Shown here piece by piece: positions 1 through 64,000 of a stretch of DNA of 64,000 bases; the first letter of the stretch is position 1, and every line of letters starts with the position of its first letter. The position numbers and the translations under genes were made by a program. The stretch is taken from positions 434,001 to 498,000 of the forward strand of contig NZ_JAGQAZ010000001.1 in the NCBI RefSeq assembly GCF_024345375.1, in the 5' to 3' direction. The DNA is from Cyanobium sp. WAJ14-Wanaka. Its GTDB lineage: Bacteria > Cyanobacteriota > Cyanobacteriia > PCC-6307 > Cyanobiaceae. The notes under the pieces were generated by a model. That model made no database searches, had not been told where the DNA came from, and was given only the letters and a program-made list of their open reading frames with translations.

Positions 1-1
1 G

Positions 2-877
2 CCCGATTTGGCCGGGCGGCTCAGCCTGGTGTTGGTGGAGCCCAATCCCGGCATGGCCGAGCGCCAGCGGACACTCCTTTCCAACTGCCCCCTACCCCTG
101 CGTTGGAGCACTTTTGCCGAGCTGGCCGCAGACCCGGTGCAGGGGGTGGTGTTGGCCCATGAGGTACTTGACGCCCTGGCGGTCGAGCGGATTGTCTGGA
201 GTGATGGCAAGTGGTGTCAGCAGTTGGTTTGCCTGGTGGATGGTGACGCTGAAGCGTCGCTCCAGTTGCTGCCTGGCCCTGCCCTTTCCCCTGCTGCGGA
301 TGGTCAGCTGGTTCAGCTGGGCCTGCTGCCGGCCAATCCCCAGCGGGGCGAGGGCTGGAGTAGCGAGCTCCATCCGGGGCTGGAGCCCTGGCTAGGGGAT
401 TGCGCCGCCGCCCTCAGCGCCGGGATGTTGCTGGTGGTCGACTACGCCCATGAGGCCTGGCGTTACTACGCACCCCCGCGCAGTGAAGGCACCCTGATGG
501 CCTACCGGGACCAGCGGGCCAGCGGCGATCCGCTGCTTGATCCCGGCAGCTGGGACCTCACCGCCCATATCTGTATTGAAAGCCTGGAGGCCGCTGCCGC
601 CGCCAGTGGCTGGCAGGCCCTTGGCCAGTGCCGCCAGGGGCAGGCGCTGTTGGCCCTGGGTTTGGCGGAGCGTCTGCATGGGCTGCAACAACTCGAACTA
701 GGGGAGCTGCTGCCCCGGCGTGAGGCCCTGCTGCGGCTTGTAGATCCCATTGCCCTGGGCGATTTCCGCTGGCTTGCCTTTAGTCGTAACCAGGCCCCAC
801 TCCAGCCCCTATTCAGCCGGGAACCTGGGCCGCCAACCACTGCTGCAGATTCGGGGCAGCCGGATCGGGTCGGCTAG
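2..877 (+). CDS. Class I SAM-dependent methyltransferase, MidA/NDUFAF7-like (5' partial)
   Basis: The reading frame is open to the left edge, so the N-terminus and probably the first glycine-rich SAM loop lie outside the window. What remains resembles the MidA/NDUFAF7 (DUF185) family: an acidic strand end (VLVEPNPGMAERQ) that would bind SAM, then VLAHEVLDALAV, matching the family's 'NE(F/L)xDAxPV' segment, and VDYAHEAWRYYAP, matching the conserved 'iDYG...eyy' region. MidA proteins are protein-arginine methyltransferases in mitochondria; the bacterial substrate is not established. The gene converges on the NmrA-like gene and their 3' ends overlap by 65 bp. Family is fairly sure, role is not. 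Confidence 0.75.
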   Translation, partial: PDLAGRLSLVLVEPNPGMAERQRTLLSNCPLPLRWSTFAELAADPVQGVVLAHEVLDALAVERIVWSDGKWCQQLVCLVDGDAEASLQLLPGPALSPAADGQLVQLGLLPANPQRGEGWSSELHPGLEPWLGDCAAALSAGMLLVVDYAHEAWRYYAPPRSEGTLMAYRDQRASGDPLLDPGSWDLTAHICIESLEAAAAASGWQALGQCRQGQALLALGLAERLHGLQQLELGELLPRREALLRLVDPIALGDFRWLAFSRNQAPLQPLFSREPGPPTTAADSGQPDRVG

Positions 878-1517
878 TGATTTCGACAATCTGGCCAATG
901 GCTGCCTGCGTTTCCAGGGCATCCAGGCAGACGCGAGCCACCAGCCGTCGGGGAATGCTGTCGCTTTCCTGTTGGTCTGCGCCGCTGAAAACAACCCCCT
1001 CCTTTTCCAGTTCCGCTTCGCTCTCCTTGAGGCCACCTGGGCGGATCACGGTCCAGTTGATACCGCTCTGCTCGAGCCAGCTTTCGCCGAGCCGCTTCCA
1101 GACCAGGATCAGGCCAAACAGGTTTAGGGGGTGCAGCCAGCGACCGGCGCAAAGTGAACTGACCAGCACCACCCGCTTCAGTCCCACCGCCCGACAGGCC
1201 CGTATTTGGTCTGCCACACCAAAGGCATCGACCTTCAGGGGGCCCAGTAAATCCACCGAAGGCCTGGCGCCGGTGGCGATCACCAGGCCATCACAGCCGC
1301 GCAGGGCCGCTTCCAGCGCCTGGCTTTGATGCAGCTCCAGCCGCACCACCTCGGCCCCCTCCAGCCCCGCTGGCAGTTCGGATCCTGGCCGCACCAAGGC
1401 TTTCACCCGGTAACCGCGCTCCAGGGCTTCCTGCACCACCCGCCAACCGGTTTTGCCCGATGCGCCGCTGACGGCAAGGGTTGATCCAGGTACTGGTGAC
1501 GCGGCAGGGCTTTGCAT
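813..1517 (-). CDS. NAD(P)-binding NmrA-like/atypical SDR family oxidoreductase
   Basis: A 234-residue Rossmann protein. The N-terminal AVSGASGKTGWRVV is the dinucleotide-binding GxxGxxG motif typical of NmrA-like and atypical short-chain dehydrogenases. VLVSSLCAG and a distal WTVIRPGGL are typical of the cyanobacterial/plastid Ycf39-like and Tic62-like branch. The usual YxxxK active site is not obvious, so this may be a non-catalytic or regulatory NAD(P)-binding protein. ATG start at 1517. The gene is divergent from the Rieske oxygenase and converges on the methyltransferase with a 65 bp overlap. Substrate unknown. Confidence 0.8.
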   Translation of the reverse strand: MQSPAASPVPGSTLAVSGASGKTGWRVVQEALERGYRVKALVRPGSELPAGLEGAEVVRLELHQSQALEAALRGCDGLVIATGARPSVDLLGPLKVDAFGVADQIRACRAVGLKRVVLVSSLCAGRWLHPLNLFGLILVWKRLGESWLEQSGINWTVIRPGGLKESEAELEKEGVVFSGADQQESDSIPRRLVARVCLDALETQAAIGQIVEITSRPDPAAPNLQQWLAAQVPG

Positions 1518-1581
1518 TGATCGGTTTGCGCAATCAGCGCCTCAGGCTAGGCAGAGTGACAGCCCCCTGAACCTTTCTGAT

Positions 1582-2898
1582 TTGAGCTGGAGCGAGCAGT
1601 GGTACCCGGTGGCCTACGAGGTCGACCTTGATCCGACCCGGCCTACGGCCTTCACCCTGTTGGACCAGGACCTGGTGCTCTGGTGTGATCGCCATGGCGA
1701 TAGCTGGCAGGCCTTTGCCGATGTTTGCCCCCATCGCCTAGTGCCCCTAAGTGAGGGCCGCATCAATGGCAGGGGCGAATTGGAATGCCCGTATCACGGT
1801 TGGAGCTTCGATGGCATGGGGGCCTGTACAACCATTCCCCAGCAGCGGGAGCCGGCCGAAGCCCTTCCCCAACGCAGCTGTGCCAAGCGCTTTGAGACGC
1901 GACTGGCCCAGGGGTTGTTGTTTGTTTTTGCCGGGCCTCCCGAGCATGCCGATGCCGTGCCTTTGCCCTTGGTGCCGGAGGTGGAGGCACCGGGCTGGGT
2001 GGTGCAGGACATCTTCCGTGATCTGCCGATGGATGCCCTGACCCTCCTTGAAAACGTGCTCGATGTGAGCCATGTCCCCTTCACCCACCACCGCACCGTG
2101 GGACGCCGCCAGAACGCTTCACCGGTGGAGGCGGAATTGACCAGCTTTGGGCCTGAGGGGTTTACGGCCTTTTGGCAGGAGGGGCCCCGCCGGGGTGCCC
2201 TTGGCAGCCAACACACCACCTTTGTGGCGCCAGCGCTGATGTGGCACGACCTGGAGGCCAAGGGATTTGCCCGCTTCCTGACGGTGGTTTACGCCACGCC
2301 GATGCGCCGGGGGGAATGCCGACTGTTTGCCAGGTTCCCCTTTCGCTTCGCCTCACCCCTGCCTGGCCTGCTGCTGCGCCTGCGGCCCCAGTGGCTCCAG
2401 CACCTTGCCAACCACACAATCCTCGAAGACGACCAGGTCTTCCTGCACTGGCAGGAAAGGGCCTTGGCGGAGCGGGGCGGCAGTGCCAGCTTTGCCCGCT
2501 CCTGCTTCCTGCCCACGGCGGCCGATGTCTACGTTCGGGCCCTGCACGACTGGGTGAATCGCTACGGGGGCGAACCTTTCCCCGGCCAAGAGCTGCCGCC
2601 GCGCCTGGGCCGTGACGCCCTGATGGACCGCTACCAGGCCCATACCCTCCACTGCCGGGTCTGCTCCAGGGCCCTCAAGCGGTTGCGCCGGATCCGCCCC
2701 CTGCTGCTGGCTGGTTGCGTGGCTGCAGCTGTGGCCGTTGGCGTCTTACCCAGCTTGGTGGCCCAGCTTGCTGCTGGGGTGGGGCTGCTTCTCCTATTTG
2801 GACTGTGGCGGCAATGCGGCATCTGGCAGCAGGGCCTACTCAGGGGAGATGGCCATCCCCCTCGAAACCGCCCAGATCCAACGGATAAGCGCTGCTGA
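1582..2898 (+). CDS. Rieske 2Fe-2S oxygenase, pheophorbide a oxygenase/Tic55-like
   Basis: The Rieske centre is visible as CPHR then CPYHGW. After it come a mononuclear iron region (ENVLDVSHVPFTHH) and a CxxC pair (CRVC) shortly before two C-terminal hydrophobic segments. This order of Rieske domain, PaO-type domain, CxxC and two membrane helices is that of the PaO/Tic55/CAO family of membrane-bound oxygenases linked to chlorophyll metabolism and redox. The frame is open from a TTG at 1453, but that would overlap the divergent SDR gene by 65 bp, and the family normally begins just before the EQWYPV segment; hence the TTG at 1582, with CTG at 1567 also possible. Start uncertain, stop firm. The substrate cannot be assigned from sequence. 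Confidence 0.83.
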   Translation: MSWSEQWYPVAYEVDLDPTRPTAFTLLDQDLVLWCDRHGDSWQAFADVCPHRLVPLSEGRINGRGELECPYHGWSFDGMGACTTIPQQREPAEALPQRSCAKRFETRLAQGLLFVFAGPPEHADAVPLPLVPEVEAPGWVVQDIFRDLPMDALTLLENVLDVSHVPFTHHRTVGRRQNASPVEAELTSFGPEGFTAFWQEGPRRGALGSQHTTFVAPALMWHDLEAKGFARFLTVVYATPMRRGECRLFARFPFRFASPLPGLLLRLRPQWLQHLANHTILEDDQVFLHWQERALAERGGSASFARSCFLPTAADVYVRALHDWVNRYGGEPFPGQELPPRLGRDALMDRYQAHTLHCRVCSRALKRLRRIRPLLLAGCVAAAVAVGVLPSLVAQLAAGVGLLLLFGLWRQCGIWQQGLLRGDGHPPRNRPDPTDKRC

Positions 2899-2966
2899 TG
2901 GCCTGGCTCCCTGGGGTTGGCAAGAACTCCGGGCGCCCCTAGGCAGTGATTACTGCGGGTGATGCC

Positions 2967-3308
2967 ATGGCCCCCCTGCCCGATCCGATGACGCCCCATG
3001 CGGCGCCGGTGTTCGACACCGAAGGCCACCTCACCTATACGGGCACCGATGGGCTCCGCTATGTGGTTTCCCTGCCACCGGAGGCAGAGCTGGAGAGCGC
3101 CGAGTGCTGGATGGCAAACCTGCGCCAGGGCGATGGCTTGTTTCGCCACATCGAGGAGCTCTGCGGCCAATGGCTCGCCAGCGTCAGCGGTGGGGAGCTG
3201 GATCGATCTGCGGCCCTGGCCCTACTGCTAACCACCCTGGAGGTGGCCCTGGATCCAGATTCACCGCCCACTGATTCGGCGTGCGCAGATTCGCCGCCAT
3301 CAGATTGA
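2967..3308 (+). CDS. Conserved hypothetical protein
   Basis: A protein of about 113 residues that I do not recognise. The ATG at 2967 is preferred because a GGGTGA Shine-Dalgarno-like stretch lies about 8 bases upstream; a GTG at 2946 is the in-frame alternative. It is acidic, has no signal peptide or membrane segment, and ends in a Pro/Ser/Asp-rich tail (DSPPTDSACADSPPSD) that looks disordered. A central helical stretch is followed by two serine-rich turns. It lies between the Rieske oxygenase and the DUF429 gene on the same strand with short gaps, so it may share their transcript. Confidence 0.6.
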   Translation: MAPLPDPMTPHAAPVFDTEGHLTYTGTDGLRYVVSLPPEAELESAECWMANLRQGDGLFRHIEELCGQWLASVSGGELDRSAALALLLTTLEVALDPDSPPTDSACADSPPSD

Positions 3309-3318
3309 TGGGCAGTTA

Positions 3319-4014
3319 ATGCCGCGCTTGTTGGGCGTTGATGGCTGCCGCGGCGGCTGGCTGGTGGTGCAGACGACTCCCCCTGGCCAGATCAGCTGGG
3401 CTATTCACGCCGAAGCAGAAGCTTTTATCGACCAAGGTGGGCCTGAATTGCCCCTGGTGGCGATAGACATGCCGATCGGCCTGGCAGAGGCGGGGCCCCG
3501 ACCCTGCGATCGCCTTGCCAGGCAGCGGCTGGGCCCTAGGCGCAGCAGTGTTTTCCCTGCTCCGGTGCGGGCCGTGCTGGGGGCTGCCGACTACCCGGAT
3601 GCCTGCGGCCGCTCCCAGGCCGCCTGCGGCCAGAAATTGAGCAAGCAGGCCTACTACCTGCTGCCCAAAATTGAACAGCTGGATCGCCTACTGAGGGCAG
3701 ACCAGGGCCGGCTTGATCGGGTGCATGAGGTGCATCCGGAGTTGGCATTTGCCCAATGGAATGGGGGCGAACCGATGGCTGGGGCCAAGCGCACCGCGGG
3801 GGGCAGGGCCCAACGGCTGGCCCTAGTGGAGCAGCTTTTCCCTGGGGTGCCAGGGGCTATTCGCATCAACTTCCCCCGGGCCCTCCTTGCCGACGACGAC
3901 ATCCTCGATGCCCTGGCCTGTCTTTGGAGCTGCCGCCGTATTTACGAGGGAACTGCCCTGGCCCTTGGCGGAGAGATCGATGGCCAAGGCCTGCCCATGC
4001 GAATCCAGGCCTAG
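3319..4014 (+). CDS. DUF429 domain-containing protein (predicted RNase H-fold nuclease)
   Basis: A 231-residue protein matching the DUF429 family: an N-terminal GVDGCRGGW with the first acidic residue of an RNase H-like fold, VAIDMPIGL carrying the second, [14 protein letters not shown], and a distal [12 protein letters not shown]429 proteins are predicted nucleases with no settled physiological role. Its stop shares the four bases CTAG (4011-4014) with the stop of the convergent aroB gene, so the two coding regions abut with no space for a terminator. Start ATG at 3319, ten bases after the preceding gene. Confidence 0.82.
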
Positions 4015-5144
4015 GCCTTTGGTGCCCCAATCGCCTTGAGGATGGTGGCCGACTCCACATCACTGCGGATTTCTACCTTGCCAATGGCGGTGGGCAGCAC
4101 GAAGCGCCGCTTTCCCTCCTTCACTTTTTTGTCGCCCTGGAGGCAGTTCAGCACCTCCCCACTGGCCAGGTCCGGAAAGACAGCTGGCAAGCCAGCCGCG
4201 GCAATCACCGCTATCTGGCGGGCCTGGTCGGCGGCGCTCCAGAGGCCCATGGTCTGCGCCACTGCCCCAGCGGCCACCATCCCGATGGCAACTGCCTCTC
4301 CGTGCAGATAGGTGCCATAGCCGCAGAGGGTTTCCACCACATGGCCGAGGGTGTGGCCGTAGTTGAGGATTGCCCTGAGCCCGCCCTCCTTCTCATCGGC
4401 GGCTACCACCTTGGCCTTTGCTGCGGCTGAGCGCTCCAGCAGGCTTTGCAATAGGTCGGGACCCACGGCCCCAAGGCTTGCCAAGCCGCCCTGGGGGTTG
4501 GCCCTGGCAACGGCCTCAAGTTCCGTAAATAGGTCTTTGTCGCCGATAACGCCGTATTTGATCACCTCGGCCATGCCGGCTCGAAATTCCCGCACCGGCA
4601 AGGTGGCCAGGCTGCTCGGGTCGATCAGCACCAATTTGGGCTGGTGAAAGGCGCCAATCAGATTTTTGCCGCCCGGATGGTTGACGCCGGTTTTGCCACC
4701 AATGGCCGCATCGACCATCGCCAGCAGGGTGGTCGGCACCTGCACCACGGCAATGCCCCGTAGCCAGGTGGCAGCAGCAAAACCTGCCATGTCACCCACC
4801 ACGCCGCCACCAAGGGCCACGATCAATGAACCCCGCTCGAGCCGCTGCTGGAAGGCGGCATCGTGGATCAGCGCCACCGTGGCCGGGGTTTTTTGGTCCT
4901 CTCCGGCCTCAATCACCAGGGAGCTGGCCAGCAGGCCGACGGCTTCTAGGCTTGTCATGGCCCTGGCTCCGTAGTGCTGTTCCACCACAGGGTTGGTGAC
5001 CAGCAACACCTTGGTGCCTGGCTTGATGCCCTGGGCAATGATCCGTTCGCCGAGCTGGTCGAGGCTGCCCGTGCCGATCACGATCGGGTAGGGGTTGGCG
5101 TCCAGCTCCACCTCGATGCTGCGGATGGTGGCTGCGGCGCCCAT
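4011..5144 (-). CDS. aroB: 3-dehydroquinate synthase
   Basis: AroB converts DAHP to 3-dehydroquinate, the second step of the shikimate pathway, in the cytoplasm, using NAD+ and a divalent metal. The 377-residue protein has the expected length and signatures: the NAD-binding [39 protein letters not shown], the metal/substrate region KYGVIGD, and [11 protein letters not shown] followed by HGEAVAIGM, which supply zinc-binding histidines. It stands alone, divergent from the DUF1611 gene (185 bp spacer) and tail-to-tail with the DUF429 gene. Confidence 0.96.
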
Positions 5145-5329
5145 GGCTCTGGTCAGAGGAATTGGAGGTTACGGCGGCAGCCCTGGTATTGGGCCTAGGG
5201 TTTGGGCAACCACGCCAATCAGCGGCCACTTCTGGTCCGCTGTCTCCAGCACCGCCGACCGCTGCTCCCTTTGCGGCAGCGCTCGCCCCTTGACCCACCG
5301 CAGTCGCTGGCGGATCGGCCCGGTTTCCT

Positions 5330-6378
5330 TTGACACTTTTACCTCAGGTCCAGGACCTGACCCCCTCGGCTGCAGTGTGGCTGGCTCCGCTGCGTCCCGG
5401 CGCCGTTGTCTATTGCGAAGGCCAGTTTGCAGGCCTTGATGGCAAAACCGCCCACGGACTGGTGCGCCATTGCGAAGCCTTTGAGATCCGTGCCGTTATT
5501 GACAGCCACTGCGCTGGCCTGGATGCGGGCATGGTGCTCGACGGTGTGGCCAACGGTGTGGCAATCGTGGCCGACCTGGCTGAGGCCCTCGCAATGCCAG
5601 GCAGCAGTCTGAATACGTTTATTTATGGCATGGCTCCAGCCAACGGCCTCTATGCGGCAGAGGATCGCAGCTCCATCAGGTCTCAATCCGCGATGTGCGG
5701 CGCCCCCCCGAGCTCAAGGATCTGAGGCTGTTCAATGGCTCCATCGCCCAGGCCAGTTGCCTGCGCATTGCCGTGCTGGGTACCGATGGCGCCGTTGGTA
5801 AACGCACAACCGCAACGCTGCTGGTGCAGGCCCTCCAGGACCATGGCATCCCAGCGCTGCTTGTCAGCACCGGCCAGACCGGCCTAATCCAGGGCGGCCG
5901 TTTCGGCATCGCCCTCGATGCGATTCCCTCCCAGTTCTGCTCAGGGGAGGTGGAGGCAGCGGTGGTCGAGGCATACCAGAGCGAGCGTCCCGCCGTGATC
6001 GTGATCGAGGGCCAGGGGGCCCTCAGCCACCCGGCCTACCTTTCGTCCGCTTTCATCCTGCGCGGCAGTCAGCCCCAAGCGGTGATCCTGCAGCATGCCC
6101 CGGCCCGGCGAAAACTCAGTGATTTCCCCTTCCTGCCGGTGCCCAGCCCGGCCAGTGAGATCCGCCTGATTGAGGCCTTTTCTCCCACCAGGGTGATCGG
6201 CCTGACCCTCAACCATGAGGGCCTGGATAGGGCTGCCCTAACCGCTGCAATCGCCCTCTATGAGGCAGAACTGGCCATCCCAGTGACCGATGCGATTAGC
6301 CGTGGACCCGAGCGCCTCGTGGCGATGGTGCTGCGCGCCTTTCCCGAACTGGCTGGTGCCTGCAGCGTGCCCGTTTGA
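5330..6378 (+). pseudogene. DUF1611 family (DgcN-like) gene interrupted by a frameshift
   Basis: Two adjacent frames together make one DUF1611 protein. The first (from TTG 5330) carries the N-terminal domain with VVYCEGQFAGLDGKTAHGLV and FIYGMAPANGLYAAEDR. The second ends at 6378 and carries RDVRRPPELKDLRLF, the P-loop GTDGAVGKRTTATLL, and the rest of the C-terminal domain. The family sequence runs directly from the first part into the second, so about one base appears missing between 5655 and 5672. The second frame could be translated alone from GTG 5695 but would lack the N-terminal domain. Some DUF1611 proteins act as D-glutamate N-acetyltransferases (DgcN). It overlaps the downstream racemase gene by four bases (TTGA). 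The break could be a sequencing error, a true pseudogene, or recoding. Confidence 0.75.
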
Positions 6379-7505
6379 GTCCATTGCGCCTCGAGATTGA
6401 TCTCGGGCTGCTCCATCACAACGCCAGCACCTTGGTGGATCGGCTGGGCCGGCGCGGCATTGCCATAACCGGTGTCAGCAAGGCCACTTTGGGCCTGCCG
6501 GAGATTGTCCAGACCTGGGTGGCGGCGGGGGTGGGTTCGATCGGTGAATCGCGGATCGAGAGCATCGAAGCCCTGGCCCGTCTTGGGTTGGCGGTGCCAT
6601 TGCTGCTGATTCGCTCGCCCCTGCTCAGCCAGGTGGATCGAGTAGTGGCCCATGCAGCGATCAGCTGCAATAGCGAGGTGAAGGTGCTGAAGGCCCTGGC
6701 GGCGGCGGCCATGCGCCAGGGGCTGCGCCATGGCGTGCTGCTGATGGTCGAACTTGGCGACCTACGCGAGGGGCTGCTGGTGGAGGAGCTCGAGGAGGTG
6801 GTCCAACTGGTGTTGGGGTTGCCCAGCCTGGAACTGAAGGGAATTGGCACCAACCTGGGCTGTCAGCACGGTGTAGCTCCTGATCAGGCCAACATGGCTG
6901 TCCTTACGGGCTTGGCCAACACCCTTGAGCGTCGCTTCCAGGTGCAGTTGCCCTGGTGTTCGGGGGGAAATTCAGCCAATTTGCCCTGGTTGGCTAGCGG
7001 TGCCGATTTGGGCCGGATCAACCATTTGCGACTGGGGGAGGCCCTGCTTTTGGGGCGAGAACCGCTTGGTCGCACGCCGATTCCAGGCATGCATACCGAT
7101 GCCATCACCCTGGTGGCTGAGGTGATTGAAGCGAAATTCAAGCCCGTGGAGCCCTGGGGCCACCGCCAGCACACCAGCTTCTCTAAACAGCTTTCGGATC
7201 CTGAATTAGGCCAGCTCCCTTGCGCGGAGTTGCCTCTAGCCCATTCCCCTCCAGCCCACCGAGCCCTGTTGGCCCTAGGTGAACAGGATGTTGACCCGGC
7301 CGGCCTGACGCCCGCTGCGGGTATCTCAATCCTGGGGGCCTCCAGTGACCACCTGCTCGTGGGCTGTGAAGGAGCGCCCCTGCAGGTGGGCGATGAACAG
7401 CGTTTTCAACTCAGCTACAGCGCCCTACTGCGGGCGATGACCTCTCCGTTTGTGGATCGATCCTTTGTGGGGGGCCCAGACCCAGATGGGCCGGCAGAAT
7501 GGTGA
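6375..7505 (+). CDS. PLP-dependent alanine/ornithine racemase-like protein (YhfX/Orr type)
   Basis: The 376-residue protein has the fold-III PLP-enzyme N-terminus: LRLEIDLGLLHHN, then GVSKATLG in which the lysine should bind PLP. It continues with GIGTNLGCQ, SGGNSANLPWL, NHLRLGEALLLGRE and GMHTDAITLVAEV, in the order found in the ornithine racemase/YhfX branch and not in standard alanine racemase. It should racemise an amino acid in the cytoplasm; the substrate is not deducible. The start is a TTG overlapping the upstream stop (TTGA at 6375), suggesting translational coupling to the DUF1611 gene. It overlaps the downstream permease gene by seven bases. Confidence 0.8.
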   Translation: MSPLRLEIDLGLLHHNASTLVDRLGRRGIAITGVSKATLGLPEIVQTWVAAGVGSIGESRIESIEALARLGLAVPLLLIRSPLLSQVDRVVAHAAISCNSEVKVLKALAAAAMRQGLRHGVLLMVELGDLREGLLVEELEEVVQLVLGLPSLELKGIGTNLGCQHGVAPDQANMAVLTGLANTLERRFQVQLPWCSGGNSANLPWLASGADLGRINHLRLGEALLLGREPLGRTPIPGMHTDAITLVAEVIEAKFKPVEPWGHRQHTSFSKQLSDPELGQLPCAELPLAHSPPAHRALLALGEQDVDPAGLTPAAGISILGASSDHLLVGCEGAPLQVGDEQRFQLSYSALLRAMTSPFVDRSFVGGPDPDGPAEW

Positions 7506-8389
7506 GCATGGCTTCCCGTACCCAATCAGCTACCGCCTGGGGCTTTTTAGGTCCAGCCATTGTGCTTTTGGCCATTTCGGTGCTGATCCCGGCGCTGATG
7601 GCCCTGTTGATGAGCTTTACCCAAACCGGGCTCGATGTGAGTGAGCCCCTCAAATTTGTGGGCCTTGCCAACTTCCAGCGGCTGCTGGGCGATCCGATGT
7701 TTTTTCGGGTGGTGGGCACCACCCTTCTCTATCTGTTTGGTGTGGTTCCGCCCGTGGTGGTTGGGGCCTTGGTGCTGGCGGTGCTGGTCAACCGCAAGTT
7801 GCCGGCAATCCACTGGTTTAGGGCCGCTTTTTATACCCCGGTGTTGGTCTCGATCGTGGTGGCGGCCATTGCCTTTCGCTGGCTCTACGCCGAAAACGGC
7901 TTGATCAATGGTTGGTTGGCGGCGCTTTTAGGGGATCAGTTCAGCCCCATTGGCTTCCTCACCTCGCCGGCCCTGGCCCTGCCGGCGGTGATGTTCGTGA
8001 CCCTTTGGAAGGGCCTGGGCTATTTCATGGTGATCTTTTTGGCCGGTCTCCAGGGCATCTCCCCAGATCTCTACGAGGCTGCAGCGCTTGATGGCAGCGA
8101 GGGTTGGCGCAAGCACCTAGACATCACCCTGCCGCTGCTGCGGCCATACATCACCCTGGTGGCTGTTATTTCAGCGATTGCGGCCACCAAGGTTTTTGAG
8201 GAGGTTTACCTAATGACCCAGGGCGGACCGGCCGATTCCACCCGCACCTTGGTTTATTACGTCTACGACCAGGCCTTTTCCGAACTGGAGATCAGCTATG
8301 CCTGCACCGTTGGTTTGGCCTTGTTTTTGATAGTGCTGCTGCTGAGCCTGATTCGCTTTGCCTTCGCCGGTGATCGCGGCCTCACCTAG
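7499..8389 (+). CDS. Sugar ABC transporter permease (MalF/UgpA family)
   Basis: A 296-residue inner-membrane protein with about six hydrophobic helices (near residues 12-35, 75-98, 108-130, 155-180, 215-235, 265-287). The ABC permease EAA loop is clear: EAAALDGSEGWRKHLDITLP, which docks the ATPase. Length and pattern fit the MalF/UgpA/GgtC-type carbohydrate permeases. No ATPase, binding protein or second permease lies nearby, so partners must be encoded elsewhere; glucosylglycerol, sucrose or glycerol-phosphate import are possibilities only. It overlaps the racemase gene by seven bases, implying co-translation. Confidence 0.88.
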   Translation: MVSMASRTQSATAWGFLGPAIVLLAISVLIPALMALLMSFTQTGLDVSEPLKFVGLANFQRLLGDPMFFRVVGTTLLYLFGVVPPVVVGALVLAVLVNRKLPAIHWFRAAFYTPVLVSIVVAAIAFRWLYAENGLINGWLAALLGDQFSPIGFLTSPALALPAVMFVTLWKGLGYFMVIFLAGLQGISPDLYEAAALDGSEGWRKHLDITLPLLRPYITLVAVISAIAATKVFEEVYLMTQGGPADSTRTLVYYVYDQAFSELEISYACTVGLALFLIVLLLSLIRFAFAGDRGLT

Positions 8390-8436
8390 GCCGACAGGCC
8401 GTTGCATGGGATGCGAATCTGGTTGATTGGCGCCGC

Positions 8437-9636
8437 GTGGGTGCTTTTTTGTTTTCCGTGAAACCCAGCTCTGCTGTCCACGACTCCATTGGGGTAGTTG
8501 GGGGAGGTCAGTTGGCCTTGATGTTGGCCATGGCCGGCCAGCAATTGGGTGTGGCTGTGCATGTGCAGACCCCCGGGGCGGCAGATCCAGCCACGGCAGT
8601 GGCGAGTTCTGTTGTGTTGGCTGCCCTGAGGGACAGCTCAGCCACCCGCAACCTGGCGTTGCGCAGCGGCGCGATCACCTTTGAGAATGAGTGGGTAGAC
8701 CTCGATTCCCTGCTGCTCCTCCAGGAATCGGGCATTCTCTTTGTGCCAAAGCTGGAGGCCCTGGCCCCCTTGGTAAGTAAGCGCAGTCAGCGGCAACTGC
8801 TGGATCGGTTGCATCTGCCCACTCCCCGCTGGTTTGACCTCCCTGCCGATGGCGTTTTGCCCGAGGGCAAGACATTCCCATTGATGGCCAAGGTTTCAAC
8901 GGGTGGCTACGACGGCAAGGGCACGGAGGTTTTGCACAGTCAGCAGCAACTTGATGCCCTGGTGGCCGGCGTAAAACCCGAGGAGTGGATTTTGGAGGAT
9001 CTGGTCGACTTCAGCATGGAGTTGTCCCAGTTGGCTTGCCGTGACCATTCCGGCCAGGTGCATTGCTATCCGTTGGTGCAAACCCACCAGCAGCAACAGG
9101 TTTGCGATTGGGTTCTGACCCCTGCGGCAGTGCCCCATGGGGCCCAGGCCTTTGCCCGCAACATTGCTGCCTCCCTACTCACCGCCCTCGACTACGTGGG
9201 AGTGCTGTCGGTGGAATTGTTCTATGGGCCTGGGGGAATGCAGGTGAATGAGATCGCCCCCCGCACCCACAATTCAGGCCATCTCACAATCGAGGCCTGC
9301 CAAACCAGCCAGTTTGAGCAGCAGGTCCGAATTGTGGCGCGTATGGCCCCAGGTCCCGTGGGCCTGAAGCTGCCCGGAGCCCTGATGGTCAACCTGCTGG
9401 GCTTTGAGCATTCCCAATCGGATTACGCCGAGAAGAGAGAGCAATTGGCCTGTTTGCCAGCTGCCTCTGTGCACTGGTATGGAAAGCAGGGATCCAGCCC
9501 CGGCCGAAAACTTGGCCATGTGACCTTGGTGCTCGATGGCAATTCGCACGACCACAGACTGGAGCAGGCCCAGCAGCGGCTAGCCCAGGTGCGGGCGATT
9601 TGGCCCCTGCCTATTGAGCACCCCTTGGCCTCCTGA
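8437..9636 (+). CDS. purK: 5-(carboxyamino)imidazole ribonucleotide synthase
   Basis: PurK uses ATP and bicarbonate to carboxylate AIR in purine synthesis. The protein has the N-terminal IGVVGGGQLALMLAMAG glycine-rich motif, then an ATP-grasp domain with PLMAKVSTGGYDGKGT, and the late VNEIAPRTHNSGHLTIEAC signature that binds metal-ATP. The GTG at 8437 gives 399 residues; an in-frame GTG at 8458 would give a length closer to the family and is equally possible. It is followed directly by the 6S RNA gene, a neighbourhood known in Synechococcus. Confidence 0.95.
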   Translation: MGAFLFSVKPSSAVHDSIGVVGGGQLALMLAMAGQQLGVAVHVQTPGAADPATAVASSVVLAALRDSSATRNLALRSGAITFENEWVDLDSLLLLQESGILFVPKLEALAPLVSKRSQRQLLDRLHLPTPRWFDLPADGVLPEGKTFPLMAKVSTGGYDGKGTEVLHSQQQLDALVAGVKPEEWILEDLVDFSMELSQLACRDHSGQVHCYPLVQTHQQQQVCDWVLTPAAVPHGAQAFARNIAASLLTALDYVGVLSVELFYGPGGMQVNEIAPRTHNSGHLTIEACQTSQFEQQVRIVARMAPGPVGLKLPGALMVNLLGFEHSQSDYAEKREQLACLPAASVHWYGKQGSSPGRKLGHVTLVLDGNSHDHRLEQAQQRLAQVRAIWPLPIEHPLAS

Positions 9637-9649
9637 AAAGCCGTTTAAG

Positions 9650-9839
9650 CTGGCGATGAACTGCTGTGTTGGTGACTGCCTTTCACAGTTTTCTGATCTG
9701 ACTCTCTTTCGACATGGGGGGTCTGCAGCGACGGCAAAGTAAACCGGCCTCGTAGCCGGAAACGGAGCCACGCCTTTGACCCCCCTTCTGGTTCTGCCAG
9801 GTCGAACACTGGGGCAAAACGGCACGGCGGTTCACCCTT
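9650..9839 (+). ncRNA. ssaA: 6S RNA
   Basis: No protein is encoded between purK and the P450 gene, but the stretch folds like 6S RNA, which mimics an open promoter and binds sigma-70 RNA polymerase. A closing stem pairs TGAACTGCTGTGTT (9657-9670) with GGCACGGCGGTTCA (9821-9834), allowing G-U pairs. Nested inside, TTCGAC (9708-9713) pairs with GTCGAA (9801-9806), GGGGGGTC (9716-9723) pairs perfectly with GACCCCCC (9778-9785), and CCGGC/GCCGG (9744-9759) forms the apical hairpin. Single-stranded flanks of about 35 and 15 bases form the central bubble. The size (about 185-190) and the position just after purK match the known cyanobacterial gene. Exact ends are estimated. Confidence 0.85.
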
Positions 9840-9877
9840 TTCCAGATTGGCTATTTCCGCTTCGATTCAGGTGGCGA

Positions 9878-11185
9878 TCAGGATGGCCTTGGGCCTGATC
9901 GCACTAGCAGACCATCCTTGGGAGAAGGGCTGGGAATAACCCTGAGGGTCAAGTCCTGTTCCGGTTCCAATGCCAGGCTCAGCTGCTTGAGAATCCCTAC
10001 TGCAAGTAGGCGAATTTCCAGCTCAGCCAGGGCCTTGCCAAGGCAGACCCGTTCGCCACCTCCAAAGGGCAGCAGGGTTGCTGAACTGCATCGGTCGTAA
10101 TGGCGCTTGGGCTGGAAGTTTCCAAGATCTTCTTCGTTGTTGCCGTGGATATGGCTGGCGCTGATGCTTACCTGCACCACCCTGTTGGCCGGGACCAGCA
10201 CATCTGCCAACACAATTGGCTCCAGGGTTTTGCGAAAGAAGCCGCCCACGGGCGGGGCAAGCCTCATCACTTCCTTCAAAACGGCATCAAGTCTTGGGGC
10301 TCGGCTTGCGTCGTAGGCCGTTACGGCCTCCCCTTCGCTCGGAGGCCAGGCCAATTCAGCCAGCTCCTCTTGAAGCCAAGCCAACTCTTCAGGGTGCTCC
10401 AGCAACTTCAACAGCAGACAGCTAAGGGATGAAGCTGTGGTTTCGTAGCCGGCAAATAGCAGCAATAGCAGTTGTTCTGCTACGTCTTCATCGCCCAGGC
10501 TGAGGCCAGCTTCATCCAGGCCGCCAGCAAGTAGGTCGAGCCCACCGCTGGCGAGGGCAGATCCTTTCGCTGCGGCTTCCTGGGCCTCCCCCAGCAGTTT
10601 CAACAGTCTTCTAAGTAGCCGTTGGCGAGCCTGAAGCGCACGGGAGTAGGCACTACCTGGCAGGGCAAATGGCAGGGAAAAAAGGCCCTGACACCAGGTT
10701 TCGAAGTCAACGAAAAGGTCTTCGCGATCAACAGCATTGAGCCCTAAAACCGTGCTGGCAATCACGCTGAAAGCAAATCGCCTCAGCTTTGGAACCAGGG
10801 CCACGGGATTTGCTTCGGCGAGTAAATCTTGCCGGAGTTCATTTACCAGTTTCACGATTGCCGGGCTGTAGCGCCTAAGAGCGGCTGTAGTAAATAGCTG
10901 CCCCACAACACGACGACGGGCTTTGTGCTCGGCCCCATTTCGATTTGCCAGGGATAGGGGGCCCAGCAGGTTGCGCACGCTGTCTGGCCACCAGCCCTCT
11001 ATGGCATCGCCCTGGGCGAAGAGGTCCTGGATGGCCCTATCTCCCCTAATGAAAACTGTGCGCTGCCCCAAAAGGGTGGTGCCATAGACATCGCCGTAGT
11101 GCTCAAAGCGCGAAAGGGCGAAATTTGGATCACGCAGGAAGGAGAGGGTTTCGATTATTCCAGTCACAGCAGGTGTGATTGGCAT
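9878..11185 (-). CDS. Cytochrome P450
   Basis: All P450 hallmarks are present: the I-helix LLFAGYETTASS, the K-helix ExxR within VLKEVMRLAPP, and the heme-binding loop LPFGGGERVCLGKALAELE, where the thiolate cysteine is about residue 381. The frame is open from 11287, but the first 34 residues look unlike coding sequence, so ATG 11185 (MPITPAVTG) is chosen, giving 435 residues. Length and lack of a membrane anchor resemble the soluble cyanobacterial CYP120 group, whose Synechocystis member hydroxylates retinoids. Substrate here is unknown. The gene is divergent from the peroxiredoxin-like gene. Confidence 0.92.
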   Translation of the reverse strand: MPITPAVTGIIETLSFLRDPNFALSRFEHYGDVYGTTLLGQRTVFIRGDRAIQDLFAQGDAIEGWWPDSVRNLLGPLSLANRNGAEHKARRRVVGQLFTTAALRRYSPAIVKLVNELRQDLLAEANPVALVPKLRRFAFSVIASTVLGLNAVDREDLFVDFETWCQGLFSLPFALPGSAYSRALQARQRLLRRLLKLLGEAQEAAAKGSALASGGLDLLAGGLDEAGLSLGDEDVAEQLLLLLFAGYETTASSLSCLLLKLLEHPEELAWLQEELAELAWPPSEGEAVTAYDASRAPRLDAVLKEVMRLAPPVGGFFRKTLEPIVLADVLVPANRVVQVSISASHIHGNNEEDLGNFQPKRHYDRCSSATLLPFGGGERVCLGKALAELEIRLLAVGILKQLSLALEPEQDLTLRVIPSPSPKDGLLVRSGPRPS

Positions 11186-11313
11186 TGGTCGAAGCGTGGC
11201 GGCTTCTTTTGTCAACAGGCAACCTCCAGGGCAATTACGAGGTTGTCTAATCGCTACGGCGAACTGCCCGCTTGGGCGCGCCAACATGAACTGCCTTGTT
11301 GCAACCTGTCCCC

Positions 11314-12054
11314 ATGTCCAGCCCTGCCAATCCCGGTCCTGCGCCCCTGCTTGAGCGTCTGGCTGGCGTGGCCGAGATGGGGCCTGGGCGGCGCCGCCTA
11401 GTGCTACTTCTTCCCCAGCTGGGGGATTTTGACAGCATCGAATACGCCCAGGTCCTGGTGCCTGTGCTGCCGAAACTGGAGTCCGCCGGCATCTCCGTGT
11501 TGGCGATCGGTATCGGCCAGGCTGCCGGTGCCGAGCGGTTTTGCGAGTTCACTGGATTCCCCCGCGATCGACTGCTTGTCGACGCCGAACCCCAATTGCA
11601 CCGTGACCTGGGGCTGTATCCGGGGTTGGGTCAGATCGGTGGACCCTGGCCAAACCTACTTTTGATGTGTGCCGGCATTGGCTCTCCCGGCACCTTGGCT
11701 GAGGTGTTGCGCGGTTATACGGGCGATCGCCAAGCCCCCCAGCGCATCGCCGACGATGAAACCATCCATGCCGGGCCCCTGCCGCCGATCAAGGGTTCGT
11801 TCTTTGCCCGGGCCGGAGGCACTGGCTTCCAGCGCCCCTTTGAGTTGGCCACCGTCAGGTTGCGCAACATGGCCGAGGTGGTGGGCCACTGGCGCACCTA
11901 TGTGCCTTGCGACGACTTCCTAACCCAGCGGGGTGGCACCTTCCTGCTGGATGCAGACGACTCTGTTCTCTATAGCTACCTAGACAAGGGCATCCTTGGA
12001 TTTTCCGAAACCATGGCCAGACCACTCAGCTTCCTGGATCCCTTTCTCGGCTGA
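11314..12054 (+). CDS. Peroxiredoxin-like (AhpC/TSA-related) family protein
   Basis: A protein of about 246 residues with a thioredoxin-like layout: strand LVLLLPQLGDFDSIEYAQVL, helix, then AGISVLAIGIGQAAGAERFCEFTGFP and LLVDAEPQLHRDLGLYP, as in the Prxl2/AAED1-type AhpC-TSA relatives. At the place where a peroxidatic cysteine would sit after the first strand (PQLGDFDS) there is none, so peroxidase activity by the usual route is unlikely. The frame begins at 11296, but ATG 11314 fits better. It precedes the photolyase on the same strand by about 20 bases and may share its transcript. Confidence 0.7.
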   Translation: MSSPANPGPAPLLERLAGVAEMGPGRRRLVLLLPQLGDFDSIEYAQVLVPVLPKLESAGISVLAIGIGQAAGAERFCEFTGFPRDRLLVDAEPQLHRDLGLYPGLGQIGGPWPNLLLMCAGIGSPGTLAEVLRGYTGDRQAPQRIADDETIHAGPLPPIKGSFFARAGGTGFQRPFELATVRLRNMAEVVGHWRTYVPCDDFLTQRGGTFLLDADDSVLYSYLDKGILGFSETMARPLSFLDPFLG

Positions 12055-12074
12055 ACAAGTCGGTACGCATCCCT

Positions 12075-13646
12075 ATGGGCCCCCTACAGGTTGTGTGGTT
12101 TAAGCGGGATCTGCGCACCGCAGACCATCGCCCCCTTGTGGAGGCGAGTCGGCGGGGTGCTGTGCTGCCCCTGTATGTGGTGGAGCCCGACTACTGGCAG
12201 CAGCCAGATAGCTCCGAGCGCCAATGGCAATTCTGCCGTGAAAGCCTGCTGGAGTTGCGCGATTGCCTGGCCCGCCTTGGTCAACCCCTGGTCGTGCGTA
12301 TTGGCCAGGTCGAGCAGGTCTTGGAGCGGGCCCATCGCCAGTTTGGTATTGCCAGCCTGTGGAGTCATGAAGAAACCGGCAATGGTTGGACCTACGCCCG
12401 TGATCTGCGGGTGGCGACCTGGGCACGGCATCACTCGATCGAGTGGCAGGAAATTCCCCAGTTCGGTGTAAGTCGACGGCTGGCAAGCCGGCAGGGCTGG
12501 GCACGCCGTTGGGAGGGGCGCATGGCCGAGGATCTGGTTGCTCCGCCGCCCCAACTCGAGACCCTTTCCGGCCTGGAGCCAGGTCCGATACCGAGCTCCC
12601 AGGAGTTAGCCCTGGCGCCGGATCCATGTCCGGGTCGTCAGCTGGGCGGTCGCAGCCAGGGGATAGGGGAGCTGCAGAGTTTTTTGGCTAAACGCAGTCG
12701 CCGCTACCAATCTGAACTTTCAAACCCGAGCACGGCAGTGGTCAGTTGCTCGCGTCTTTCACCGCACCTCAGCTGGGGAACCCTTTCTTTGCGCGAGGTG
12801 GTGCAGCAGACCCGGCAGCGCCGCGCTGGCTTGGCAGATGCGACCGGGGACCGCTACTGGAGCCGCTCCCTACAGCGCTTTGACGAGCGCCTTCACTGGC
12901 ATTGCCACTTCATTCAGAAGCTCGAAAGCCAGCCGAGCCTCGAATTCCGCGAGCTCCATCCCGCCACGGCCCAGCTCCGCAGCAGCGAACCAGAACGACT
13001 TACGGCCTGGGCAACCGGTTGCACTGGCCTGCCGTTTGTGGATGCCTGCATGCGCTCCCTAATTGCCACGGGCTGGCTCAATTTCCGAATGCGGGCAATG
13101 TTGGTTTCGGTGGCCAGCTACCAGCTGTGGCTCCCCTGGCAGGAGAGCGGCCTCCACCTGGCCCGGTTGTTTGTGGATTACGAGCCCGGAATCCACTGGA
13201 GCCAGTGTCAAATGCAATCAGGCACCACCGGCATCAATTCAATTCGCATCTACAACCCCCTCAAGCAGGGCCTCGACCACGATCCCCAGGGCCAGTTCAT
13301 CCGTCGCTGGATACCCGAATTGCGCCAGGTGCCGGCTGTGTATCTCCATCGGCCTTGGACCATGGATCTGCCAACCCAGGAGCGGGTGGGCTGCCTGTTG
13401 GGCTCCAGCTACCCACTGCCGATCGTCGACTGGGTAGAAGCTGCAGCTACTGCCCGTAGCAAGATCTGGGCCCTGCGCCAGCAGGAGGGATTTTCGGCCT
13501 TGGCCAGTGCCATCCACCAACGCCATGGCTCCAGGCGTGCTGGTGCCAGGAGTCCTGGACCCAGGCGCTCCAATTCGCGCTCCAGTTCCCGCAGCAGAGC
13601 AGCCCGGTTGGAGGCCGAAGGTCAGCTATGCCTTGACCTGGCCTGA
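12075..13646 (+). CDS. Cryptochrome/DNA photolyase family protein
   Basis: A flavoprotein of 523 residues. The N-terminal VVWFKRDLRTADHRPLVEA is the photolyase alpha/beta domain. The C-terminal FAD-binding domain shows TGCTGLPFVDACMRSLIATGWLNFRMRAMLVS, then WQESGLHLARLFVDYEPGIHWSQ and IRIYNPLKQG. Members repair UV pyrimidine dimers with light or act as blue-light sensors; sequence alone does not separate these here. The final 60 residues are rich in Arg and Ser (SRRAGARSPGPRRSNSRSSS), a basic tail that may bind nucleic acid or be disordered. A DUF2256 protein, often a companion of such photolyases, lies about 1.5 kb downstream. Confidence 0.9.
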   Translation: MGPLQVVWFKRDLRTADHRPLVEASRRGAVLPLYVVEPDYWQQPDSSERQWQFCRESLLELRDCLARLGQPLVVRIGQVEQVLERAHRQFGIASLWSHEETGNGWTYARDLRVATWARHHSIEWQEIPQFGVSRRLASRQGWARRWEGRMAEDLVAPPPQLETLSGLEPGPIPSSQELALAPDPCPGRQLGGRSQGIGELQSFLAKRSRRYQSELSNPSTAVVSCSRLSPHLSWGTLSLREVVQQTRQRRAGLADATGDRYWSRSLQRFDERLHWHCHFIQKLESQPSLEFRELHPATAQLRSSEPERLTAWATGCTGLPFVDACMRSLIATGWLNFRMRAMLVSVASYQLWLPWQESGLHLARLFVDYEPGIHWSQCQMQSGTTGINSIRIYNPLKQGLDHDPQGQFIRRWIPELRQVPAVYLHRPWTMDLPTQERVGCLLGSSYPLPIVDWVEAAATARSKIWALRQQEGFSALASAIHQRHGSRRAGARSPGPRRSNSRSSSRSRAARLEAEGQLCLDLA

Positions 13647-13659
13647 AGCTCCGACCCTT

Positions 13660-13677
13660 TGTAACGACCTGGTTACA
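13660..13677. promoter_or_regulatory. Perfect inverted repeat TGTAAC-N6-GTTACA
   Basis: In the 178 bp between the photolyase and doxX genes there is an exact dyad, TGTAAC GACCTG GTTACA. It lies about 150 bases upstream of the doxX start and 13 bases after the photolyase stop. Its form suits a homodimeric regulator site; as an RNA hairpin it has only six pairs and no U-run, so it is not a convincing terminator. The right arm GTTACATT also resembles one half of the cyanobacterial HLR1 element bound by RpaB, but no second direct repeat follows. I see nothing else in this spacer. Confidence 0.35.
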
Positions 13678-13824
13678 TTTGCCGGCCCAGGCGGGTCTGG
13701 CTAGGGCTTTGGATCTGGGCCTAGGGGCTGAGAGTTGCTGGCTTGACTGGAATGGGCGCCCATGGTCCGCCTGCTTCACGATTCTTAATTTGGCCTGCCA
13801 AGATTTCATAAATGCTTTTTTGCA

Positions 13825-14481
13825 ATGTCAACTTCTTTGCTGCTGGAGCTGATCGGGGGCTTTGCGGGGGGCTGCTTCGCCCTCTGGCTAGCGAGCCAGA
13901 GTCTGCCTTCGCCCCGTAATTCCGTTTTGGCGGGATTTGCTCGAATCAGGCCAACCCTCCTCTCCTACCTGACAGGCCCAGGAAAACTTGCTTCCTTCGG
14001 TCTTTTGCTGCTGCGTCTCAGCATCGGCGTGATGATGATCCACCACGGCCAGGAGAAACTCGCAGACCCGCAGCAATTTGCCAGCACCTACGTGGCCTCG
14101 TTGCACCTGCCTTTCCCCCTGTTTTTTGCCTATGCCGCCGGTTTCTCAGAGTTGATTGGCAGCTGGCTTGTGATCCTCGGGCTCCTTACGCCCATTGGAG
14201 CCCTGGCCCTCACCGGCACCATGGCAACGGCTGCCTACCAACACATCCTCACGGCTGGCCTGAACATTTACGTGCTGGAGCTGGTGGTGCTCTATCTGGG
14301 CGGCAGTTTGGCGTTGCTGTTTAACGGTCCAGGGCGCTTCTCCTTTGACGCCGCAATGTTGCCCCAAGTTTTGGAATCCCTTGATTCAATCAACCCTGCT
14401 CCGGAATCTGGGGATTCGGCGGCCTCGGAAGCGTTTACCCCAGCGGCCATCCCGGTGGAGGCCTTCGATCGGGTTGGCTGA
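13825..14481 (+). CDS. DoxX family membrane protein
   Basis: A 218-residue protein with about four hydrophobic helices in the core: LASFGLLLLRLSIGVMMIHHGQEKL (the DoxX 'R...ig..f...G..KL' start), FFAYAAGFSELIGSWLVILGLLTPIGALAL, a third (TGTMATAAYQHI), and VLELVVLYLGGSLALLF. DoxX proteins are small membrane proteins linked to redox or thiosulfate oxidation, without an agreed general function. An extra N-terminal hydrophobic segment precedes the core, and the last 45 residues are acidic and probably disordered. It precedes the hli cluster on the same strand. Confidence 0.85.
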   Translation: MSTSLLLELIGGFAGGCFALWLASQSLPSPRNSVLAGFARIRPTLLSYLTGPGKLASFGLLLLRLSIGVMMIHHGQEKLADPQQFASTYVASLHLPFPLFFAYAAGFSELIGSWLVILGLLTPIGALALTGTMATAAYQHILTAGLNIYVLELVVLYLGGSLALLFNGPGRFSFDAAMLPQVLESLDSINPAPESGDSAASEAFTPAAIPVEAFDRVG

Positions 14482-14530
14482 ATCTGGCAGGGGCATCGGA
14501 TCCCTGGCTTGCAAACGCCTGTCACAATGC

Positions 14531-14547
14531 GTTACAGTTTTCGTAAC
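14531..14547 (+). promoter_or_regulatory. Inverted repeat GTTAC-N7-GTAAC just upstream of hli
   Basis: GTTACAGTTTTCGTAAC lies 15-31 bases before the start codon of the first high-light-inducible gene. The left half (GTTACAGT) resembles an HLR1 half-site of the RpaB response regulator, which controls hli genes in cyanobacteria, but the second half is inverted and not direct. It could be an operator overlapping the promoter or a small hairpin in the leader. Weak evidence. Confidence 0.3.
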
Positions 14548-14561
14548 AATCCGCAACACCC

Positions 14562-14705
14562 ATGGCTGATTCCACCTCCCGCTTCGGTTTTGTTGAATTC
14601 GCTGAAACCTGGAATGGTCGCCTAGCCATGCTCGGCTTCGTGATTGGCCTGGGCACCGAGCTGCTCACCGGCCAGGGCATCCTTTCCCAAATCGGCTTGG
14701 GTTGA
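14562..14705 (+). CDS. hli: High-light-inducible protein (Hlip, one-helix chlorophyll-binding)
   Basis: A 47-residue ORF, read directly: RFGFVEFAETWNGRLAMLGF followed by one hydrophobic helix ending GQGILSQIGLG. The ExxNGRxAMxGF signature is that of the chlorophyll a/b-binding superfamily: Glu-Arg ion pairing and Asn/His ligands for chlorophyll. Hlips sit in thylakoids and protect photosystem II and chlorophyll biosynthesis complexes under excess light. The spacing to the following small ORF is five bases, suggesting a polycistronic hli message. Confidence 0.93.
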   Translation: MADSTSRFGFVEFAETWNGRLAMLGFVIGLGTELLTGQGILSQIGLG

Positions 14706-14710
14706 TCGCT

Positions 14711-14824
14711 GTGGAAACTGATTACACCGCTGCCATTGCCTTTTTGATTGGCCTAGTAGTTGTTTTTGGTGGCATGAGTACTTACGTACTTAGCCGCCCC
14801 ACCGACCTTTCTCAGAGATCCTGA
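14711..14824 (+). CDS. Small single-helix membrane protein (hypothetical)
   Basis: A 37-residue ORF from GTG 14711: an acidic N-terminus (ETDYTA), one hydrophobic helix (AIAFLIGLVVVFGGMSTYVL) and a polar tail (SRPTDLSQRS). This is the layout of small photosystem- or cytochrome-associated subunits, but I cannot match it to any named one (it is not PetN, PsbM, PsbT, PsbX or Psb30 by eye). It sits five bases after hli and overlaps the next tiny ORF. No strong ribosome-binding site is visible, so translation may depend on coupling to hli. Not recognised. Confidence 0.45.
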   Translation: METDYTAAIAFLIGLVVVFGGMSTYVLSRPTDLSQRS

Positions 14825-14901
14825 TGGTCGCGGCAATCACCGTTTTGCTTTTTAGCTCTTGGGTGATTACAGCCCTGAGCCAGCCGGATTTAGCTGGTTG
14901 A
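14824..14901 (+). CDS. Very small hydrophobic ORF (hypothetical)
   Basis: A 25-codon frame, ATG 14824 to TGA 14901, whose A overlaps the preceding TGA stop by one base. It encodes a hydrophobic segment (VAAITVLLFSSWVITAL) and a short tail SQPDLAG. The tight start-stop overlap and position between two hli genes suggest a real translated peptide, but at this length chance cannot be excluded. Confidence 0.25.
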   Translation: MVAAITVLLFSSWVITALSQPDLAG

Positions 14902-14944
14902 TTCTTTTTACACCCTTACCCGTTCTGGGCATCCGAGAAAAAAC

Positions 14945-15181
14945 ATGACCAATTCACCTGCAGGCCGCGAATGGCTTGAGCATCGGGCAGAGGAACTGAT
15001 CCTTATGGAACAGCTCAAGCGTGTTGAACTCTTCAATGGCCGTGCCGCCATGTTGGGCTTAGTTATCGGCATCATCACAGAAGGCCTTACTGGTTCTGGT
15101 ATTGCCCATCAAATTGGCCTGGGAGCTCTGGTTGACGGCTTTGCTGCCTGCCGCACCCAGTTTTTGCCCTTCTGTTTCTAA
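14945..15181 (+). CDS. hli: High-light-inducible protein (Hlip), longer form
   Basis: A 78-residue one-helix protein with an extended polar N-terminus (about 28 residues) before VELFNGRAAMLGLVIGIITEG, the Hlip chlorophyll-binding helix, and LTGSGIAHQIGLG. A C-terminal extension (ALVDGFAACRTQFLPFCF) follows, with two cysteines. The role is photoprotection of chlorophyll-protein complexes in thylakoids. ATG 14945 follows an A-rich leader (GAGAAAAAAC). It is the second Hlip in the cluster and probably belongs to the same light-stress message. Confidence 0.92.
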   Translation: MTNSPAGREWLEHRAEELILMEQLKRVELFNGRAAMLGLVIGIITEGLTGSGIAHQIGLGALVDGFAACRTQFLPFCF

Positions 15182-15199
15182 GGGCTACTTATCTACCTG

Positions 15200-15352
15200 A
15201 TGGCTGATCACATCGGGCGACCATCAAAGATTTGCCCGGCCTGTGGTCGGGCTTTTCAATGGCGCAAAAAATGGAAGGCCGTCTGGGAAGAGGTGCGCTA
15301 TTGCTCGGAGCGATGCCGCCGCAGACGATCCCCTGCTTCGAAAGGTTATTAG
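15200..15352 (+). CDS. DUF2256 domain-containing zinc-ribbon-like protein
   Basis: A 50-residue ORF, ATG 15200 to TAG 15352: [20 protein letters not shown] then [10 protein letters not shown]. The CxxC...CxxxC arrangement with the WRKKW core is DUF2256, a likely small metal-binding protein often encoded beside, or fused to, cryptochrome/photolyase family proteins; one is encoded about 1.5 kb upstream. Its stop overlaps the convergent nitroreductase stop over TTAG (15349-15352). A terminator-like hairpin lies within its first codons. Confidence 0.88.
15234..15256 (+). terminator. Terminator-like hairpin inside the DUF2256 gene
   Basis: GCCCGGCC (15234-15241) pairs with GGTCGGGC (15245-15252), with one G-U pair and a three-base loop, followed by TTTT. 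It lies 53 bases after the second hli stop and could end the hli transcript while overlapping codons 12-18 of DUF2256. In GC-rich coding DNA such hairpins also arise by chance. Confidence 0.3.
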
Positions 15353-15996
15353 ATGTGTTCGATTAGTTCGCCCGCCGGGTAGCGCACTTTGCCCAGGCTG
15401 GCGTACTTATCACTTGCATCTCGGTAGCCCGCTGCGCAGACCACGCAGCTGCGATAGGGGCTTTCCTCCAGTTTCAGGATCCTGTCGTATTCGGCGGGTG
15501 AAAAACCCTCAATCGGGCACGTATCGACCTCAAGCAATGCCGCAGCGGCCATAAATGTGCCAAGGGCGATATACACCTGGTTGCTGGCCCATTGGCCAAT
15601 TTGTTGACTGCGGGGACCGTTGATCAGGTCCTTGGCGATCATTTCCCGGTAAAAGCCAAGCGATTCACTTTCCACCGCTCTGGTCTCGGCCATGCAGCTG
15701 ATCAAGCGATCGGCTTCGGCCGCCTGAATGGTGCGCTCGGCCAAAAACACCACCAGGTGGGAGCCATCGGTGATTTGGCTTTGATTCCAGGAATGGGGCC
15801 GCAACTCAGCCCTCATCGCTGGGTTAGTTATCACCAAAAACTTCCAGGGCTGTAGGCCATAGCTAGACGGGCTCTGGACCAGGCTGTTTTCCAGGGCGGC
15901 CCAGGTGCTGGCGTCGATCTGCCGCTGGGGATCAAACACCTTGGTGGCGTAGCGCCAGGCCAGGGCTTCGTTTAGCTGCTGGGCAGTGATCGCCAT
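15349..15996 (-). CDS. Nitroreductase family NAD(P)H-dependent oxidoreductase
   Basis: A 215-residue FMN enzyme of the NfsB type: an N-terminal [13 protein letters not shown] with the FMN phosphate-binding Arg/Lys pattern, [15 protein letters not shown], the central [15 protein letters not shown], and the C-terminal GF(S)P..YD..LKL and [13 protein letters not shown] strands. Such enzymes reduce nitro compounds, quinones or flavins; the physiological substrate is unknown. ATG 15996. Its stop overlaps the convergent DUF2256 stop by four bases. Confidence 0.88.
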
Positions 15997-16068
15997 GGCT
16001 CGAACTAGGGATGCTTGAGCGTCATTGTGGGCCTTGGCTCCCCTGACTGCACCACCCTTCCGTTAGCG

Positions 16069-16473
16069 ATGCCTGTCTTCCAGAACGCCTTTGGCTCCCT
16101 GCTTTCCCTGGCACCGAGCCCCCTATTTGCCAAGGCACGCCAGCTGTACCTGCGCAAGTACCCCCTCGAAACCACCCCCGCGGCCAGTGCAGAGCCCCTG
16201 GCCAACTTCCGAACATTTCTCCTGGAGGAAACGGTTCAGGAATCCAGCGAAGGCGTGTTGCGGGTTCGATCGGAAGGCTTTGCCGTGGTCCATTGGCAGG
16301 CAGGCCAAACAACCCTCTCCAACTACCGCACCTATCTGCTGCAGCGCTGGCAAATCGAGCCAGACAGCCTCGAATTGATGGTTGAACCATGGTTTCGAGA
16401 GGGCGGAGCCTGGGCCCTCTTTCGCACTCCAGCGGTCTACGAACGCTCGTTTACCCCCGCACCCCAGCCCTAG
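16069..16473 (+). CDS. Conserved hypothetical protein
   Basis: About 134 residues from ATG 16069; the frame also opens at TTG 16015. No signal peptide or long membrane helix. It contains RQLYLRKYPLET, a mid-region VRSEGFAVVHW and NYRTYLLQRWQIEPDSLELMVEPWF, mixed alpha/beta and rich in Trp and aromatic residues. I do not recognise the family. It is divergent from the nitroreductase (gap about 70 bases) and converges on the DUF2103 gene (13-base gap). Confidence 0.6.
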   Translation: MPVFQNAFGSLLSLAPSPLFAKARQLYLRKYPLETTPAASAEPLANFRTFLLEETVQESSEGVLRVRSEGFAVVHWQAGQTTLSNYRTYLLQRWQIEPDSLELMVEPWFREGGAWALFRTPAVYERSFTPAPQP

Positions 16474-16486
16474 CAATCAGCTGGCC

Positions 16487-16771
16487 CTAGCTGGCGTCGG
16501 CCGCCAGGTTATTGAGCCGCTCCTGTAGCAGCTCCTGACTCCAGTTGCAAACCACAAAGACCTCCTGGGCACTTGTGCCCCGGCGGGCCATCAGCTTGTA
16601 GCCCCCCCGAATCGGCGCCGATACCCGTAGCCGCAAACCAATTGATCGCCCTCGTACCCGGCTGATCACCGCCGGGGTGATGGTTTCAATCCCCGGTTCC
16701 TTGACCAGCTTTTGCAGCAGGGGGATCAGCCCCTCCACATAGGTGCTGTGGGTGATGACCAGGCGACCCAT
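16487..16771 (-). CDS. DUF2103 domain-containing protein
   Basis: A 94-residue protein beginning GRLVITHSTYVEGLIPLLQKL and continuing with ITPAVISRVRGRS and LMARRGTSAQEVFVVC, matching DUF2103, a small conserved family once predicted to bind metal. Function unknown. It lies 12 bases downstream of clpS on the same strand and is probably co-transcribed with it. Confidence 0.78.
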   Translation of the reverse strand: MGRLVITHSTYVEGLIPLLQKLVKEPGIETITPAVISRVRGRSIGLRLRVSAPIRGGYKLMARRGTSAQEVFVVCNWSQELLQERLNNLAADAS

Positions 16772-16783
16772 TGCTGTCCTCGG

Positions 16784-17140
16784 TTAGGCCGCCTCGAGGG
16801 GAGCCATGGTGAGTCCCTCGGCGCCGAGTTGCTGGTGGTAGAGCTCGGCCTGCTCCTGGGGCCCGCTCCAAACGATCGCTACCCCCTCCTGGTCAATCCT
16901 GTGGGCTAATTCCCAGGCCTGGTCGGGCTGCATGGCAGGGATGTAACGCACCAGGCAATCCACCACATGCTCAAAGGTATTGACCTCATCGTTGAGCACC
17001 ACAACCTTGAAATTGGGATAGGGGGCCCGCACCAGGCTTCTCTCTTGAACAGTCTGGCGTCCTTGAACAGCTGCTACAAAATTGGGGGATATGGCCAAGG
17101 CAGGGGCTCGCTCCAGATCCCAGCCTAGGTAAGCTGCCAT
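16784..17140 (-). CDS. clpS: ATP-dependent Clp protease adaptor ClpS
   Basis: ClpS delivers proteins with destabilising N-terminal residues to ClpAP/ClpCP. The core is clear: [28 protein letters not shown], with the conserved NDE/T-F-VV signature that forms the N-degron pocket, then [19 protein letters not shown] and [19 protein letters not shown]. The frame extends to 17329, which would add 63 unlike-coding residues and overlap a small gene on the other strand; ATG 17140 leaves about 40 residues before the core, usual for the family. ATG 17236 is another option. DUF2103 follows in the same orientation. Confidence 0.9.
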
Positions 17141-17307
17141 CAGCTTTTGTTTGACACCATGCTGATTACCGCTGGTTGGGCGTCGCTTGCAGCCCTGTTC
17201 AGCTTCTCGATCGCCATGGTTGTTTGGGGTCGCCATGGCGACAACAGCATCAAGTTCTGAGCTGCTGTCAGCGCGATTTTTGAGCCTTCCTTCGGCGATC
17301 CCTAGCT

Positions 17308-17460
17308 TTGGCTGAGCTCTCCATTTCAAGCTCCCAGCTGCTCTCAGGCCTGGCCGTAGTGCTGTTGGTCTTTGTCAGCGGCGGAGTTATCTATCTCTCC
17401 ACAGTTGAATGGCGCGACAGACGGCGGCGCAAGGCTGGCCCAACTTCCCGTCGCAGCTAA
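17308..17460 (+). CDS. Small single-pass membrane protein (hypothetical)
   Basis: A 50-residue ORF from TTG 17308: LSGLAVVLLVFVSGGVIYL is one transmembrane helix, followed by STVEWRDRRRRKAGPTSRRS, a strongly basic tail expected on the cytoplasmic side by the positive-inside rule. The amphiphilic order and clear stop argue for a real gene, though no good Shine-Dalgarno is seen. It overlaps the following 450-residue ORF by 52 bases in a different frame, so either that gene starts later or the two are coupled. Family not recognised. Confidence 0.5.
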   Translation: MAELSISSSQLLSGLAVVLLVFVSGGVIYLSTVEWRDRRRRKAGPTSRRS

Positions 17461-18758
17461 GGGCAACTTCTGCAGCGGTAGGCCTGCTGGTGATCTTGCC
17501 GGCCCTATCCCTATCCCTGTTCCCCAGGCCCAGGGCCCAGGGACTGGAGCGCCTACTCGGCCACGCATCCCTGCTGCAGAGCTTTCCGGTTCAGCCCCGC
17601 TTGGCTACGCCGCCCCTTTGGAACCAATTGCTGGGCCCCCAACTTGCCAACCAGGCCTGGAATCGCCCCGGTCTGTGGTGGCAATTCTGGGCTGAACACG
17701 GCAATGGCCAGCCCTTCCTCGCTATTTCCTGGGCGGCCCTTTCCAGCCAGGCCCAACGCCAGCTTCCTGCCAACAGCCTGCGGGTCGATGACCTCCTGGT
17801 TGTAGCTCCAGATCCCCTCTCCCAGAAGCTGTTGGGCGGGGAGTTACGCACCAAGCAAAGGCGGGGCAGGGGCCTGGATCAGCGCTGTCTGGGCCGGCTC
17901 CAACAGCAACAGTCCGTTTACTGGCGCCCGGCCGGCCTGGGGGCCCTGCTTGGTCCGATGGCTCCCCTGTTGCAGCGCTTCCAGCAGGGCTGCATGAGCT
18001 TTGAGCTGCAAGGTAACCAGCTCCTGTTTTCCGGGGAGAGCACCGCCACCGAGGGCCTCTGGGTGGATGGCCTGAGGGCGTCTTCCCCCAGCAACAGCAG
18101 CCAACCCCTTGATGCAAAGGTTTTGCTCGAAATGGGCGGCCCTGGCCTGGGAATCCTGCTCGATGGTTTGTTGAACCGCCAGTTGGTTCGCCAGCCCCTG
18201 CAGGACCGCTATGGCATCGGCGCTTCCCAGCTCGCCGTAATCCGCAAAACCCCATTTGTTCTGCAGCTCAGGCCCGTGGCCAAGGGGCCCTTCCAGGCAG
18301 CTCTGCAATTGCACCTGGCCGTTGGCAATCAGCGACGGGCCTGGGCAGAGATTCTCCAGGGCCTGCGCCAACCCCTGCTGGCCCAAGGCCTGAGCGACGG
18401 ACCTGCAGTCCCCAGTGCGCCCGCGGCGACAATCCGCTCCACTGCCCTGCCTGCGGCCCAGTGGCGCAATGGCGACGGCGTCCTGTTGGGTGGCTGGCGC
18501 TGGCTCGTCCAAGCGGGCCGAGACCCCGAGCTCCTGGTTTTCCTTGGCCCCGATCAAGCTGGCCCCGATCCCGCTGGCTCCTATACCCAAACAGAGCTAC
18601 GCCTCAGGCCAGCGGCCCTAGCCCGGCTGAACCTGTTGCCCCCCGATTTGCCGGGCGCCGTGCAGAGGTCCGTGCAGCTAGAGCTGGCCGCGGGAGGTGT
18701 CCCATCCCAACCACTCAGCCAGCTGTCGGGGCGCTTGCAATGGGATCGCCTTCGCTAG
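17409..18758 (+). CDS. Hypothetical membrane-anchored protein
   Basis: A 449-residue protein with one hydrophobic segment near the N-terminus (SAAVGLLVILPALSLSLF, residues about 21-38), a likely uncleaved signal-anchor, and a long soluble part rich in Gln, Leu and Pro. Recurrent features such as GPMAPLLQRFQQGCMSFELQG and QRRAWAEILQGLRQPLL distantly recall DUF3352-type cyanobacterial exported proteins, but I cannot confirm that. The N-terminal 17 residues overlap the small membrane gene and a GTG at 17490 could be the true start. It converges on thf1 with a 44 bp overlap. Confidence 0.6.
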   Translation: MARQTAAQGWPNFPSQLRATSAAVGLLVILPALSLSLFPRPRAQGLERLLGHASLLQSFPVQPRLATPPLWNQLLGPQLANQAWNRPGLWWQFWAEHGNGQPFLAISWAALSSQAQRQLPANSLRVDDLLVVAPDPLSQKLLGGELRTKQRRGRGLDQRCLGRLQQQQSVYWRPAGLGALLGPMAPLLQRFQQGCMSFELQGNQLLFSGESTATEGLWVDGLRASSPSNSSQPLDAKVLLEMGGPGLGILLDGLLNRQLVRQPLQDRYGIGASQLAVIRKTPFVLQLRPVAKGPFQAALQLHLAVGNQRRAWAEILQGLRQPLLAQGLSDGPAVPSAPAATIRSTALPAAQWRNGDGVLLGGWRWLVQAGRDPELLVFLGPDQAGPDPAGSYTQTELRLRPAALARLNLLPPDLPGAVQRSVQLELAAGGVPSQPLSQLSGRLQWDRLR

Positions 18759-19461
18759 CCGCTTCTCCACTGGCTGCAGCCGCCGCCCCAGCCTTGCTTT
18801 CCTCAAGAATCCGTTCGCGCTTGCGGCGATCAGCGGCGAGGGTTTCTTCCATTAATTCAACCGCCTGGGCCATCTTCTCCAGGTTGCTGGCATAGAGGCT
18901 GATGTCCTTGTCGAGGCGATCGCGCATCAAGCCCATCGATGCGCCCAGGTCGTGGGCATAGCTGCGCAGGGCTGCCTGGTCCATGGCGTCGGCGCCCTGG
19001 GCCTGCTCAAGCAGGCACAAAAGACCAACGGCCATCAGCCTGGAGTAGTGGAAATCTGGCCGCTGGATGCTGGCAAGTGCCGAGGCCAGGGGCTGGGGAG
19101 CCCCCTTGCCCTGCTGCTCAACCCATTGTTTTACCGCATCAACACTGTGCTCACCCATGGCAGCCATGGCGGATTCAGCCTGCTGGCGCAGCTTCTGGGC
19201 ATCGAAACCCGAGGCACTGCAGAGGGCTGAGAGCAGTGCCTGGCGATGGCCTTCGGGCTTGTAGCCCTTGGCAAAGCCGTCAAATACCTGGATCAGGCCG
19301 CAGGCAAAGAGCGCGTCGGCCTGGAAGCCCTGTTGCCGGCTGAGCAGGTGCAATTCCACCAACAGCTCGTCCACCATGCGGCGGTGCAGCGGAGCAATCA
19401 CATAGGGGAAGGCCTGGTGGAAGGCGCGCTTGCTATCGGCAACGGTTAGGGCAACGCCCAC
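18715..19461 (-). CDS. thf1: Photosystem II biogenesis protein Psb29 / Thf1
   Basis: Thf1/Psb29 is needed for normal PSII assembly and repair and stabilises FtsH proteases. The 248-residue protein carries the family's opening TVADSKRAFHQAFPYVIAPLHRRMVDELLVELHLL, then FACGLIQVFDGFAKGYKPE and FHYSRLMAVGLL, and a C-terminal coiled region (LYASNLEKMAQAVELMEETLAADRRKRERILEE, split here for description) ending in an Ala/Gly-rich tail. The nearby divergent clpP and the convergent ftsH make a protease-PSII-repair neighbourhood, consistent with the reported dependence of FtsH on Thf1. Confidence 0.95.
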   Translation of the reverse strand: MGVALTVADSKRAFHQAFPYVIAPLHRRMVDELLVELHLLSRQQGFQADALFACGLIQVFDGFAKGYKPEGHRQALLSALCSASGFDAQKLRQQAESAMAAMGEHSVDAVKQWVEQQGKGAPQPLASALASIQRPDFHYSRLMAVGLLCLLEQAQGADAMDQAALRSYAHDLGASMGLMRDRLDKDISLYASNLEKMAQAVELMEETLAADRRKRERILEESKAGAAAAASGEAASEGDPIASAPTAG

Positions 19462-19536
19462 GCTTGTACTCCTAAGGGTCCGACGACCCTAGCGGCTCAA
19501 GATCAGTAAGATCGAGCCAGATTTCAGACTTGCCCC

Positions 19537-20127
19537 ATGATCCCGATTGTCATTGAAGAGTCGGGCAGAGGCGAAAGGGCATTCGACATCTATTCCCGCC
19601 TGCTGCGGGAGCGCATCATCTTCCTCGGCGAACCGGTCACTGCCGAATCAGCCAATCGGGTTGTGGCCCAATTGCTGTTTCTGGAGGCGGAGGATCCCGA
19701 AAAAGATATTTTCATGTACATAAACTCCCCGGGGGGCTCCGTATATGACGGCCTCGGCATCTTTGACACCATGCAGCACATCAAGCCCGATGTGCAGACC
19801 GTGTGTGTGGGCCTAGCAGCCTCGATGGGTGCCTTCCTGCTCTGTGCTGGCACCAGGGGCAAACGCAGCAGCCTTACCCACTCGCGGATCATGATTCACC
19901 AGCCCCTTGGCGGGGCTAGGGGCCAGGCCAGCGATATCCGCATCCAGGCCGATGAGATTCTCTATCTCAAGAAAAAGCTTAACCAAGAGTTGGCCGACCG
20001 CACCAGCCAGCCCCTCAGCCGCATTGAAGAAGACACTGACCGCGACTTCTTCATGTCTCCGGCTGAAGCGGTGGCCTATGGCCTAATCGACAAGGTGATC
20101 GAAAAGCGCCCAGTGCGGCCTGTTTAG
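19537..20127 (+). CDS. clpP: ATP-dependent Clp protease proteolytic subunit
   Basis: A serine protease subunit forming tetradecameric rings with ClpC/ClpX. The catalytic serine is in GLAASMGAF (Ser96), the histidine in [10 protein letters not shown] (His121), and the aspartate in [11 protein letters not shown] near residue 170; all three are present. The 196-residue length is standard. ATG 19537 is divergent from thf1 (75-base spacer). Its stop shares TTAG (20124-20127) with the ftsH stop. Cyanobacteria carry several clpP paralogues; the exact one is not assigned. Confidence 0.96.
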
Positions 20128-22061
20128 GAGGCTGCAGAATCCTTGAGCAGGGGTGAATAACGCTCCTTCTCAGGGATGGTGGCGAACTCGCTGACGATTG
20201 CCCGGAATTCGTCGCCATCAAGGCTTTCCTTTTCAATCAGCAGTTCCACAACCCGATCCATGCAGTCGCGGTGGGCGGCCACCAGGCTCACGGTTTCTGC
20301 GTAGCAGTTGTGGACCATCTCCCGCACGGCATCGTCAACCTTGCTGGCGAGTCGATCGGAACCGTCGCTGCGGGTCATCAGGTCGCGACCAAGGAATACC
20401 TCCTGGTTGCCAGCCTCAAGGGAAAACTGACCCACCTCACTCATGCCGAAACGGGTAACCATTTGGCGTGCAATGGAAGCCACCTGCTGGATGTCGCCGC
20501 CTGCTCCTGTGGTTACTTCTGCGTAGCCAAAGACCACATCTTCTGCTGCCCTGCCGCCGAGGGCACCCATGATGCGGGCCCGCAATTGGGAGCGGCTCAC
20601 CAGCATCTGCTCCTCATCTGGGGAGAACCAGGTGAGGCCCTGGGCTTGGCCCCGGGGAATCAGGGTTACTTTCTGGACTGGATCGTGGGCCTTAACCAGG
20701 GTGCCCACTAGGGCGTGGCCGACCTCGTGGTAGGCGATCAGGCGCTTGCTACGGCCATCGGTGAGGGGCTTGCCCTCCATGCCGGCGATGATCCGATCAA
20801 CGGCATCGTCGATTTCAGCTAGGCCAGTTGCCTCCTTGCGGCGGCGAGCGGTAAGGATTGCCGCCTCATTCAGCAGGTTTGCTAGATCGGCTCCCGAGAA
20901 GCCGGGGGTGCGCCTGGCAATGGCCTCAAGACTCACATCATCGGCAAGTTTCTTGTCGCGGGAGTGCACATTCAGAATTGAAAGCCTGCCCTTGATATCA
21001 GGCACATCTACCTGCACCTGACGGTCAAAGCGACCAGGCCGAAGCAGGGCTGAATCGAGCACATCCGCCCGGTTTGTGGCGGCAATGATGATGATGCCGC
21101 TATTGCCCTCAAATCCATCCATCTCTGTAAGCAACTGGTTGAGGGTCTGCTCCCTCTCGTCGTTGCCACCGCCTACCCCAGCTCCCCGCTGACGACCAAC
21201 GGCATCAATTTCGTCGATAAAAATTATGCAGGGGCTGTTCTCCTTGGCCCGCTTAAACAGGTCACGCACCCGGGAGGCGCCCACGCCCACAAACATCTCC
21301 ACAAATTCGGAACCAGAAAGGGAGAAGAAGGGCACGCCGGCTTCACCGGCAATTGCTTTGGCAAGCAGGGTTTTACCCGTACCAGGGGGGCCCACCAGAA
21401 GCACACCCTTGGGAATCTTTGCGCCCACAGAGGTGAAGCGCTCAGGCGTCTTGAGGAAGGTAACCACCTCTTGGAGGTCCTGTTTGGCCTCTTCGACCCC
21501 AGCCACGTCGTCAAATTTGACGCCCGTTTCGGCTTCCATGGCAAAGCGCGCCTTGGTCTTGCCGAATTGCATCGCCTGGCCTGGGCCGCCTGGCATGCCG
21601 TTGGACCGGCGCGCCAGAAGGATTAGGGAGCCGATTAGGAGCAGGGGGAAGAGCAGGTTGCCCAGCAGGCCCAGCACTGGTGGGGTGGGCTTGGGGGGAT
21701 GGATGTCGAAGCTGATGCCCTGCTCCTTGAGCTTGTTGACCAGCTCAGGGGCCAGGCCAGGCAGGTCGACCCTTAGGCGTTGAACCCGGTTGTCGAGGTC
21801 CGGATCTACCGCCTCTATGACGGCACTTCGGCCGCCATCAAAAATATCCACCGCCGTTACCCGGCCAGCGTCCACGTAGTCGAGGAAGCGGCCGTAGCTC
21901 ATGCGGGCCACCGCAGCATTGCGGGGGGCCACCGTGGCTGGAGCAGCTCCGGTGCTGCCCAGTTGGGCCGTTCCACCAGAGCTGAGGAGCTGCCATCCGA
22001 AGAATGCGGCCACTGCAAGGGGCAGGGCCCAGAGGGCAATCAGGCGCCAGCGCTGGTTCAT
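20124..22061 (-). CDS. ftsH: ATP-dependent zinc metalloprotease FtsH
   Basis: A 645-residue membrane AAA+ protease. Two N-terminal membrane helices ([20 protein letters not shown]; a second near [19 protein letters not shown]) flank a lumenal/periplasmic domain. The AAA module shows Walker A GPPGTGKT (about residue 223), Walker [12 protein letters not shown] and second region of homology [19 protein letters not shown]. The zinc site AYHEVGHAL lies near residue 443. Thylakoid FtsH degrades photodamaged D1; which cyanobacterial FtsH this is remains open. It is tail-to-tail with clpP and close to thf1. Confidence 0.97.
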
Positions 22062-22128
22062 AGCTGAGAGACTTGTTTAACAACTGTAACGTTGCCGCCC
22101 CACCTCCGTTTTAGTTGCTAGCCGGCTA

Positions 22129-22404
22129 TCAGGCTGCCACCCAGTGCTGTTGGGGCTGGGCTTGTTCCTGGGGTTTGGGCTGGGGTTGCTCCAGGAGCAG
22201 GGTTGAGGCCAAAAAGTGCTCCACCAGTTCTGGTCCACCCAGGCTGTGGGTCCAAATTTCAATTTCAGCGCTCTTGGGGCATTCAAAACTGAGCAGGTCG
22301 AAGGGAAACACCACCCGCTCTAAAAAGAACTCTTCAGGACCAACACAGCGCAGGATCACCATCCGATCGGTTGCGTTGCGGTAGCCGCAGGCGAAGAGCT
22401 CCAC
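22129..22404 (-). CDS. DUF1830 domain-containing protein
   Basis: A 91-residue protein with the DUF1830 core: CGYRNATDRMVILRCVGPEEFFLERVVFPFDLLSF in outline, then EIWTHSLGGPELVE. This family is confined mainly to cyanobacteria and has no known function. It starts at GTG 22404; a TAG lies seven codons upstream in the same frame, so a longer start is excluded. The last 20 residues are Gln/Pro-rich. It lies alone between ftsH and the MacB-like permease, all on the minus strand; the rest of the 22062-22528 spacer shows nothing I can identify. Confidence 0.8.
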   Translation of the reverse strand: MELFACGYRNATDRMVILRCVGPEEFFLERVVFPFDLLSFECPKSAEIEIWTHSLGGPELVEHFLASTLLLEQPQPKPQEQAQPQQHWVAA

Positions 22405-22528
22405 GATGAATTGCCAAATATCTCCCTATCAAGACATCACCAGAACCACTGCCCCCGTAGCAGTTGGCACAGATTTGTCTTTTTCAGCATTTCTTTGGTT
22501 TTTGGCCGGTTCAATCTCCACGGCTGGC

Positions 22529-23758
22529 CTAGAGGCTGCGGAGGGCTGCGATCGGATCTAGGCGCGCTGCCCGTCGGGCGGGCACCACCCCAAAAAACAG
22601 GCCGATCGAGCCAGAGAGGAGCACCGTCACCAAAACCGTGCCGGCCCCAATTGTGGCGGGCAGGGGAGTTACGGCGGCCACGATGCCAATGGCACCCATG
22701 CCTAGGCCGCTGCCGATCACGCCCCCCAGGATTGAAAGCACCAGGGATTCCACCAGAAATTGCAACAGCACGTCGCCACTGCGGGCCCCAAGGGCCTTGC
22801 GCAGGCCGATTTCCTCGGTGCGTTCGCTAACCGATACCAACATGATGTTCATGATTCCGATGCCGCCCACCAGCAGGGAAACGGCGCCAATGGCCCCCAG
22901 CATCAGGGTCAGTCCACCGGTGATCGTGCTCACAATTGTCAGGGCGTCCTTCTGGGAGCGCACGGCAAAGTCGTCCTCCCGCAGGATCCGGTGCCGCTGC
23001 CGCAGCAGATTGGTGATCTGAAAACTGGCGGCCCCGGTGCTCTCCTGATCCCGGGCTTCCACACTGATGAAATTGAGGCTCACCCCATAGGTGGGATCCC
23101 TGCCCGACAGCTGGCTGACCATGGCGGTCAGGGGCACATAGGCGTTCTCATCCTGGTTTTGGCCAAATACGGCACCCTTGGCCTGGAGTAGGCCAATTAC
23201 TTCGAAGGGTTGGTTGCGAATCCGCAGTTGGCGGCCAATTGCTGGTTTGTTGCCAAAGAGCTTGGTGGCCAGATCCGGGCCAATCACGGCCAGGTTGCGG
23301 GCCCCCTCTAAATCGCCCTTGCTGAAAAAACGTCCCTGGGCCACCTCGAACTGGCGGACCGGTAAAAACTCTGGGGTCACCCCGGCAATGGAGGTGGAGC
23401 TGCTCACCTCCCCCGCCTGGACCACCTCAGAAAGGGTGATTTGGGGAGCCACCCTTTTGACGCTCGGCACCTGCTCGGAGATTGCCTTGGCATCCTCAAG
23501 CACGAGGGTTTTGGGAAAGTCGATGCCCTGACGCCGGGTGTCGTTGTTGCCTGGCACCACAAACAACACGTTGGCCCCCAGGTTGCTGAGCTGGCCTTCG
23601 GCGAGATTTTGGGCACCCCTGCCCACGCCCACAAGGGTGATCACCGATGCGTTGCCGATCACGATGCCCAGCATCGTCAGCAGACTTCTCAAGCGGTTTG
23701 CCCTGAGGGTGCTCAAGGCCATCCCAACGGTTTCAGCCAGGGGCAGATTTTTGGCCAT
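22529..23758 (-). CDS. ABC transporter permease, MacB/FtsX-like
   Basis: A 409-residue protein with MacB topology: an N-terminal TM helix (LRSLLTMLGIVIGNASVITLVGVG), a large periplasmic MacB_PCD domain of about 230 residues, and three C-terminal TM helices in the FtsX domain, including GIGIMNIMLVSVSERTEEIG and LRKALGA, the conserved coupling-loop sequence. MacB permeases couple ATP hydrolysis to export of lipoproteins, peptides or antibiotics as mechanotransducers. No ATPase or membrane fusion protein is adjacent. It follows pyk on the same strand after a nine-base gap. Confidence 0.9.
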   Translation of the reverse strand: MAKNLPLAETVGMALSTLRANRLRSLLTMLGIVIGNASVITLVGVGRGAQNLAEGQLSNLGANVLFVVPGNNDTRRQGIDFPKTLVLEDAKAISEQVPSVKRVAPQITLSEVVQAGEVSSSTSIAGVTPEFLPVRQFEVAQGRFFSKGDLEGARNLAVIGPDLATKLFGNKPAIGRQLRIRNQPFEVIGLLQAKGAVFGQNQDENAYVPLTAMVSQLSGRDPTYGVSLNFISVEARDQESTGAASFQITNLLRQRHRILREDDFAVRSQKDALTIVSTITGGLTLMLGAIGAVSLLVGGIGIMNIMLVSVSERTEEIGLRKALGARSGDVLLQFLVESLVLSILGGVIGSGLGMGAIGIVAAVTPLPATIGAGTVLVTVLLSGSIGLFFGVVPARRAARLDPIAALRSL

Positions 23759-23767
23759 GGCTGCCTA

Positions 23768-25222
23768 CTAAACCGAGGTGCGCCTACCCAGGATGTCGGC
23801 CACGGTGCCCACCTGAACTAAATCAGTCGAACCACTGACCCCCAGCACTGTGCCGGCGGTCTGAACCACCAGGTCGGAATCCTGGAGCAGGCCAAGGTGC
23901 TTGGCCTGGTCAATGGCCACCGCAAAGGTCAGGGCCGGACTGTCCTGCTCTTCCACCAAAAGGGGATTGACGCCCCAGACCAGCTGCAGCTGGCGGGCCA
24001 CATCCTTCTCGCTGGTGATCGCCAGGATTGGGGTGCTGGGCCGGAACTTGCTCACATTGCGGGCCGTGGAACCGGATTTTGTAAGCGGCAGGATTGCGGA
24101 CGCATTCAGTTGTCTGCCGATACTGCCAACGGCCTGGCAGATCGAATTGGAAATGCTTGAGGCCATGTGGTTGTCAACCACCCGGTGGGGGTAGTCCCGC
24201 TCAATGCGCCTGGCAATGGTGGCCATGGTGGCCACAGCTTCCACGGGGAAATCGCCCACGGCACTCTCGTTTGAAAGCATCACCGCATCGGTGCCATCGA
24301 GAATGGCATTGGCCACATCGCTCACTTCGGCCCGGGTGGGCCTGGGGCAGGACACCATCGAGTCGAGCATTTGGGTGGCGGTAATCACCGGAATGCCCAT
24401 GCTGTTGGCCTTGCGGATCAATTCCTTCTGTAGCAGCGGCACCTCCTCGGCGGGCATCTCCACCCCCAGGTCACCCCTGGCCACCATCACGCCATCGCAG
24501 AGGGGCAGGATGTCGTCGATCTGGTCGATCGCTTCGAACTTCTCAATCTTTGCCACCACTGGCGTTTCATGGCCGTGGCTGCGGATCAGGTCGCGGATTT
24601 CGCGCATGTCCGAGGGGTTGCGCACAAAGCTGAGGGCTACCCAATCAACCCCCTGGGCCAGGCCGAATTCCAGATCCACCCGGTCCTTATCGGTAAGGGC
24701 GCGGATCGACAGCTGCACATCCGGGAAGTTCACCCCCTTGTTGTTGGAGAGCACCCCTCCCACTGTCACGGAGCAATAGAGGGTTTGCAGGCCCTGGTCG
24801 ACCCGGTCGACCACCATTTCAACCCGACCGTCGTCGAGCAGGATCCTGCTGCCTGGCACAACCTCATCCGCCAACTTGTCGTAGGTGACATTGGCGATGC
24901 TCTGGTCGCAGGAAACGTTCCGGGATGTAAGGGTGAAGGGATCTCCCTTGGCCAGGGTGATGGGGCCTGCGGCAAAGCGGCCCAGGCGAATTTTGGGGCC
25001 CTGCAGGTCCTGCAGGATCGCAACGTGGATGCCTAGCTCTTCACCAACTTGGCGAATAGTGGCGATGCGGGCAGCGTGCTCGCTGTGGTCGCCGTGGGAG
25101 AAATTGAGGCGGAAGGTGGTTGCGCCGGCCCCGATTAACTCGCGCAGCATTTCAGCTGATTCGGTGGCCGGACCGATTGTGGCCACGATCTTGGTGCGAC
25201 GAGTCAGATCTGGCTTCGGCAT
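23768..25222 (-). CDS. pyk: Pyruvate kinase
   Basis: Converts PEP and ADP to pyruvate and ATP, the last step of glycolysis. The 484-residue protein has RRTKIVATIGPATES, FRLNFSHGDHSEH, ILQDLQGPKIRLG, the active-site stretch VVAKIEKFEAIDQIDDI, VMVARGDLGVEMPAEEVPLLQKELI in outline and ITATQMLDSM, plus the C-terminal allosteric domain (LPLTKSGSTARNVSKFRP). No extra phosphohistidine domain is seen. It is divergent from the MazG-like gene. Confidence 0.97.
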   Translation of the reverse strand: MPKPDLTRRTKIVATIGPATESAEMLRELIGAGATTFRLNFSHGDHSEHAARIATIRQVGEELGIHVAILQDLQGPKIRLGRFAAGPITLAKGDPFTLTSRNVSCDQSIANVTYDKLADEVVPGSRILLDDGRVEMVVDRVDQGLQTLYCSVTVGGVLSNNKGVNFPDVQLSIRALTDKDRVDLEFGLAQGVDWVALSFVRNPSDMREIRDLIRSHGHETPVVAKIEKFEAIDQIDDILPLCDGVMVARGDLGVEMPAEEVPLLQKELIRKANSMGIPVITATQMLDSMVSCPRPTRAEVSDVANAILDGTDAVMLSNESAVGDFPVEAVATMATIARRIERDYPHRVVDNHMASSISNSICQAVGSIGRQLNASAILPLTKSGSTARNVSKFRPSTPILAITSEKDVARQLQLVWGVNPLLVEEQDSPALTFAVAIDQAKHLGLLQDSDLVVQTAGTVLGVSGSTDLVQVGTVADILGRRTSV

Positions 25223-25280
25223 CTGATGGTCATCGGTAAGTCGGAAACTACCATCCGGGCTCCCATCCCCAGGCGTTTCG

Positions 25281-25610
25281 ATGGACTTTCAGGCCTACCA
25301 ACAGCAGTCCCGCTCAACCGCCCGCTACCCCGGCGCCGGTGCAAATCCGATCTACCCCACCCTTGGCCTGAGTGGTGAAGCGGGCGAAGTGGCCGACAAG
25401 GTAAAGAAGGTGCTGCGCGACCAGGGCGGCATTTTTTCGGCCGAAGCGGTGGCCAGCCTCAAGCTGGAATTGGGGGATGTGCTCTGGTACGTGGCCCAAC
25501 TGGCCACAGAGCTGGGCCTAGACCTCGACCAAATCGCCCAGTCCAATCTCGACAAACTGGCCAGTCGCGATGCCCGTAACGTGATCTCAGGCAGTGGCGA
25601 TAACCGTTGA
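25281..25610 (+). CDS. MazG-like nucleoside triphosphate pyrophosphohydrolase
   Basis: A 109-residue all-alpha NTP pyrophosphatase: TLGLSGEAGEVADKVKK supplies the ExxE metal site, and LKLELGDVLWYVAQLATELG the second ExxD. These enzymes hydrolyse (d)NTPs to monophosphates for house-cleaning of damaged nucleotides. ATG 25281. The downstream exported protein gene begins at a TTG overlapping this gene's TGA (TTGA, 25607-25610). Confidence 0.88.
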   Translation: MDFQAYQQQSRSTARYPGAGANPIYPTLGLSGEAGEVADKVKKVLRDQGGIFSAEAVASLKLELGDVLWYVAQLATELGLDLDQIAQSNLDKLASRDARNVISGSGDNR

Positions 25611-26113
25611 AGAGAACTAGCTCGATCACCCTTGGGCCCAGCAAGCGCCTGTTGCTGGCGGGCCTGACCAGCTGCCTGGCCCTACTGCTGCTTTGTTGGC
25701 CAGCTCCTGCCTCGGCTGCGGAGCTGGCTGTTGCCGAGGTGACCCTCGAGCCCTGTCCTGCGGGGGATGCCGGCGCCCAACCTGAATTGAGCCGCCCAAC
25801 TGGGGCCAGTTGCTACGCCCTGAGGGGGGTGGTCACAAATCCCACTAAAAAGATCGTGGCCGATACGGATGTCTTTGCCCTGATCCTGGATTCGAGCGGT
25901 GAACCCGTGCTCCAGAACCGCACCAGGGTTGGTTCGATTGGCGATGTGCCCCCCGGCAAATCGAGCTTTGCCCTGCGCCTGGCCGTGCCCTCAGGCACCC
26001 CTGGTCCGATCACTTTCCGTAGCGTTAAGGCCCGCGGTTTCAGTGCCCCGGTGCGCACCCGTGCCGGTGCCGACGACGAATTGCTGCCCCTGGAGCAGGA
26101 GCTGCTTGGCTAA
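25607..26113 (+). CDS. Exported hypothetical protein
   Basis: A 168-residue protein with a classic Sec signal: KRLLLAGLTSCLALLLLCWPAPASAA, cut likely after ASA near residue 37. The mature part has two cysteines (EPCPAGDAG, ASCYALRG) that could form a disulfide, and beta-rich segments such as ALRGVVTNPTKKIVADTDVFALILDSSG in outline, like a small immunoglobulin-type domain. Family not recognised. TTG start coupled to the MazG-like gene. Its stop shares CTAA (26110-26113) with the convergent yggT stop. Confidence 0.7.
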   Translation: MKRTSSITLGPSKRLLLAGLTSCLALLLLCWPAPASAAELAVAEVTLEPCPAGDAGAQPELSRPTGASCYALRGVVTNPTKKIVADTDVFALILDSSGEPVLQNRTRVGSIGDVPPGKSSFALRLAVPSGTPGPITFRSVKARGFSAPVRTRAGADDELLPLEQELLG

Positions 26114-26397
26114 AGGCTGCTGGCCAGCAAGCTGACGCTGGCGCTGCCGAGAAGTTGCTGGCCAAAGCTCAGGGCTAGGAAGGCCAAAATTGACGAGATA
26201 TCCAGGCCGCCAATCGGTGGGATCAGACCCCGAAAGGCATTGAGATAGGGATCCGTAATCGAGCTAACCGTTGCCAAGAGGGGGTTGCTCCAATCCAGAT
26301 TTGGGAACCAGCTCAACAGCACCCTTACCAACAGGATCAGGGAGTAAATCTCCATTGTCCGGCTGAGCACACTCAGCAACAGGGCAAATATTTCCAT
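26110..26397 (-). CDS. YggT family membrane protein
   Basis: A 95-residue protein with two hydrophobic helices (ALLLSVLSRTMEIYSLILLVRVLLSWF and ISSILAFLALSFGQQLL) separated by DPYLNAFRGLIPPIGGLD, the YggT/YlmG/CCB3 signature. Plastid relatives (CCB3, YLMG) take part in cytochrome b6 heme attachment and nucleoid distribution; the bacterial role is unsettled. ATG 26397, 35 bases downstream of scpB on the same strand. Confidence 0.9.
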   Translation of the reverse strand: MEIFALLLSVLSRTMEIYSLILLVRVLLSWFPNLDWSNPLLATVSSITDPYLNAFRGLIPPIGGLDISSILAFLALSFGQQLLGSASVSLLASSL

Positions 26398-26432
26398 GGA
26401 CCTAGGGGTGAAAGGAACAGCGTTTTAAGAAT

Positions 26433-27014
26433 CTAGGCAGCCTCCTGCCAGTCCCCTTCCTTTTCTGGCTTGTCCACACTTGCACTTTTTGAGCGGGGCT
26501 GGATTTCATCGGTTTTGACGGCGAAGGTGCGATGAAATTTCTCGCTAAGGGTCAGCCAAAAGGAACGCCCTTCGCTCTGGCGTTTGCGCTCGATGAAGTT
26601 TTGGGCCAGCAATTCCTTGATGTGGTCGTAGGCGCCTGATCCCCGCAACTCCACCAGATCCGATTGCAGGATCCGCTTTTTCAGGGCAATCGTCGCCAGG
26701 GTGCGCAGGGCCGCCGTGGAGAGATCCACCGGCAAAAGGTTTTGGACCAGGTCACCCAGGCCATCGCGCAGTTGCAGGCTGTAACGCTGGCCTTCCTGGC
26801 GCACCTCCAGGGCGGTTTCGCGGTGGGCGTAATCGGCCATCAATGTGATCAGACCTATCTCCGCCTCCTCCCTGCTGATGCCAGCTATCGCCGCCAACTC
26901 AGCCAGGGTCATCGCCCGACCCTTCAAGTAGAGGATTGCCTCCATGCGGGCTGGCAGGGAGAGCCCAGCCAGGGCTTGCGGGTTAGCACTACTCAACGGC
27001 CCTCCCATCGCCAA
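26433..27014 (-). CDS. scpB: Segregation and condensation protein B
   Basis: ScpB is the winged-helix kite subunit of the SMC-ScpA-ScpB condensin that organises and segregates the chromosome. The 193-residue protein shows two winged helices: ARMEAILYLKGRAMTLAELAAIAGIS, then LSTAALRTLATIALKKRILQSDLVELRGSGAY and LLAQNFIERKRQSEGRSFWLTL in outline. The C-terminal 25 residues are charged and variable. It lies between ilvA and yggT, all in the same orientation. Confidence 0.93.
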   Translation of the reverse strand: MAMGGPLSSANPQALAGLSLPARMEAILYLKGRAMTLAELAAIAGISREEAEIGLITLMADYAHRETALEVRQEGQRYSLQLRDGLGDLVQNLLPVDLSTAALRTLATIALKKRILQSDLVELRGSGAYDHIKELLAQNFIERKRQSEGRSFWLTLSEKFHRTFAVKTDEIQPRSKSASVDKPEKEGDWQEAA

Positions 27015-27049
27015 TGGCCGAACGGTACCGCAGCTATTTGGCTTTGGCC

Positions 27050-28648
27050 CTAGGCCTGCACACCGTTTGCAAGAACTGGGCTGCTACCCAAAAAAAGCCC
27101 GTAGGCGGGGTTGGCTGTTTCATCCACGTATTCGTAGCCCAGGCCGGTTAAAAAACTCAGCCATTGCGGTCTTTCGGCTGGGGGAACCTGCACACCCACC
27201 ACAATCCGGCCCACATCGGCGCCGTGGTTGCGGTAGTGGAAGATGCTGATATTCCAGTTGGGGTGCAGGCTGGTCAGGAAGGCCATCAAGGCCCCAGGGC
27301 GCTCTGGAAAGGCAAATCGATAGAGCAGTTCCTCGCTATGGCCCTCCCCATTGCCACCCTCCGTGCCGGCTGCCTTCAAGGCGCTGGCCGGCAGCCGCCC
27401 GCCCACCATGTGGCGCAAATGCAGTTTGGCGAGTTCGTTGTTGGATAGGTCGAGGCAGGGAAAACCTGCCGCCGTGAGATCCGTGATCAGTTGCTGCTCG
27501 TCGGCGCTGCCGCTGGTTTGCACCCCCACAAAAATGTGGGCCACCTTCGGATCGGCAAGGCGGTAGCTGAATTCAGAGAGATTTCGTTTGCCCAGCAGGG
27601 TGCAGAAACGCCGCAGGCTTCCTGCCTCCTCTGGGATCTCCACCGCCAACATCGCTTCGCGGTCTTCACCTATTTCGGTGCGCTCCGCCACAAAGCGCAG
27701 TCGATCGAAATTCATATTTGCGCCGCAGGCCACGGCCACCAGGGTTTGCCCCTGCAGGCCCTGGGCCGCCACATCTGCCTTCATGCCTGCCACCGCCAGG
27801 GCTCCGGCCGGCTCAAGGATCGAGCGGGTGTCTTCAAATACGTCTTTGATGGCGGCACAGATCGCATCGGTGTCCACGGTCACCATCCGATCCACGCAGC
27901 GCTGGGCCAGGGCAAAGGTGAGCTCGCCCACCTCCCTTACGGCCACCCCATCGGCAAACAGGCCCACCTGATCGAGCCGCACCCTTTTGCCAGCCGCCAG
28001 GGATTGGGTCATGGCATCGGCATCGGTCGGTTCGACACCCACCACCTGGACCTGGGGCCAGAGCTCTTTTACATAGGTACCAATTCCGGCAATCAGGCCA
28101 CCACCGCCCACCGCCACATAGATCACATCGGGCGGATTGGCGCATTGGCGCAGGATTTCCATGGCAATCGTGCCCTGGCCCGCGATTACATCGGGATCGT
28201 CGAAGGGATGGATAAAGCTGAGGCCCCGCTCCTGCTCCAACCGCCTGGCCTCCCTACAGGCCGCGTCGTAGTTGTCGCCAAACAAAACCACCTCCGCACC
28301 CCGGGCGGCCACCGCCTTCACCTTCATCTCTGGGGTGGTGACTGGCATCACGATCACCGCCTGGCAGCCCAGCTTTTGGGCCGCCAGGGCCACCCCCTGG
28401 GCGTGGTTGCCCGCACTGGCAGCGATCACCCCCTTGGCCAGATCCGCCGCTTCGAGGTGGACCATCTTGTTGAAGGCGCCCCGCAGCTTGAAGCTGAAGA
28501 CCGGCTGCAGGTCTTCGCGTTTAAGCAGCACCTTGTTGCCGAGCCGGGCTGAGAGGTTTGGCGCCGCTTCCAAGGGGGATTCAATAGCCACGTCGTAGAC
28601 GCGGGCCCGCAGGATTCGCTGGAGGTAGTTGGCTTCGGCCTGACTCAT
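27050..28648 (-). CDS. ilvA: Threonine ammonia-lyase, biosynthetic
   Basis: Deaminates threonine to 2-oxobutanoate, committing carbon to isoleucine. The N-terminal PLP domain shows SFKLRGAFNKMV (PLP lysine), ASAGNHAQGVALAA, and the phosphate-binding VAVGGGGLIAGIG. Two ACT-like regulatory regions follow (RRFCTLLGKRNLSEFSYR and ERPGALMAFLTSLHPNWNISIFHYRNHG in outline), which bind isoleucine and valine. The frame opens at 28702, but ATG 28648 (MSQAEANYLQR) aligns with the family's N-terminus and gives 532 residues. Divergent from dxs with 74 bases between starts. Confidence 0.96.
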   Translation of the reverse strand: MSQAEANYLQRILRARVYDVAIESPLEAAPNLSARLGNKVLLKREDLQPVFSFKLRGAFNKMVHLEAADLAKGVIAASAGNHAQGVALAAQKLGCQAVIVMPVTTPEMKVKAVAARGAEVVLFGDNYDAACREARRLEQERGLSFIHPFDDPDVIAGQGTIAMEILRQCANPPDVIYVAVGGGGLIAGIGTYVKELWPQVQVVGVEPTDADAMTQSLAAGKRVRLDQVGLFADGVAVREVGELTFALAQRCVDRMVTVDTDAICAAIKDVFEDTRSILEPAGALAVAGMKADVAAQGLQGQTLVAVACGANMNFDRLRFVAERTEIGEDREAMLAVEIPEEAGSLRRFCTLLGKRNLSEFSYRLADPKVAHIFVGVQTSGSADEQQLITDLTAAGFPCLDLSNNELAKLHLRHMVGGRLPASALKAAGTEGGNGEGHSEELLYRFAFPERPGALMAFLTSLHPNWNISIFHYRNHGADVGRIVVGVQVPPAERPQWLSFLTGLGYEYVDETANPAYGLFLGSSPVLANGVQA

Positions 28649-28722
28649 GCTTCCAGTGTCGCAATCCGTACAACCCGGCAGGGCGAAAGGCCTAGATTGC
28701 ACGCCAATTAAGGGCCCGTTGC

Positions 28723-30642
28723 ATGCACCTCAGCGAGCTGAGCCATCCGAACGAGCTGCACGGCCTCAGCACCGCTGAACTGGAAGCCATTGCCCGCCAG
28801 GTGCGCGAGCGCCTCCTAGAGGTGGTCTCCACCAGCGGTGGCCACCTGGGCCCTGGGCTGGGGGTGGTTGAGCTCACCCTGGCCCTCTACCAAACCCTCG
28901 ACCTAGACCACGACAAGGTCGTCTGGGACGTGGGTCACCAGGCCTATCCCCACAAATTGCTCACCGGCCGCTACAAGAGCTTCGACAGCCTGCGCCAGAA
29001 GGACGGGGTCGCCGGCTACTTAAAGCGTTGTGAGAGCCGCTTCGACCACTTCGGCGCCGGTCATGCCTCCACCTCCATTTCCGCTGCCCTGGGCATGGCC
29101 CTGGCCCGCGATCGCCGCGGCCTGGATTTCAAGTGTGTGGCCGTAATTGGCGATGGCGCCCTCACCGGTGGCATGGCCCTGGAGGCGATTAACCATGCGG
29201 GCCATATGCCCCACACCAAATTGCTGGTGGTGCTCAACGACAACGACATGTCGATCTCACCGCCGGTGGGGGCCCTCTCCACCTACCTGAACCGGATGAG
29301 GCTCAGCCCACCCCTCCAGTTTTTACAGGACAACGCCGAGGGGGCGATCAAGCAACTTCCCTTCCTCCACGGTGAATTGCCCTCCGAGCTCAAGAACCTC
29401 AAGGAGAGCATGAAGCGCCTGGCCGTACCCAAGGTGGGAGCTGTGTTTGAGGAGCTGGGCTTCACCTATATCGGCCCGATCGATGGCCACAACATCGCCG
29501 AGATGGTGCGCACCTTTGAGCAGGCCCACCGCACCGATGGACCGGTGCTGGTTCACGTTGCCACCACCAAGGGCAAGGGCTATGCCTTTGCCGAGGCCGA
29601 CCAGGTCGGCTACCACGCCCAATCAGCCTTTGATCTGAAAACCGGTAAGGCCTACCCCTCCAGCAAGCCCAAGCCCCCGAGCTACAGCAAGGTCTTTGGC
29701 CAGACCTTGGTCAAACTCTGCGAACAGGACCCCACCGTGGTGGGCATCACCGCCGCCATGGCCACGGGCACGGGCCTTGATCTGCTGGAAAAGGCCTGCC
29801 CCCAGCAGTATTTCGATGTGGGCATCGCCGAGCAGCACGCCGTGACCATGGCCGCCGGCATGGCCTGCGAGGGGGTCAAGCCCGTTGTGGCGATCTACAG
29901 CACTTTCCTGCAGCGGGCCTACGACCAACTGATCCACGACGTGGGCGTCCAGAACCTGCCGGTCACCTTCGTGCTCGATCGGGCCGGCATCGTTGGCGCC
30001 GATGGTCCAACCCACCAGGGTCAATACGACATCAGCTACTTCAGGGCCGTTCCCAATTTCACGGTGATGGCCCCTAAGGATGAGGCTGAGCTGCAGCGCA
30101 TGTTGGTGACCTCCATTCACCACAGCGGCCCCTGTGCATTGCGCATTCCCCGGGGCGAAGGCGAGGGCGTGCCCCTGGCGGAGGAGGGTTTTGAGCCCCT
30201 GGAAATCGGTCGCGGTGAGTTGCTTACCGATGGCGATGACCTCCTGATCGTGGCCTATGGCGCCATGGTGGCTCCTGCCATGGCCACGGCAGGACTGCTG
30301 CAGGAGCAGGGTGTGCGGGCAGCCGTCATCAATGCCCGCTTCCTGCGTCCCCTTGATGAAGCCCTGATCCTGCCGATGGCCGAGCGCATCGGCAGGGTGG
30401 TCACCATGGAGGAAGGAAGCCTCGCCGGTGGCTTTGGCTCAGCCGTGGTGGAAACCCTCGTAGACCACAACGTCCTGGTGCCTGTCTACCGCATCGGCAT
30501 TCCCGATGTGCTGGTCGACCATGCCACCCCTGACCAAAGCAAGCAAAGCCTGGGCCTCACCCCAGCCCAGATGGCCGATTCGATCCTGCAGCGTTTTCAG
30601 CCTGCCTTCAGTAATCAAAACCGCCAGGCGGTTGCCGTTTAG
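28723..30642 (+). CDS. dxs: 1-deoxy-D-xylulose-5-phosphate synthase
   Basis: The thiamine-diphosphate enzyme that starts the MEP isoprenoid pathway (carotenoids, phytol, quinones) from pyruvate and glyceraldehyde 3-phosphate. The 639-residue protein has the TPP site [20 protein letters not shown] and [13 protein letters not shown], then the transketolase-like catalytic region [16 protein letters not shown] and [15 protein letters not shown], and the C-terminal domain. Downstream, five bases away, lies a geranylgeranyl-reductase-like flavoprotein that could act further along isoprenoid metabolism. Confidence 0.98.
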
Positions 30643-30647
30643 GGCCC

Positions 30648-31859
30648 TTGCTCGACCGGCGGTGTGATGTGTTGGTGGTGGGCGCCGGCCCTGCTGGAGC
30701 AGAGCTAGCCCGCAGCCTTGCCCAGGCTGGCGTTGATGTGGTGCTGATCGATCGGCTGGCCGACCTCAGCCAGGCTGCCTTCAGCAGTGCGGCCATGCCC
30801 CTGGCCAGCCTGGATCGTTTTGGCCTGCCAGCTGAAATTATTGCCACTCGCTGGAATGGCTGGCAGCTCTTCGGGCCCCAGCAGGCCAGGCGCCAATGGC
30901 TCGCCGAGCAACCCCTCGGTGCCGTCTTGGACTTCGCCAAGCTGCGCCTTTGGTTGGTGCAGCAGGTAGATGCCTGGGGCGGGCGGATCCTTTTGGGCTG
31001 GCAGGCCCTCGGCTGCCAGCAGCAGGTCGACCATGTCCTGACCCAATTGCGTGGGCCATCGGGCCAGATCGCCACGGTTACAAGCCGCTGGGTGGTCGAT
31101 GCAACGGGGGAACGGCGGGCCCTGCTGGGTGAACCGGCTCAGGCGGCCATCAGGGGCCGAGACGGCTTGGTCAGTGGCCTGGGGGTTGAGTGGTTGCTGG
31201 AAACATCAGCCGAGCAGGCGGAGGCCTGGTCAAGCCGGCTCAGCTTTTTTATCGGCAGCACCTGGGTGGAGCAGGGCTACGGCTGGATCTTTCCGATGGC
31301 CGACCACCGCTTAAAGCTCGGGGTCTGCCGATTGGTGGACCCCCGTCGACGGCAGTTGCCCCTGCAGCGGGAGCTCGCCCACTTAATCGAATTCACTGGC
31401 CTGGGGAAGGCCACGGTGCTTGATCGCCACGGCGGCCGCATCCGCAGCACCGTGGGGCGCCAGGAAGCCCATCAACGGGGCCGGTTGCTGGGCCTTGGCG
31501 ATGCAGTCAGCACTGCAAACCTGCTGGGGGGTGAGGGAATTCGCCATGCTCTCACCAGCGCCAGGGTTCTGGCTCCCCTCTTGCTGGAAACCCTGGCTGA
31601 TCCAACTAATGCCGATCGACTGCTGGCGGCCTATCCGCAGCAATTGCGCCAGGCCCTGGGCCGCCGCTGGAGCTTGAGTGGACGTTTGGCCCGTCGCACC
31701 TGGCTGGGTCTGACCGATCAGGTGGCCGACCAGCGATTGGATCGTCTACTTACGGGCTTGCAAGCAAAAAGGGCAGAGGATCTCTCTGCCCTTTTCTTTG
31801 ATTACCGCTTTGAGCGCTATGGGCTCAAGGCCCTGGCCTATGGCCTGGGCTGGCGCTAG
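30648..31859 (+). CDS. NAD(P)/FAD-dependent oxidoreductase, geranylgeranyl reductase/lycopene cyclase-like
   Basis: A 403-residue flavoprotein. The N-terminal DVLVVGAGPAGAELARSLAQAGVDVVLID is the FAD-binding Rossmann motif; the middle VVDATGERRALLG and the late GRLLGLGDAVSTANLLGGEGIRHALTSA in outline are the second FAD-binding motif of the geranylgeranyl reductase superfamily, which includes lycopene cyclases. Position after dxs suits isoprenoid or pigment work, but the substrate is not deducible. TTG start five bases after dxs, so likely co-transcribed. A perfect terminator-like hairpin lies near its 3' end. Confidence 0.82.
   Translation: MLDRRCDVLVVGAGPAGAELARSLAQAGVDVVLIDRLADLSQAAFSSAAMPLASLDRFGLPAEIIATRWNGWQLFGPQQARRQWLAEQPLGAVLDFAKLRLWLVQQVDAWGGRILLGWQALGCQQQVDHVLTQLRGPSGQIATVTSRWVVDATGERRALLGEPAQAAIRGRDGLVSGLGVEWLLETSAEQAEAWSSRLSFFIGSTWVEQGYGWIFPMADHRLKLGVCRLVDPRRRQLPLQRELAHLIEFTGLGKATVLDRHGGRIRSTVGRQEAHQRGRLLGLGDAVSTANLLGGEGIRHALTSARVLAPLLLETLADPTNADRLLAAYPQQLRQALGRRWSLSGRLARRTWLGLTDQVADQRLDRLLTGLQAKRAEDLSALFFDYRFERYGLKALAYGLGWR
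31767..31799 (+). terminator. Intragenic terminator-like hairpin
   Basis: AAAAGGGCAGAG (31767-31778) pairs perfectly with CTCTGCCCTTTT (31784-31795) across a five-base loop GATCT, followed by CTTT. Twelve uninterrupted pairs with an A-run before and a T-rich run after have the form of a Rho-independent terminator active on both strands. It lies inside the flavoprotein coding region, about 65 bases before the stop. Whether it terminates transcription is unknown. Confidence 0.4.
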
Positions 31860-31871
31860 GGCCAGGTTGCT

Positions 31872-32129
31872 TCAGACAACGCCGCGGGTGGCCAGGCCCA
31901 GGATCGCTCCCATGCCGAGGATGTGGCCCAGGCTCAGGGTGCCCAGCATGGCGCCGTGGCTAAATCCGCCGAAGAGGGCGTTGTTAGGTAGCTGCAGGCC
32001 GGTGTTTTGGTGCTTGATCGTGGCCTTGCCGATGACAATGGCAATCACGTTGCAAACGATCATCACCAGGGCCGCCGTGGGCGTCCAGGTGATGGAGCTA
32101 GGGGCCACAGCCAAAAGTGGAGCGATCAT
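31872..32129 (-). CDS. psaK: Photosystem I reaction centre subunit PsaK (X)
   Basis: PsaK is a two-helix peripheral PSI subunit that binds chlorophyll and links antennae to PSI. From ATG 32129 the protein is 85 residues: ITWTPTAALVMIVCNVIAIVIGKATI (helix 1), the loop KHQNTGLQLPNNALFGGFS, and HGAMLGTLSLGHILGMGAILGLA (helix 2). The frame extends to 32183 but the extra 18 residues are foreign to the family. It converges on the flavoprotein gene (12-base gap) and follows DUF3593 on the same strand. Confidence 0.95.
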   Translation of the reverse strand: MIAPLLAVAPSSITWTPTAALVMIVCNVIAIVIGKATIKHQNTGLQLPNNALFGGFSHGAMLGTLSLGHILGMGAILGLATRGVV

Positions 32130-32197
32130 GGAGCTACAAAACCGACGCCCCATTCTCAGAGGGGTCCTTGCCGCTGGGCACAATCCTTAAGACTTGT

Positions 32198-32530
32198 TCA
32201 TTCCCGGGCCTGTTGAACAGCCCTGGAGAACCCCAGCGCCACCACCAAATTCGAAATGGTGAGAAACGATTCGGCGGCGCCATGGAGGGAATCCACATTG
32301 GCCAATACCTGGCCGAAACGCAGCTCGGCGATTAGGGCAGCGGCAATGGTAACGGCCACAAACACCAGGGTCAGTTGGAAACCCTTGATTGCTAGGCGGG
32401 GAAAGGCTTCTACCTTTCCAGCCCACCACAGAAAGGCCAGGTAGGGCAGCAGGGAAATAACGAATAGGGGGCTGGGATCAATTCCCGCTAGCCAAGCCAT
32501 TAGGGAATTCGCCGCCTGGGCTGAATTCAT
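32198..32530 (-). CDS. DUF3593 domain-containing membrane protein
   Basis: A 110-residue protein with about three hydrophobic segments: PLFVISLLPYLAFLWWAGK, TLVFVAVTIAAALIA, and LTISNLVVALGF. PSPLFVISLLPYLAFLWW is the recognisable DUF3593 start; the family occurs in cyanobacteria and plastid-bearing eukaryotes with no known role. ATG 32530 overlaps the DUF2499 stop by four bases (ATGA), implying translational coupling and a likely shared function. psaK follows 68 bases downstream. Confidence 0.82.
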   Translation of the reverse strand: MNSAQAANSLMAWLAGIDPSPLFVISLLPYLAFLWWAGKVEAFPRLAIKGFQLTLVFVAVTIAAALIAELRFGQVLANVDSLHGAAESFLTISNLVVALGFSRAVQQARE

Positions 32531-32832
32531 GGCTTGACCTGCATTTGTTGGCGCAGCAAGTTCCAGGCAGCCAGGGCCAGGGCCCCATTCCCGAGGGTAG
32601 TCAGGGCTGCTTGAAAAACCACCAGCCCCTCCAGCTCCGTGCTGTTATCAAATAAATGCCAGGTGCAGGCAGCCATTGCACTGATTAGGGCCGGCAGCAT
32701 CGCCAGGCTCAGCCAGCGCCAACCACCCTCCTTGCGAACCTGGCCTAGACGTTGAACCGCCAGCATCGCGGCGGCCCACTCGAGCACCGAGGCAACGTGG
32801 ATCCACCAGGTGGGCAGGGAGAGGGCGTGCAA
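32527..32832 (-). CDS. DUF2499 (Ycf49-like) membrane protein
   Basis: The sequence HALSLPTWWIHVASVLEWAAAM is the start of the DUF2499 family of small membrane proteins conserved in cyanobacteria and plastid lineages, and a later segment (MLPALISAMAACTWHLFDN) is also characteristic. About 101 residues and three helices. The TTG at 32832 directly precedes the conserved HALSLP and is preferred to the TTG at 32856. The start is only a few bases from the divergent csaB GTG, so the promoters must lie inside the neighbouring coding sequence. The function is unknown. Confidence 0.8.
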   Translation of the reverse strand: MHALSLPTWWIHVASVLEWAAAMLAVQRLGQVRKEGGWRWLSLAMLPALISAMAACTWHLFDNSTELEGLVVFQAALTTLGNGALALAAWNLLRQQMQVKP

Positions 32833-32835
32833 GCG

Positions 32836-33927
32836 GTGAGACTGGAATGGTTGCAATTTACGGGCAGGGATCTCGCTTTGGCGCCAGGCAAAACCTTCTT
32901 GCTATGCGGCTACTACGGGGAGCACAACCTCGGTGATGACGCCCTGCTGGAGGTGGCCCTTTCCCAGCTGCCCCAGGGCTCCAGGGCGATAGTCACGGCC
33001 CACGACCAAACCCAGGTCCAGGAGCGCTTTGGGGTGGCAACCGTGCAGCGCCGCTCCCTGGCCCAGGTGCTTGCGGCCCTCAGGCAGGTGGACGCCCTGG
33101 TGCTCGGTGGGGGCAGCCTCCTGCAGGATTCCACCAGCTTCAAAAGCCTGATTTATTACGGCGCCCTGATTGCTGCGGCCCGAATGAGGGGCAAGCAGGT
33201 GTTGCTCTGGGGGCAGGGGCTCGGCCCCCTAGGCCGCCGCCGCAGCCGATGGTTGGTGCGCAGGCTCCTACCCATGGCTGCCGCCATCAGCTGGCGGGAT
33301 CAGGCATCGGCGGACCTTGCCGGCAGCTGGGGTGTAACCGCCCCAGTGGCACCCGATCCGGTTTGGGGCCTGGCGCCCCAACCGTGGCGAGGCCGGGGTG
33401 GACCGATTGTGGTTTGTCTGCGGCCCACCTCCCTGCTCGATACAGCCCAACTCGATGGGGCGGGCTGGCTTCCCTACCTAGAAGCCCTGGCCTCCCTTGC
33501 AGAGGCAGGCAACCGGGAGGTGATCTGGCTGGCCTTCCATGGCCACCAGGACCAGGGCCTGTTGGCCTCCCTCCAGCAGCAAGATCTTCTGCCTCCTGCC
33601 CTTGGCGCCCGCAGTCGGGAGGTGGTGCCCCAGCAGCCAAGGGAGGCGATGGCCGTATTTGCCGGGGCAGGTTTGGTTGTGGCCATGCGACTACACGGCC
33701 TGATTTTGGCGGCCCTGGCAGGGTGTCCCGTGGCGGCCTTGAGCTATGACCCCAAGGTGGCGGCTGCGGCCAAGGATCTGGGCTGTCCATGCCATTCCCT
33801 GGCAGATCCAGCCTTTCCTGAGCGGTTGCTGGAAAGCTGGCGCAAGGCCCTGGATCAGCCCCTGCCCTCTGGCCAGGTTTTGGAGCTACATCTGCAGGCC
33901 CAAGAGCACCGCAAGGTGTTTGCTTGA
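32836..33927 (+). CDS. csaB: Polysaccharide pyruvyl transferase CsaB
   Basis: CsaB-type enzymes transfer pyruvate ketals onto cell-wall polysaccharides, which in several bacteria anchor S-layer proteins with SLH domains. The protein shows LLCGYYGEHNLGDDALLEV, VLGGGSLLQDSTSFKSLIYYG, LLWGQGLGPL, ISWRDQASADLAG and the late MRLHGLILAALAGCPVAALSYDPKV in outline, all typical of the family. GTG 32836 gives 363 residues; the frame opens at 32752, but that start would lie inside the divergent DUF2499 gene. Supports a modified cell envelope. Confidence 0.92.
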   Translation: MRLEWLQFTGRDLALAPGKTFLLCGYYGEHNLGDDALLEVALSQLPQGSRAIVTAHDQTQVQERFGVATVQRRSLAQVLAALRQVDALVLGGGSLLQDSTSFKSLIYYGALIAAARMRGKQVLLWGQGLGPLGRRRSRWLVRRLLPMAAAISWRDQASADLAGSWGVTAPVAPDPVWGLAPQPWRGRGGPIVVCLRPTSLLDTAQLDGAGWLPYLEALASLAEAGNREVIWLAFHGHQDQGLLASLQQQDLLPPALGARSREVVPQQPREAMAVFAGAGLVVAMRLHGLILAALAGCPVAALSYDPKVAAAAKDLGCPCHSLADPAFPERLLESWRKALDQPLPSGQVLELHLQAQEHRKVFA

Positions 33928-33968
33928 TTAGAAGCTGGTTTTAACTAACAGCTCAAGGCATAAGAATC

Positions 33969-34868
33969 TCAGGGCCTAGTCAGCACAACCTCGTCGACCT
34001 TGGCGCCACTGCTGCTCCAGGCATCTACCCGGAGACGGGAGGGAGTTGCGGCTAGCTCAAGGAAGCCAAAGGTGCTGGCTACCTTGACACTGCGCTCATT
34101 GGCAACTATTGGACGAAGGTATGCTCCACCATTGCCAGAAATAATGTAGGTTGTGCCCTTGATATTTTTTGTGCGCTCGTAGTTGTGTTCATGGCCATTT
34201 AGATACAGCTGAACTCCGTATTTCGCAAAAATTGGGGTTAGTTTGGCGATGGCGCTGGGGTCATCTCCGTAGAGACCTGCTGAATAGATTGGGTGGTGAC
34301 CCACCACCACTTTCCAAGGTGCGCTGCTCTTGGCAAGGGCATTTTTTAGCCAGGGCATTTGGAATTGCCACTGGGCATTGGTGTTGGTGTCGAGCATGAA
34401 GAATTCAATGGGCCCCTTTCTCAGGGTGTACCAGCGGCCCTTCATGCCAAAGGGTTTGTAGGCAACCTGGGGGTCCCCATTGCCCGTGCGTATGTCGTGG
34501 TTGCCCAGTACGGCATGGAAGGGAACTCCTGCCTTCAGCAGGGCCGCGTAGGGCCTGTTGAAATGGGTTTCGACCAGGGTCAAATTGCCATCGGGATAGA
34601 TATTGTCTCCGCCTAAAATCACAAAATCAACGGGGCGCTGGCCATGGATTAATGCCATTTGGTTCCCATTGGCCTTTTGGTCTGAAAGGCCACTGCCCAT
34701 GTCGGCAGTAAAGAAGAAACGGGTGCTATCAACAGCCTTGGGGGGCGCATTCTGGGCCAGGAGGGCCGGTTGCACGGTCGCAGCCAATGCGGTTGCCAAG
34801 GCTCCAGCTAGGGACGCCTTGACCGTGAAAGAAAGACCCTTGAGAAGAAAGCGGCGATTAAAGGTCAT
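33969..34868 (-). CDS. Tat-exported metallophosphoesterase (purple acid phosphatase-like)
   Basis: Residues near the N-terminus, FNRRFLLKGLSF, form a twin-arginine signal followed by a hydrophobic, Ala-rich region (ASLAGALATALAATVQPALLAQ), so export to periplasm or lumen is expected. The metallophosphatase motifs are in order: FTADMG, LGGDNIYPDG, AVLGNHDIR, VVGHHPIYSAG and LNGHEHNYER. This is the dinuclear-metal phosphatase fold. ATG 34868 rather than the open frame at 34904 places the Arg pair properly. It lies just after the PrxQ gene on the same strand; likely acts on phosphorylated substrates outside the cytoplasm. Confidence 0.9.
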   Translation of the reverse strand: MTFNRRFLLKGLSFTVKASLAGALATALAATVQPALLAQNAPPKAVDSTRFFFTADMGSGLSDQKANGNQMALIHGQRPVDFVILGGDNIYPDGNLTLVETHFNRPYAALLKAGVPFHAVLGNHDIRTGNGDPQVAYKPFGMKGRWYTLRKGPIEFFMLDTNTNAQWQFQMPWLKNALAKSSAPWKVVVGHHPIYSAGLYGDDPSAIAKLTPIFAKYGVQLYLNGHEHNYERTKNIKGTTYIISGNGGAYLRPIVANERSVKVASTFGFLELAATPSRLRVDAWSSSGAKVDEVVLTRP

Positions 34869-34890
34869 TTGTTTTTTCAAGGTCAATACC

Positions 34891-35493
34891 TTATGCAAGA
34901 TCAATCGGTTCGGCTTGAAGTGCCCTCAGCTGGGTAAGTACTTCATCGCTGTGGCCCGAGGGCCTAACGGCCACAAATTGCTCCCTCAGGATGCCGTTGG
35001 GATCAATTAAAAAAGTGTGGCGCTGGGAGTAGGGCGCAATCCAGCTGCCATAGGACCTGCTGACCGCACCACCAGGGTCGGAAAGTAGGGGGAATGCCAG
35101 CCCTTCGCTGCTGCAGAACTCCGCGTGGGATTCAGGATCGTCTGCACTTATGCCCACCACCTGGGCACCAATTTTTTTGTACTGGGGCAAGTCTTTTTGG
35201 AAGCCCCTGGCCTCGATGGTGCAACCCCCGGTGAAATCGCGGGGGTAGAAATAGAGAACCAGCCACTGGCCGGCAAAATCGGCGAGTGCCAATTCGGCAG
35301 GGATGGCCTCACTCACTTCGCCAGCCACCGATGGCTGTACGCCGGCCAGCCGGAACTGCGGGGCCGGTTGCTGAAGAGCCGGCAGGGTTCCTCCCAAGGC
35401 AAAAGCCTGCTGGCCAGAGACCAACAGGCTTGCTATGAAAATGAAGATGGGTAGAAGCAGTCCTGTAGCAACTACAAACCTTCGCCTAACCAT
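34891..35493 (-). CDS. Peroxiredoxin, PrxQ/Bcp type, exported or lumenal
   Basis: The 200-residue protein begins with RRRFVVATGLLLPIFIFIASLLVSGQQAFA, a signal peptide or signal-anchor. The thioredoxin fold follows with YFYPRDFTGGCTIEARGFQ, where the TxxC cysteine is the peroxidatic residue, and SADDPESHAEFCSSEGL with a second cysteine positioned for a PrxQ-type intramolecular disulfide. It reduces hydroperoxides. The export signal suggests thylakoid lumen or periplasm. Same orientation as the phosphoesterase 22 bases downstream. Confidence 0.9.
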   Translation of the reverse strand: MVRRRFVVATGLLLPIFIFIASLLVSGQQAFALGGTLPALQQPAPQFRLAGVQPSVAGEVSEAIPAELALADFAGQWLVLYFYPRDFTGGCTIEARGFQKDLPQYKKIGAQVVGISADDPESHAEFCSSEGLAFPLLSDPGGAVSRSYGSWIAPYSQRHTFLIDPNGILREQFVAVRPSGHSDEVLTQLRALQAEPIDLA

Positions 35494-35517
35494 GGTTTTT
35501 GAAGATTCTGACTTCGA

Positions 35518-35754
35518 TCAGATCTTGGCCAGATTAATGCCAAGCTCCTTGGCATAGGGGCCCAAGCCCTTCTTTTGGATGGTCTTGAGGGCCCGGGTCG
35601 AGACCCGAATTTTGATGAAACGCTTGCCTTCAGCCCACCACAGACGACGCTCCTGCAGGTTGACCTGCTGGAGCTTTTTGGTGCGCACGTGGGAGTGGCT
35701 GACAGCCATGCCGTTGTTTGCGCGCTTGCCGGTGAGTTGGCAGACCCGGGACAT
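35518..35754 (-). CDS. rpmB: 50S ribosomal protein L28
   Basis: A 78-residue basic protein: [38 protein letters not shown], and [15 protein letters not shown] are exactly the L28 pattern of cyanobacteria and plastids. It is part of the large ribosomal subunit. ATG 35754; 44 bases downstream of htpG on the same strand. Confidence 0.98.
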
Positions 35755-35798
35755 AACTATCAGCCATTAATGGTGCGATCTTACCAAAGTGCTTGCCC

Positions 35799-37751
35799 CT
35801 AAAGGCCCCGCTCCATCAGCTGGCCCATCAGATCACAGCTGCGCTGCTGGTAGCCGGCCAGTTCGTTGGGCTCCATGCCACCCACTGCCAGCCGGGCGGT
35901 TTCATAGAGATGGCGGCTGAGCCCATTGGCCAGTTCCTGGCTGGGGGAAATGCCAGAACCCGTAATCACGGAACCCGCACTCAGCTTCAGCACACCCTCA
36001 ACCAGGCTGTGCTTTCGATTCACCAAAAGCACATGGTGGTCGGGAAGGCCCGGTAGGCGCTGCTCCATCAGGGCCCCCATGTCGTTGATGCGGCGCATCT
36101 GTTCCGGCAGAAGGATCAGGGCCGCAGGGGAGTTTTCACCCTTCAGGGCCTGCACCTGAATTGTGATTTTGTCGTTGGCAAGGGCTGATTTGAATAGGTC
36201 GCGGATCTTCTCGGAGCTGTCCTTGCCATCGGCATCGGCCAGCTCACTCTCCTTTTCCTGCAGGGAGTCATCCAGTTCGGCATCGACCCGCTGAAACTTC
36301 AGTTCCCCATGGCGCATCTCCAGCCAGGGGATGAATTGGCTGTCTATGAAGGTGTCTGCCAGCAAAACCTCAGCTCCCTGGCTGGTCCAGAGCGAGAGGG
36401 GCCCGGCCTGGCCAGCCTCATCGGTGCAATAGAGAATCCGCTGGCTGTTGTCTGCTGCGAGCCGGCCGCGGTACCCCGCCAGGGTTGTGTAAGCACTGGC
36501 GCCACTGGCCCTTTGGCGATCCGTTGGAATCGGATCAGGGTTGGCAAGTTCGGCCTCACCACCCTCCTGGGCCCTTGCTGTGGTGCCAAACAGCACCAGA
36601 TCGGCCACCTGCTCCGCAAACTTGTCGTCCTCCATGGCGCCGATCTTGATGAAGGGGGCCAGGGATTCCCAGATCTCGGCATAGCGGCGGGGTTCATCGC
36701 TATGCAGTTGCTTGAGGCGATCCCCAACTTTTTTGGCCACAAAGGACCCGATTGAGCGCACTCTTCTGTCTGTTTGCAGGGCAGAACGGCTGACATTGAG
36801 GGGGATATCAGGGGAATCGATCACACCCCGCAGAGGCAGAAGGTAGCGGGGCACCACCTCCTTGATCGAATCGCTAACAAACACCTGGTTGCAGTAGAGG
36901 CGAATCTCTCCCTTCTCCCAGTCCGCCCGGCCGCCCAACTTGGGGAAGTAGAGGATTCCTTGGAGGTTGTAGGGGTAATCGGTGTTTAGGTGCACCCAGA
37001 GCAGGGGGTCCCCCTGGAATGGATAGAGGTAGCGGTAGAGCTGGATGTAGTCGTCGCCTGAGAGGTCCCGGGGGCTCTTGCGCCAGGGCGCCTCGCGCTT
37101 GTTGACCGTTTCACCCTCCAGCTGCACCGCTACGGGCATGAAGTCGCAGTAGGTGGTGATCAGGGTGCGAATCCTGGATGGCTCGATGTATTCGAGCTCC
37201 TCATCCATCAGGTGCAGGACCACATCGGTGCCGGGCTCATTTCGCTCAGCGGCCTCCAGGGTGAAATTGGGTGAACCATCACAGCTCCAACGCACCGCCT
37301 CGCTGCCCTGCTTGGCGCTGAGGCTGACCATTTCCACCTGCTTGGCCACCATGAAACTGGAGTAGAAGCCCAGTCCAAAGTGGCCAATGATTGCGTCGCT
37401 TTCCTGCTTGTATTTCTCGAGAAAATCCTCTGCGCTTGAGAAGGCCACCTGGTTGATGTAGCGCTTTACCTCATCAGCATCCATGCCGATGCCGTTGTCG
37501 GAAATTGTGAGGGTGTTGGCTTCCCGATTGATTCGGATCGAAATCAGGCCCTCGCTGCCCTCCAGGCAATCACCAGCCATGGCTGCCATCCGGCGCTTGC
37601 TGATCGCATCAACGCCGTTACTGACCAGCTCCCTCAGGAACACCTCATGGCCGCTGTAGACAGCCTTTTTGATGATCGGGAAGATGTTCTCTGTATGGAT
37701 CTGGATCTGACCCTGTTCTGCCTGCAGCACGGAGGTGTTATGCGGATCCAT
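35799..37751 (-). CDS. htpG: Molecular chaperone HtpG (Hsp90)
   Basis: Hsp90 is a dimeric ATPase chaperone; in cyanobacteria it takes part in heat and light stress responses and phycobilisome maintenance. The 650-residue protein has the GHKL ATP site: FLRELVSNGVDAISKRR, TISDNGIGMDADEVKRYINQVA in outline, and GHFGLGFYSSFMVAKQV; then the middle domain and a C-terminal dimerisation domain. The N-domain Asp is replaced by the family's ELVSNGVDA form, whereas the usual is ELISNASDA. It lacks an MEEVD tail, as all bacterial members do. Monocistronic appearance. Confidence 0.97.
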   Translation of the reverse strand: MDPHNTSVLQAEQGQIQIHTENIFPIIKKAVYSGHEVFLRELVSNGVDAISKRRMAAMAGDCLEGSEGLISIRINREANTLTISDNGIGMDADEVKRYINQVAFSSAEDFLEKYKQESDAIIGHFGLGFYSSFMVAKQVEMVSLSAKQGSEAVRWSCDGSPNFTLEAAERNEPGTDVVLHLMDEELEYIEPSRIRTLITTYCDFMPVAVQLEGETVNKREAPWRKSPRDLSGDDYIQLYRYLYPFQGDPLLWVHLNTDYPYNLQGILYFPKLGGRADWEKGEIRLYCNQVFVSDSIKEVVPRYLLPLRGVIDSPDIPLNVSRSALQTDRRVRSIGSFVAKKVGDRLKQLHSDEPRRYAEIWESLAPFIKIGAMEDDKFAEQVADLVLFGTTARAQEGGEAELANPDPIPTDRQRASGASAYTTLAGYRGRLAADNSQRILYCTDEAGQAGPLSLWTSQGAEVLLADTFIDSQFIPWLEMRHGELKFQRVDAELDDSLQEKESELADADGKDSSEKIRDLFKSALANDKITIQVQALKGENSPAALILLPEQMRRINDMGALMEQRLPGLPDHHVLLVNRKHSLVEGVLKLSAGSVITGSGISPSQELANGLSRHLYETARLAVGGMEPNELAGYQQRSCDLMGQLMERGL

Positions 37752-37848
37752 CCAGATTCCCGTGCCCCTGCCCCCGGCGCCAAGGGGGGTGGATGGGCAG
37801 GAAACCGCACCGTGATTTGAAGCCTTTAGCTGGGCTCGAAAGCGGATC

Positions 37849-38073
37849 TCAGCCTGCCTTTTGCAGGTCGGGCTTCTCCTCAGGGATGATTGCCCCAGCT
37901 ACCGGACAGACCTGCAGGCAGATTCCGCAGTCGATGCAGGTGTCGAAATCTATCCAATAGAAATTGGTTCCCTTGCTGTTAGCCCCCTGGCCAGGGTGGA
38001 TGCAGGCCACTGGGCAGGCATCCACGCAATCTGCAACCCCCTCGCAGACGTTGGTCACGATGGTGTGGGCCAT
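37849..38073 (-). CDS. Bacterial-type ferredoxin (two Fe-S clusters)
   Basis: A 74-residue protein with two cysteine sets: C10-x5-C16-x3-C20-P with C24, and C46-x2-C49-x2-C52-x3-C56-P. The first set has the wider spacing seen in 7Fe/8Fe ferredoxins, the second is a standard [4Fe-4S] set. It carries electrons at low potential in the cytoplasm. ATG 38073. The upstream hisZ and downstream htpG have the same orientation but different functions, so it may be expressed separately. Confidence 0.93.
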   Translation of the reverse strand: MAHTIVTNVCEGVADCVDACPVACIHPGQGANSKGTNFYWIDFDTCIDCGICLQVCPVAGAIIPEEKPDLQKAG

Positions 38074-38115
38074 GGGGATCGCAGGTACTGCTTAGGCAGA
38101 AAAACCAGCTTGATC

Positions 38116-39294
38116 CTAGTCAGTGACCCATTCCAGGCTGCTGGAATTGCGCCCATTCGCCCTGGCCTGGGCCTCCCCCTGGCTGGCCGCCGGCTCACCC
38201 AGCAACTCAGCTGCCACCCCCATGGCGTGAAGTTCCTCCAGCCGATCCAGGGCTGCCGCCAGGGGGACCGTCGGGCCATAGCCGACTAGCACTGGTTTCT
38301 CCCTGATCGGATCAGCCACTTCCCCATAGAGCAACTCCCTGACCGCCTCCACCGCGAAGCCAAAACCCATGCCCGCTGCATCTTCACCCGCAGGGCTAAA
38401 GCGGCCCACCAAGGCGTCATAACGGCCGCCACTGGCGATCTCTAGGGGGGCCTCTGCCCCTTGGCACACCAACTTGAACACCAGTCCGTCATAGAGATCG
38501 AAATGGGGCTGGAAACTGGGATCCAATTGCACCGACACCCCCAGTCTTCCTGCTGCAGGGGCCAGCAGGGCCAGGCTGAATTCCAGTTGATCAATTATTT
38601 GGTTGGGGCCAATCGCCTGCTTCAACTGCCCGATCACGGCTTCCGGTGTTCCCCTCAGACGCATCAAGGAAGTCAGCAGTCTTTGCTCGCCCTCTGATTC
38701 AGCCAGTTGGGTAAGGGCGAGGCTGTCAAAATTTGTAAGGGCTGAGCGGGCCGCCGATCGCTTCTCCTCCGGCAATTGGCCCAACAGGGCGGCCAGCAGG
38801 CCATGGTGACCAACCAGCAGGGTGGGACGGTGCTCTGGCCTTAGCCCCAACTGGCCAGCAGCTGCCAGCAGTAGGCGCAGTAGCTCCCCATCGGCGGCCG
38901 CAGAACCAATCCCCAGCAACTCAACCCCGCTCTGGAGTTGTTCACTGATCCGCTTACTACCGCTTTCGGTGGTACTGGTGCGAAAGATGGGGCCCATGGC
39001 CCAGAGGCGCAGGGGTCTGGGCCACTGGGCCATGCGGGTGCTGGCGGCCCTGGCAATCGAGGCCGTCAGCTCTGGTCTCAAACCAAGCGGTTCATCACTG
39101 GAAAGACGCACCACCTCCCGGCCATCGATGGCGCCCCCAGCCTGGAGGGTTTCCAGCTTTTCAAAGGAGGGTGGAGCCACCTCCTGGTAGCCCCAAAGGC
39201 GATACACATTTGCCAGTTGTTCGGCAATGCGCCGATTCAGCTCCACATCCCTGGGGTTGAGATCCTTTGCACCGGCTGCGGGTTGCAGAGCCAT
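38116..39294 (-). CDS. hisZ: ATP phosphoribosyltransferase regulatory subunit
   Basis: HisZ is a catalytically inactive histidyl-tRNA-synthetase paralogue that forms an octamer with short-form HisG and allows histidine feedback. The protein has the class II synthetase-like features: LWGYQEVAPPSFEKLE, VRLSSDEPLGLRPELTASIARAAS in outline (motif 2-like) and the late ASGGRYDALVGRF, with no anticodon-binding domain. ATG 39294 (MALQPAAGAKDLNP) gives 392 residues; the open frame to 39432 adds foreign sequence. Its presence implies a short HisG elsewhere. Confidence 0.92.
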   Translation of the reverse strand: MALQPAAGAKDLNPRDVELNRRIAEQLANVYRLWGYQEVAPPSFEKLETLQAGGAIDGREVVRLSSDEPLGLRPELTASIARAASTRMAQWPRPLRLWAMGPIFRTSTTESGSKRISEQLQSGVELLGIGSAAADGELLRLLLAAAGQLGLRPEHRPTLLVGHHGLLAALLGQLPEEKRSAARSALTNFDSLALTQLAESEGEQRLLTSLMRLRGTPEAVIGQLKQAIGPNQIIDQLEFSLALLAPAAGRLGVSVQLDPSFQPHFDLYDGLVFKLVCQGAEAPLEIASGGRYDALVGRFSPAGEDAAGMGFGFAVEAVRELLYGEVADPIREKPVLVGYGPTVPLAAALDRLEELHAMGVAAELLGEPAASQGEAQARANGRNSSSLEWVTD

Positions 39295-39331
39295 TGGCAG
39301 CAGTACTAAGTAGGGGTGGTGTGGACCAATC

Positions 39332-40237
39332 CTATGAATCCAGCTCCGCAGCCCCGTAGCTGGAACCCTGCAGGGGCTTGCAGGCGGCCAGTCCAGCCAC
39401 AATCTTTGGCTGCAGGAGCCTGCCGCAAGCAATCAGGCGACCTTCCGCCAGGCGCATTTCAGAGCCTGAGTAGCTGGAAACCACCCCTCCAGCCTGCTCC
39501 ACAAGAACAACCCCTGCGGCCAAATCCCAGGGCGACAGGCCCCGCTCCCAATAGCCATCCATGCGACCGGCGGCCACAAAGGCCAAATCCACGGCGGCGG
39601 CACCGGCGCGGCGTACCCCATGGCTGCGATGGGTGAAGTAGGCAAATTCGGCGTAGTTGTTGTCTAGCCGGCTGCGGCGGTCGTAGGCAAAGCCCGTGGC
39701 CAGTAGGGCATCGCCCAACTGGTGACAGTCGCTGACTGCCAGCCGCTGGTCGTTGCACCAGGATCCCAGGCCCGGGGCCGCCCAAAACAATTCGGCCATT
39801 GCGGGAACCGCCAGGGCACCCAGCAGGGGCAGTCCGCCCCAGGTGAGGCCAATTGAGGTGCCAAAGAATGGAAAGCCGTGGGCGTAGTTGGTGGTGCCAT
39901 CGAGGGGGTCAATGCACCATTCGAAGGGGCTGTCCTTGGGCCTCCTGCCACTCTCCTCAGCGAGGATCCCAAATTCAGGGGTCTCAGCCTGCAAAAAAGC
40001 CAGGACGGCAGCCTCAGCAGCGTGATCCGCCTCGGTGACCAGATCGCCGGCTACGCCCTTCTCCCGCACCTGGATTAACCGGCCAAAGTGGCGGCTTAGC
40101 TGCTCACCACCGAGCTCTGCAGCCTGGCGGGCGATATTCACGAGCCTCAGGATCTCAGCCTCCGGCAGGCCGGCTTCCCGGGCGGCCCGGTCACTGAGCC
40201 TCTCTGCCACATCCAGATTTTCCGTGGGATCAGCCAT
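39332..40237 (-). CDS. Inositol monophosphatase family protein
   Basis: A Mg2+-dependent phosphatase of 301 residues: ILAEESG, the metal motif IDPLDGTTNYAHGFPFF, GWYWERGLSPWDLAAG-type region (here YWERGLSPWDLAAGVVLVEQAGG) supplying the third aspartate. The family includes inositol, histidinol and fructose-bisphosphate phosphatases; cyanobacterial members of this type are sometimes histidinol-phosphatase-like, and hisZ lies just downstream, but the substrate cannot be fixed. ATG 40237 overlaps the preceding ferredoxin stop (TGATG). Confidence 0.9.
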   Translation of the reverse strand: MADPTENLDVAERLSDRAAREAGLPEAEILRLVNIARQAAELGGEQLSRHFGRLIQVREKGVAGDLVTEADHAAEAAVLAFLQAETPEFGILAEESGRRPKDSPFEWCIDPLDGTTNYAHGFPFFGTSIGLTWGGLPLLGALAVPAMAELFWAAPGLGSWCNDQRLAVSDCHQLGDALLATGFAYDRRSRLDNNYAEFAYFTHRSHGVRRAGAAAVDLAFVAAGRMDGYWERGLSPWDLAAGVVLVEQAGGVVSSYSGSEMRLAEGRLIACGRLLQPKIVAGLAACKPLQGSSYGAAELDS

Positions 40238-40605
40238 CACTCCTCATCAAGGGGTAGCCCAGGCCGGACTGGGCCCCGGCCAAAAAATTGGCCGAATTGC
40301 AATTCATAGACCTCATCCTCGTCCTGGGTCTCCACCACCAGGGGCCCCGTTGCCCTGGCAACGCACAGCAGGCCATAGCCCTTGGCGCGCAGGTCCCGGG
40401 AGAGGCCCAGTGCCTCGCGGCTGTCAATCTCCCCCTCCAGCACCCGAACTGCACAGGCGGTGCAACAGCCATTGCGACAACTGAATGGCAGGGGATCTCC
40501 CTGGTTTTCAAAACTGCGCAGGATGTACTCGCCATCTGCCACGTCGTGGCTAATCACACGACCCGTCTGCCGCCAATGGATCGTGATCGGGTGATAGGGC
40601 TTCAT
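40237..40605 (-). CDS. 2Fe-2S plant-type ferredoxin family protein
   Basis: A 122-residue protein with FSCRNGCCTACAVRVLEG, giving the C-x4-C-x2-C cluster ligands, and a distal cysteine in GYGLLCVARATGP. The fold is the beta-grasp of plant-type ferredoxins. The spacing and the acidic C-terminal tail (FFGRGPVRPGLPLDEE) differ from photosynthetic PetF, so this is probably a specialised ferredoxin. The ATG at 40605 is just 34 bases from the tRNA-Ser gene on the other strand. Its TGA overlaps the start of the phosphatase gene. Confidence 0.93.
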   Translation of the reverse strand: MKPYHPITIHWRQTGRVISHDVADGEYILRSFENQGDPLPFSCRNGCCTACAVRVLEGEIDSREALGLSRDLRAKGYGLLCVARATGPLVVETQDEDEVYELQFGQFFGRGPVRPGLPLDEE

Positions 40606-40639
40606 GCTGCTAGATTCGCATCTGCCCCATTTTGCCCCT

Positions 40640-40726
40640 GGAGAGGTGGCCGAGTGGTTGAAGGCGCAGCACTGGAAATGCTGTATAGGGGCAACTTTAT
40701 CGAGGGTTCGAATCCCTCCCTCTCCG
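40640..40726 (+). tRNA. tRNA-Ser (GGA anticodon)
   Basis: An 87-base tRNA folds completely. The acceptor stem GGAGAGG (40640-40646) pairs with CCTCTCC (40719-40725), discriminator G 40726. The D arm begins TGGCCGAGTGG. The anticodon stem CAGCA/TGCTG encloses CTGGAAA with anticodon GGA at 40674-40676, reading UCC/UCU serine codons. A long variable arm, as in serine tRNAs, and the T arm GAGGG-TTCGAAT-CCCTC follow. CCA is not encoded. Confidence 0.97.
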
Positions 40727-40731
40727 TTATT

Positions 40732-40762
40732 AAAAAGCCGGCTAATCAGCCGGCTTTTTTTG
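40732..40762 (+). terminator. Rho-independent terminator after tRNA-Ser
   Basis: AAAAAGCCGGCT-AATC-AGCCGGCTTTTTTT: a strong stem of eight GC-rich pairs extended by A-T pairs, loop of four, then a T-run. It sits six bases after the tRNA and 22 bases before the pstB stop on the opposite strand. Because the A-run also gives a T-run in reverse, it can serve both transcripts. Confidence 0.9.
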
Positions 40763-40783
40763 TCCTTTTAGGCCCTCCTGCGA

Positions 40784-41599
40784 TTAACCAAAGCGACCGC
40801 TTACATAGTCTTGGGTTGACTTCTGGGCCGGAGCATTGAAGATTCGTTCGGTGGGTGCGTATTCCACCAGGTAGCCCACCTTGCCACTGCCCCCTTCGAC
40901 TACCTCAGCGTTAAAAAAGGCAGTGTTGTCTGATACTCGAACTGCCTGCTGCATATTGTGGGTAACAATAATGATTGTGTAGCTGCGCTTCAGTTCATGC
41001 ATCGTTTCCTCGATCTTTAATGTTGAGATCGGATCAAGGGCCGAGCAGGGTTCATCCATCAGGATCACCTCCGGTTCGGTGGCGATTGCCCTAGCAATAC
41101 ACAGCCGCTGTTGCTGGCCTCCCGAAAGGGCCAGGCCACTTTCCTTAAGTTTGTCCTTGCATTCATCCCAGACGGCTGCCTTGCGCAGGGAGCGCTCGAC
41201 CAGCTCATCCATGTCACCCTTGTAACCGTTTATGCGAGCACCGAAGGCAATATTTTCGTAGATGGTCTTAGGGAAGGGGTTGGGCTTCTGAAAGACCATG
41301 CCGATGCGACGGCGCACCTCCACGGGGTCGACGCGGGGATCGTAGAGATCATTGCCATCGAAAATCACCCGGCCCTTGAGTGTGCAACCGGGAATTAAAT
41401 CGTTCATACGGTTAAGGCCCCGCAGCACCGTCGACTTGCCACAGCCTGACGGGCCAATAAATGCGGTCACCTCGCCGTAGGGGATGTCCATGTAAACCCC
41501 TTTAACAGCCTCAAACTTGCCGTAGGAGATGCTTACATTCTCCAGGGCCATGCAAACAGATTTGCTTGGATTTGAATCGAGTTTCGAAGAGGTTGTCAT
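40784..41599 (-). CDS. pstB: Phosphate ABC transporter ATP-binding protein PstB
   Basis: The ATPase that drives high-affinity phosphate import through PstA/PstC. The 271-residue protein shows Walker [20 protein letters not shown] (near residue 50), [19 protein letters not shown] (signature, near 156), Walker [13 protein letters not shown] and the H-loop [20 protein letters not shown] in outline. ATG 41599. pstC and pstA are upstream in the same orientation; pstS is not in this window. The tRNA terminator probably ends this operon as well. Confidence 0.97.
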
Positions 41600-41688
41600 G
41601 GTATTGGTTGGTTGGGGTGCGGATTGGTAGTGAAGGAAAAGGAGGAAGGAGGTTGGTGAAATGGGGCAGAAAGGCAGGTCCTAATGAC

Positions 41689-42603
41689 TTAGGTTTTAGC
41701 CATTTTTGATATCCAGCGGGAAAGTAAATTTGCTCCGAGTATCATCACAACCAATACAAAGCTGGCTGCCCATGCCAGGGCATTTTGGTACTCGTAGGGC
41801 ATGATTGCAAAGTTATAAATCAACACAGACATTGTCGCGATTGGGTTAAATATACCATCTGGCCAATAGGGGGAAAATAGTGTAGTGAAAATCAACGGTG
41901 CTGTTTCCCCCGCTGCCCTAGCCACCGCTAGAACCACCCCGGTTGCAATTGGTGTAAAGGCAGCTGGCAGGGTGATTCTGGTAATAGTTACAAATTTTGA
42001 GGCCCCTACCCCGTAGGCTCCCCAGCGCAACTCCTGGGGGACAAGCCTCAGCCCTTCGTCGGTTGTTTTTATGATGGTTGGCAGCATCAACACCGAAAGG
42101 GCAATACCCCCGGCCATGGCACTAAAGCTCTGGTCAAAGAAGAGCTTTGTTACCACCACAAGGCCATAAATAAATACGCCAGCAATGATCGAGGGCACGC
42201 CAGCCAGTACATCGTTGCCAAAACGAATAAAGTTTGCAAACCAGCCACCCCTCGAGTATTCGCTCAGAAATATTCCCCCACCTATGCCCACCGGCAGGGC
42301 GATGCAGGTGGCAATGGCGCTAACAATCAAAGTACCCAAAATCGCATTGCCAATTCCTCCACCAGTCAAGCCAAGCTCAGGAGGCAGTTCAAGGAAAAGG
42401 GAAGGGCGAATCATTGATCCTCCCTTTACAAGCACGTAACCCAATACTAGAAATAGGGGCAATACAGCGATCGCCGCAAAAGTGGCAGCAATTGCTGTCA
42501 ACAGTTCGTTTAACCTGTTGCGCTTGAGGTTTGGGTCGAAGAATAGGGACCTTCGGTCAAAAAGGTCCGAATTTGCGTAACTAATGTTAGTGCTGGATGT
42601 CAT
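41689..42603 (-). CDS. pstA: Phosphate ABC transporter permease PstA
   Basis: A 304-residue membrane permease with about six helices. Family features: AIAVLPLFLVLGYVLVKGG, IALPVGIGGGIFLSEY, FGNDVLAGVPSIIAGVFIYG, LPTIIKTTDEGLRLVPQELRWGAYGVGASK in outline (the EAA-type coupling loop) and ITLPAAFTPIATGVVLAVARAAGETAPLIFT in outline. Eighteen bases after pstC and 89 bases before pstB, so the three form one operon. AT-richer locally than its neighbours. Confidence 0.97.
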   Translation of the reverse strand: MTSSTNISYANSDLFDRRSLFFDPNLKRNRLNELLTAIAATFAAIAVLPLFLVLGYVLVKGGSMIRPSLFLELPPELGLTGGGIGNAILGTLIVSAIATCIALPVGIGGGIFLSEYSRGGWFANFIRFGNDVLAGVPSIIAGVFIYGLVVVTKLFFDQSFSAMAGGIALSVLMLPTIIKTTDEGLRLVPQELRWGAYGVGASKFVTITRITLPAAFTPIATGVVLAVARAAGETAPLIFTTLFSPYWPDGIFNPIATMSVLIYNFAIMPYEYQNALAWAASFVLVVMILGANLLSRWISKMAKT

Positions 42604-42621
42604 TGTGGTATCTCGTTAGTT

Positions 42622-43587
42622 TCAGTAGCGCAGGCTTAGGCGTCGAACGATCCACTGGGCCGCCACATTCACCACGAATGTGAGCAGCATCAGGATTAAG
42701 GCCGCATACATGAGCGCCGAAACCTGGATGCCATCCGCCTCCCCAAATTGGTTTGCAAGCATCGAGGCAATGGTGTTGCCAGGAGCCAGCAGCGAAATGT
42801 TGAAGCTGAGGGAATTGCCGATGATCATGGTCACGGCCATCGTTTCCCCCATGGCCCGGCCCAGGGAAAGCATCACCCCGCCAATAATTGCTGATATAGC
42901 CGCAGGCAGGATCACGTTGAAGATGGCCCCCCAACGGGTAGATCCGATCCCGTAGGCCCCCTGCCTCAGCTCAATCGGCACCTGGTTTAGGGCGTCACGG
43001 GATATGGCTGTGATTATTGGCAGCACCATCACCACCAAAATCAAAATCGCCGGCGCCATGCCCGGGCCCTGGGGGACCGTTGAAAAGAGTGGAGACCAAC
43101 CAAGCACGTTGTGGAGCATGTTCAGGACAGGCCTGATTGCGGGCTCCATCACGAAGATGGCCCAGAGCCCAAGCACCACCGATGGCAGGGCTGCCAGGAG
43201 TTCGACCATCAGGCCGATGGCCTCCCTGATGCGTGTGGGGACCAGGTCCTCGGTGATGAAGATCGCCGTGCCTACTCCCAGGGGCACTGCGATTACGAGG
43301 GCAAGTAATGACGAAACCAGGGTGCCGTAGATCGCCACTAGGGCGCCGTAGCGGTCGTTAACGGGGTCCCAGTCGGAGGTGGTCAGGAAATTGAGGCCAA
43401 ATTGGGCAATCGCTTCCCTTGCCTGGCCAAATACCGTTAGGAATATGCCTAAAAGCACCAGGGCAACGCCTGAGGCAAGGGCAAGGCTGAGTTGGCTGAA
43501 GCCAATGTCGACCAGTTTTTCACTGGGTGGGCGGCGACGCAGGGTGAACGCCTCGGCGTTCACGTCATTACTGAAATCCGGCTTCAT
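42622..43587 (-). CDS. pstC: Phosphate ABC transporter permease PstC
   Basis: The partner permease of PstA, 321 residues, about six helices. Recognisable parts: NFLTTSDWDPVNDRYGALVAIYGTLVSSLLALVIAVPLGVG in outline, ITEDLVPTRIREAIGLMVELLAALPSVVLGLWA in outline, and RDALNQVPIELRQGAYGIGSTRW, the coupling loop. First gene of the pstC-pstA-pstB operon; a candidate two-repeat Pho box lies about 95-112 bases upstream. Confidence 0.97.
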   Translation of the reverse strand: MKPDFSNDVNAEAFTLRRRPPSEKLVDIGFSQLSLALASGVALVLLGIFLTVFGQAREAIAQFGLNFLTTSDWDPVNDRYGALVAIYGTLVSSLLALVIAVPLGVGTAIFITEDLVPTRIREAIGLMVELLAALPSVVLGLWAIFVMEPAIRPVLNMLHNVLGWSPLFSTVPQGPGMAPAILILVVMVLPIITAISRDALNQVPIELRQGAYGIGSTRWGAIFNVILPAAISAIIGGVMLSLGRAMGETMAVTMIIGNSLSFNISLLAPGNTIASMLANQFGEADGIQVSALMYAALILMLLTFVVNVAAQWIVRRLSLRY

Positions 43588-43680
43588 GCAAGGGGATTTG
43601 GCTTCGGATTTGTTGGAGAGGGGCTGGGCTGGAGGCCACAGCTGACTCCATGAATTTACGAACCCCGTCGCCGGAGGCGC

Positions 43681-43699
43681 ATTAACCCGTGTTTAACGG
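43681..43699. promoter_or_regulatory. Candidate Pho box (two repeats)
   Basis: ATTAACCC GTG TTTAACGG lies in the 167 bp between pstC and dnaK. Two octamers close to the cyanobacterial Pho-box consensus (PyTTAAPyPyT/A) occur with the characteristic three-base spacer and 11-base period. Position about 95-112 bases upstream of the pstC ATG and about 56 bases upstream of dnaK. Usually three repeats are present; a third is not obvious. SphR/PhoB control of pstC would be expected on biological grounds. Confidence 0.45.
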
Positions 43700-43754
43700 C
43701 TGGGGACCGGTATTTTTAAGGATCAACAGCCTGTTTGATGGGGCGACGGCGTTC

Positions 43755-45911
43755 ATGGGTCGAATAGTTGGAATCGACCTGGGTACCACCAATTCAGTGG
43801 TGGCTGTCTTGGAGGGGGGGCGCCCCCAGGTAATTGCCAGTGCGGAGGGGGGGCGCACCACCCCATCCGTGGTGGGCTTCAGCCGTGACCAGGAACTGTT
43901 GGTCGGCCAATTGGCCCGCCGCCAGCTGGTGCTGAATCCCCGCAATACCTTCGCGAACCTCAAGCGCTACGTCGGTCGTCAGTGGGATGAACTCGAGGAC
44001 AGCAGCCTGGGGGTTCCCTACACGGTTCGGGCCAACGACCAGGGCAACGTGCGGGTGGTTTGCCCAATCACAGAAAGGGAATACGCCCCGGAGGAATTGG
44101 TGGCGAGCATCCTGCGAAAGCTTGTGGATGACGCCAGTACCTACCTGGGGGAGCCTGTGGAGGCTGCAGTTATTACCGTGCCGGCCTATTTCAACGATGC
44201 CCAGCGCCAGGCCACCCGCGATGCAGGCCGCCTGGCTGGCCTTGAGGTCGAACGCATTCTCAACGAACCCACTGCAGCAGCCCTGGCCTATGGCTTCGAT
44301 CGCAGCAGCGTTAAGCGGGTTCTGGTCTTCGACCTGGGCGGCGGAACCTTCGACGTCTCGGTGATGCGCATTGCCCAGGGCGTTTTTGATGTCAAGGCAA
44401 CCAGCGGCGACACCCAATTAGGTGGCAACGACTGGGACCGTCGCATCGTCGACTGGCTGGCCGATGCTTTTCAAAAGGAACACACCATTGATCTTCGCCG
44501 CGATCGCCAGGCCCTGCAGCGACTAACCGAAGCTGCCGAAAAGGCCAAGCAGGAGCTTTCTGGGGTGCAGAGCACACCCATCTCGCTCCCCTTTATTGGC
44601 ACCGGTCCCGACGGGCCTCTGCACATTGAAACCAGCTTGGAGCGGCGCACCTTTGAGGGCCTCTGCCCCGATCTCCTGGACCGGCTGCTTCGACCTGTGC
44701 AGAGGGCCCTCAGGGATTCAGGTTTTGCTGCCGAGGACATCGACGATGTGGTGTTGGTGGGGGGCGGTAGCCGGATGCCGATGGTTCAGGACATGGTCCG
44801 CACCCTGATACCCCTTGAGCCCTGCCAATCGGTCAATCCCGATGAGGTGGTGGCGATTGGCGCCGCCGTTCAGGCGGGGATCCTCACCGGCGAACTGCGG
44901 GATCTGATGCTCAACGACGTCACACCGCTGTCGCTGGGCCTCGAGACCATTGGTGGGGTGATGAAAGTGCTCATCCCCCGCAACACCCCAATTCCGGTGC
45001 GCAAAAGCGACCTGTTCAGCACCTCCGAGGCCAACCAAAACTCAGTCGAGGTCCATGTGCTCCAGGGTGAGCGCCAGATGAGAGATGGCAATAAATCCCT
45101 GGGTCGCTTCCGGCTATCGGGCATACCTCCGGCCCCCAGGGGCGTGCCCCAGGTGCAGGTTTCCTTCGATATCGATGCCAACGGTCTGCTGCAGGTATCG
45201 GCCACCGATCGCACCACCGGTCGCCAGCAGAGCGTCACGATCCAGGGGGGCTCAAACCTCAGCGAGGAGGAAATCGCCCAATTACTGGCGGAGGCTGAAC
45301 TGAAGGCCAGTGAGGATCGCCGCAAACGCCGTGAAATTGATCGACAAAACCGTGCCCAAACCCTGATTGCCCAGGCGGAAAGACGCCTTCGCGACGCCTC
45401 CCTGGAGTTGGGGCCCTATGGGGCTGAACGCCAGCAGCGCGCTGTGGAGTTGGCGGTGCGTGAGGTGCAGGATCTATTGGCAGTTACTGCTGGCAGAGCC
45501 ACTGGTGGTGATGAGGCTGCCGTGGCCGACCTGGAACTTGCCGTCAGCCAATTGCAGGAGGCCCTGTTTGGCTTAAATCGCAAGCTGCTCAATGAAAGAC
45601 GTTCCGAGCAAGGCCCCCTGCAGGGTTTGAAAAACACCCTCGGCTCCTTGAAGGATGAGTTGTTTTCCGATGACGACTTCGATGACTGGAATCGCGATGA
45701 CTGGAATCGGGACAGCTGGAATCGGGATGGCCTAAGCAGAGGCGCCAGTGACCCCTGGTCGCGCCCCCCATCAAGGCCCGAGCGCTATGAACAGGACAGA
45801 TATCAGCAGGACAGATTCCAGCCGGACAGGTACCAGGAGAGGAGTTATCCCGAAAAAAGGTTTGAGCGGCAGCAGCCTCGCCGCGAGGCCGATCCCTGGG
45901 GTGATGGTTGA
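43755..45911 (+). CDS. dnaK: Molecular chaperone DnaK (Hsp70), long-tailed DnaK3-like
   Basis: The 718-residue Hsp70 from ATG 43755 (GRIVGIDLGTTNSVVAVLEGG) has the full ATPase domain (VLVFDLGGGTFDVSVM; VLVGGGSRMPMVQ; IGAAVQAGILTG) and substrate domain (NDVTPLSLGLETIGGVM; QQSVTIQGGSNLSEEEI). The frame opens earlier, at 43689, but those residues are foreign. The C-terminus carries about 75 extra residues in Arg/Asp/Trp/Tyr-rich repeats instead of the usual acidic tail. It is coupled to dnaJ by a four-base overlap. A long tail and a dnaJ partner fit the cyanobacterial DnaK3 group, thought to be membrane-linked; this assignment is inference. Confidence 0.95.
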   Translation: MGRIVGIDLGTTNSVVAVLEGGRPQVIASAEGGRTTPSVVGFSRDQELLVGQLARRQLVLNPRNTFANLKRYVGRQWDELEDSSLGVPYTVRANDQGNVRVVCPITEREYAPEELVASILRKLVDDASTYLGEPVEAAVITVPAYFNDAQRQATRDAGRLAGLEVERILNEPTAAALAYGFDRSSVKRVLVFDLGGGTFDVSVMRIAQGVFDVKATSGDTQLGGNDWDRRIVDWLADAFQKEHTIDLRRDRQALQRLTEAAEKAKQELSGVQSTPISLPFIGTGPDGPLHIETSLERRTFEGLCPDLLDRLLRPVQRALRDSGFAAEDIDDVVLVGGGSRMPMVQDMVRTLIPLEPCQSVNPDEVVAIGAAVQAGILTGELRDLMLNDVTPLSLGLETIGGVMKVLIPRNTPIPVRKSDLFSTSEANQNSVEVHVLQGERQMRDGNKSLGRFRLSGIPPAPRGVPQVQVSFDIDANGLLQVSATDRTTGRQQSVTIQGGSNLSEEEIAQLLAEAELKASEDRRKRREIDRQNRAQTLIAQAERRLRDASLELGPYGAERQQRAVELAVREVQDLLAVTAGRATGGDEAAVADLELAVSQLQEALFGLNRKLLNERRSEQGPLQGLKNTLGSLKDELFSDDDFDDWNRDDWNRDSWNRDGLSRGASDPWSRPPSRPERYEQDRYQQDRFQPDRYQERSYPEKRFERQQPRREADPWGDG
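45684..45728 (+). repeat. Three tandem 15-bp repeats in the dnaK 3' end (DWNRD)
   Basis: Three copies of 15 bases read GACTGGAATCGCGAT, GACTGGAATCGGGAC and AGCTGGAATCGGGAT, in frame with dnaK, encoding DWNRD, DWNRD and SWNRD. The copies differ at a few positions, so they are not very recent. Confidence 0.85.
45783..45842 (+). repeat. Four tandem 15-bp repeats in the dnaK 3' end (RYxQD)
   Basis: Four degenerate 15-base units in frame encode RYEQD, RYQQD, RFQPD and RYQER. They share the five-residue period of the upstream DWNRD set but not its sequence, giving an alternating basic/acidic aromatic tail. Confidence 0.85.
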
Positions 45912-46834
45912 CGCCCGTGGTCCAGCAAGTTCCCGCAACTGAGGATTACTGGTCCGTTCTTGGCCTCAGGCCAGGTTCAGATGGCTCAAGCCTCAAGCGG
46001 GCTTTCCGCAACCAGGCGCGACGCTGGCACCCGGATCTCAATGGCAATGATCCCCGGGCTGAGGAGCAGTTCAAGCTGGTCAATGAGGCCTATGCCGTGC
46101 TTTCGGACCCGGCCAGGCGCGATGCCTGGGAAGCGGGGCTCAATTTTGATGAGGCAGGGCCGGAGGGGGGTGGCGATCCCTTTGCTAGGGGCTTTCCCGA
46201 TTTCGACGACTACCTAGACCAATTATTTGGCGAGCGGCGCCGCCGGACCCGGGAGCCGGAACAACAGGTCTACCCAGTTGATCCCCCCGGTGAGGTTTCC
46301 GCTTCCCCGCCACCACCACCGCCTGTCCAGGCCACCACTGACCTGGAAACCCTGGTGGAACTCAGCCCAGAGCAGGCCCTGCAGGGCGCAAGTCTTGAGA
46401 TTGAGCTCCAGGACGGTACGGCGGTTGAGGTGAAAACCCCTGCCATGGCCGGCGATGGTTGGCGCCTACGGCTGGCAGGGGTTACCCCCGGCGGTGGCGA
46501 CCATTTCCTGCACCTGCGGGTGTGCACTCCGGATGGCCTGCGGGTGGATGGCCTGCGGGTTCTGCTGAGCCTTGACCTGAGCCCCGCCGAGGCGGCCCTG
46601 GGTTGTGCCGTGGTGGTTCCCACGCTGAGGGGGCCAGTCAAACTGACGGTGCCAGCTGGATCCTCGAGTGGTCGGCTGCTGCGTTTGCGGGGGCGCGGCA
46701 TGGAATGGGGGGGGCAGCGGGGCGACCAATTGGTGGAGGTGCGCATCGTGGTTCCCGAGGAGCTGGGGGAGGCTGAAGCTGCCCTGTACCAGCGCCTCGG
46801 ACAGCTGGCCCGCGGGCCGGAGCATCGCCAGTGA
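45908..46834 (+). CDS. DnaJ-type co-chaperone (J domain plus C-terminal domain)
   Basis: The J domain occupies residues about 13-75: YWSVLGLRPGSDGSSLKRAFR and RWHPDLNGND, with the HPD that stimulates Hsp70 ATPase, then NEAYAVLSDPARRDAW. A Pro-rich linker (SASPPPPPPVQA) and a DnaJ C-terminal substrate-binding domain follow (LRVDGLRVLLSLDLSPAEAALGC; PTLRGPVKLTVPAGSSSGRLLRLRGRGM in outline). No zinc-finger is present, so it is a CbpA-type J protein of 308 residues. TTG start overlapping the dnaK stop (TTGA) makes translational coupling and a DnaK-DnaJ pair likely. Confidence 0.92.
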   Translation: MTPVVQQVPATEDYWSVLGLRPGSDGSSLKRAFRNQARRWHPDLNGNDPRAEEQFKLVNEAYAVLSDPARRDAWEAGLNFDEAGPEGGGDPFARGFPDFDDYLDQLFGERRRRTREPEQQVYPVDPPGEVSASPPPPPPVQATTDLETLVELSPEQALQGASLEIELQDGTAVEVKTPAMAGDGWRLRLAGVTPGGGDHFLHLRVCTPDGLRVDGLRVLLSLDLSPAEAALGCAVVVPTLRGPVKLTVPAGSSSGRLLRLRGRGMEWGGQRGDQLVEVRIVVPEELGEAEAALYQRLGQLARGPEHRQ

Positions 46835-46868
46835 GAGACTGGCAACTTCTGCCGTAGTAGTGCTCTCG

Positions 46869-47288
46869 ATGGCGGTATTTGTGCTTCTTTTCGACGCCGG
46901 CAGCGACCAGGAAGGCATCCACTCCCTTGAGCTAAACGGCCGCACCGTGGTGCTGTTGTTTGAGGAGAGGGACGACGCAGACCGCTACGCAGGGCTGCTG
47001 GAAGCCCAGGATTTTCCCGTGCCCACTGTTGAACCCCTTGACCGGGAGGAGATGGAGCTTTTCTGCAGTGAAGCCGGCTATGAGGCGCGCCTTGTAACTA
47101 AGGGTTTTCTGCCCGAAACGGCAGAGGATCGCCTGCTAATTGCCCCCCCCGAGCGAAATATGGATGTCGCCAAGTGGCAGGAGGAGAACCAATTACAGGA
47201 GACGAACCAAGCCCAGGAGCTGGATCGCCAGGGGGAACAGGATTCAGAACTGGAGGCCTTCCGTCGCAAGCTTGAGGGTTTGCTTTGA
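46869..47288 (+). CDS. DUF3110 domain-containing protein
   Basis: From ATG 46869 the 139-residue protein reads MAVFVLLFDAGSDQEGIHSL, then VVLLFEERDDADRYAGLLEAQDFP and CSEAGYEARLV, matching DUF3110, a cyanobacterial/plastid family of unknown function. The last 40 residues (KWQEENQLQETNQAQELDRQ...) are Gln/Glu-rich and probably coiled coil. Open frame upstream to 46668 lies inside dnaJ and is rejected. It is followed by murQ through a TTGA overlap, so it belongs to the dnaK-dnaJ-murQ run. Confidence 0.83.
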   Translation: MAVFVLLFDAGSDQEGIHSLELNGRTVVLLFEERDDADRYAGLLEAQDFPVPTVEPLDREEMELFCSEAGYEARLVTKGFLPETAEDRLLIAPPERNMDVAKWQEENQLQETNQAQELDRQGEQDSELEAFRRKLEGLL

Positions 47289-48189
47289 GCGAGATCAATA
47301 GGGGCCATCTGCTCACCGAGCAGGCCAATCCCGCCAGCGAAAACCTCTGCCAACTCTCTAGCCAGGAGCTCGTAGAGCTGTTCTGTGAAAACGAGCTGGA
47401 ACCCCAGCGGGCCCTGGCGGCGGCGGCGGCACCCCTGGCTGCAGCGGTGGAGGCCATTTCTGCCCGGCTGGCCTCGGGAGGAAGGCTGTTTTATTTGGGT
47501 GCCGGCACCTCCGGGCGCCTCGGCGTGCTGGATGCGGCCGAATGCCCGCCCACCTTTTGCACCCCACCGGAGCTGGTGCAGGGGGTCCTGGCCGGGGGCG
47601 CAGCTGCCCTGCTGCGTAGTTCGGAGGGCCTGGAGGATATCGAGGCGGCCGGCCGAGATGATTTGCTGGCTAGGGGGTTTGGGCCTGGGGACTGCCTGGT
47701 GGGCATAGCGGCTGGAGGCACCACCCCCTACGTGCTGGGTGGTCTGAGCCATGCAAAGGCCATCGGCGCCCTGGCCATTGCCATGGCCTGCGTTCCCAGG
47801 GATCAGGTGGCCATGCCCTCAGACATCGACATACGCCTACTTACCGGGCCCGAATTGCTGGCCGGATCCACCCGCCTTAAGGCTGGTACGGCAACAAAAA
47901 TGGCCCTTAACCTGATCTCCACCTCAGTGATGGTGCGGCTGGGCAAGGTCCATGGCAACCGGATGGTGGATGTGGCGGTGACCAATGCCAAGCTCGAGGA
48001 TCGGGCCCTGCGCATTCTCAGTGATCTTTCCGGGGTTGATCGGATTGAGGGGCGCCAGCTGCTCGAGCAAAGCTCCGGTTCGGTCAAATTGGCCCTGGTG
48101 ATTGCCCTTACGGGCCTAGATGCTCAGCAGGCCCAGAAGCACCTAGATCGCCATGGCCCCAGCCTGCGCAAGGTGCTGCAGGCCCCAAC

Positions 48190-48211
<22 letters not shown>
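47285..48211 (+). CDS. murQ: N-acetylmuramic acid 6-phosphate etherase
   Basis: MurQ cleaves the lactyl ether of MurNAc-6-P to give GlcNAc-6-P, a step in recycling peptidoglycan. The 308-residue protein contains the SIS domain: RLFYLGAGTSGRLGVLDAAECPPTF, LVGIAAGGTTPYVLGGL, LTGPELLAGSTRLKAGTATKMALNLISTS in outline, and MVDVAVTNAKLEDRALRI. TTG start overlaps the DUF3110 stop. Convergent with mtnP, overlapping 22 bp. Peptidoglycan recycling here fits with the amidase and lysozyme-like genes at 55-57 kb. Confidence 0.95.
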
Positions 48212-49110
<899 letters not shown>

Positions 49111-49194
49111 ACGCGCTACTGCCCTATCCAATGCCCCATTTAAGAACTCAGACCGCCACGGCCGCATAAAATTGGCGTTTAAGGCCCGCCTTCG

Positions 49195-49635
49195 ATGACC
49201 AAAGCTTTGATGGAAACAGATGCCGGCAGCATCTCAATCGAGTTGTTTGAGGCCGAGGCCCCCGGCACCGTTGCCAATTTTGTGAAATTGGCCGAATCCG
49301 GCTTTTACGACGGTCTGGCCTTCCACCGGGTTATCGACGGTTTCATGGCCCAGGGCGGCTGCCCAAATAGCCGCGATGGCTCCGGTGGCATGGCAGGTAC
49401 CGGTGGCCCTGGCTACACGATTAATTGTGAGATCAATTCCAACAAGCACCAGGCCGGCAGTTTGTCGATGGCCCACGCCGGCAAAAACACCGGCGGCTCC
49501 CAGTTCTTCCTGTGCCATGGCGCCCAACCCCACCTCGATGGGGTCCACACGGTGTTTGGTCAGACTGGAGACCTAGAGGTGGTTCTTGCCATCAAGAAGG
49601 GCACCAAGATCAATAAATTGACTATTCAGAAGTAG
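49195..49635 (+). CDS. Peptidyl-prolyl cis-trans isomerase, cyclophilin type
   Basis: A 146-residue cytoplasmic cyclophilin: [26 protein letters not shown], where FHRVI and the arginine form the active site, then [21 protein letters not shown] and [11 protein letters not shown]. No signal peptide. It accelerates proline isomerisation in folding. ATG 49195; convergent with ribBA, overlapping 14 bases. Confidence 0.95.
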
Positions 49636-51292
49636 CGCTCCAGCGCACAAAGGCCCCCGGCTCCATTTGGAGCTCGGGGGATTCTTTTGCAGACCACTCC
49701 GCCAGGCCCCGCTGATCAGGTTCCAGGGAAACACTGGGATGGCTACTCCTTTGCCGGTCTGGAGTGAGTAGCAGGCTCAGTTGCTCCGTTTCGGGCCAGG
49801 CGGCCATGGCCTTCAGCATTTCCCGCAATAGGTCCAGCAGCTGGCTGGGTTCCTGGTTTGCCCCAGGATTGAGCAGAAGGGCCAGGCCAGGTTGGTTCAG
49901 TAGGGCCAGCAACCTGGGATGCTCCTCCCTTTCCAGGTCAAATCCCTTGGCACTGGCAGTTGCTATCAACTGGTCGATGCGGCCTGCGATGGTTAATCCA
50001 TCAGCCTTCCCTTGCCAGGCCACAACCGCATTGGGGCCATCCATAAGGTGCCCCAGTTTGGTGCGTTTGGTCTGCAGATAATCGGCGTTGTGTTGGCCGG
50101 GATTCATCACCAGGGGTACCCGGTCTTCAACCTGAAGGCCGTAACCGCCAAGGCCCGCAATCTTGCGGGGGTTGTTGGTGATCAGGTGGAGCCTGTGGAC
50201 ACCTAGATCACTGAGGATTTGGGCCCCCACCCCGTAATTGCGCAGATCGGCGGCAAAACCCAAGCGCTCGTTGGCCTCCACCGTGTCCAGGCCAGTGTCT
50301 TGAAGGGAGTAGGCCTTGAGCTTGTTGATCAGGCCAATGCCCCGACCCTCCTGGCGCAAATAGACCACCACCCCCTCTCCCGCTGTCTCCACCATCTTCA
50401 GGGCAGCCTCCAGTTGGGGACGGCAATCACAGCGCAGGGAACCGAAGGCATCGCCCGTGAGGCATTCGGAATGGACCCTCACCAGCACAGGGCCAGTGGC
50501 CTTTTCGGGGTGGCCCTTGACGATGGCGATGTGCTCACTGCCATCCAACTCATTGCGGTAGCCAATGGCGCGAAAGCTGCCGAAGGCGCTGGGTAGCTCC
50601 GCCTCCGCCTGGCGGCGCACAAACCGCTCCGTATCAAGCCGGTAGCTGATTAGGTCGGCAATGTTGATCAGCCTTAGGCCATGGCGCCTGGCGTACTCCC
50701 CTAGTTGGGGCAGCCTGGCCATCGAGCCATCGGCGTTTTGGATCTCACAGATCACCCCCGCTGGATAGAGCCCGGCGAGTTGGGCCAGATCAACCGCCGC
50801 CTCGGTATGGCCTGCCCGTTTGAGCACCCCGCCCTGCTTGGCCCGCAGGGGGAAAATGTGGCCTGGCCGCCGTAGGTCGGCAGGCCGGGTGTGGGGGTGG
50901 ATTGCCACTTGGATGGTGCGGGCCCGATCCTCGGCTGAAATGCCTGTGGTAACTCCGTTTTCGGGGCCCGCATCCACGCTCACGGTGAAGGCGGTCTGGT
51001 TGCTGTCGGTGTTGCGATCCACCATTAGGGGCAGATCCAGGGCATCAAGCCGCTCCCCCTCCATGGCCAGGCAGATCAGGCCCCTGGCCTCTGTCGCCAT
51101 GAAGTTGATCTGTTCTGGGGTGGCGAACTGGGCTGCGCAGATCAGGTCGCCTTCGTTTTCCCGGTTTTCGTCATCCACCACCACGATCGATTCGCCATTG
51201 CGAATTGCGGCAAGGGCATCGGCAATGGAATCAAAAGCAATGGCCTGGTCGATCGCTGCTACTGCTGGGGAACTGGGGCTTGGACTTGTCAA
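49622..51292 (-). CDS. ribBA: Bifunctional 3,4-dihydroxy-2-butanone-4-phosphate synthase / GTP cyclohydrolase II
   Basis: Catalyses both entry reactions of riboflavin synthesis. The N-terminal DHBP synthase domain shows [29 protein letters not shown] and [16 protein letters not shown]; the C-terminal GTP cyclohydrolase II domain has [20 protein letters not shown], with the zinc cysteines, and [12 protein letters not shown] further 120-odd residues follow, as in other cyanobacterial RibBA. The frame extends to 51454 but would run into argC, so TTG 51292 (556 residues) is preferred. Confidence 0.95.
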
Positions 51293-51370
51293 AGGAAAGC
51301 CACTGGGCCCGGTGACCCCTGCGCAATCATCCTTTATAAAGCCCGGTAAGTTCGATTTAAGTTGCGGCCA

Positions 51371-52435
51371 ATGGCAAGCAAGCGCGTTGCGGTCATTGGC
51401 GCCAGCGGCTACGGAGGGCTCCAGACCCTGAGATTGCTGCACCAACACCCCCATTTGGAGGTGAGCTTCCTGGGGGGAGAACGGAGCAGTGGCAAGCGCT
51501 GGAGTGAGTTGGTGCCCTTCCTGCCCCTGCCTGGGGATCCCGTGGTGCAGAGCCCAGATCCAGCCGCCATTGCCGCTGCTGCTGATTTTGTTGTTCTCAG
51601 CCTTCCCAACGGGCTGGCGGCCCAGATGGTGCCGGCCCTATTGGAGAGGGGCCTGCGGGTGGTCGACCTCTCTGCCGACTACCGCTACCGCTCCCTCGAG
51701 CAGTGGAAGGAGGTCTATGCATCTGAGGCGCGGGAGGTGCCCCGCAGTGATGACCAGCTCTGTGGCCAGGCGGTGTATGGCTTGCCTGAGTGGCATGCCG
51801 AGGCCATCCGTGGCGCCAAGCTCGTGGCAGCCCCTGGCTGCTTTCCCACCGCCTCCCTCCTGGGCCTACTTCCCTTCCTCAAACAGGGCCTGATCGAGAG
51901 CCAGGGCATCGTGATTGATGCCAAAACCGGCGCCTCCGGCGGTGGCAGGGCGGCCAAGGAGCATTTGTTGTTGGCCGAGGCATCGGAGGCGGTGGCTCCC
52001 TACGGGGTGGTGGGTCACCGCCACACCAGCGAAATTGAACAGGCCGCCTCCCAGGCTGCGGGCCAGGCGATCCAGCTTCAATTCACACCCCACCTGATGC
52101 CGATGGTGCGGGGCCTGTTGGCCACGATCTACTGCCGGCTTAGGGACCCGGGCCTGCGGGCGGAGGATTGCCGGGTCCTGCTGGAGGCGGCCTACCGCCA
52201 TGCCCCCTGCGTTGAGGTGTTGCCCGTCGGTACCTACCCCTCCACCAAGTGGGTGCGTCAAACCAATCGGGCCCTGTTGTCGGTGCAGGTGGATGAACGC
52301 ACGGGCCAGCTGATCGTGATGGCGGCGATCGACAACCTGGTCAAGGGCCAGGCAGGCCAGGGGGTCCAGTGCCTAAACCTGATGGCGGGACTGGAGGCCA
52401 CCAGCGGCCTGCCGCTGCTGCCTTTTTACCCGTAG
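51371..52435 (+). CDS. argC: N-acetyl-gamma-glutamyl-phosphate reductase
   Basis: Reduces N-acetylglutamyl phosphate to the semialdehyde in arginine synthesis. The 354-residue protein has [18 protein letters not shown] (NADP site), [11 protein letters not shown], the catalytic cysteine in [16 protein letters not shown] and the late [20 protein letters not shown] 51371 is preferred to the TTG at 51362. Divergent from ribBA. Confidence 0.97.
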
Positions 52436-52443
52436 CCGCTTAC

Positions 52444-53094
52444 CTAGTACCCCAGCCGCTGGGCTGCCAGGGCCACAGCCAGGGGCAGGATTCGGTGTTC
52501 TTGGCTTTGGATTCTGGCGGTGAGGCTGGCCCTGTCATCCCCGGTATCCACTGGCACGGCAGCCTGAACAAGGATCTTGCCCGCATCAACCTCCTCACTC
52601 ACCAGGTGGGCGGTGCAGCCGCTGAGGGTTACGCCAGCCGCCAGGGCCTGGCCAACCGCATCCACCCCCCGGAAGCTTGGTAGGAGCGAGGGATGGATAT
52701 TGATAATTCGCTCTGGAAAGGCCCCTATCAGCACCGGCGTGACGATGCGCATCCAGCCAGCCATCACCACCAGATCCACGGCAGCTGCTTTGAAGGCGTC
52801 AATCAGGGCCCTGTCTACGGATTCGCGATTTGAATGGAGCCGGTGATCCACCACCTGGTTGGCCATACCCAGCTCCAGGGCCCGTTGCTGGGCTCCGCAG
52901 CCCCCGTTGTTGACCACCAATAGATCGATGCTGGCCCAGCCCCCGGCGCAGGATTCAACAAGGGCTTGAAAGTTGCTACCCGCCCCCGAGGCCATTACGC
53001 CTAGTCGAGGTTTGCGGCTGAGCAGGGGCCATTCCTGTGGCAACGGCCACTGGACGCAGGCACCATCATCGCTAGGGTCTGAAAAAGCGGGCAT
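52444..53094 (-). CDS. purN: Phosphoribosylglycinamide formyltransferase
   Basis: Transfers a formyl group from 10-formyl-THF to GAR in purine synthesis. Visible: LGVMASGAGSNFQALVE, the HN-containing LLVVNNGGCGAQQRA, VVMAGWMRIVTPVLI and RIINIHPSLLPSFRGVDAVGQALA in outline, including the catalytic Asn/His/Asp region. The frame extends to 53385 but lies over the start of ycf35; ATG 53094 gives 216 residues, the usual length. Confidence 0.95.
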   Translation of the reverse strand: MPAFSDPSDDGACVQWPLPQEWPLLSRKPRLGVMASGAGSNFQALVESCAGGWASIDLLVVNNGGCGAQQRALELGMANQVVDHRLHSNRESVDRALIDAFKAAAVDLVVMAGWMRIVTPVLIGAFPERIINIHPSLLPSFRGVDAVGQALAAGVTLSGCTAHLVSEEVDAGKILVQAAVPVDTGDDRASLTARIQSQEHRILPLAVALAAQRLGY

Positions 53095-53100
53095 TGCGCC

Positions 53101-53445
53101 GTGTCCCACCTCTCCATCCTGCCAACTGTCCTGCGTGATGCCGAGCTTTTGGCCGTTTGTTTGCGTTCCCTTGGCCACGAAGTCCATTGGGGCGGCCAGC
53201 TGGAGGGCTTTGCCGGTGAGTCGGAGCCGGTGGAGTTGAAGCTGGAGCTGGTGCGAGGGGGTTGCCTCGGTTGGCGCCGTCAGGCAGATGGATCCCTTGC
53301 CCTTGTTGGCGATCTCCAGCGCCTCAGCCGCGCCCACGGCCTGCAGCGTCTGCTGGCCCAGATAACCCGCAGCTATGCGGCCCACCTGGCGCTCGATCAG
53401 GCAGGCAAAGCCTTTGCCCCAGGCCAGGTGAGTGTTTCTGCCTGA
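53101..53445 (+). CDS. ycf35: DUF1257 / Ycf35 family protein
   Basis: The 114-residue protein starts SHLSILPTVLRDAELLAVCLRSLGHEV and continues LGWRRQADGSLALVGDLQRL, QRLLAQITRSYA and HLALDQA, the DUF1257/Ycf35 pattern found in cyanobacteria and red-algal plastids. Function unknown. GTG start at 53101, only six bases from the purN ATG on the other strand, so their promoters overlap. The M61 peptidase start overlaps its 3' end by 14 bases. Confidence 0.85.
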   Translation: MSHLSILPTVLRDAELLAVCLRSLGHEVHWGGQLEGFAGESEPVELKLELVRGGCLGWRRQADGSLALVGDLQRLSRAHGLQRLLAQITRSYAAHLALDQAGKAFAPGQVSVSA

Positions 53446-55192
53446 GGGCTTATCGGCAGTGCCAAACGTTCATCTCAACCTTGAGAATTGCCAGCAGCAG
53501 CAGCTGGAGGTGCGGCTCAGCGTCACACCGCGGCAGTCCAGCCTGGGCCTGCAACTGCCCTCCTGGACCCCCGGCTCCTACCTGATCCGCGATTATGTCC
53601 GCCACCTGGAGGGCCTTGAGGTTTGGCAGGCAGGCAATCGCCTGGCGATTCGGCGACAAACCCCCTCCCGCTGGCAGCTGGACCTCGACCACCTGGCCCC
53701 CCTTGCCATTTCCTACCGGGTGCATGCCGCTGAGCTGAGCGTGCGGACCTGTCACCTCAGCCCCGACCACGGTTTCCTTGCCCTGGCCGCCGTGGTCCTG
53801 GAGGTTGAGGGTGAGCGCTGGCATCCCCATCAATTGAGCCTGAGCCTGCCGCCTGGATGGCATTCCTTCATTCCCCTCCCCGAGGGAGCTGGCCATTGGC
53901 TTGCCAAGGATTTTGACCAGCTGATTGACAGCCCAGTTGAGGTGGGGCCCCACCGACAGCATGATTTTGAGGTGGCAGGCGTGCCCCATCGCTGGGTCAC
54001 CTGGGGCAAGGACCTGACGGACCAGGAGCTCACCAGCGCCGATCCCAACTGGCTAATAGATGTGGCCAAGGTCTGTGCCGCCAGTTGCGCCCTGATGGGG
54101 GAGAGCCGTCCCGCAGCGGATTCCTACCTGTTCGTGTTGCACCTAACGGAATCGGGCTATGGGGGGCTGGAGCACGACCAGAGCACGGTGCTGCAATTCA
54201 GCCGCAAGGCCTTGGCCAAGCCCGATGGTCGCCGCAAGCTGCTCCAGTTGGTGGCCCATGAATACCTCCATCAATGGAATGTGCGGCGCCTGCGCCCCGC
54301 CGAGCTCACCCCCTACAACTACGGCGAGGCGGCCGTAGTTCCCACCCTCTGGTTTGCAGAGGGCATCACCAGCTACTTCGACCAACTGGTGCCCCATGCC
54401 GCAGGCATCAGCTCGGAGGAAGCGCTGCTGGAAGATTTGGGCACCGACCTGAGCCGTTATCTCCTCACCCCCGGCCGGCAGGTCCAGAGCCTTTTGAGTA
54501 GTGGCCAGGAGGCCTGGGTGAAGCTCTACAAGGCCGATGCCGATGCCCCCAATAGCCAGATCAGTTACTACCTCAAGGGTGCGGTGGTGGCCTTGGTGTT
54601 GGATCTCCACCTGCGTCGCCAAGGCGCCAGCCTGCCCCAGGTGCTGCGGGCGCTCTGGGCAAGCCATGGACGCTGGGGTCGGGGCTACCAGCAGGGTGAT
54701 TTACAAGCTGCCTTCGCTTCCCTGGCTCCTGACCTGCAAACCCTTTTGCCCCAATGGCTAAACGGCACTGACGATCCCTCCCTGGATAATTACCTGGCGG
54801 ATGTGGGCCTGCAGCTCCAGGCCGAACCTGGCAAGCACCTGGACCTGGGTTGGCAGTGCGCCCAGTCGAATGGCCTATTGAGCGTCACTCGCATCAGACG
54901 CCACGGTCCAGCCAGTGAGGCAGGCGTGATCGTGGGCGATGAATTACTCGCCTTAGACGATGAGCGCCTTCGCCAGGTTGAGGATCTTGAGCTGCTTTTG
55001 GCGCCAGAATTTTTGGGTGAGCGCCAATTACTTTTGGCCCGCGATGGCCGGGTGCGCCAACTGACAGTGAGCCCCCAGCCGCCAGCCCCATGCCGCTGGA
55101 GCTTGGTTCCCATGCCAATGGTGAGCGAGGCAATGTTGGAGGCCCGACGCCGTTGGTTAACCCTGCAGCCTCCAAGGGGCCAGGGCCTATGA
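53432..55192 (+). CDS. M61 family metallopeptidase with C-terminal PDZ domain
   Basis: A 586-residue peptidase. The N-terminal beta domain (LNLENCQQQQLEVRLSV; LPSWTPGSYLIRDYVRHLEGL in outline) is typical of M61. The zinc site is QLVAHEYLHQWNVRRL (His276-Glu277 to His280) with a downstream glutamate in LWFAEGITSYFDQL. A PDZ domain fills the last 90 residues. Relatives are glycyl aminopeptidases; no signal peptide is visible so it is probably cytoplasmic. Start GTG 53432, or GTG 53459. Coupled to the amidase gene by ATGA. Confidence 0.93.
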   Translation: MFLPEGLSAVPNVHLNLENCQQQQLEVRLSVTPRQSSLGLQLPSWTPGSYLIRDYVRHLEGLEVWQAGNRLAIRRQTPSRWQLDLDHLAPLAISYRVHAAELSVRTCHLSPDHGFLALAAVVLEVEGERWHPHQLSLSLPPGWHSFIPLPEGAGHWLAKDFDQLIDSPVEVGPHRQHDFEVAGVPHRWVTWGKDLTDQELTSADPNWLIDVAKVCAASCALMGESRPAADSYLFVLHLTESGYGGLEHDQSTVLQFSRKALAKPDGRRKLLQLVAHEYLHQWNVRRLRPAELTPYNYGEAAVVPTLWFAEGITSYFDQLVPHAAGISSEEALLEDLGTDLSRYLLTPGRQVQSLLSSGQEAWVKLYKADADAPNSQISYYLKGAVVALVLDLHLRRQGASLPQVLRALWASHGRWGRGYQQGDLQAAFASLAPDLQTLLPQWLNGTDDPSLDNYLADVGLQLQAEPGKHLDLGWQCAQSNGLLSVTRIRRHGPASEAGVIVGDELLALDDERLRQVEDLELLLAPEFLGERQLLLARDGRVRQLTVSPQPPAPCRWSLVPMPMVSEAMLEARRRWLTLQPPRGQGL

Positions 55193-56025
55193 CCGCCTCA
55201 AAATCGCCAACACCCCTGCTTTTTTTGGCCTCCTTTGGCCTGCTGGCCCTGGGCACCATTATTTGGTGGTCCAGGGATACCGGATCGAGCTTTTCCCTGG
55301 CCCCATCGCTTGCAAAGCTGCCGGCAGCGATGCGCCAGGCTGCCCCCGTAGCCCCTGTCCAGGCCAACTGGATCTCGCCCCTGCGCCGCAGCTGCGATGT
55401 TCTTGACCAGAAGCAGCGCCAGCACCTGCATATGCTGCTGGCTGACCTACGCCAGTCGCCCGGAAGGGTAAAAGTCGATCCGAGCAATTACGGAGAACGT
55501 TTCCGCCAAGATGCCTTCGGTAATCCAGTCGATCCCACACCCCAGCTGGTGGTGCTGCATGAGACCGTTTACGGCATAGCGTCAGCGATCAATACTTTCG
55601 TTACCAAGCACCCAAGGGACGACGACCAGGTCAGTTATCACGCCCTAATCGGTGGCGATGGCGCAGTAATAAAACTGCTGGACCCTTCCAAGAGGGCCTT
55701 TGGCGCTGGTAATTCCGCCTTCAACGGCCAATGGGTGGTGACTAATCCCAATGTGGGCGGCTCAATAAATAATTTCGGCCTGCATGTCAGTTTGGAAACC
55801 CCCTTGGATGGGGAAGACAACGATTCCGAGCACAGCGGCTATAGCGCCGCCCAATACGACGCCCTAGCAGTGGTTTTGGCTGAATGGATGGCTCGTTTTC
55901 AGATCAGGCCTGAAAACATCACCACCCATAAATATGTGGACCTGGGAGGTGAACGTTCAGATCCCCGCAGCTTCAACTGGCAAGCACTCCAGGAACGACT
56001 CCAAAACCTTGGCCTGCTCTGCTAG
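55189..56025 (+). CDS. N-acetylmuramoyl-L-alanine amidase (Amidase_2), membrane-anchored
   Basis: A 278-residue protein. An N-terminal signal-anchor (PLLFLASFGLLALGTIIWW) precedes an Amidase_2 (PGRP/AmpD-type) domain. Expected zinc ligands are the histidine in VVLHETVYG (His124) and that in TTHKYVDLGG (His247), with SYHALIGGDGAV between them. It would cut the MurNAc-L-Ala bond of peptidoglycan outside the cytoplasm. ATG 55189 overlaps the peptidase stop. The next gene, convergent, is an exported lysozyme-like protein. Confidence 0.85.
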   Translation: MTASKSPTPLLFLASFGLLALGTIIWWSRDTGSSFSLAPSLAKLPAAMRQAAPVAPVQANWISPLRRSCDVLDQKQRQHLHMLLADLRQSPGRVKVDPSNYGERFRQDAFGNPVDPTPQLVVLHETVYGIASAINTFVTKHPRDDDQVSYHALIGGDGAVIKLLDPSKRAFGAGNSAFNGQWVVTNPNVGGSINNFGLHVSLETPLDGEDNDSEHSGYSAAQYDALAVVLAEWMARFQIRPENITTHKYVDLGGERSDPRSFNWQALQERLQNLGLLC

Positions 56026-56044
56026 GGCCCCAGCCCAGGGGCCC

Positions 56045-56854
56045 CTAGATCAGGTGTGAGACAGGCGATTGCTTGACGCCGTAGATAACGGCATGGAGCT
56101 CAGGATCCTGCATTGCCCTGAGGATGCGCCTGGGGTAATCGAGTTTGCCGTTGTGTAAATAGGCCAAGGTGGCTAGGGCCTTGGCATCCCTAGGGCTTGA
56201 ACTGGCCTGGAGCATCCGATGCCTGGGAAAATTGAGTTCGCCACTTAGTCGGGCAAATTTTCCAATCAAAAGCTTCACATTTTTATCTCTGTCGAGGAGC
56301 TGATCGCGGGCTTTGCTGATCTCCTGCTCGGTTGCATTGGGCTTGAGCAAGCCTTGGTGCACCAGTTCACCCAGGCCGAGCTGGGCGGGGCCATGGGTGC
56401 TGAATAGGCCTGAATGGGCAGCTATGGGCAAGTCCTCACCGGGCTTTGCATGGCGCATCTCATCAAAGAGCACTGCAGCCACCAGCAGGGGGTTCACCTT
56501 CTGTCGCTCTGATTCGGCCCGAATTAGGGGCTGAAGTTCAGATATGCGACCAAGGGTGATGGTCCGCAGTGGCTGGAGCTGGTCAATGCCACTGGTAAAA
56601 AGCTGGGCCAGTCGAGTCTGGGAGCCATGGACGCCGTAGCGGCGTTCCAGTTCCCCAAGTTCGGCTGGGGTGAACTGAACCGGATCGGGTACTTCTGAAA
56701 ATCCGTATGTCGTTTCTTTCTGCTGCCCTAAGGAGGAATCCAAAGCCAGTTGGAAAGATCCTGGCTCGCCAGCTATGGGCAGCAGTGCCAGCCCAAGCGC
56801 CATTGCCGCCACCCCGAAGGCCCTGCTTTGAAGGTGGCGCCGCCCGAGCCGCAT
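56045..56854 (-). CDS. Exported hypothetical protein, possible lytic-transglycosylase-like
   Basis: A 269-residue protein with a signal peptide (FGVAAMALGLALLPIAGEPG). The central part reads INPLLVAA-type (here VNPLLVAAVLFDEMRHAKPGED) followed by STHGPAQLGLGELVHQG, recalling the SLT/lysozyme fold: a catalytic glutamate on a helix followed by 'GxxQ'. DEMRH gives the candidate Glu. A later region, TLAYLHNGKLDYPRRIL, resembles the YN-G motif of transglycosylases. It converges on the amidase gene. Assignment is tentative. Confidence 0.55.
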   Translation of the reverse strand: MRLGRRHLQSRAFGVAAMALGLALLPIAGEPGSFQLALDSSLGQQKETTYGFSEVPDPVQFTPAELGELERRYGVHGSQTRLAQLFTSGIDQLQPLRTITLGRISELQPLIRAESERQKVNPLLVAAVLFDEMRHAKPGEDLPIAAHSGLFSTHGPAQLGLGELVHQGLLKPNATEQEISKARDQLLDRDKNVKLLIGKFARLSGELNFPRHRMLQASSSPRDAKALATLAYLHNGKLDYPRRILRAMQDPELHAVIYGVKQSPVSHLI

Positions 56855-56995
56855 GTATTTGTAAAGCTTCAGCGATCTTAAGGAATTTTTTCGACTAGTC
56901 CCAGCGCCATAGAACGGTCCCTTGGCCGGCTATGGCTGAGGTGGGGGTAGGTGGGCAGGACTAACCTGCAAAAGAGCCCTTTAAGCAGCTTCTAG

Positions 56996-58594
56996 ATGCT
57001 TGCCGATTTCGACGCTTCCAGTCCGGCAACCCAATGGCATCGGTTCTGCGAGCTGCTTTGGTACGACGAGAATCTCGGCTTCTGGCTTGATGTGAGCCGG
57101 ATGAAGTTGGGTTCCGCCCAGCTGGCGGAGTTGGGCCCAGGTTTTGACCGGGCTTTCCAAGCCATGGCTGCCCTGGAAGCAGGCTCGATCGCCAACGCCG
57201 ATGAACAGCGCCAGGTGGGCCATTACTGGCTGAGGGACCCTGGCCTGGCCCCCGACCCTGCCAGCCGGGACCACATAGCCCAGGAGATAGATCGACTCGA
57301 GGCCTTCGGCCAGGAGATTCTTGCCGGATCGATTAAGTCGGCCAATGGCCACAGCTTCACCGATGTGCTCTGGATTGGCATCGGTGGTTCTGGTCTTGGC
57401 CCCCTATTGATGATTAGGGCCCTGCAGGAAGAGGGCAAGGGGCTCCCCTTCCACTTCTTCGACAACGTTGACCCCCAGGGCATGAGCCGGACCCTGGCGG
57501 CCCTCGATTCTCGGCTGGCCACCACTCTGGTGGTTGTGGTCAGCAAATCGGGAGGAACTCCCGAGCCCCACATCGGCATGGAGCAGGCCCGTGCCCGGCT
57601 TGAGGCCCGTGGCGGCCAGTGGGCCCAACAGGCAGTGGCCGTGACCCTGCTGGGCAGCAAGCTCGATCAAATTGCCGAATCCCAAAACTGGCTGCGCCGT
57701 TTTGACATGTTTGATTGGGTGGGGGGCCGCACCAGCATCACTAGCGCGGTGGGCCTGCTGCCTGCTGCCCTGATCGGCGCCGACCTACGGGGCTTCCTCG
57801 AGGGAGCCACCACGATGGATTCAGCCACCAGGGTTGCCAGCATCAGTGGCAATCCGGCAGCCCTGCTAGCCGCCGCCTGGTATGCGGCCTGCGAGGGCAG
57901 GGGCAAGCGCGACATGGTGGTGCTTCCTTACCGCGATCGCCTGGAGGTCTTCAGCCGTTACCTGCAGCAGCTGGTAATGGAGAGCCTCGGCAAGAAATGG
58001 GATCGGGATGGCGCGGAGGTTCACCAAGGAATTGCCGTCTACGGCAACAAGGGCTCAACGGATCAACACGCCTATGTGCAACAGCTGCGCGATGGGGTCG
58101 ACAACTTCTTCGTCACCTTCATCGAGGCCCTGAATGATCCGAGCGATATTCCCGCCATCGACGGGGAGAGACCCGGCGACTTCCTTGACGGCTTCCTCCA
58201 GGGAACCCGCGCTGCCCTGATGGAAGGGGGACGTCAGACCCTCAGCATCACGATGCGCAGCTTTGATGCCCGCAGTTTGGGTGCCCTGATTGCCCTGTTT
58301 GAGAGGGCGGTGGGGCTCTATGGCGAACTTGTGAACGTGAACGCCTACCACCAGCCTGGGGTCGAGGCGGGCAAGAAGGCTGCTGCAGAGATCCTCGGCC
58401 TTCAGCAGCAACTCGAAGCTGCCCTGGCGGATGGGGTGCCCCGAAGCGTTGAAGAACTCCAACAACAACTGGCTGTCGCCAGCCCAGAACCCCTGTTTTG
58501 GATCCTGCGCCACCTCTGCGCCAACGACCGGGGCTACTCGGCCAAAGGCGATTGGGGTAAACCTGCAGATTTGCAATTTCAGGCTGTGGCCTGA
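56996..58594 (+). CDS. pgi: Glucose-6-phosphate isomerase
   Basis: Interconverts glucose-6-P and fructose-6-P. The 532-residue protein shows WIGIGGSGLGPLLMIRAL, VVVSKSGGTPEP, FDWVGGRTSITSAVGLLP and NKGSTDQHAYVQQL, with the late NVNAYHQPGVEAGKKAA containing the catalytic His/Lys region. ATG 56996. The 140 bases before it, shared with the divergent lysozyme-like gene, show nothing specific. Confidence 0.97.
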   Translation: MLADFDASSPATQWHRFCELLWYDENLGFWLDVSRMKLGSAQLAELGPGFDRAFQAMAALEAGSIANADEQRQVGHYWLRDPGLAPDPASRDHIAQEIDRLEAFGQEILAGSIKSANGHSFTDVLWIGIGGSGLGPLLMIRALQEEGKGLPFHFFDNVDPQGMSRTLAALDSRLATTLVVVVSKSGGTPEPHIGMEQARARLEARGGQWAQQAVAVTLLGSKLDQIAESQNWLRRFDMFDWVGGRTSITSAVGLLPAALIGADLRGFLEGATTMDSATRVASISGNPAALLAAAWYAACEGRGKRDMVVLPYRDRLEVFSRYLQQLVMESLGKKWDRDGAEVHQGIAVYGNKGSTDQHAYVQQLRDGVDNFFVTFIEALNDPSDIPAIDGERPGDFLDGFLQGTRAALMEGGRQTLSITMRSFDARSLGALIALFERAVGLYGELVNVNAYHQPGVEAGKKAAAEILGLQQQLEAALADGVPRSVEELQQQLAVASPEPLFWILRHLCANDRGYSAKGDWGKPADLQFQAVA

Positions 58595-58687
58595 GCGGCG
58601 TATTTGCCGAAACCCATATCTTCCAGGTGCTTAGCCTTGCCGTCCTAGCCAGGATGGGATTTGCTAAGTGGGTTAGCCCCAGTGGCG

Positions 58688-58891
58688 ATGCCTGAACCAA
58701 GTTGCCTAGCTGAGTGGACCCACCACGATTGCCAGGTGGGATTTCGAGCTAGCGCCCCACCCCATCTGCGTTACGTAATTCGGCACCGCAGCGGTTATCC
58801 GATGGGATGCGCGGCAAATCTCGATGAAGCCAGGGAACTGATCGATGACCAGATCCTGCTTATGCGGCAACGCCTGGCAGCATCTGCCTAG
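58688..58891 (+). CDS. Conserved small hypothetical protein
   Basis: About 67 residues from ATG 58688 (frame open from TTG 58661). SCLAEWTHHDCQVGFR, RYVIRHRSGYPMGCA and a C-terminal helix NLDEARELIDDQILLMRQRL suggest a small alpha/beta fold; three cysteines and His residues could bind metal, but there is no clear motif. Not recognised. It converges on leuS with a 12-base gap. Confidence 0.55.
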   Translation: MPEPSCLAEWTHHDCQVGFRASAPPHLRYVIRHRSGYPMGCAANLDEARELIDDQILLMRQRLAASA

Positions 58892-58903
58892 GCATCGATG
58901 CGG

Positions 58904-61519
58904 CTAGGGCACCAAATTTACCAATTTCCCTGTCACCACAATTACCCGGCTGGGGGATTTCCCCTCCAACCATTTCTGGGCTATTTCGCTCGCCAGGGCC
59001 AATGCCTCGAGGCTTGATTTATCGGCCGTTGCGGGCACCTCAATGCTGCCGCGGGTCTTGCCCTTGATCTGGATAACAAGCTCAATGGTGTCCCGCACAA
59101 GGGCCTGGGGGTCTGGTTGGGGCCAGGCCTGTAGGTGAATGCTTCCTTCCCCGCCAAGCTTCTGCCAAAGCTCCTCAGCCAGGTGGGGTGCAAAGGGAGC
59201 CAACAGCACCGGCAGGTTGCGGAGAGCCTCTTCGGCTATTTCGCTTCGGGCATCGACCAGGCTCTCTGCCATGGCATTACTCAGCTTCATCAACTCAGAA
59301 ACAGCCGTATTGAATTGAAAGTCGCCCTCTAGGTCTTCACCGATGGCTGCTATGGCCGTATGCACCGCACGGCGCAAATTCTGCTCCGAGCCGTTTAGTT
59401 TCTCGAGGATATGGGGGGCTATTTCAGTTGGCTCCCCCTTGGCAAGGCCCAGTCCCCTTTCATTGGCAGCATCTACCAGTCGCCAAACCCGCTGAAGGAA
59501 GCGGTATTGACCCTCCACATCGGCGTCATCCCACTCAAGATCCTTCTCAGGGGGAGCCTTAAAGAGGATAAACATGCGAGCGGTGTCTGCCCCATATTTA
59601 TCTATTACTAGGGAGGGGTCAACGCCATTATATTTAGACTTAGACATTTTCTCGTAAAAGGTTGCCAGCCTGTCTCCTGTGGCCGGATCCCTTGGATCAT
59701 CTGGATTTCCTACTTCGGCGGGTGCAATGTATTTGCCTGTCTTTTCGTTTTTAAAGGTGATGCCCTGCACCATGCCTTGGGTGAGTAGGCGGGTAAATGG
59801 CTCGTCAAAGCTGAGTAGGCCCCGATCCCTTAGGGCTTTGGTAAAGAATCGGGCATAGAGAAGGTGAAGGATTGCGTGCTCAATTCCCCCCACGTATTGG
59901 TCCACGGGCAACCACTGGTCTGCCGCTTCCCGACTAAATGGGAGCTGGATATTATGGGGATCGCTATAGCGTAGAAAATACCAGCTGGAGCACATAAAGG
60001 TGTCCATGGTGTCTGTTTCGCGCCTGGCTGGTTTTCCGCAGCAGGGGCAATCAACCTTTAGCCAAGATTCCAATTGGGCAAGGGGTGATGTGCCCTTACC
60101 GGTAAAGGCCACATCCCTAGGTAGCTCCACCGGTAGTTGGTTGGCTGGTACAGGTACAACGCCACATTCTTGGCAATGGATTACCGGGATTGGACAACCC
60201 CAATAGCGCTGGCGGGAAATCAGCCAATCGCGAAGCCGATACTGCACTTTTATCCGACCCCATCCTTCTTCAGCACCTGCGCCAGTGATGGCCTGCTTTG
60301 CTTCTGCAGTGGCCATCCCATCGAATCGGCCAGAGTTGATTAGTACGCCCGCTCCTGCCCAGGCCTCCCCTAGGTAGTCATGGGGATCCGATTCCTCTGG
60401 AATCACCACTTGCCGCATTGGCAGTTCGTATTGGCTTGCAAAGGCAAAGTCACGATGGTCGTGGGCAGGCACCCCCATCACTGCTCCAGTGCCGTAGTCG
60501 GCGAGCACGTAGTCGGCAATCCAGATTGGAATTGGCTCGCCACTAACCGGATTTACGGCCATGGCACCGATCGCCACACCGCGCTTGGGCCTGTCCTCGG
60601 CGGTGCGCTCCTGGTCGCTGTCACGGCTCACCAAATCACAGAAGGCCTCAACGGCCGACAGCTGTGCAGGGGAAGTCAGCTGGGCCACCAGGGGGTGCTC
60701 AGGGGCAAGCACCAGATAGGTGGCTCCAAACAGGGTGTCGGGGCGGGTTGTAAAGACAGTGATCTGCTTATCGTCGCCTGAGCCATCCGCAGCAGAAACC
60801 TTGAAGATCAGTTCCGCACCCGTTGAACGACCAATCCAGTTGGCCTGCATGGTGCGAACCCGCTCCGGCCAGCCCTCCAGTTTTGGCAGGTCATCGAGGA
60901 GGGCATCGGCATAGGCCGTGATCCTTAAAAACCACTGGCGCAACTTCCTTTTTTCAACCAGTGCCCCAGAGCGCCAGGAACGCCCATCGCCATCCACCTG
61001 CTCGTTGGCCAGCACGGTTTGGTCGATGGGATCCCAGTTCACCGTGGCGTCGCTTTGGTAGGCGAGGCCAGCATCCAAAAACTGCAGAAACAGCCACTGG
61101 GTCCAGCGGTAGTAATCGCTGTGGCAGGTGGCAATTTCCCGATCCCAATCAATTGAGAGTCCGAGACGCTTTAGTTGCCCCCGCATCGAAGCAATGTTTT
61201 GGTCTGTCCAGACCCCGGGCTCAATACCCCTTTCAATGGCGGCATTTTCTGCCGGCAAACCAAAGGCATCCCAGCCCATGGGGTGGAGCACCTGCTTGCC
61301 CCGCATCCGGGCAACCCTGGCAATCACGTCTGTGATCACGTAATTGCGCACGTGCCCCATGTGGAGGTTCCCCGATGGGTAGGGAAACATCGAAAGGGCG
61401 TAGTAGCTATCCCCCGGCTTCGATGGCTCTGAAGGGGTTTGGTGCAGTTGCTGGGCATCCCACTGCTGCTGCCACCGCTCCTCAATCAGCTGGGGTTGGT
61501 ATCGGGACGCTTCGCTCAC
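58904..61519 (-). CDS. leuS: Leucyl-tRNA synthetase
   Basis: Charges tRNA-Leu. The class I signatures are present: HMGH (near residue 53) and KMSKSKYNG (near 624), with the editing domain ([32 protein letters not shown]), zinc-domain ECGVVP, and a C-terminal anticodon-binding domain. GTG 61519 (SEASRYQP) gives 871 residues; the open frame to 61558 adds 13 unlikely residues. It shows AT-richer stretches around 59.5-60.2 kb than the neighbours. Confidence 0.97.
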
Positions 61520-61591
61520 TGCAGGCTCTCGAAGGGGGCGGAGCCGAAAACGGGCCACGCCTATGGCTTTGATCGTGCCATAGGAGGCTGC

Positions 61592-61840
61592 TCAGCCCAG
61601 GGGGCGCATCAAGGCAGCCGATTGCCTTTGGATAAGGATCAGGGGCTTGCCTTGACCGGGATTGAGGGCCAGATATTGCAGGTCCTGCCACTGAATTGTG
61701 CCGGTGAGCTCTTCACCGCCATGGATTTGGATTGCTACGGGAATCTGGTGGCGAATCCAGTCCTGGATATGGCGCACGCTGGGCTGGTCGGTGTCGAGGC
61801 TGGCTGGTCGACGCTCAAAAAAGCTCTGCATAGGATTCAT
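61592..61840 (-). CDS. hfq: Hfq-like RNA-binding protein (cyanobacterial)
   Basis: An Sm-fold protein of about 82 residues: PSVRHIQDWIRHQIPVAIQIHGGEELTGTIQWQDLQYLAL in outline, matching the divergent cyanobacterial Hfq, which has lost the classical RNA-binding residues and instead takes part in motility via PilB. ATG 61840 is used; GTG 61858 and ATG 61831 are alternatives. A GGATGGG lies about 12 bases upstream. The neighbourhood, back-to-back with dapF, is typical of cyanobacteria. Confidence 0.8.
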   Translation of the reverse strand: MNPMQSFFERRPASLDTDQPSVRHIQDWIRHQIPVAIQIHGGEELTGTIQWQDLQYLALNPGQGKPLILIQRQSAALMRPLG

Positions 61841-61863
61841 TGATATGTACCCATCCACCCATC

Positions 61864-62988
61864 GTGCTCCAGTTCAGTAAGTACCAAGGTCTGGGCAACG
61901 ACTTCCTGATGCTGGATGGCCGCGATGCGGATAGCACTGACTTCTGCTTTGGTCTGACACCTGAACTGATCCGGGGCCTCTGCGACAGGCGCTTTGGGGT
62001 GGGGGGAGACGGTTTGATCCTGGCCGTACCTCCCCGTGGGGCTGGCGAGCTGAGGATGCGCATTTTCAACGCCGACGGAACAGAACCGGAGATGTGTGGC
62101 AATGGCATTCGCTGCCTGGCCCGCTTCCTTGCCGATAGCGATGGAGACAATCCAGGCCGTTCCTGGGTTATCGAAACTCAAGCTGGCCCAATCGTGCCCG
62201 TATTACAGGAGCAAGGCTTGATCCGGGTGGATATGGGGGTGCCCTTAGTGGATCCCTCGGCAGTGCCCACCCTCCTGGAGATCGGGCCCGCGGGCATACC
62301 CCAGGGGGAGCTGGCGGTGGGTGAGCAAGCTTTTGCCGTAGGTGCGGCGGGCATGGGCAACCCCCATCTGGTCATTCCAGTGGCGGATGTGGAGTCTGTG
62401 GATTTGGAATATCTAGGTTCAGCCCTTGAGGTTGACCGCAATTTTCCAGCCAAAACAAACGTGCATTTTGTGCAAGTAATCGGCCCAAATCACCTGGTGA
62501 TGCGCACCTGGGAGAGGGGAGCTGGTGCAACCCTGGCCTGCGGAACCGGAGCCTGCGCCACCCTGGTGGTTTGCCACAGGCTGGGCCTGGCGGCAAATCG
62601 GGCCCGCCTGGGCCTACCAGGAGGACCACTGGAGATCGATTGGGATCAGGAAAGTGGCCACATTTTCATGACTGGTCCTGCGGAGGCGGTTTTTGACGGC
62701 GTAATCACCCCCGATTTCTTTGCGGAAAGCCTGCCTGAGCCCATAAAACCTGGGCCCCTAAAACTTGAGCCTCCACTCGAAGCTCCATCTATCGATTGCT
62801 CCAAGGTCTGCGCCAATGGCTGTATTCAGCCCGAGGCTTGCCCCTCCGCCGAAGCCCGGGCCAGGGTCGAGGCCCTGCTCAACCAAACATCCCTGGATGA
62901 TCTGGTGGCGATGGCTAGCGATTCCCTTGAATCGCGCACTAGGGCGCGCATAGGCCAAATCAACGATGTCGGTTCCGTTGACTTCTGA
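61864..62988 (+). CDS. dapF: Diaminopimelate epimerase with extended C-terminal tail
   Basis: DapF converts LL- to meso-DAP for lysine and peptidoglycan. The family parts are complete: KYQGLGNDFLMLDGRD, NADGTEPEMCGNGIRCLARF (first catalytic Cys), NPHLVIPVADV, ERGAGATLACGTGACAT (second catalytic Cys) and the end FMTGPAEAVFDGVI. After this point, about residue 282, roughly 90 extra residues follow, with four cysteines (312, 316, 320, 326; C-x3-C-x3-C-x5-C) and a helical stretch. GTG 61864 gives 374 residues, well above the usual 280. The end overlaps the cysteine desulfurase start by 23 bases. Confidence 0.94.
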   Translation: MLQFSKYQGLGNDFLMLDGRDADSTDFCFGLTPELIRGLCDRRFGVGGDGLILAVPPRGAGELRMRIFNADGTEPEMCGNGIRCLARFLADSDGDNPGRSWVIETQAGPIVPVLQEQGLIRVDMGVPLVDPSAVPTLLEIGPAGIPQGELAVGEQAFAVGAAGMGNPHLVIPVADVESVDLEYLGSALEVDRNFPAKTNVHFVQVIGPNHLVMRTWERGAGATLACGTGACATLVVCHRLGLAANRARLGLPGGPLEIDWDQESGHIFMTGPAEAVFDGVITPDFFAESLPEPIKPGPLKLEPPLEAPSIDCSKVCANGCIQPEACPSAEARARVEALLNQTSLDDLVAMASDSLESRTRARIGQINDVGSVDF

Positions 62989-64000
62989 AGCCAACTGCCT
63001 CTACCTCGACGCCTGCGCCACCACTCCCGTTGGCAAGGAAGTTCTTGAGGCCATGGCCATCGCCCAGGCTGGGGCCTGGGCTAATCCCTCCAGCCTGCAT
63101 GGCTTTGGCCTGGTGGCAGCGGATTCCCTGGAGCGCAGTCGCGGGGCCATTTGCTCGGCCCTAGGCGCCGCAGACCATTCCCTGATTTTCACCAGTGGCG
63201 GCACCGAATCACTGCACCTGGCCCTGCTGGGGGCCACGCAAAATATGGCGCCGGGCAGGCTGCTGATCTCCGCGGTTGAGCACCCCGCCCTGGTTTCTGC
63301 CGCCGCTCAGTTGGCGGCGATGGGATGGCTGGTCGAGGAGATACCCGTGGATCGGGAGGGCCTGGTGGATCTGAATGCCCTGCACCCCTTGCTGGCGCCG
63401 CCCACACGCCTGGTCTCAATTATTTGGGGCCAAAGCGAAGTGGGAACTATTCAGCCCATTGAGGCCATTGGCGAGCTGTGCCGAGCTGGGGGGGTGCTTT
63501 TTCACACTGATGCAGTCCAGTTGGTTGGGCATCAAGGGGTCAACTTCCATGGGTTGCCGATTGATTTGCTCAGCCTGACGGCCCACAAAATTGGTGGTCC
63601 AAGGGGTATCGGCGCCCTAATGGTTCGCCAGGGTGTGGAAATCAAGCCCCTTTTGGGAGGGGGTGCCCAGGAATTTGGATTGCGTTCTGGCACTGAATCG
63701 GTGGTGCTTGCCGCGGGCTTTGCCGCTGCCATGGCAGAGCTGATCAAGGCAAGGCAGCTGGCCAATTCCCCAAAAAATTGGGAACTTCGCGATTCCCTGA
63801 TGGAGGCCCTGGAGGCCCTGCCGGGCGTGCAGCGGACCGGGCCAGCGCCTGGCCGGCAGCGGCTGCCCCATCACATCAGCCTGGTACTGAAGGATCGCAG
63901 CGGCCAGCCCATCTCCGGTAGGGAGATGGTGCGGGCCCTTTGGCGTCAGGGCCTGGCGGTGAGTAGCGGCTCCGCCTGCAGCAGTGGTAAGTCCAGTCCC
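62966..64000 (+). CDS. Cysteine desulfurase, NifS/IscS family (3' partial)
   Basis: A PLP enzyme that moves sulfur from cysteine for Fe-S clusters or thio-cofactors; it runs off the right edge (345 codons seen). From ATG 62966: LYLDACATTPVGKEVLEAM, FTSGGTESLHLALLG, SAVEHPALVSAA, HTDAVQLVGH, TAHKIGGPRGIGALMVR in outline (Lys208 binds PLP) and SSGSACSSGK with the catalytic Cys338. The short loop and SSGSACSSG fit group II-like or NifS-type members. Overlap with dapF by 23 bases suggests co-expression. Confidence 0.93.
   Translation, partial: MSVPLTSEANCLYLDACATTPVGKEVLEAMAIAQAGAWANPSSLHGFGLVAADSLERSRGAICSALGAADHSLIFTSGGTESLHLALLGATQNMAPGRLLISAVEHPALVSAAAQLAAMGWLVEEIPVDREGLVDLNALHPLLAPPTRLVSIIWGQSEVGTIQPIEAIGELCRAGGVLFHTDAVQLVGHQGVNFHGLPIDLLSLTAHKIGGPRGIGALMVRQGVEIKPLLGGGAQEFGLRSGTESVVLAAGFAAAMAELIKARQLANSPKNWELRDSLMEALEALPGVQRTGPAPGRQRLPHHISLVLKDRSGQPISGREMVRALWRQGLAVSSGSACSSGKSSP

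Follow-up and report, generated by a model that had tools for sequence, protein, structure and literature searches.

A DUF1611 gene with a 94-base internal deletion beside an open racemase-like gene in Cyanobium: probably a young pseudogene

The window, i.e. the whole 64-kb stretch of DNA analysed here, corresponds to G000:C1:434001-498000 of its genome and holds two overlapping open frames (5330–5725 and 5584–6378) on the same strand and in different frames, directly followed by a racemase-like gene. The question is whether they are one gene and, if so, what broke it and whether the break is real. Homologue alignment and profile search identified both frames as parts of one DUF1611 gene. An earlier note on this DNA had read them as one DUF1611 protein, and profile matches and continuous homologues agree with it.

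One DUF1611 gene and the missing 94 bases

The features of the locus, all on the + strand, are as follows.

5330–5725, +: ORF with a TTG start, frame 2
5330–5668, +: N-terminal DUF1611 part, 113 codons, TTG start, frame 2 (tblastn to orthologues)
5668–5669, +: deletion junction, where 94 bases of the relatives are absent; the edges cannot be placed exactly
5669–5725, +: 18 out-of-frame codons that close the first ORF, plus stop (stop at 5723–5725)
5584–6378, +: open frame, frame 1, first possible start GTG at 5695
5680–6378, +: C-terminal P-loop DUF1611 part, frame 1, 232 codons plus stop
6375–7505, +: racemase-like gene (Ala_racemase_N, Orr-like), open; its TTG start overlaps the DUF1611 stop as TTGA

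The P-loop domain PF07755 was complete in 5695–6378 (212.1 bits, cut-off 25; profile positions 2–201 of 201), and the C-terminal part was 82–84% identical to most orthologues within the genus. The PF17396 match of the N-terminal part was incomplete (19.9 bits vs a cut-off of 22.6; positions 2–55 of 95). In two intact relatives, it scored 85.1 and 79.4 bits and reached position 95. A complete PF17396 match above the cut-off, as in a DUF1611 two-domain protein, is missing from the window copy. Its two domains do not share one frame either, as frame 2 gives way to frame 1 at 5668/5669. The remaining 345 codons contained zero stops. The first codon aligned to the TTG at 5330 was mostly TTG (28 of 31 relatives), followed by GTG (two) and TAC (one). 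The intact orthologue L077 matched the solved DUF1611 chains 2g0t, 2obn and 7xrj (E from 1.7e-41 to 3.9e-32).

The frame shift lies inside 5655–5672, where it had been placed before: homologue alignment and the codon-usage Viterbi path, the latter from the window sequence alone, both set the boundary at 5668/5669. The cause proposed in the earlier note, one lost base, did not hold. In the DNA alignment, all 38 readable close relatives had exactly 94 extra bases between the positions that match 5668 and 5669, against 0 in the window. From the Asp-Arg codons to the Val of VSIRDVRRP, 105 bases were counted in relatives and 11 in the window. This alignment rules out a one-base loss. Because 94 equals 3 × 31 + 1, the downstream frame is displaced exactly as by the loss of one base. 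Adding one base back restores the reading frame but not the protein, as about 31 residues are still absent. Compared with its orthologues, the gene is disrupted in both content (94 bases) and frame, at a point where 38 of 38 readable relatives are intact.

The best 80 of 155 relatives found were kept, and 39 of them (L075–L113) formed the close cyanobacterial set. Thirty-eight of the 39 titles were cyanobacterial. The other one, L100 (CALPNT020000165.1), is titled as a Bifidobacterium breve MAG and carries a DUF1611/racemase pair of the picocyanobacterial type (78% identical); it is probably a misbinned contig. L102 was masked upstream and was omitted from the DNA alignment, which left the 38 readable relatives.

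We consider it probable that the locus holds a young pseudogene, namely a DUF1611 (DgcN-like) gene, probably for an enzyme that modifies amino acids, with a 94-base internal deletion. In L077, the corresponding segment lies between R128 and V164 and comprises about 31 residues. Seven of its columns were invariant in a 16-sequence alignment of orthologues (L132, A134, G138, L139, G144, L149 and A159). In the AlphaFold2 model of L077 (mean pLDDT: 80.3), the segment makes up most of helix 125–136, strand 140–143 and most of helix 153–162. All 41 more distant loci kept the motif of the segment (such as NGLHEFLNDD.EF) and read it in the same frame as the C-terminal half; in 40 of them, at least 130 codons of this frame were open ahead of the match. 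As a separate observation, the DUF1611 frame of L114 (near 870–1068; a MAG titled Coriobacteriia) extended over only 64 open codons ahead of the C-terminal match, and its N-terminal part may carry a break at another site.

The deletion would take about 31 residues from the N-terminal Rossmann-like domain and shift the frame. A protein without this segment is unlikely to fold properly, and the product of the broken gene is very likely inactive. An annotation pipeline would mislead here, whether it called a pair of short DUF1611 proteins or a frameshift of one base.

Constraint on the broken gene and the assembly

With time, any pseudogene would be expected to show relaxed constraint. The branch-length ratio of codon positions 1+2 to position 3 was 0.19 on the terminal branch of the window (bootstrap 0.13–0.33, 60 replicates). 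The values for four intact long tips of comparable kind were 0.20, 0.18, 0.21 and 0.30, and a shorter tip had 0.12. For the C-terminal part, the ratio was 0.157 in the window and 0.11–0.28 in the four tips. For the N-terminal part alone, which is short and noisy, it was 0.41 in the window and 0.18–0.28 in the same four tips. This test covered 31 of the 39 close relatives and the window (L092, L102 and L108–L113 were excluded). At third positions, the length of the window's terminal branch was about 0.50.

Under simulated neutral evolution (400 runs a point), the gene stayed free of stops with a probability of 0.18 at 0.1 substitutions per site, 0.07 at 0.2 and 0.005 at 0.3. The lack of stops by itself would allow a modest neutral stretch. 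Constraint through most of the terminal branch together with zero stops means, therefore, that the deletion is recent or an artefact. The previous description of a broken gene, recently lost or artefactual, beside an intact coupled racemase-like gene stands. Against a pseudogene speak the intact racemase partner, the lack of a second lesion and the lack of overall relaxation, although the N-terminal part alone has a higher, noisy ratio. A lesion that is recent or an artefact would be expected to show no relaxation.

These points bear on the first alternative, an assembly or consensus error: the true genome would have an intact gene, with the 94 bases lost in assembly or a minority variant taken instead. 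The rest of the gene, which looks fully constrained and is free of a second lesion, fits such an error, and the deletion is known from a single assembly of the species. However, at 2.14 Mb in 7 contigs and with a completeness of 99.93, this assembly is long and almost whole, and the loss of 94 bases would be unlike the usual consensus error of one or two bases. Moreover, the codon-usage path alone gave no other clear within-gene break over the 64 kb. We regard the error as unlikely, though a serious candidate.

Over the window, the codon-usage path had 22 same-strand frame changes, the DUF1611 break included. The nearest start was at most 51 bases from the upstream stop in 21 of the 22; as these are alike in start-to-stop distance, the measure does not single out the DUF1611 break. 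The exception, near 35800, is a short open frame (35493–35799, − strand) between two longer genes, too short to enter the ORF list. We take it to be a ribosomal protein L28 look-alike.

Taken together, the break looks like a recent gene loss of the ordinary kind or like an error of assembly, with no new mechanism.

Slippage and the halves as separate products

Contrary to the claim that no classic slippery heptamer is visible at the shift, there is one of the X XXY YYZ type ahead of the upstream-frame stop at 5723–5725.

5703–5709, +: C7 run, with the heptamer C CCC CCG at 5704–5710 in the upstream frame

Slippage of ribosomes or RNA polymerase on this run could join the halves and preserve the downstream coupling. 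Both frames are open where the run lies, its phase suits a −1 slip, the upstream stop follows 13 bases later, and constraint persists in both halves. Comparable runs are few: the 64-kb window has 7 G/C runs of at least seven bases, which, scaled to the 57-base tail, gives an expectation of about 0.006, in a count made post hoc. However, the fused product would still be without the roughly 31 residues whose motif every close (38 of 38) and every distant (41 of 41) relative keeps. It would fall short of a full-length family protein, and the split is not conserved. Relatives are continuous here and do not need a slip; the run falls on Arg-Pro-Pro codons that are conserved, with C6 in L111. A rescue by slippage is very improbable.

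Equally doubtful is a half-rescue, in which the deletion put the C7 run to use and slippage yields low levels of a shortened DUF1611 protein or ribosomes that reach the racemase-coupled stop.

A reading of the C-terminal P-loop half as an independent working gene, started at the GTG at 5695, is scarcely credible. This half is open over 232 codons, matches PF07755 (212 bits) and is constrained (C-terminal ratio 0.157), but the gene is continuous here in 38 of 38 close relatives, the segment shares its frame with this half in 41 of 41 distant loci (with 130 or more open codons upstream in 40 of these), and no purine-rich ribosome-binding stretch was seen just 5′ of the GTG. Homologues split at the break were sought and rejected: the 38 close loci had none, and in the 41 distant loci the segment and the C-terminal half are read in one frame.

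The racemase-like partner, the genus and known DUF1611 systems

Returning to the young pseudogene, the downstream gene was said to be intact and translationally coupled, and judged by its sequence this appears to be right: 6375–7505 is an open frame whose TTG start shares bases with the DUF1611 stop (TTGA). It matched PF01168 with 86.2 bits and the ornithine racemase Orr model NF040742 with 289.1 bits, which is below the cut-off of 480 bits. We assume this Ala_racemase_N Orr-like partner to be of the PLP type. The junction between DUF1611 and racemase was TTGA in 33 and GTGA in six of the 39 close loci, and because of this the coupling looks conserved.

Translation from the normal start would stop at 5725 and end in an 18-residue scrambled tail. 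Ribosomes terminating there would presumably not carry translation to the TTGA-coupled racemase-like gene. Its expression would then fall, and the gene may decay next, as apparently happened elsewhere in the genus. In the racemase branch test (29 of the 39 close relatives and the window; ratios for the 14 longest tips only), the window's ratio of 0.37 was the second highest of these tips (range: 0.18–0.38). This could be mild relaxation.

A DUF1611 orthologue was found in 12 of 16 genus genomes, self included, at an identity of at least 69%, and the same 12 had a long racemase match. The orthologue was absent from four of the 16 (G002, G004, G007 and G011). In G002 and G004, neither a DUF1611 orthologue nor a racemase match was found. 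G007 and G011 had 3′ racemase fragments only, with a TGA inside the G007 fragment.

G007:C4:7692-8120 (L157): racemase 3′ fragment; no DUF1611 orthologue in the genome
G011:C84:18733-18978 (L156): racemase 3′ fragment; no DUF1611 orthologue in the genome

Both fragments are remains of the same DUF1611/racemase pair. No DUF1611 remnant was detected within 7.0 and 8.0 kb around the racemase fragments of G007 and G011 (best E: 0.96). With a completeness of 88% for G002 and 83% for G007, absence there is weaker evidence. Completeness was 98% for G004 and 99% for G011, and incompleteness does not account for the absence in these two. PF07755 was missing altogether from 25 of 60 relatives; the gene is therefore dispensable in the family. 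The window genome may represent an early stage of the loss of the coupled pair, as in other members of the genus. As a side observation, G008 had two copies of the DUF1611/racemase pair, on G008:C79 and G008:C83 (L034, L041).

A second intact copy of the same gene can be set aside, as genome searches gave only a distant paralogue (about 33% identical). This paralogue belongs to a different pair.

G000:C1:90399-91502: second DUF1611 gene of the window genome, intact; it shares one base with a DgcA-like gene of the enolase family
G000:C1:89299-91502 (L155:1800-4003): DUF1611/DgcA-like pair, 158.5 of 400 bits for NF042940 and 216.8 of 480 bits for NF041892

At this identity, the second copy may be no substitute for the lost function.

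Adjacent DUF1611/Orr-like racemase pairs on one strand were also seen in several of the loci L116–L153, titled Nitrospinota, Acidimicrobiia, Cellulomonas, mycobacteria and others. Racemase identity in the pair loci of this range was 42–62%. The DUF1611/Orr-like racemase pair thus occurs well beyond cyanobacteria and is distinct from the DgcN-DgcA pair. The limited literature sampled gave no tested function for it, and a search for ornithine racemase in cyanobacteria gave no literature match.

Among known systems, DgcN-type DUF1611 proteins (PF17396 and PF07755; NF041892) are alike in that both window halves align to one such protein. They differ in that the window copy is without about 31 residues and a single frame, and in that the neighbour of the intact orthologue is Orr-like, not DgcA-like. 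On the DgcN equivalog model NF041892 (cut-off: 480 bits), the second half of the window gene scored 108.6 and the intact orthologue L077 154.7 bits, both below the cut-off. Membership in this equivalog would imply N-acetylation of a D-amino acid. The DgcN-DgcA pair is described in connection with D-glutamate use (PMC10845958, PMC12363236). The window resembles it in that its DUF1611 gene adjoins a racemase-type gene, and differs in that the window pair is a separate paralogue with an Ala_racemase_N Orr-like partner. A further likeness is to bacterial pseudogenes made by a short internal deletion: one out-of-frame deletion, a constrained remainder and intact orthologues. From these the locus differs in nothing notable; its coupled downstream gene is still intact.
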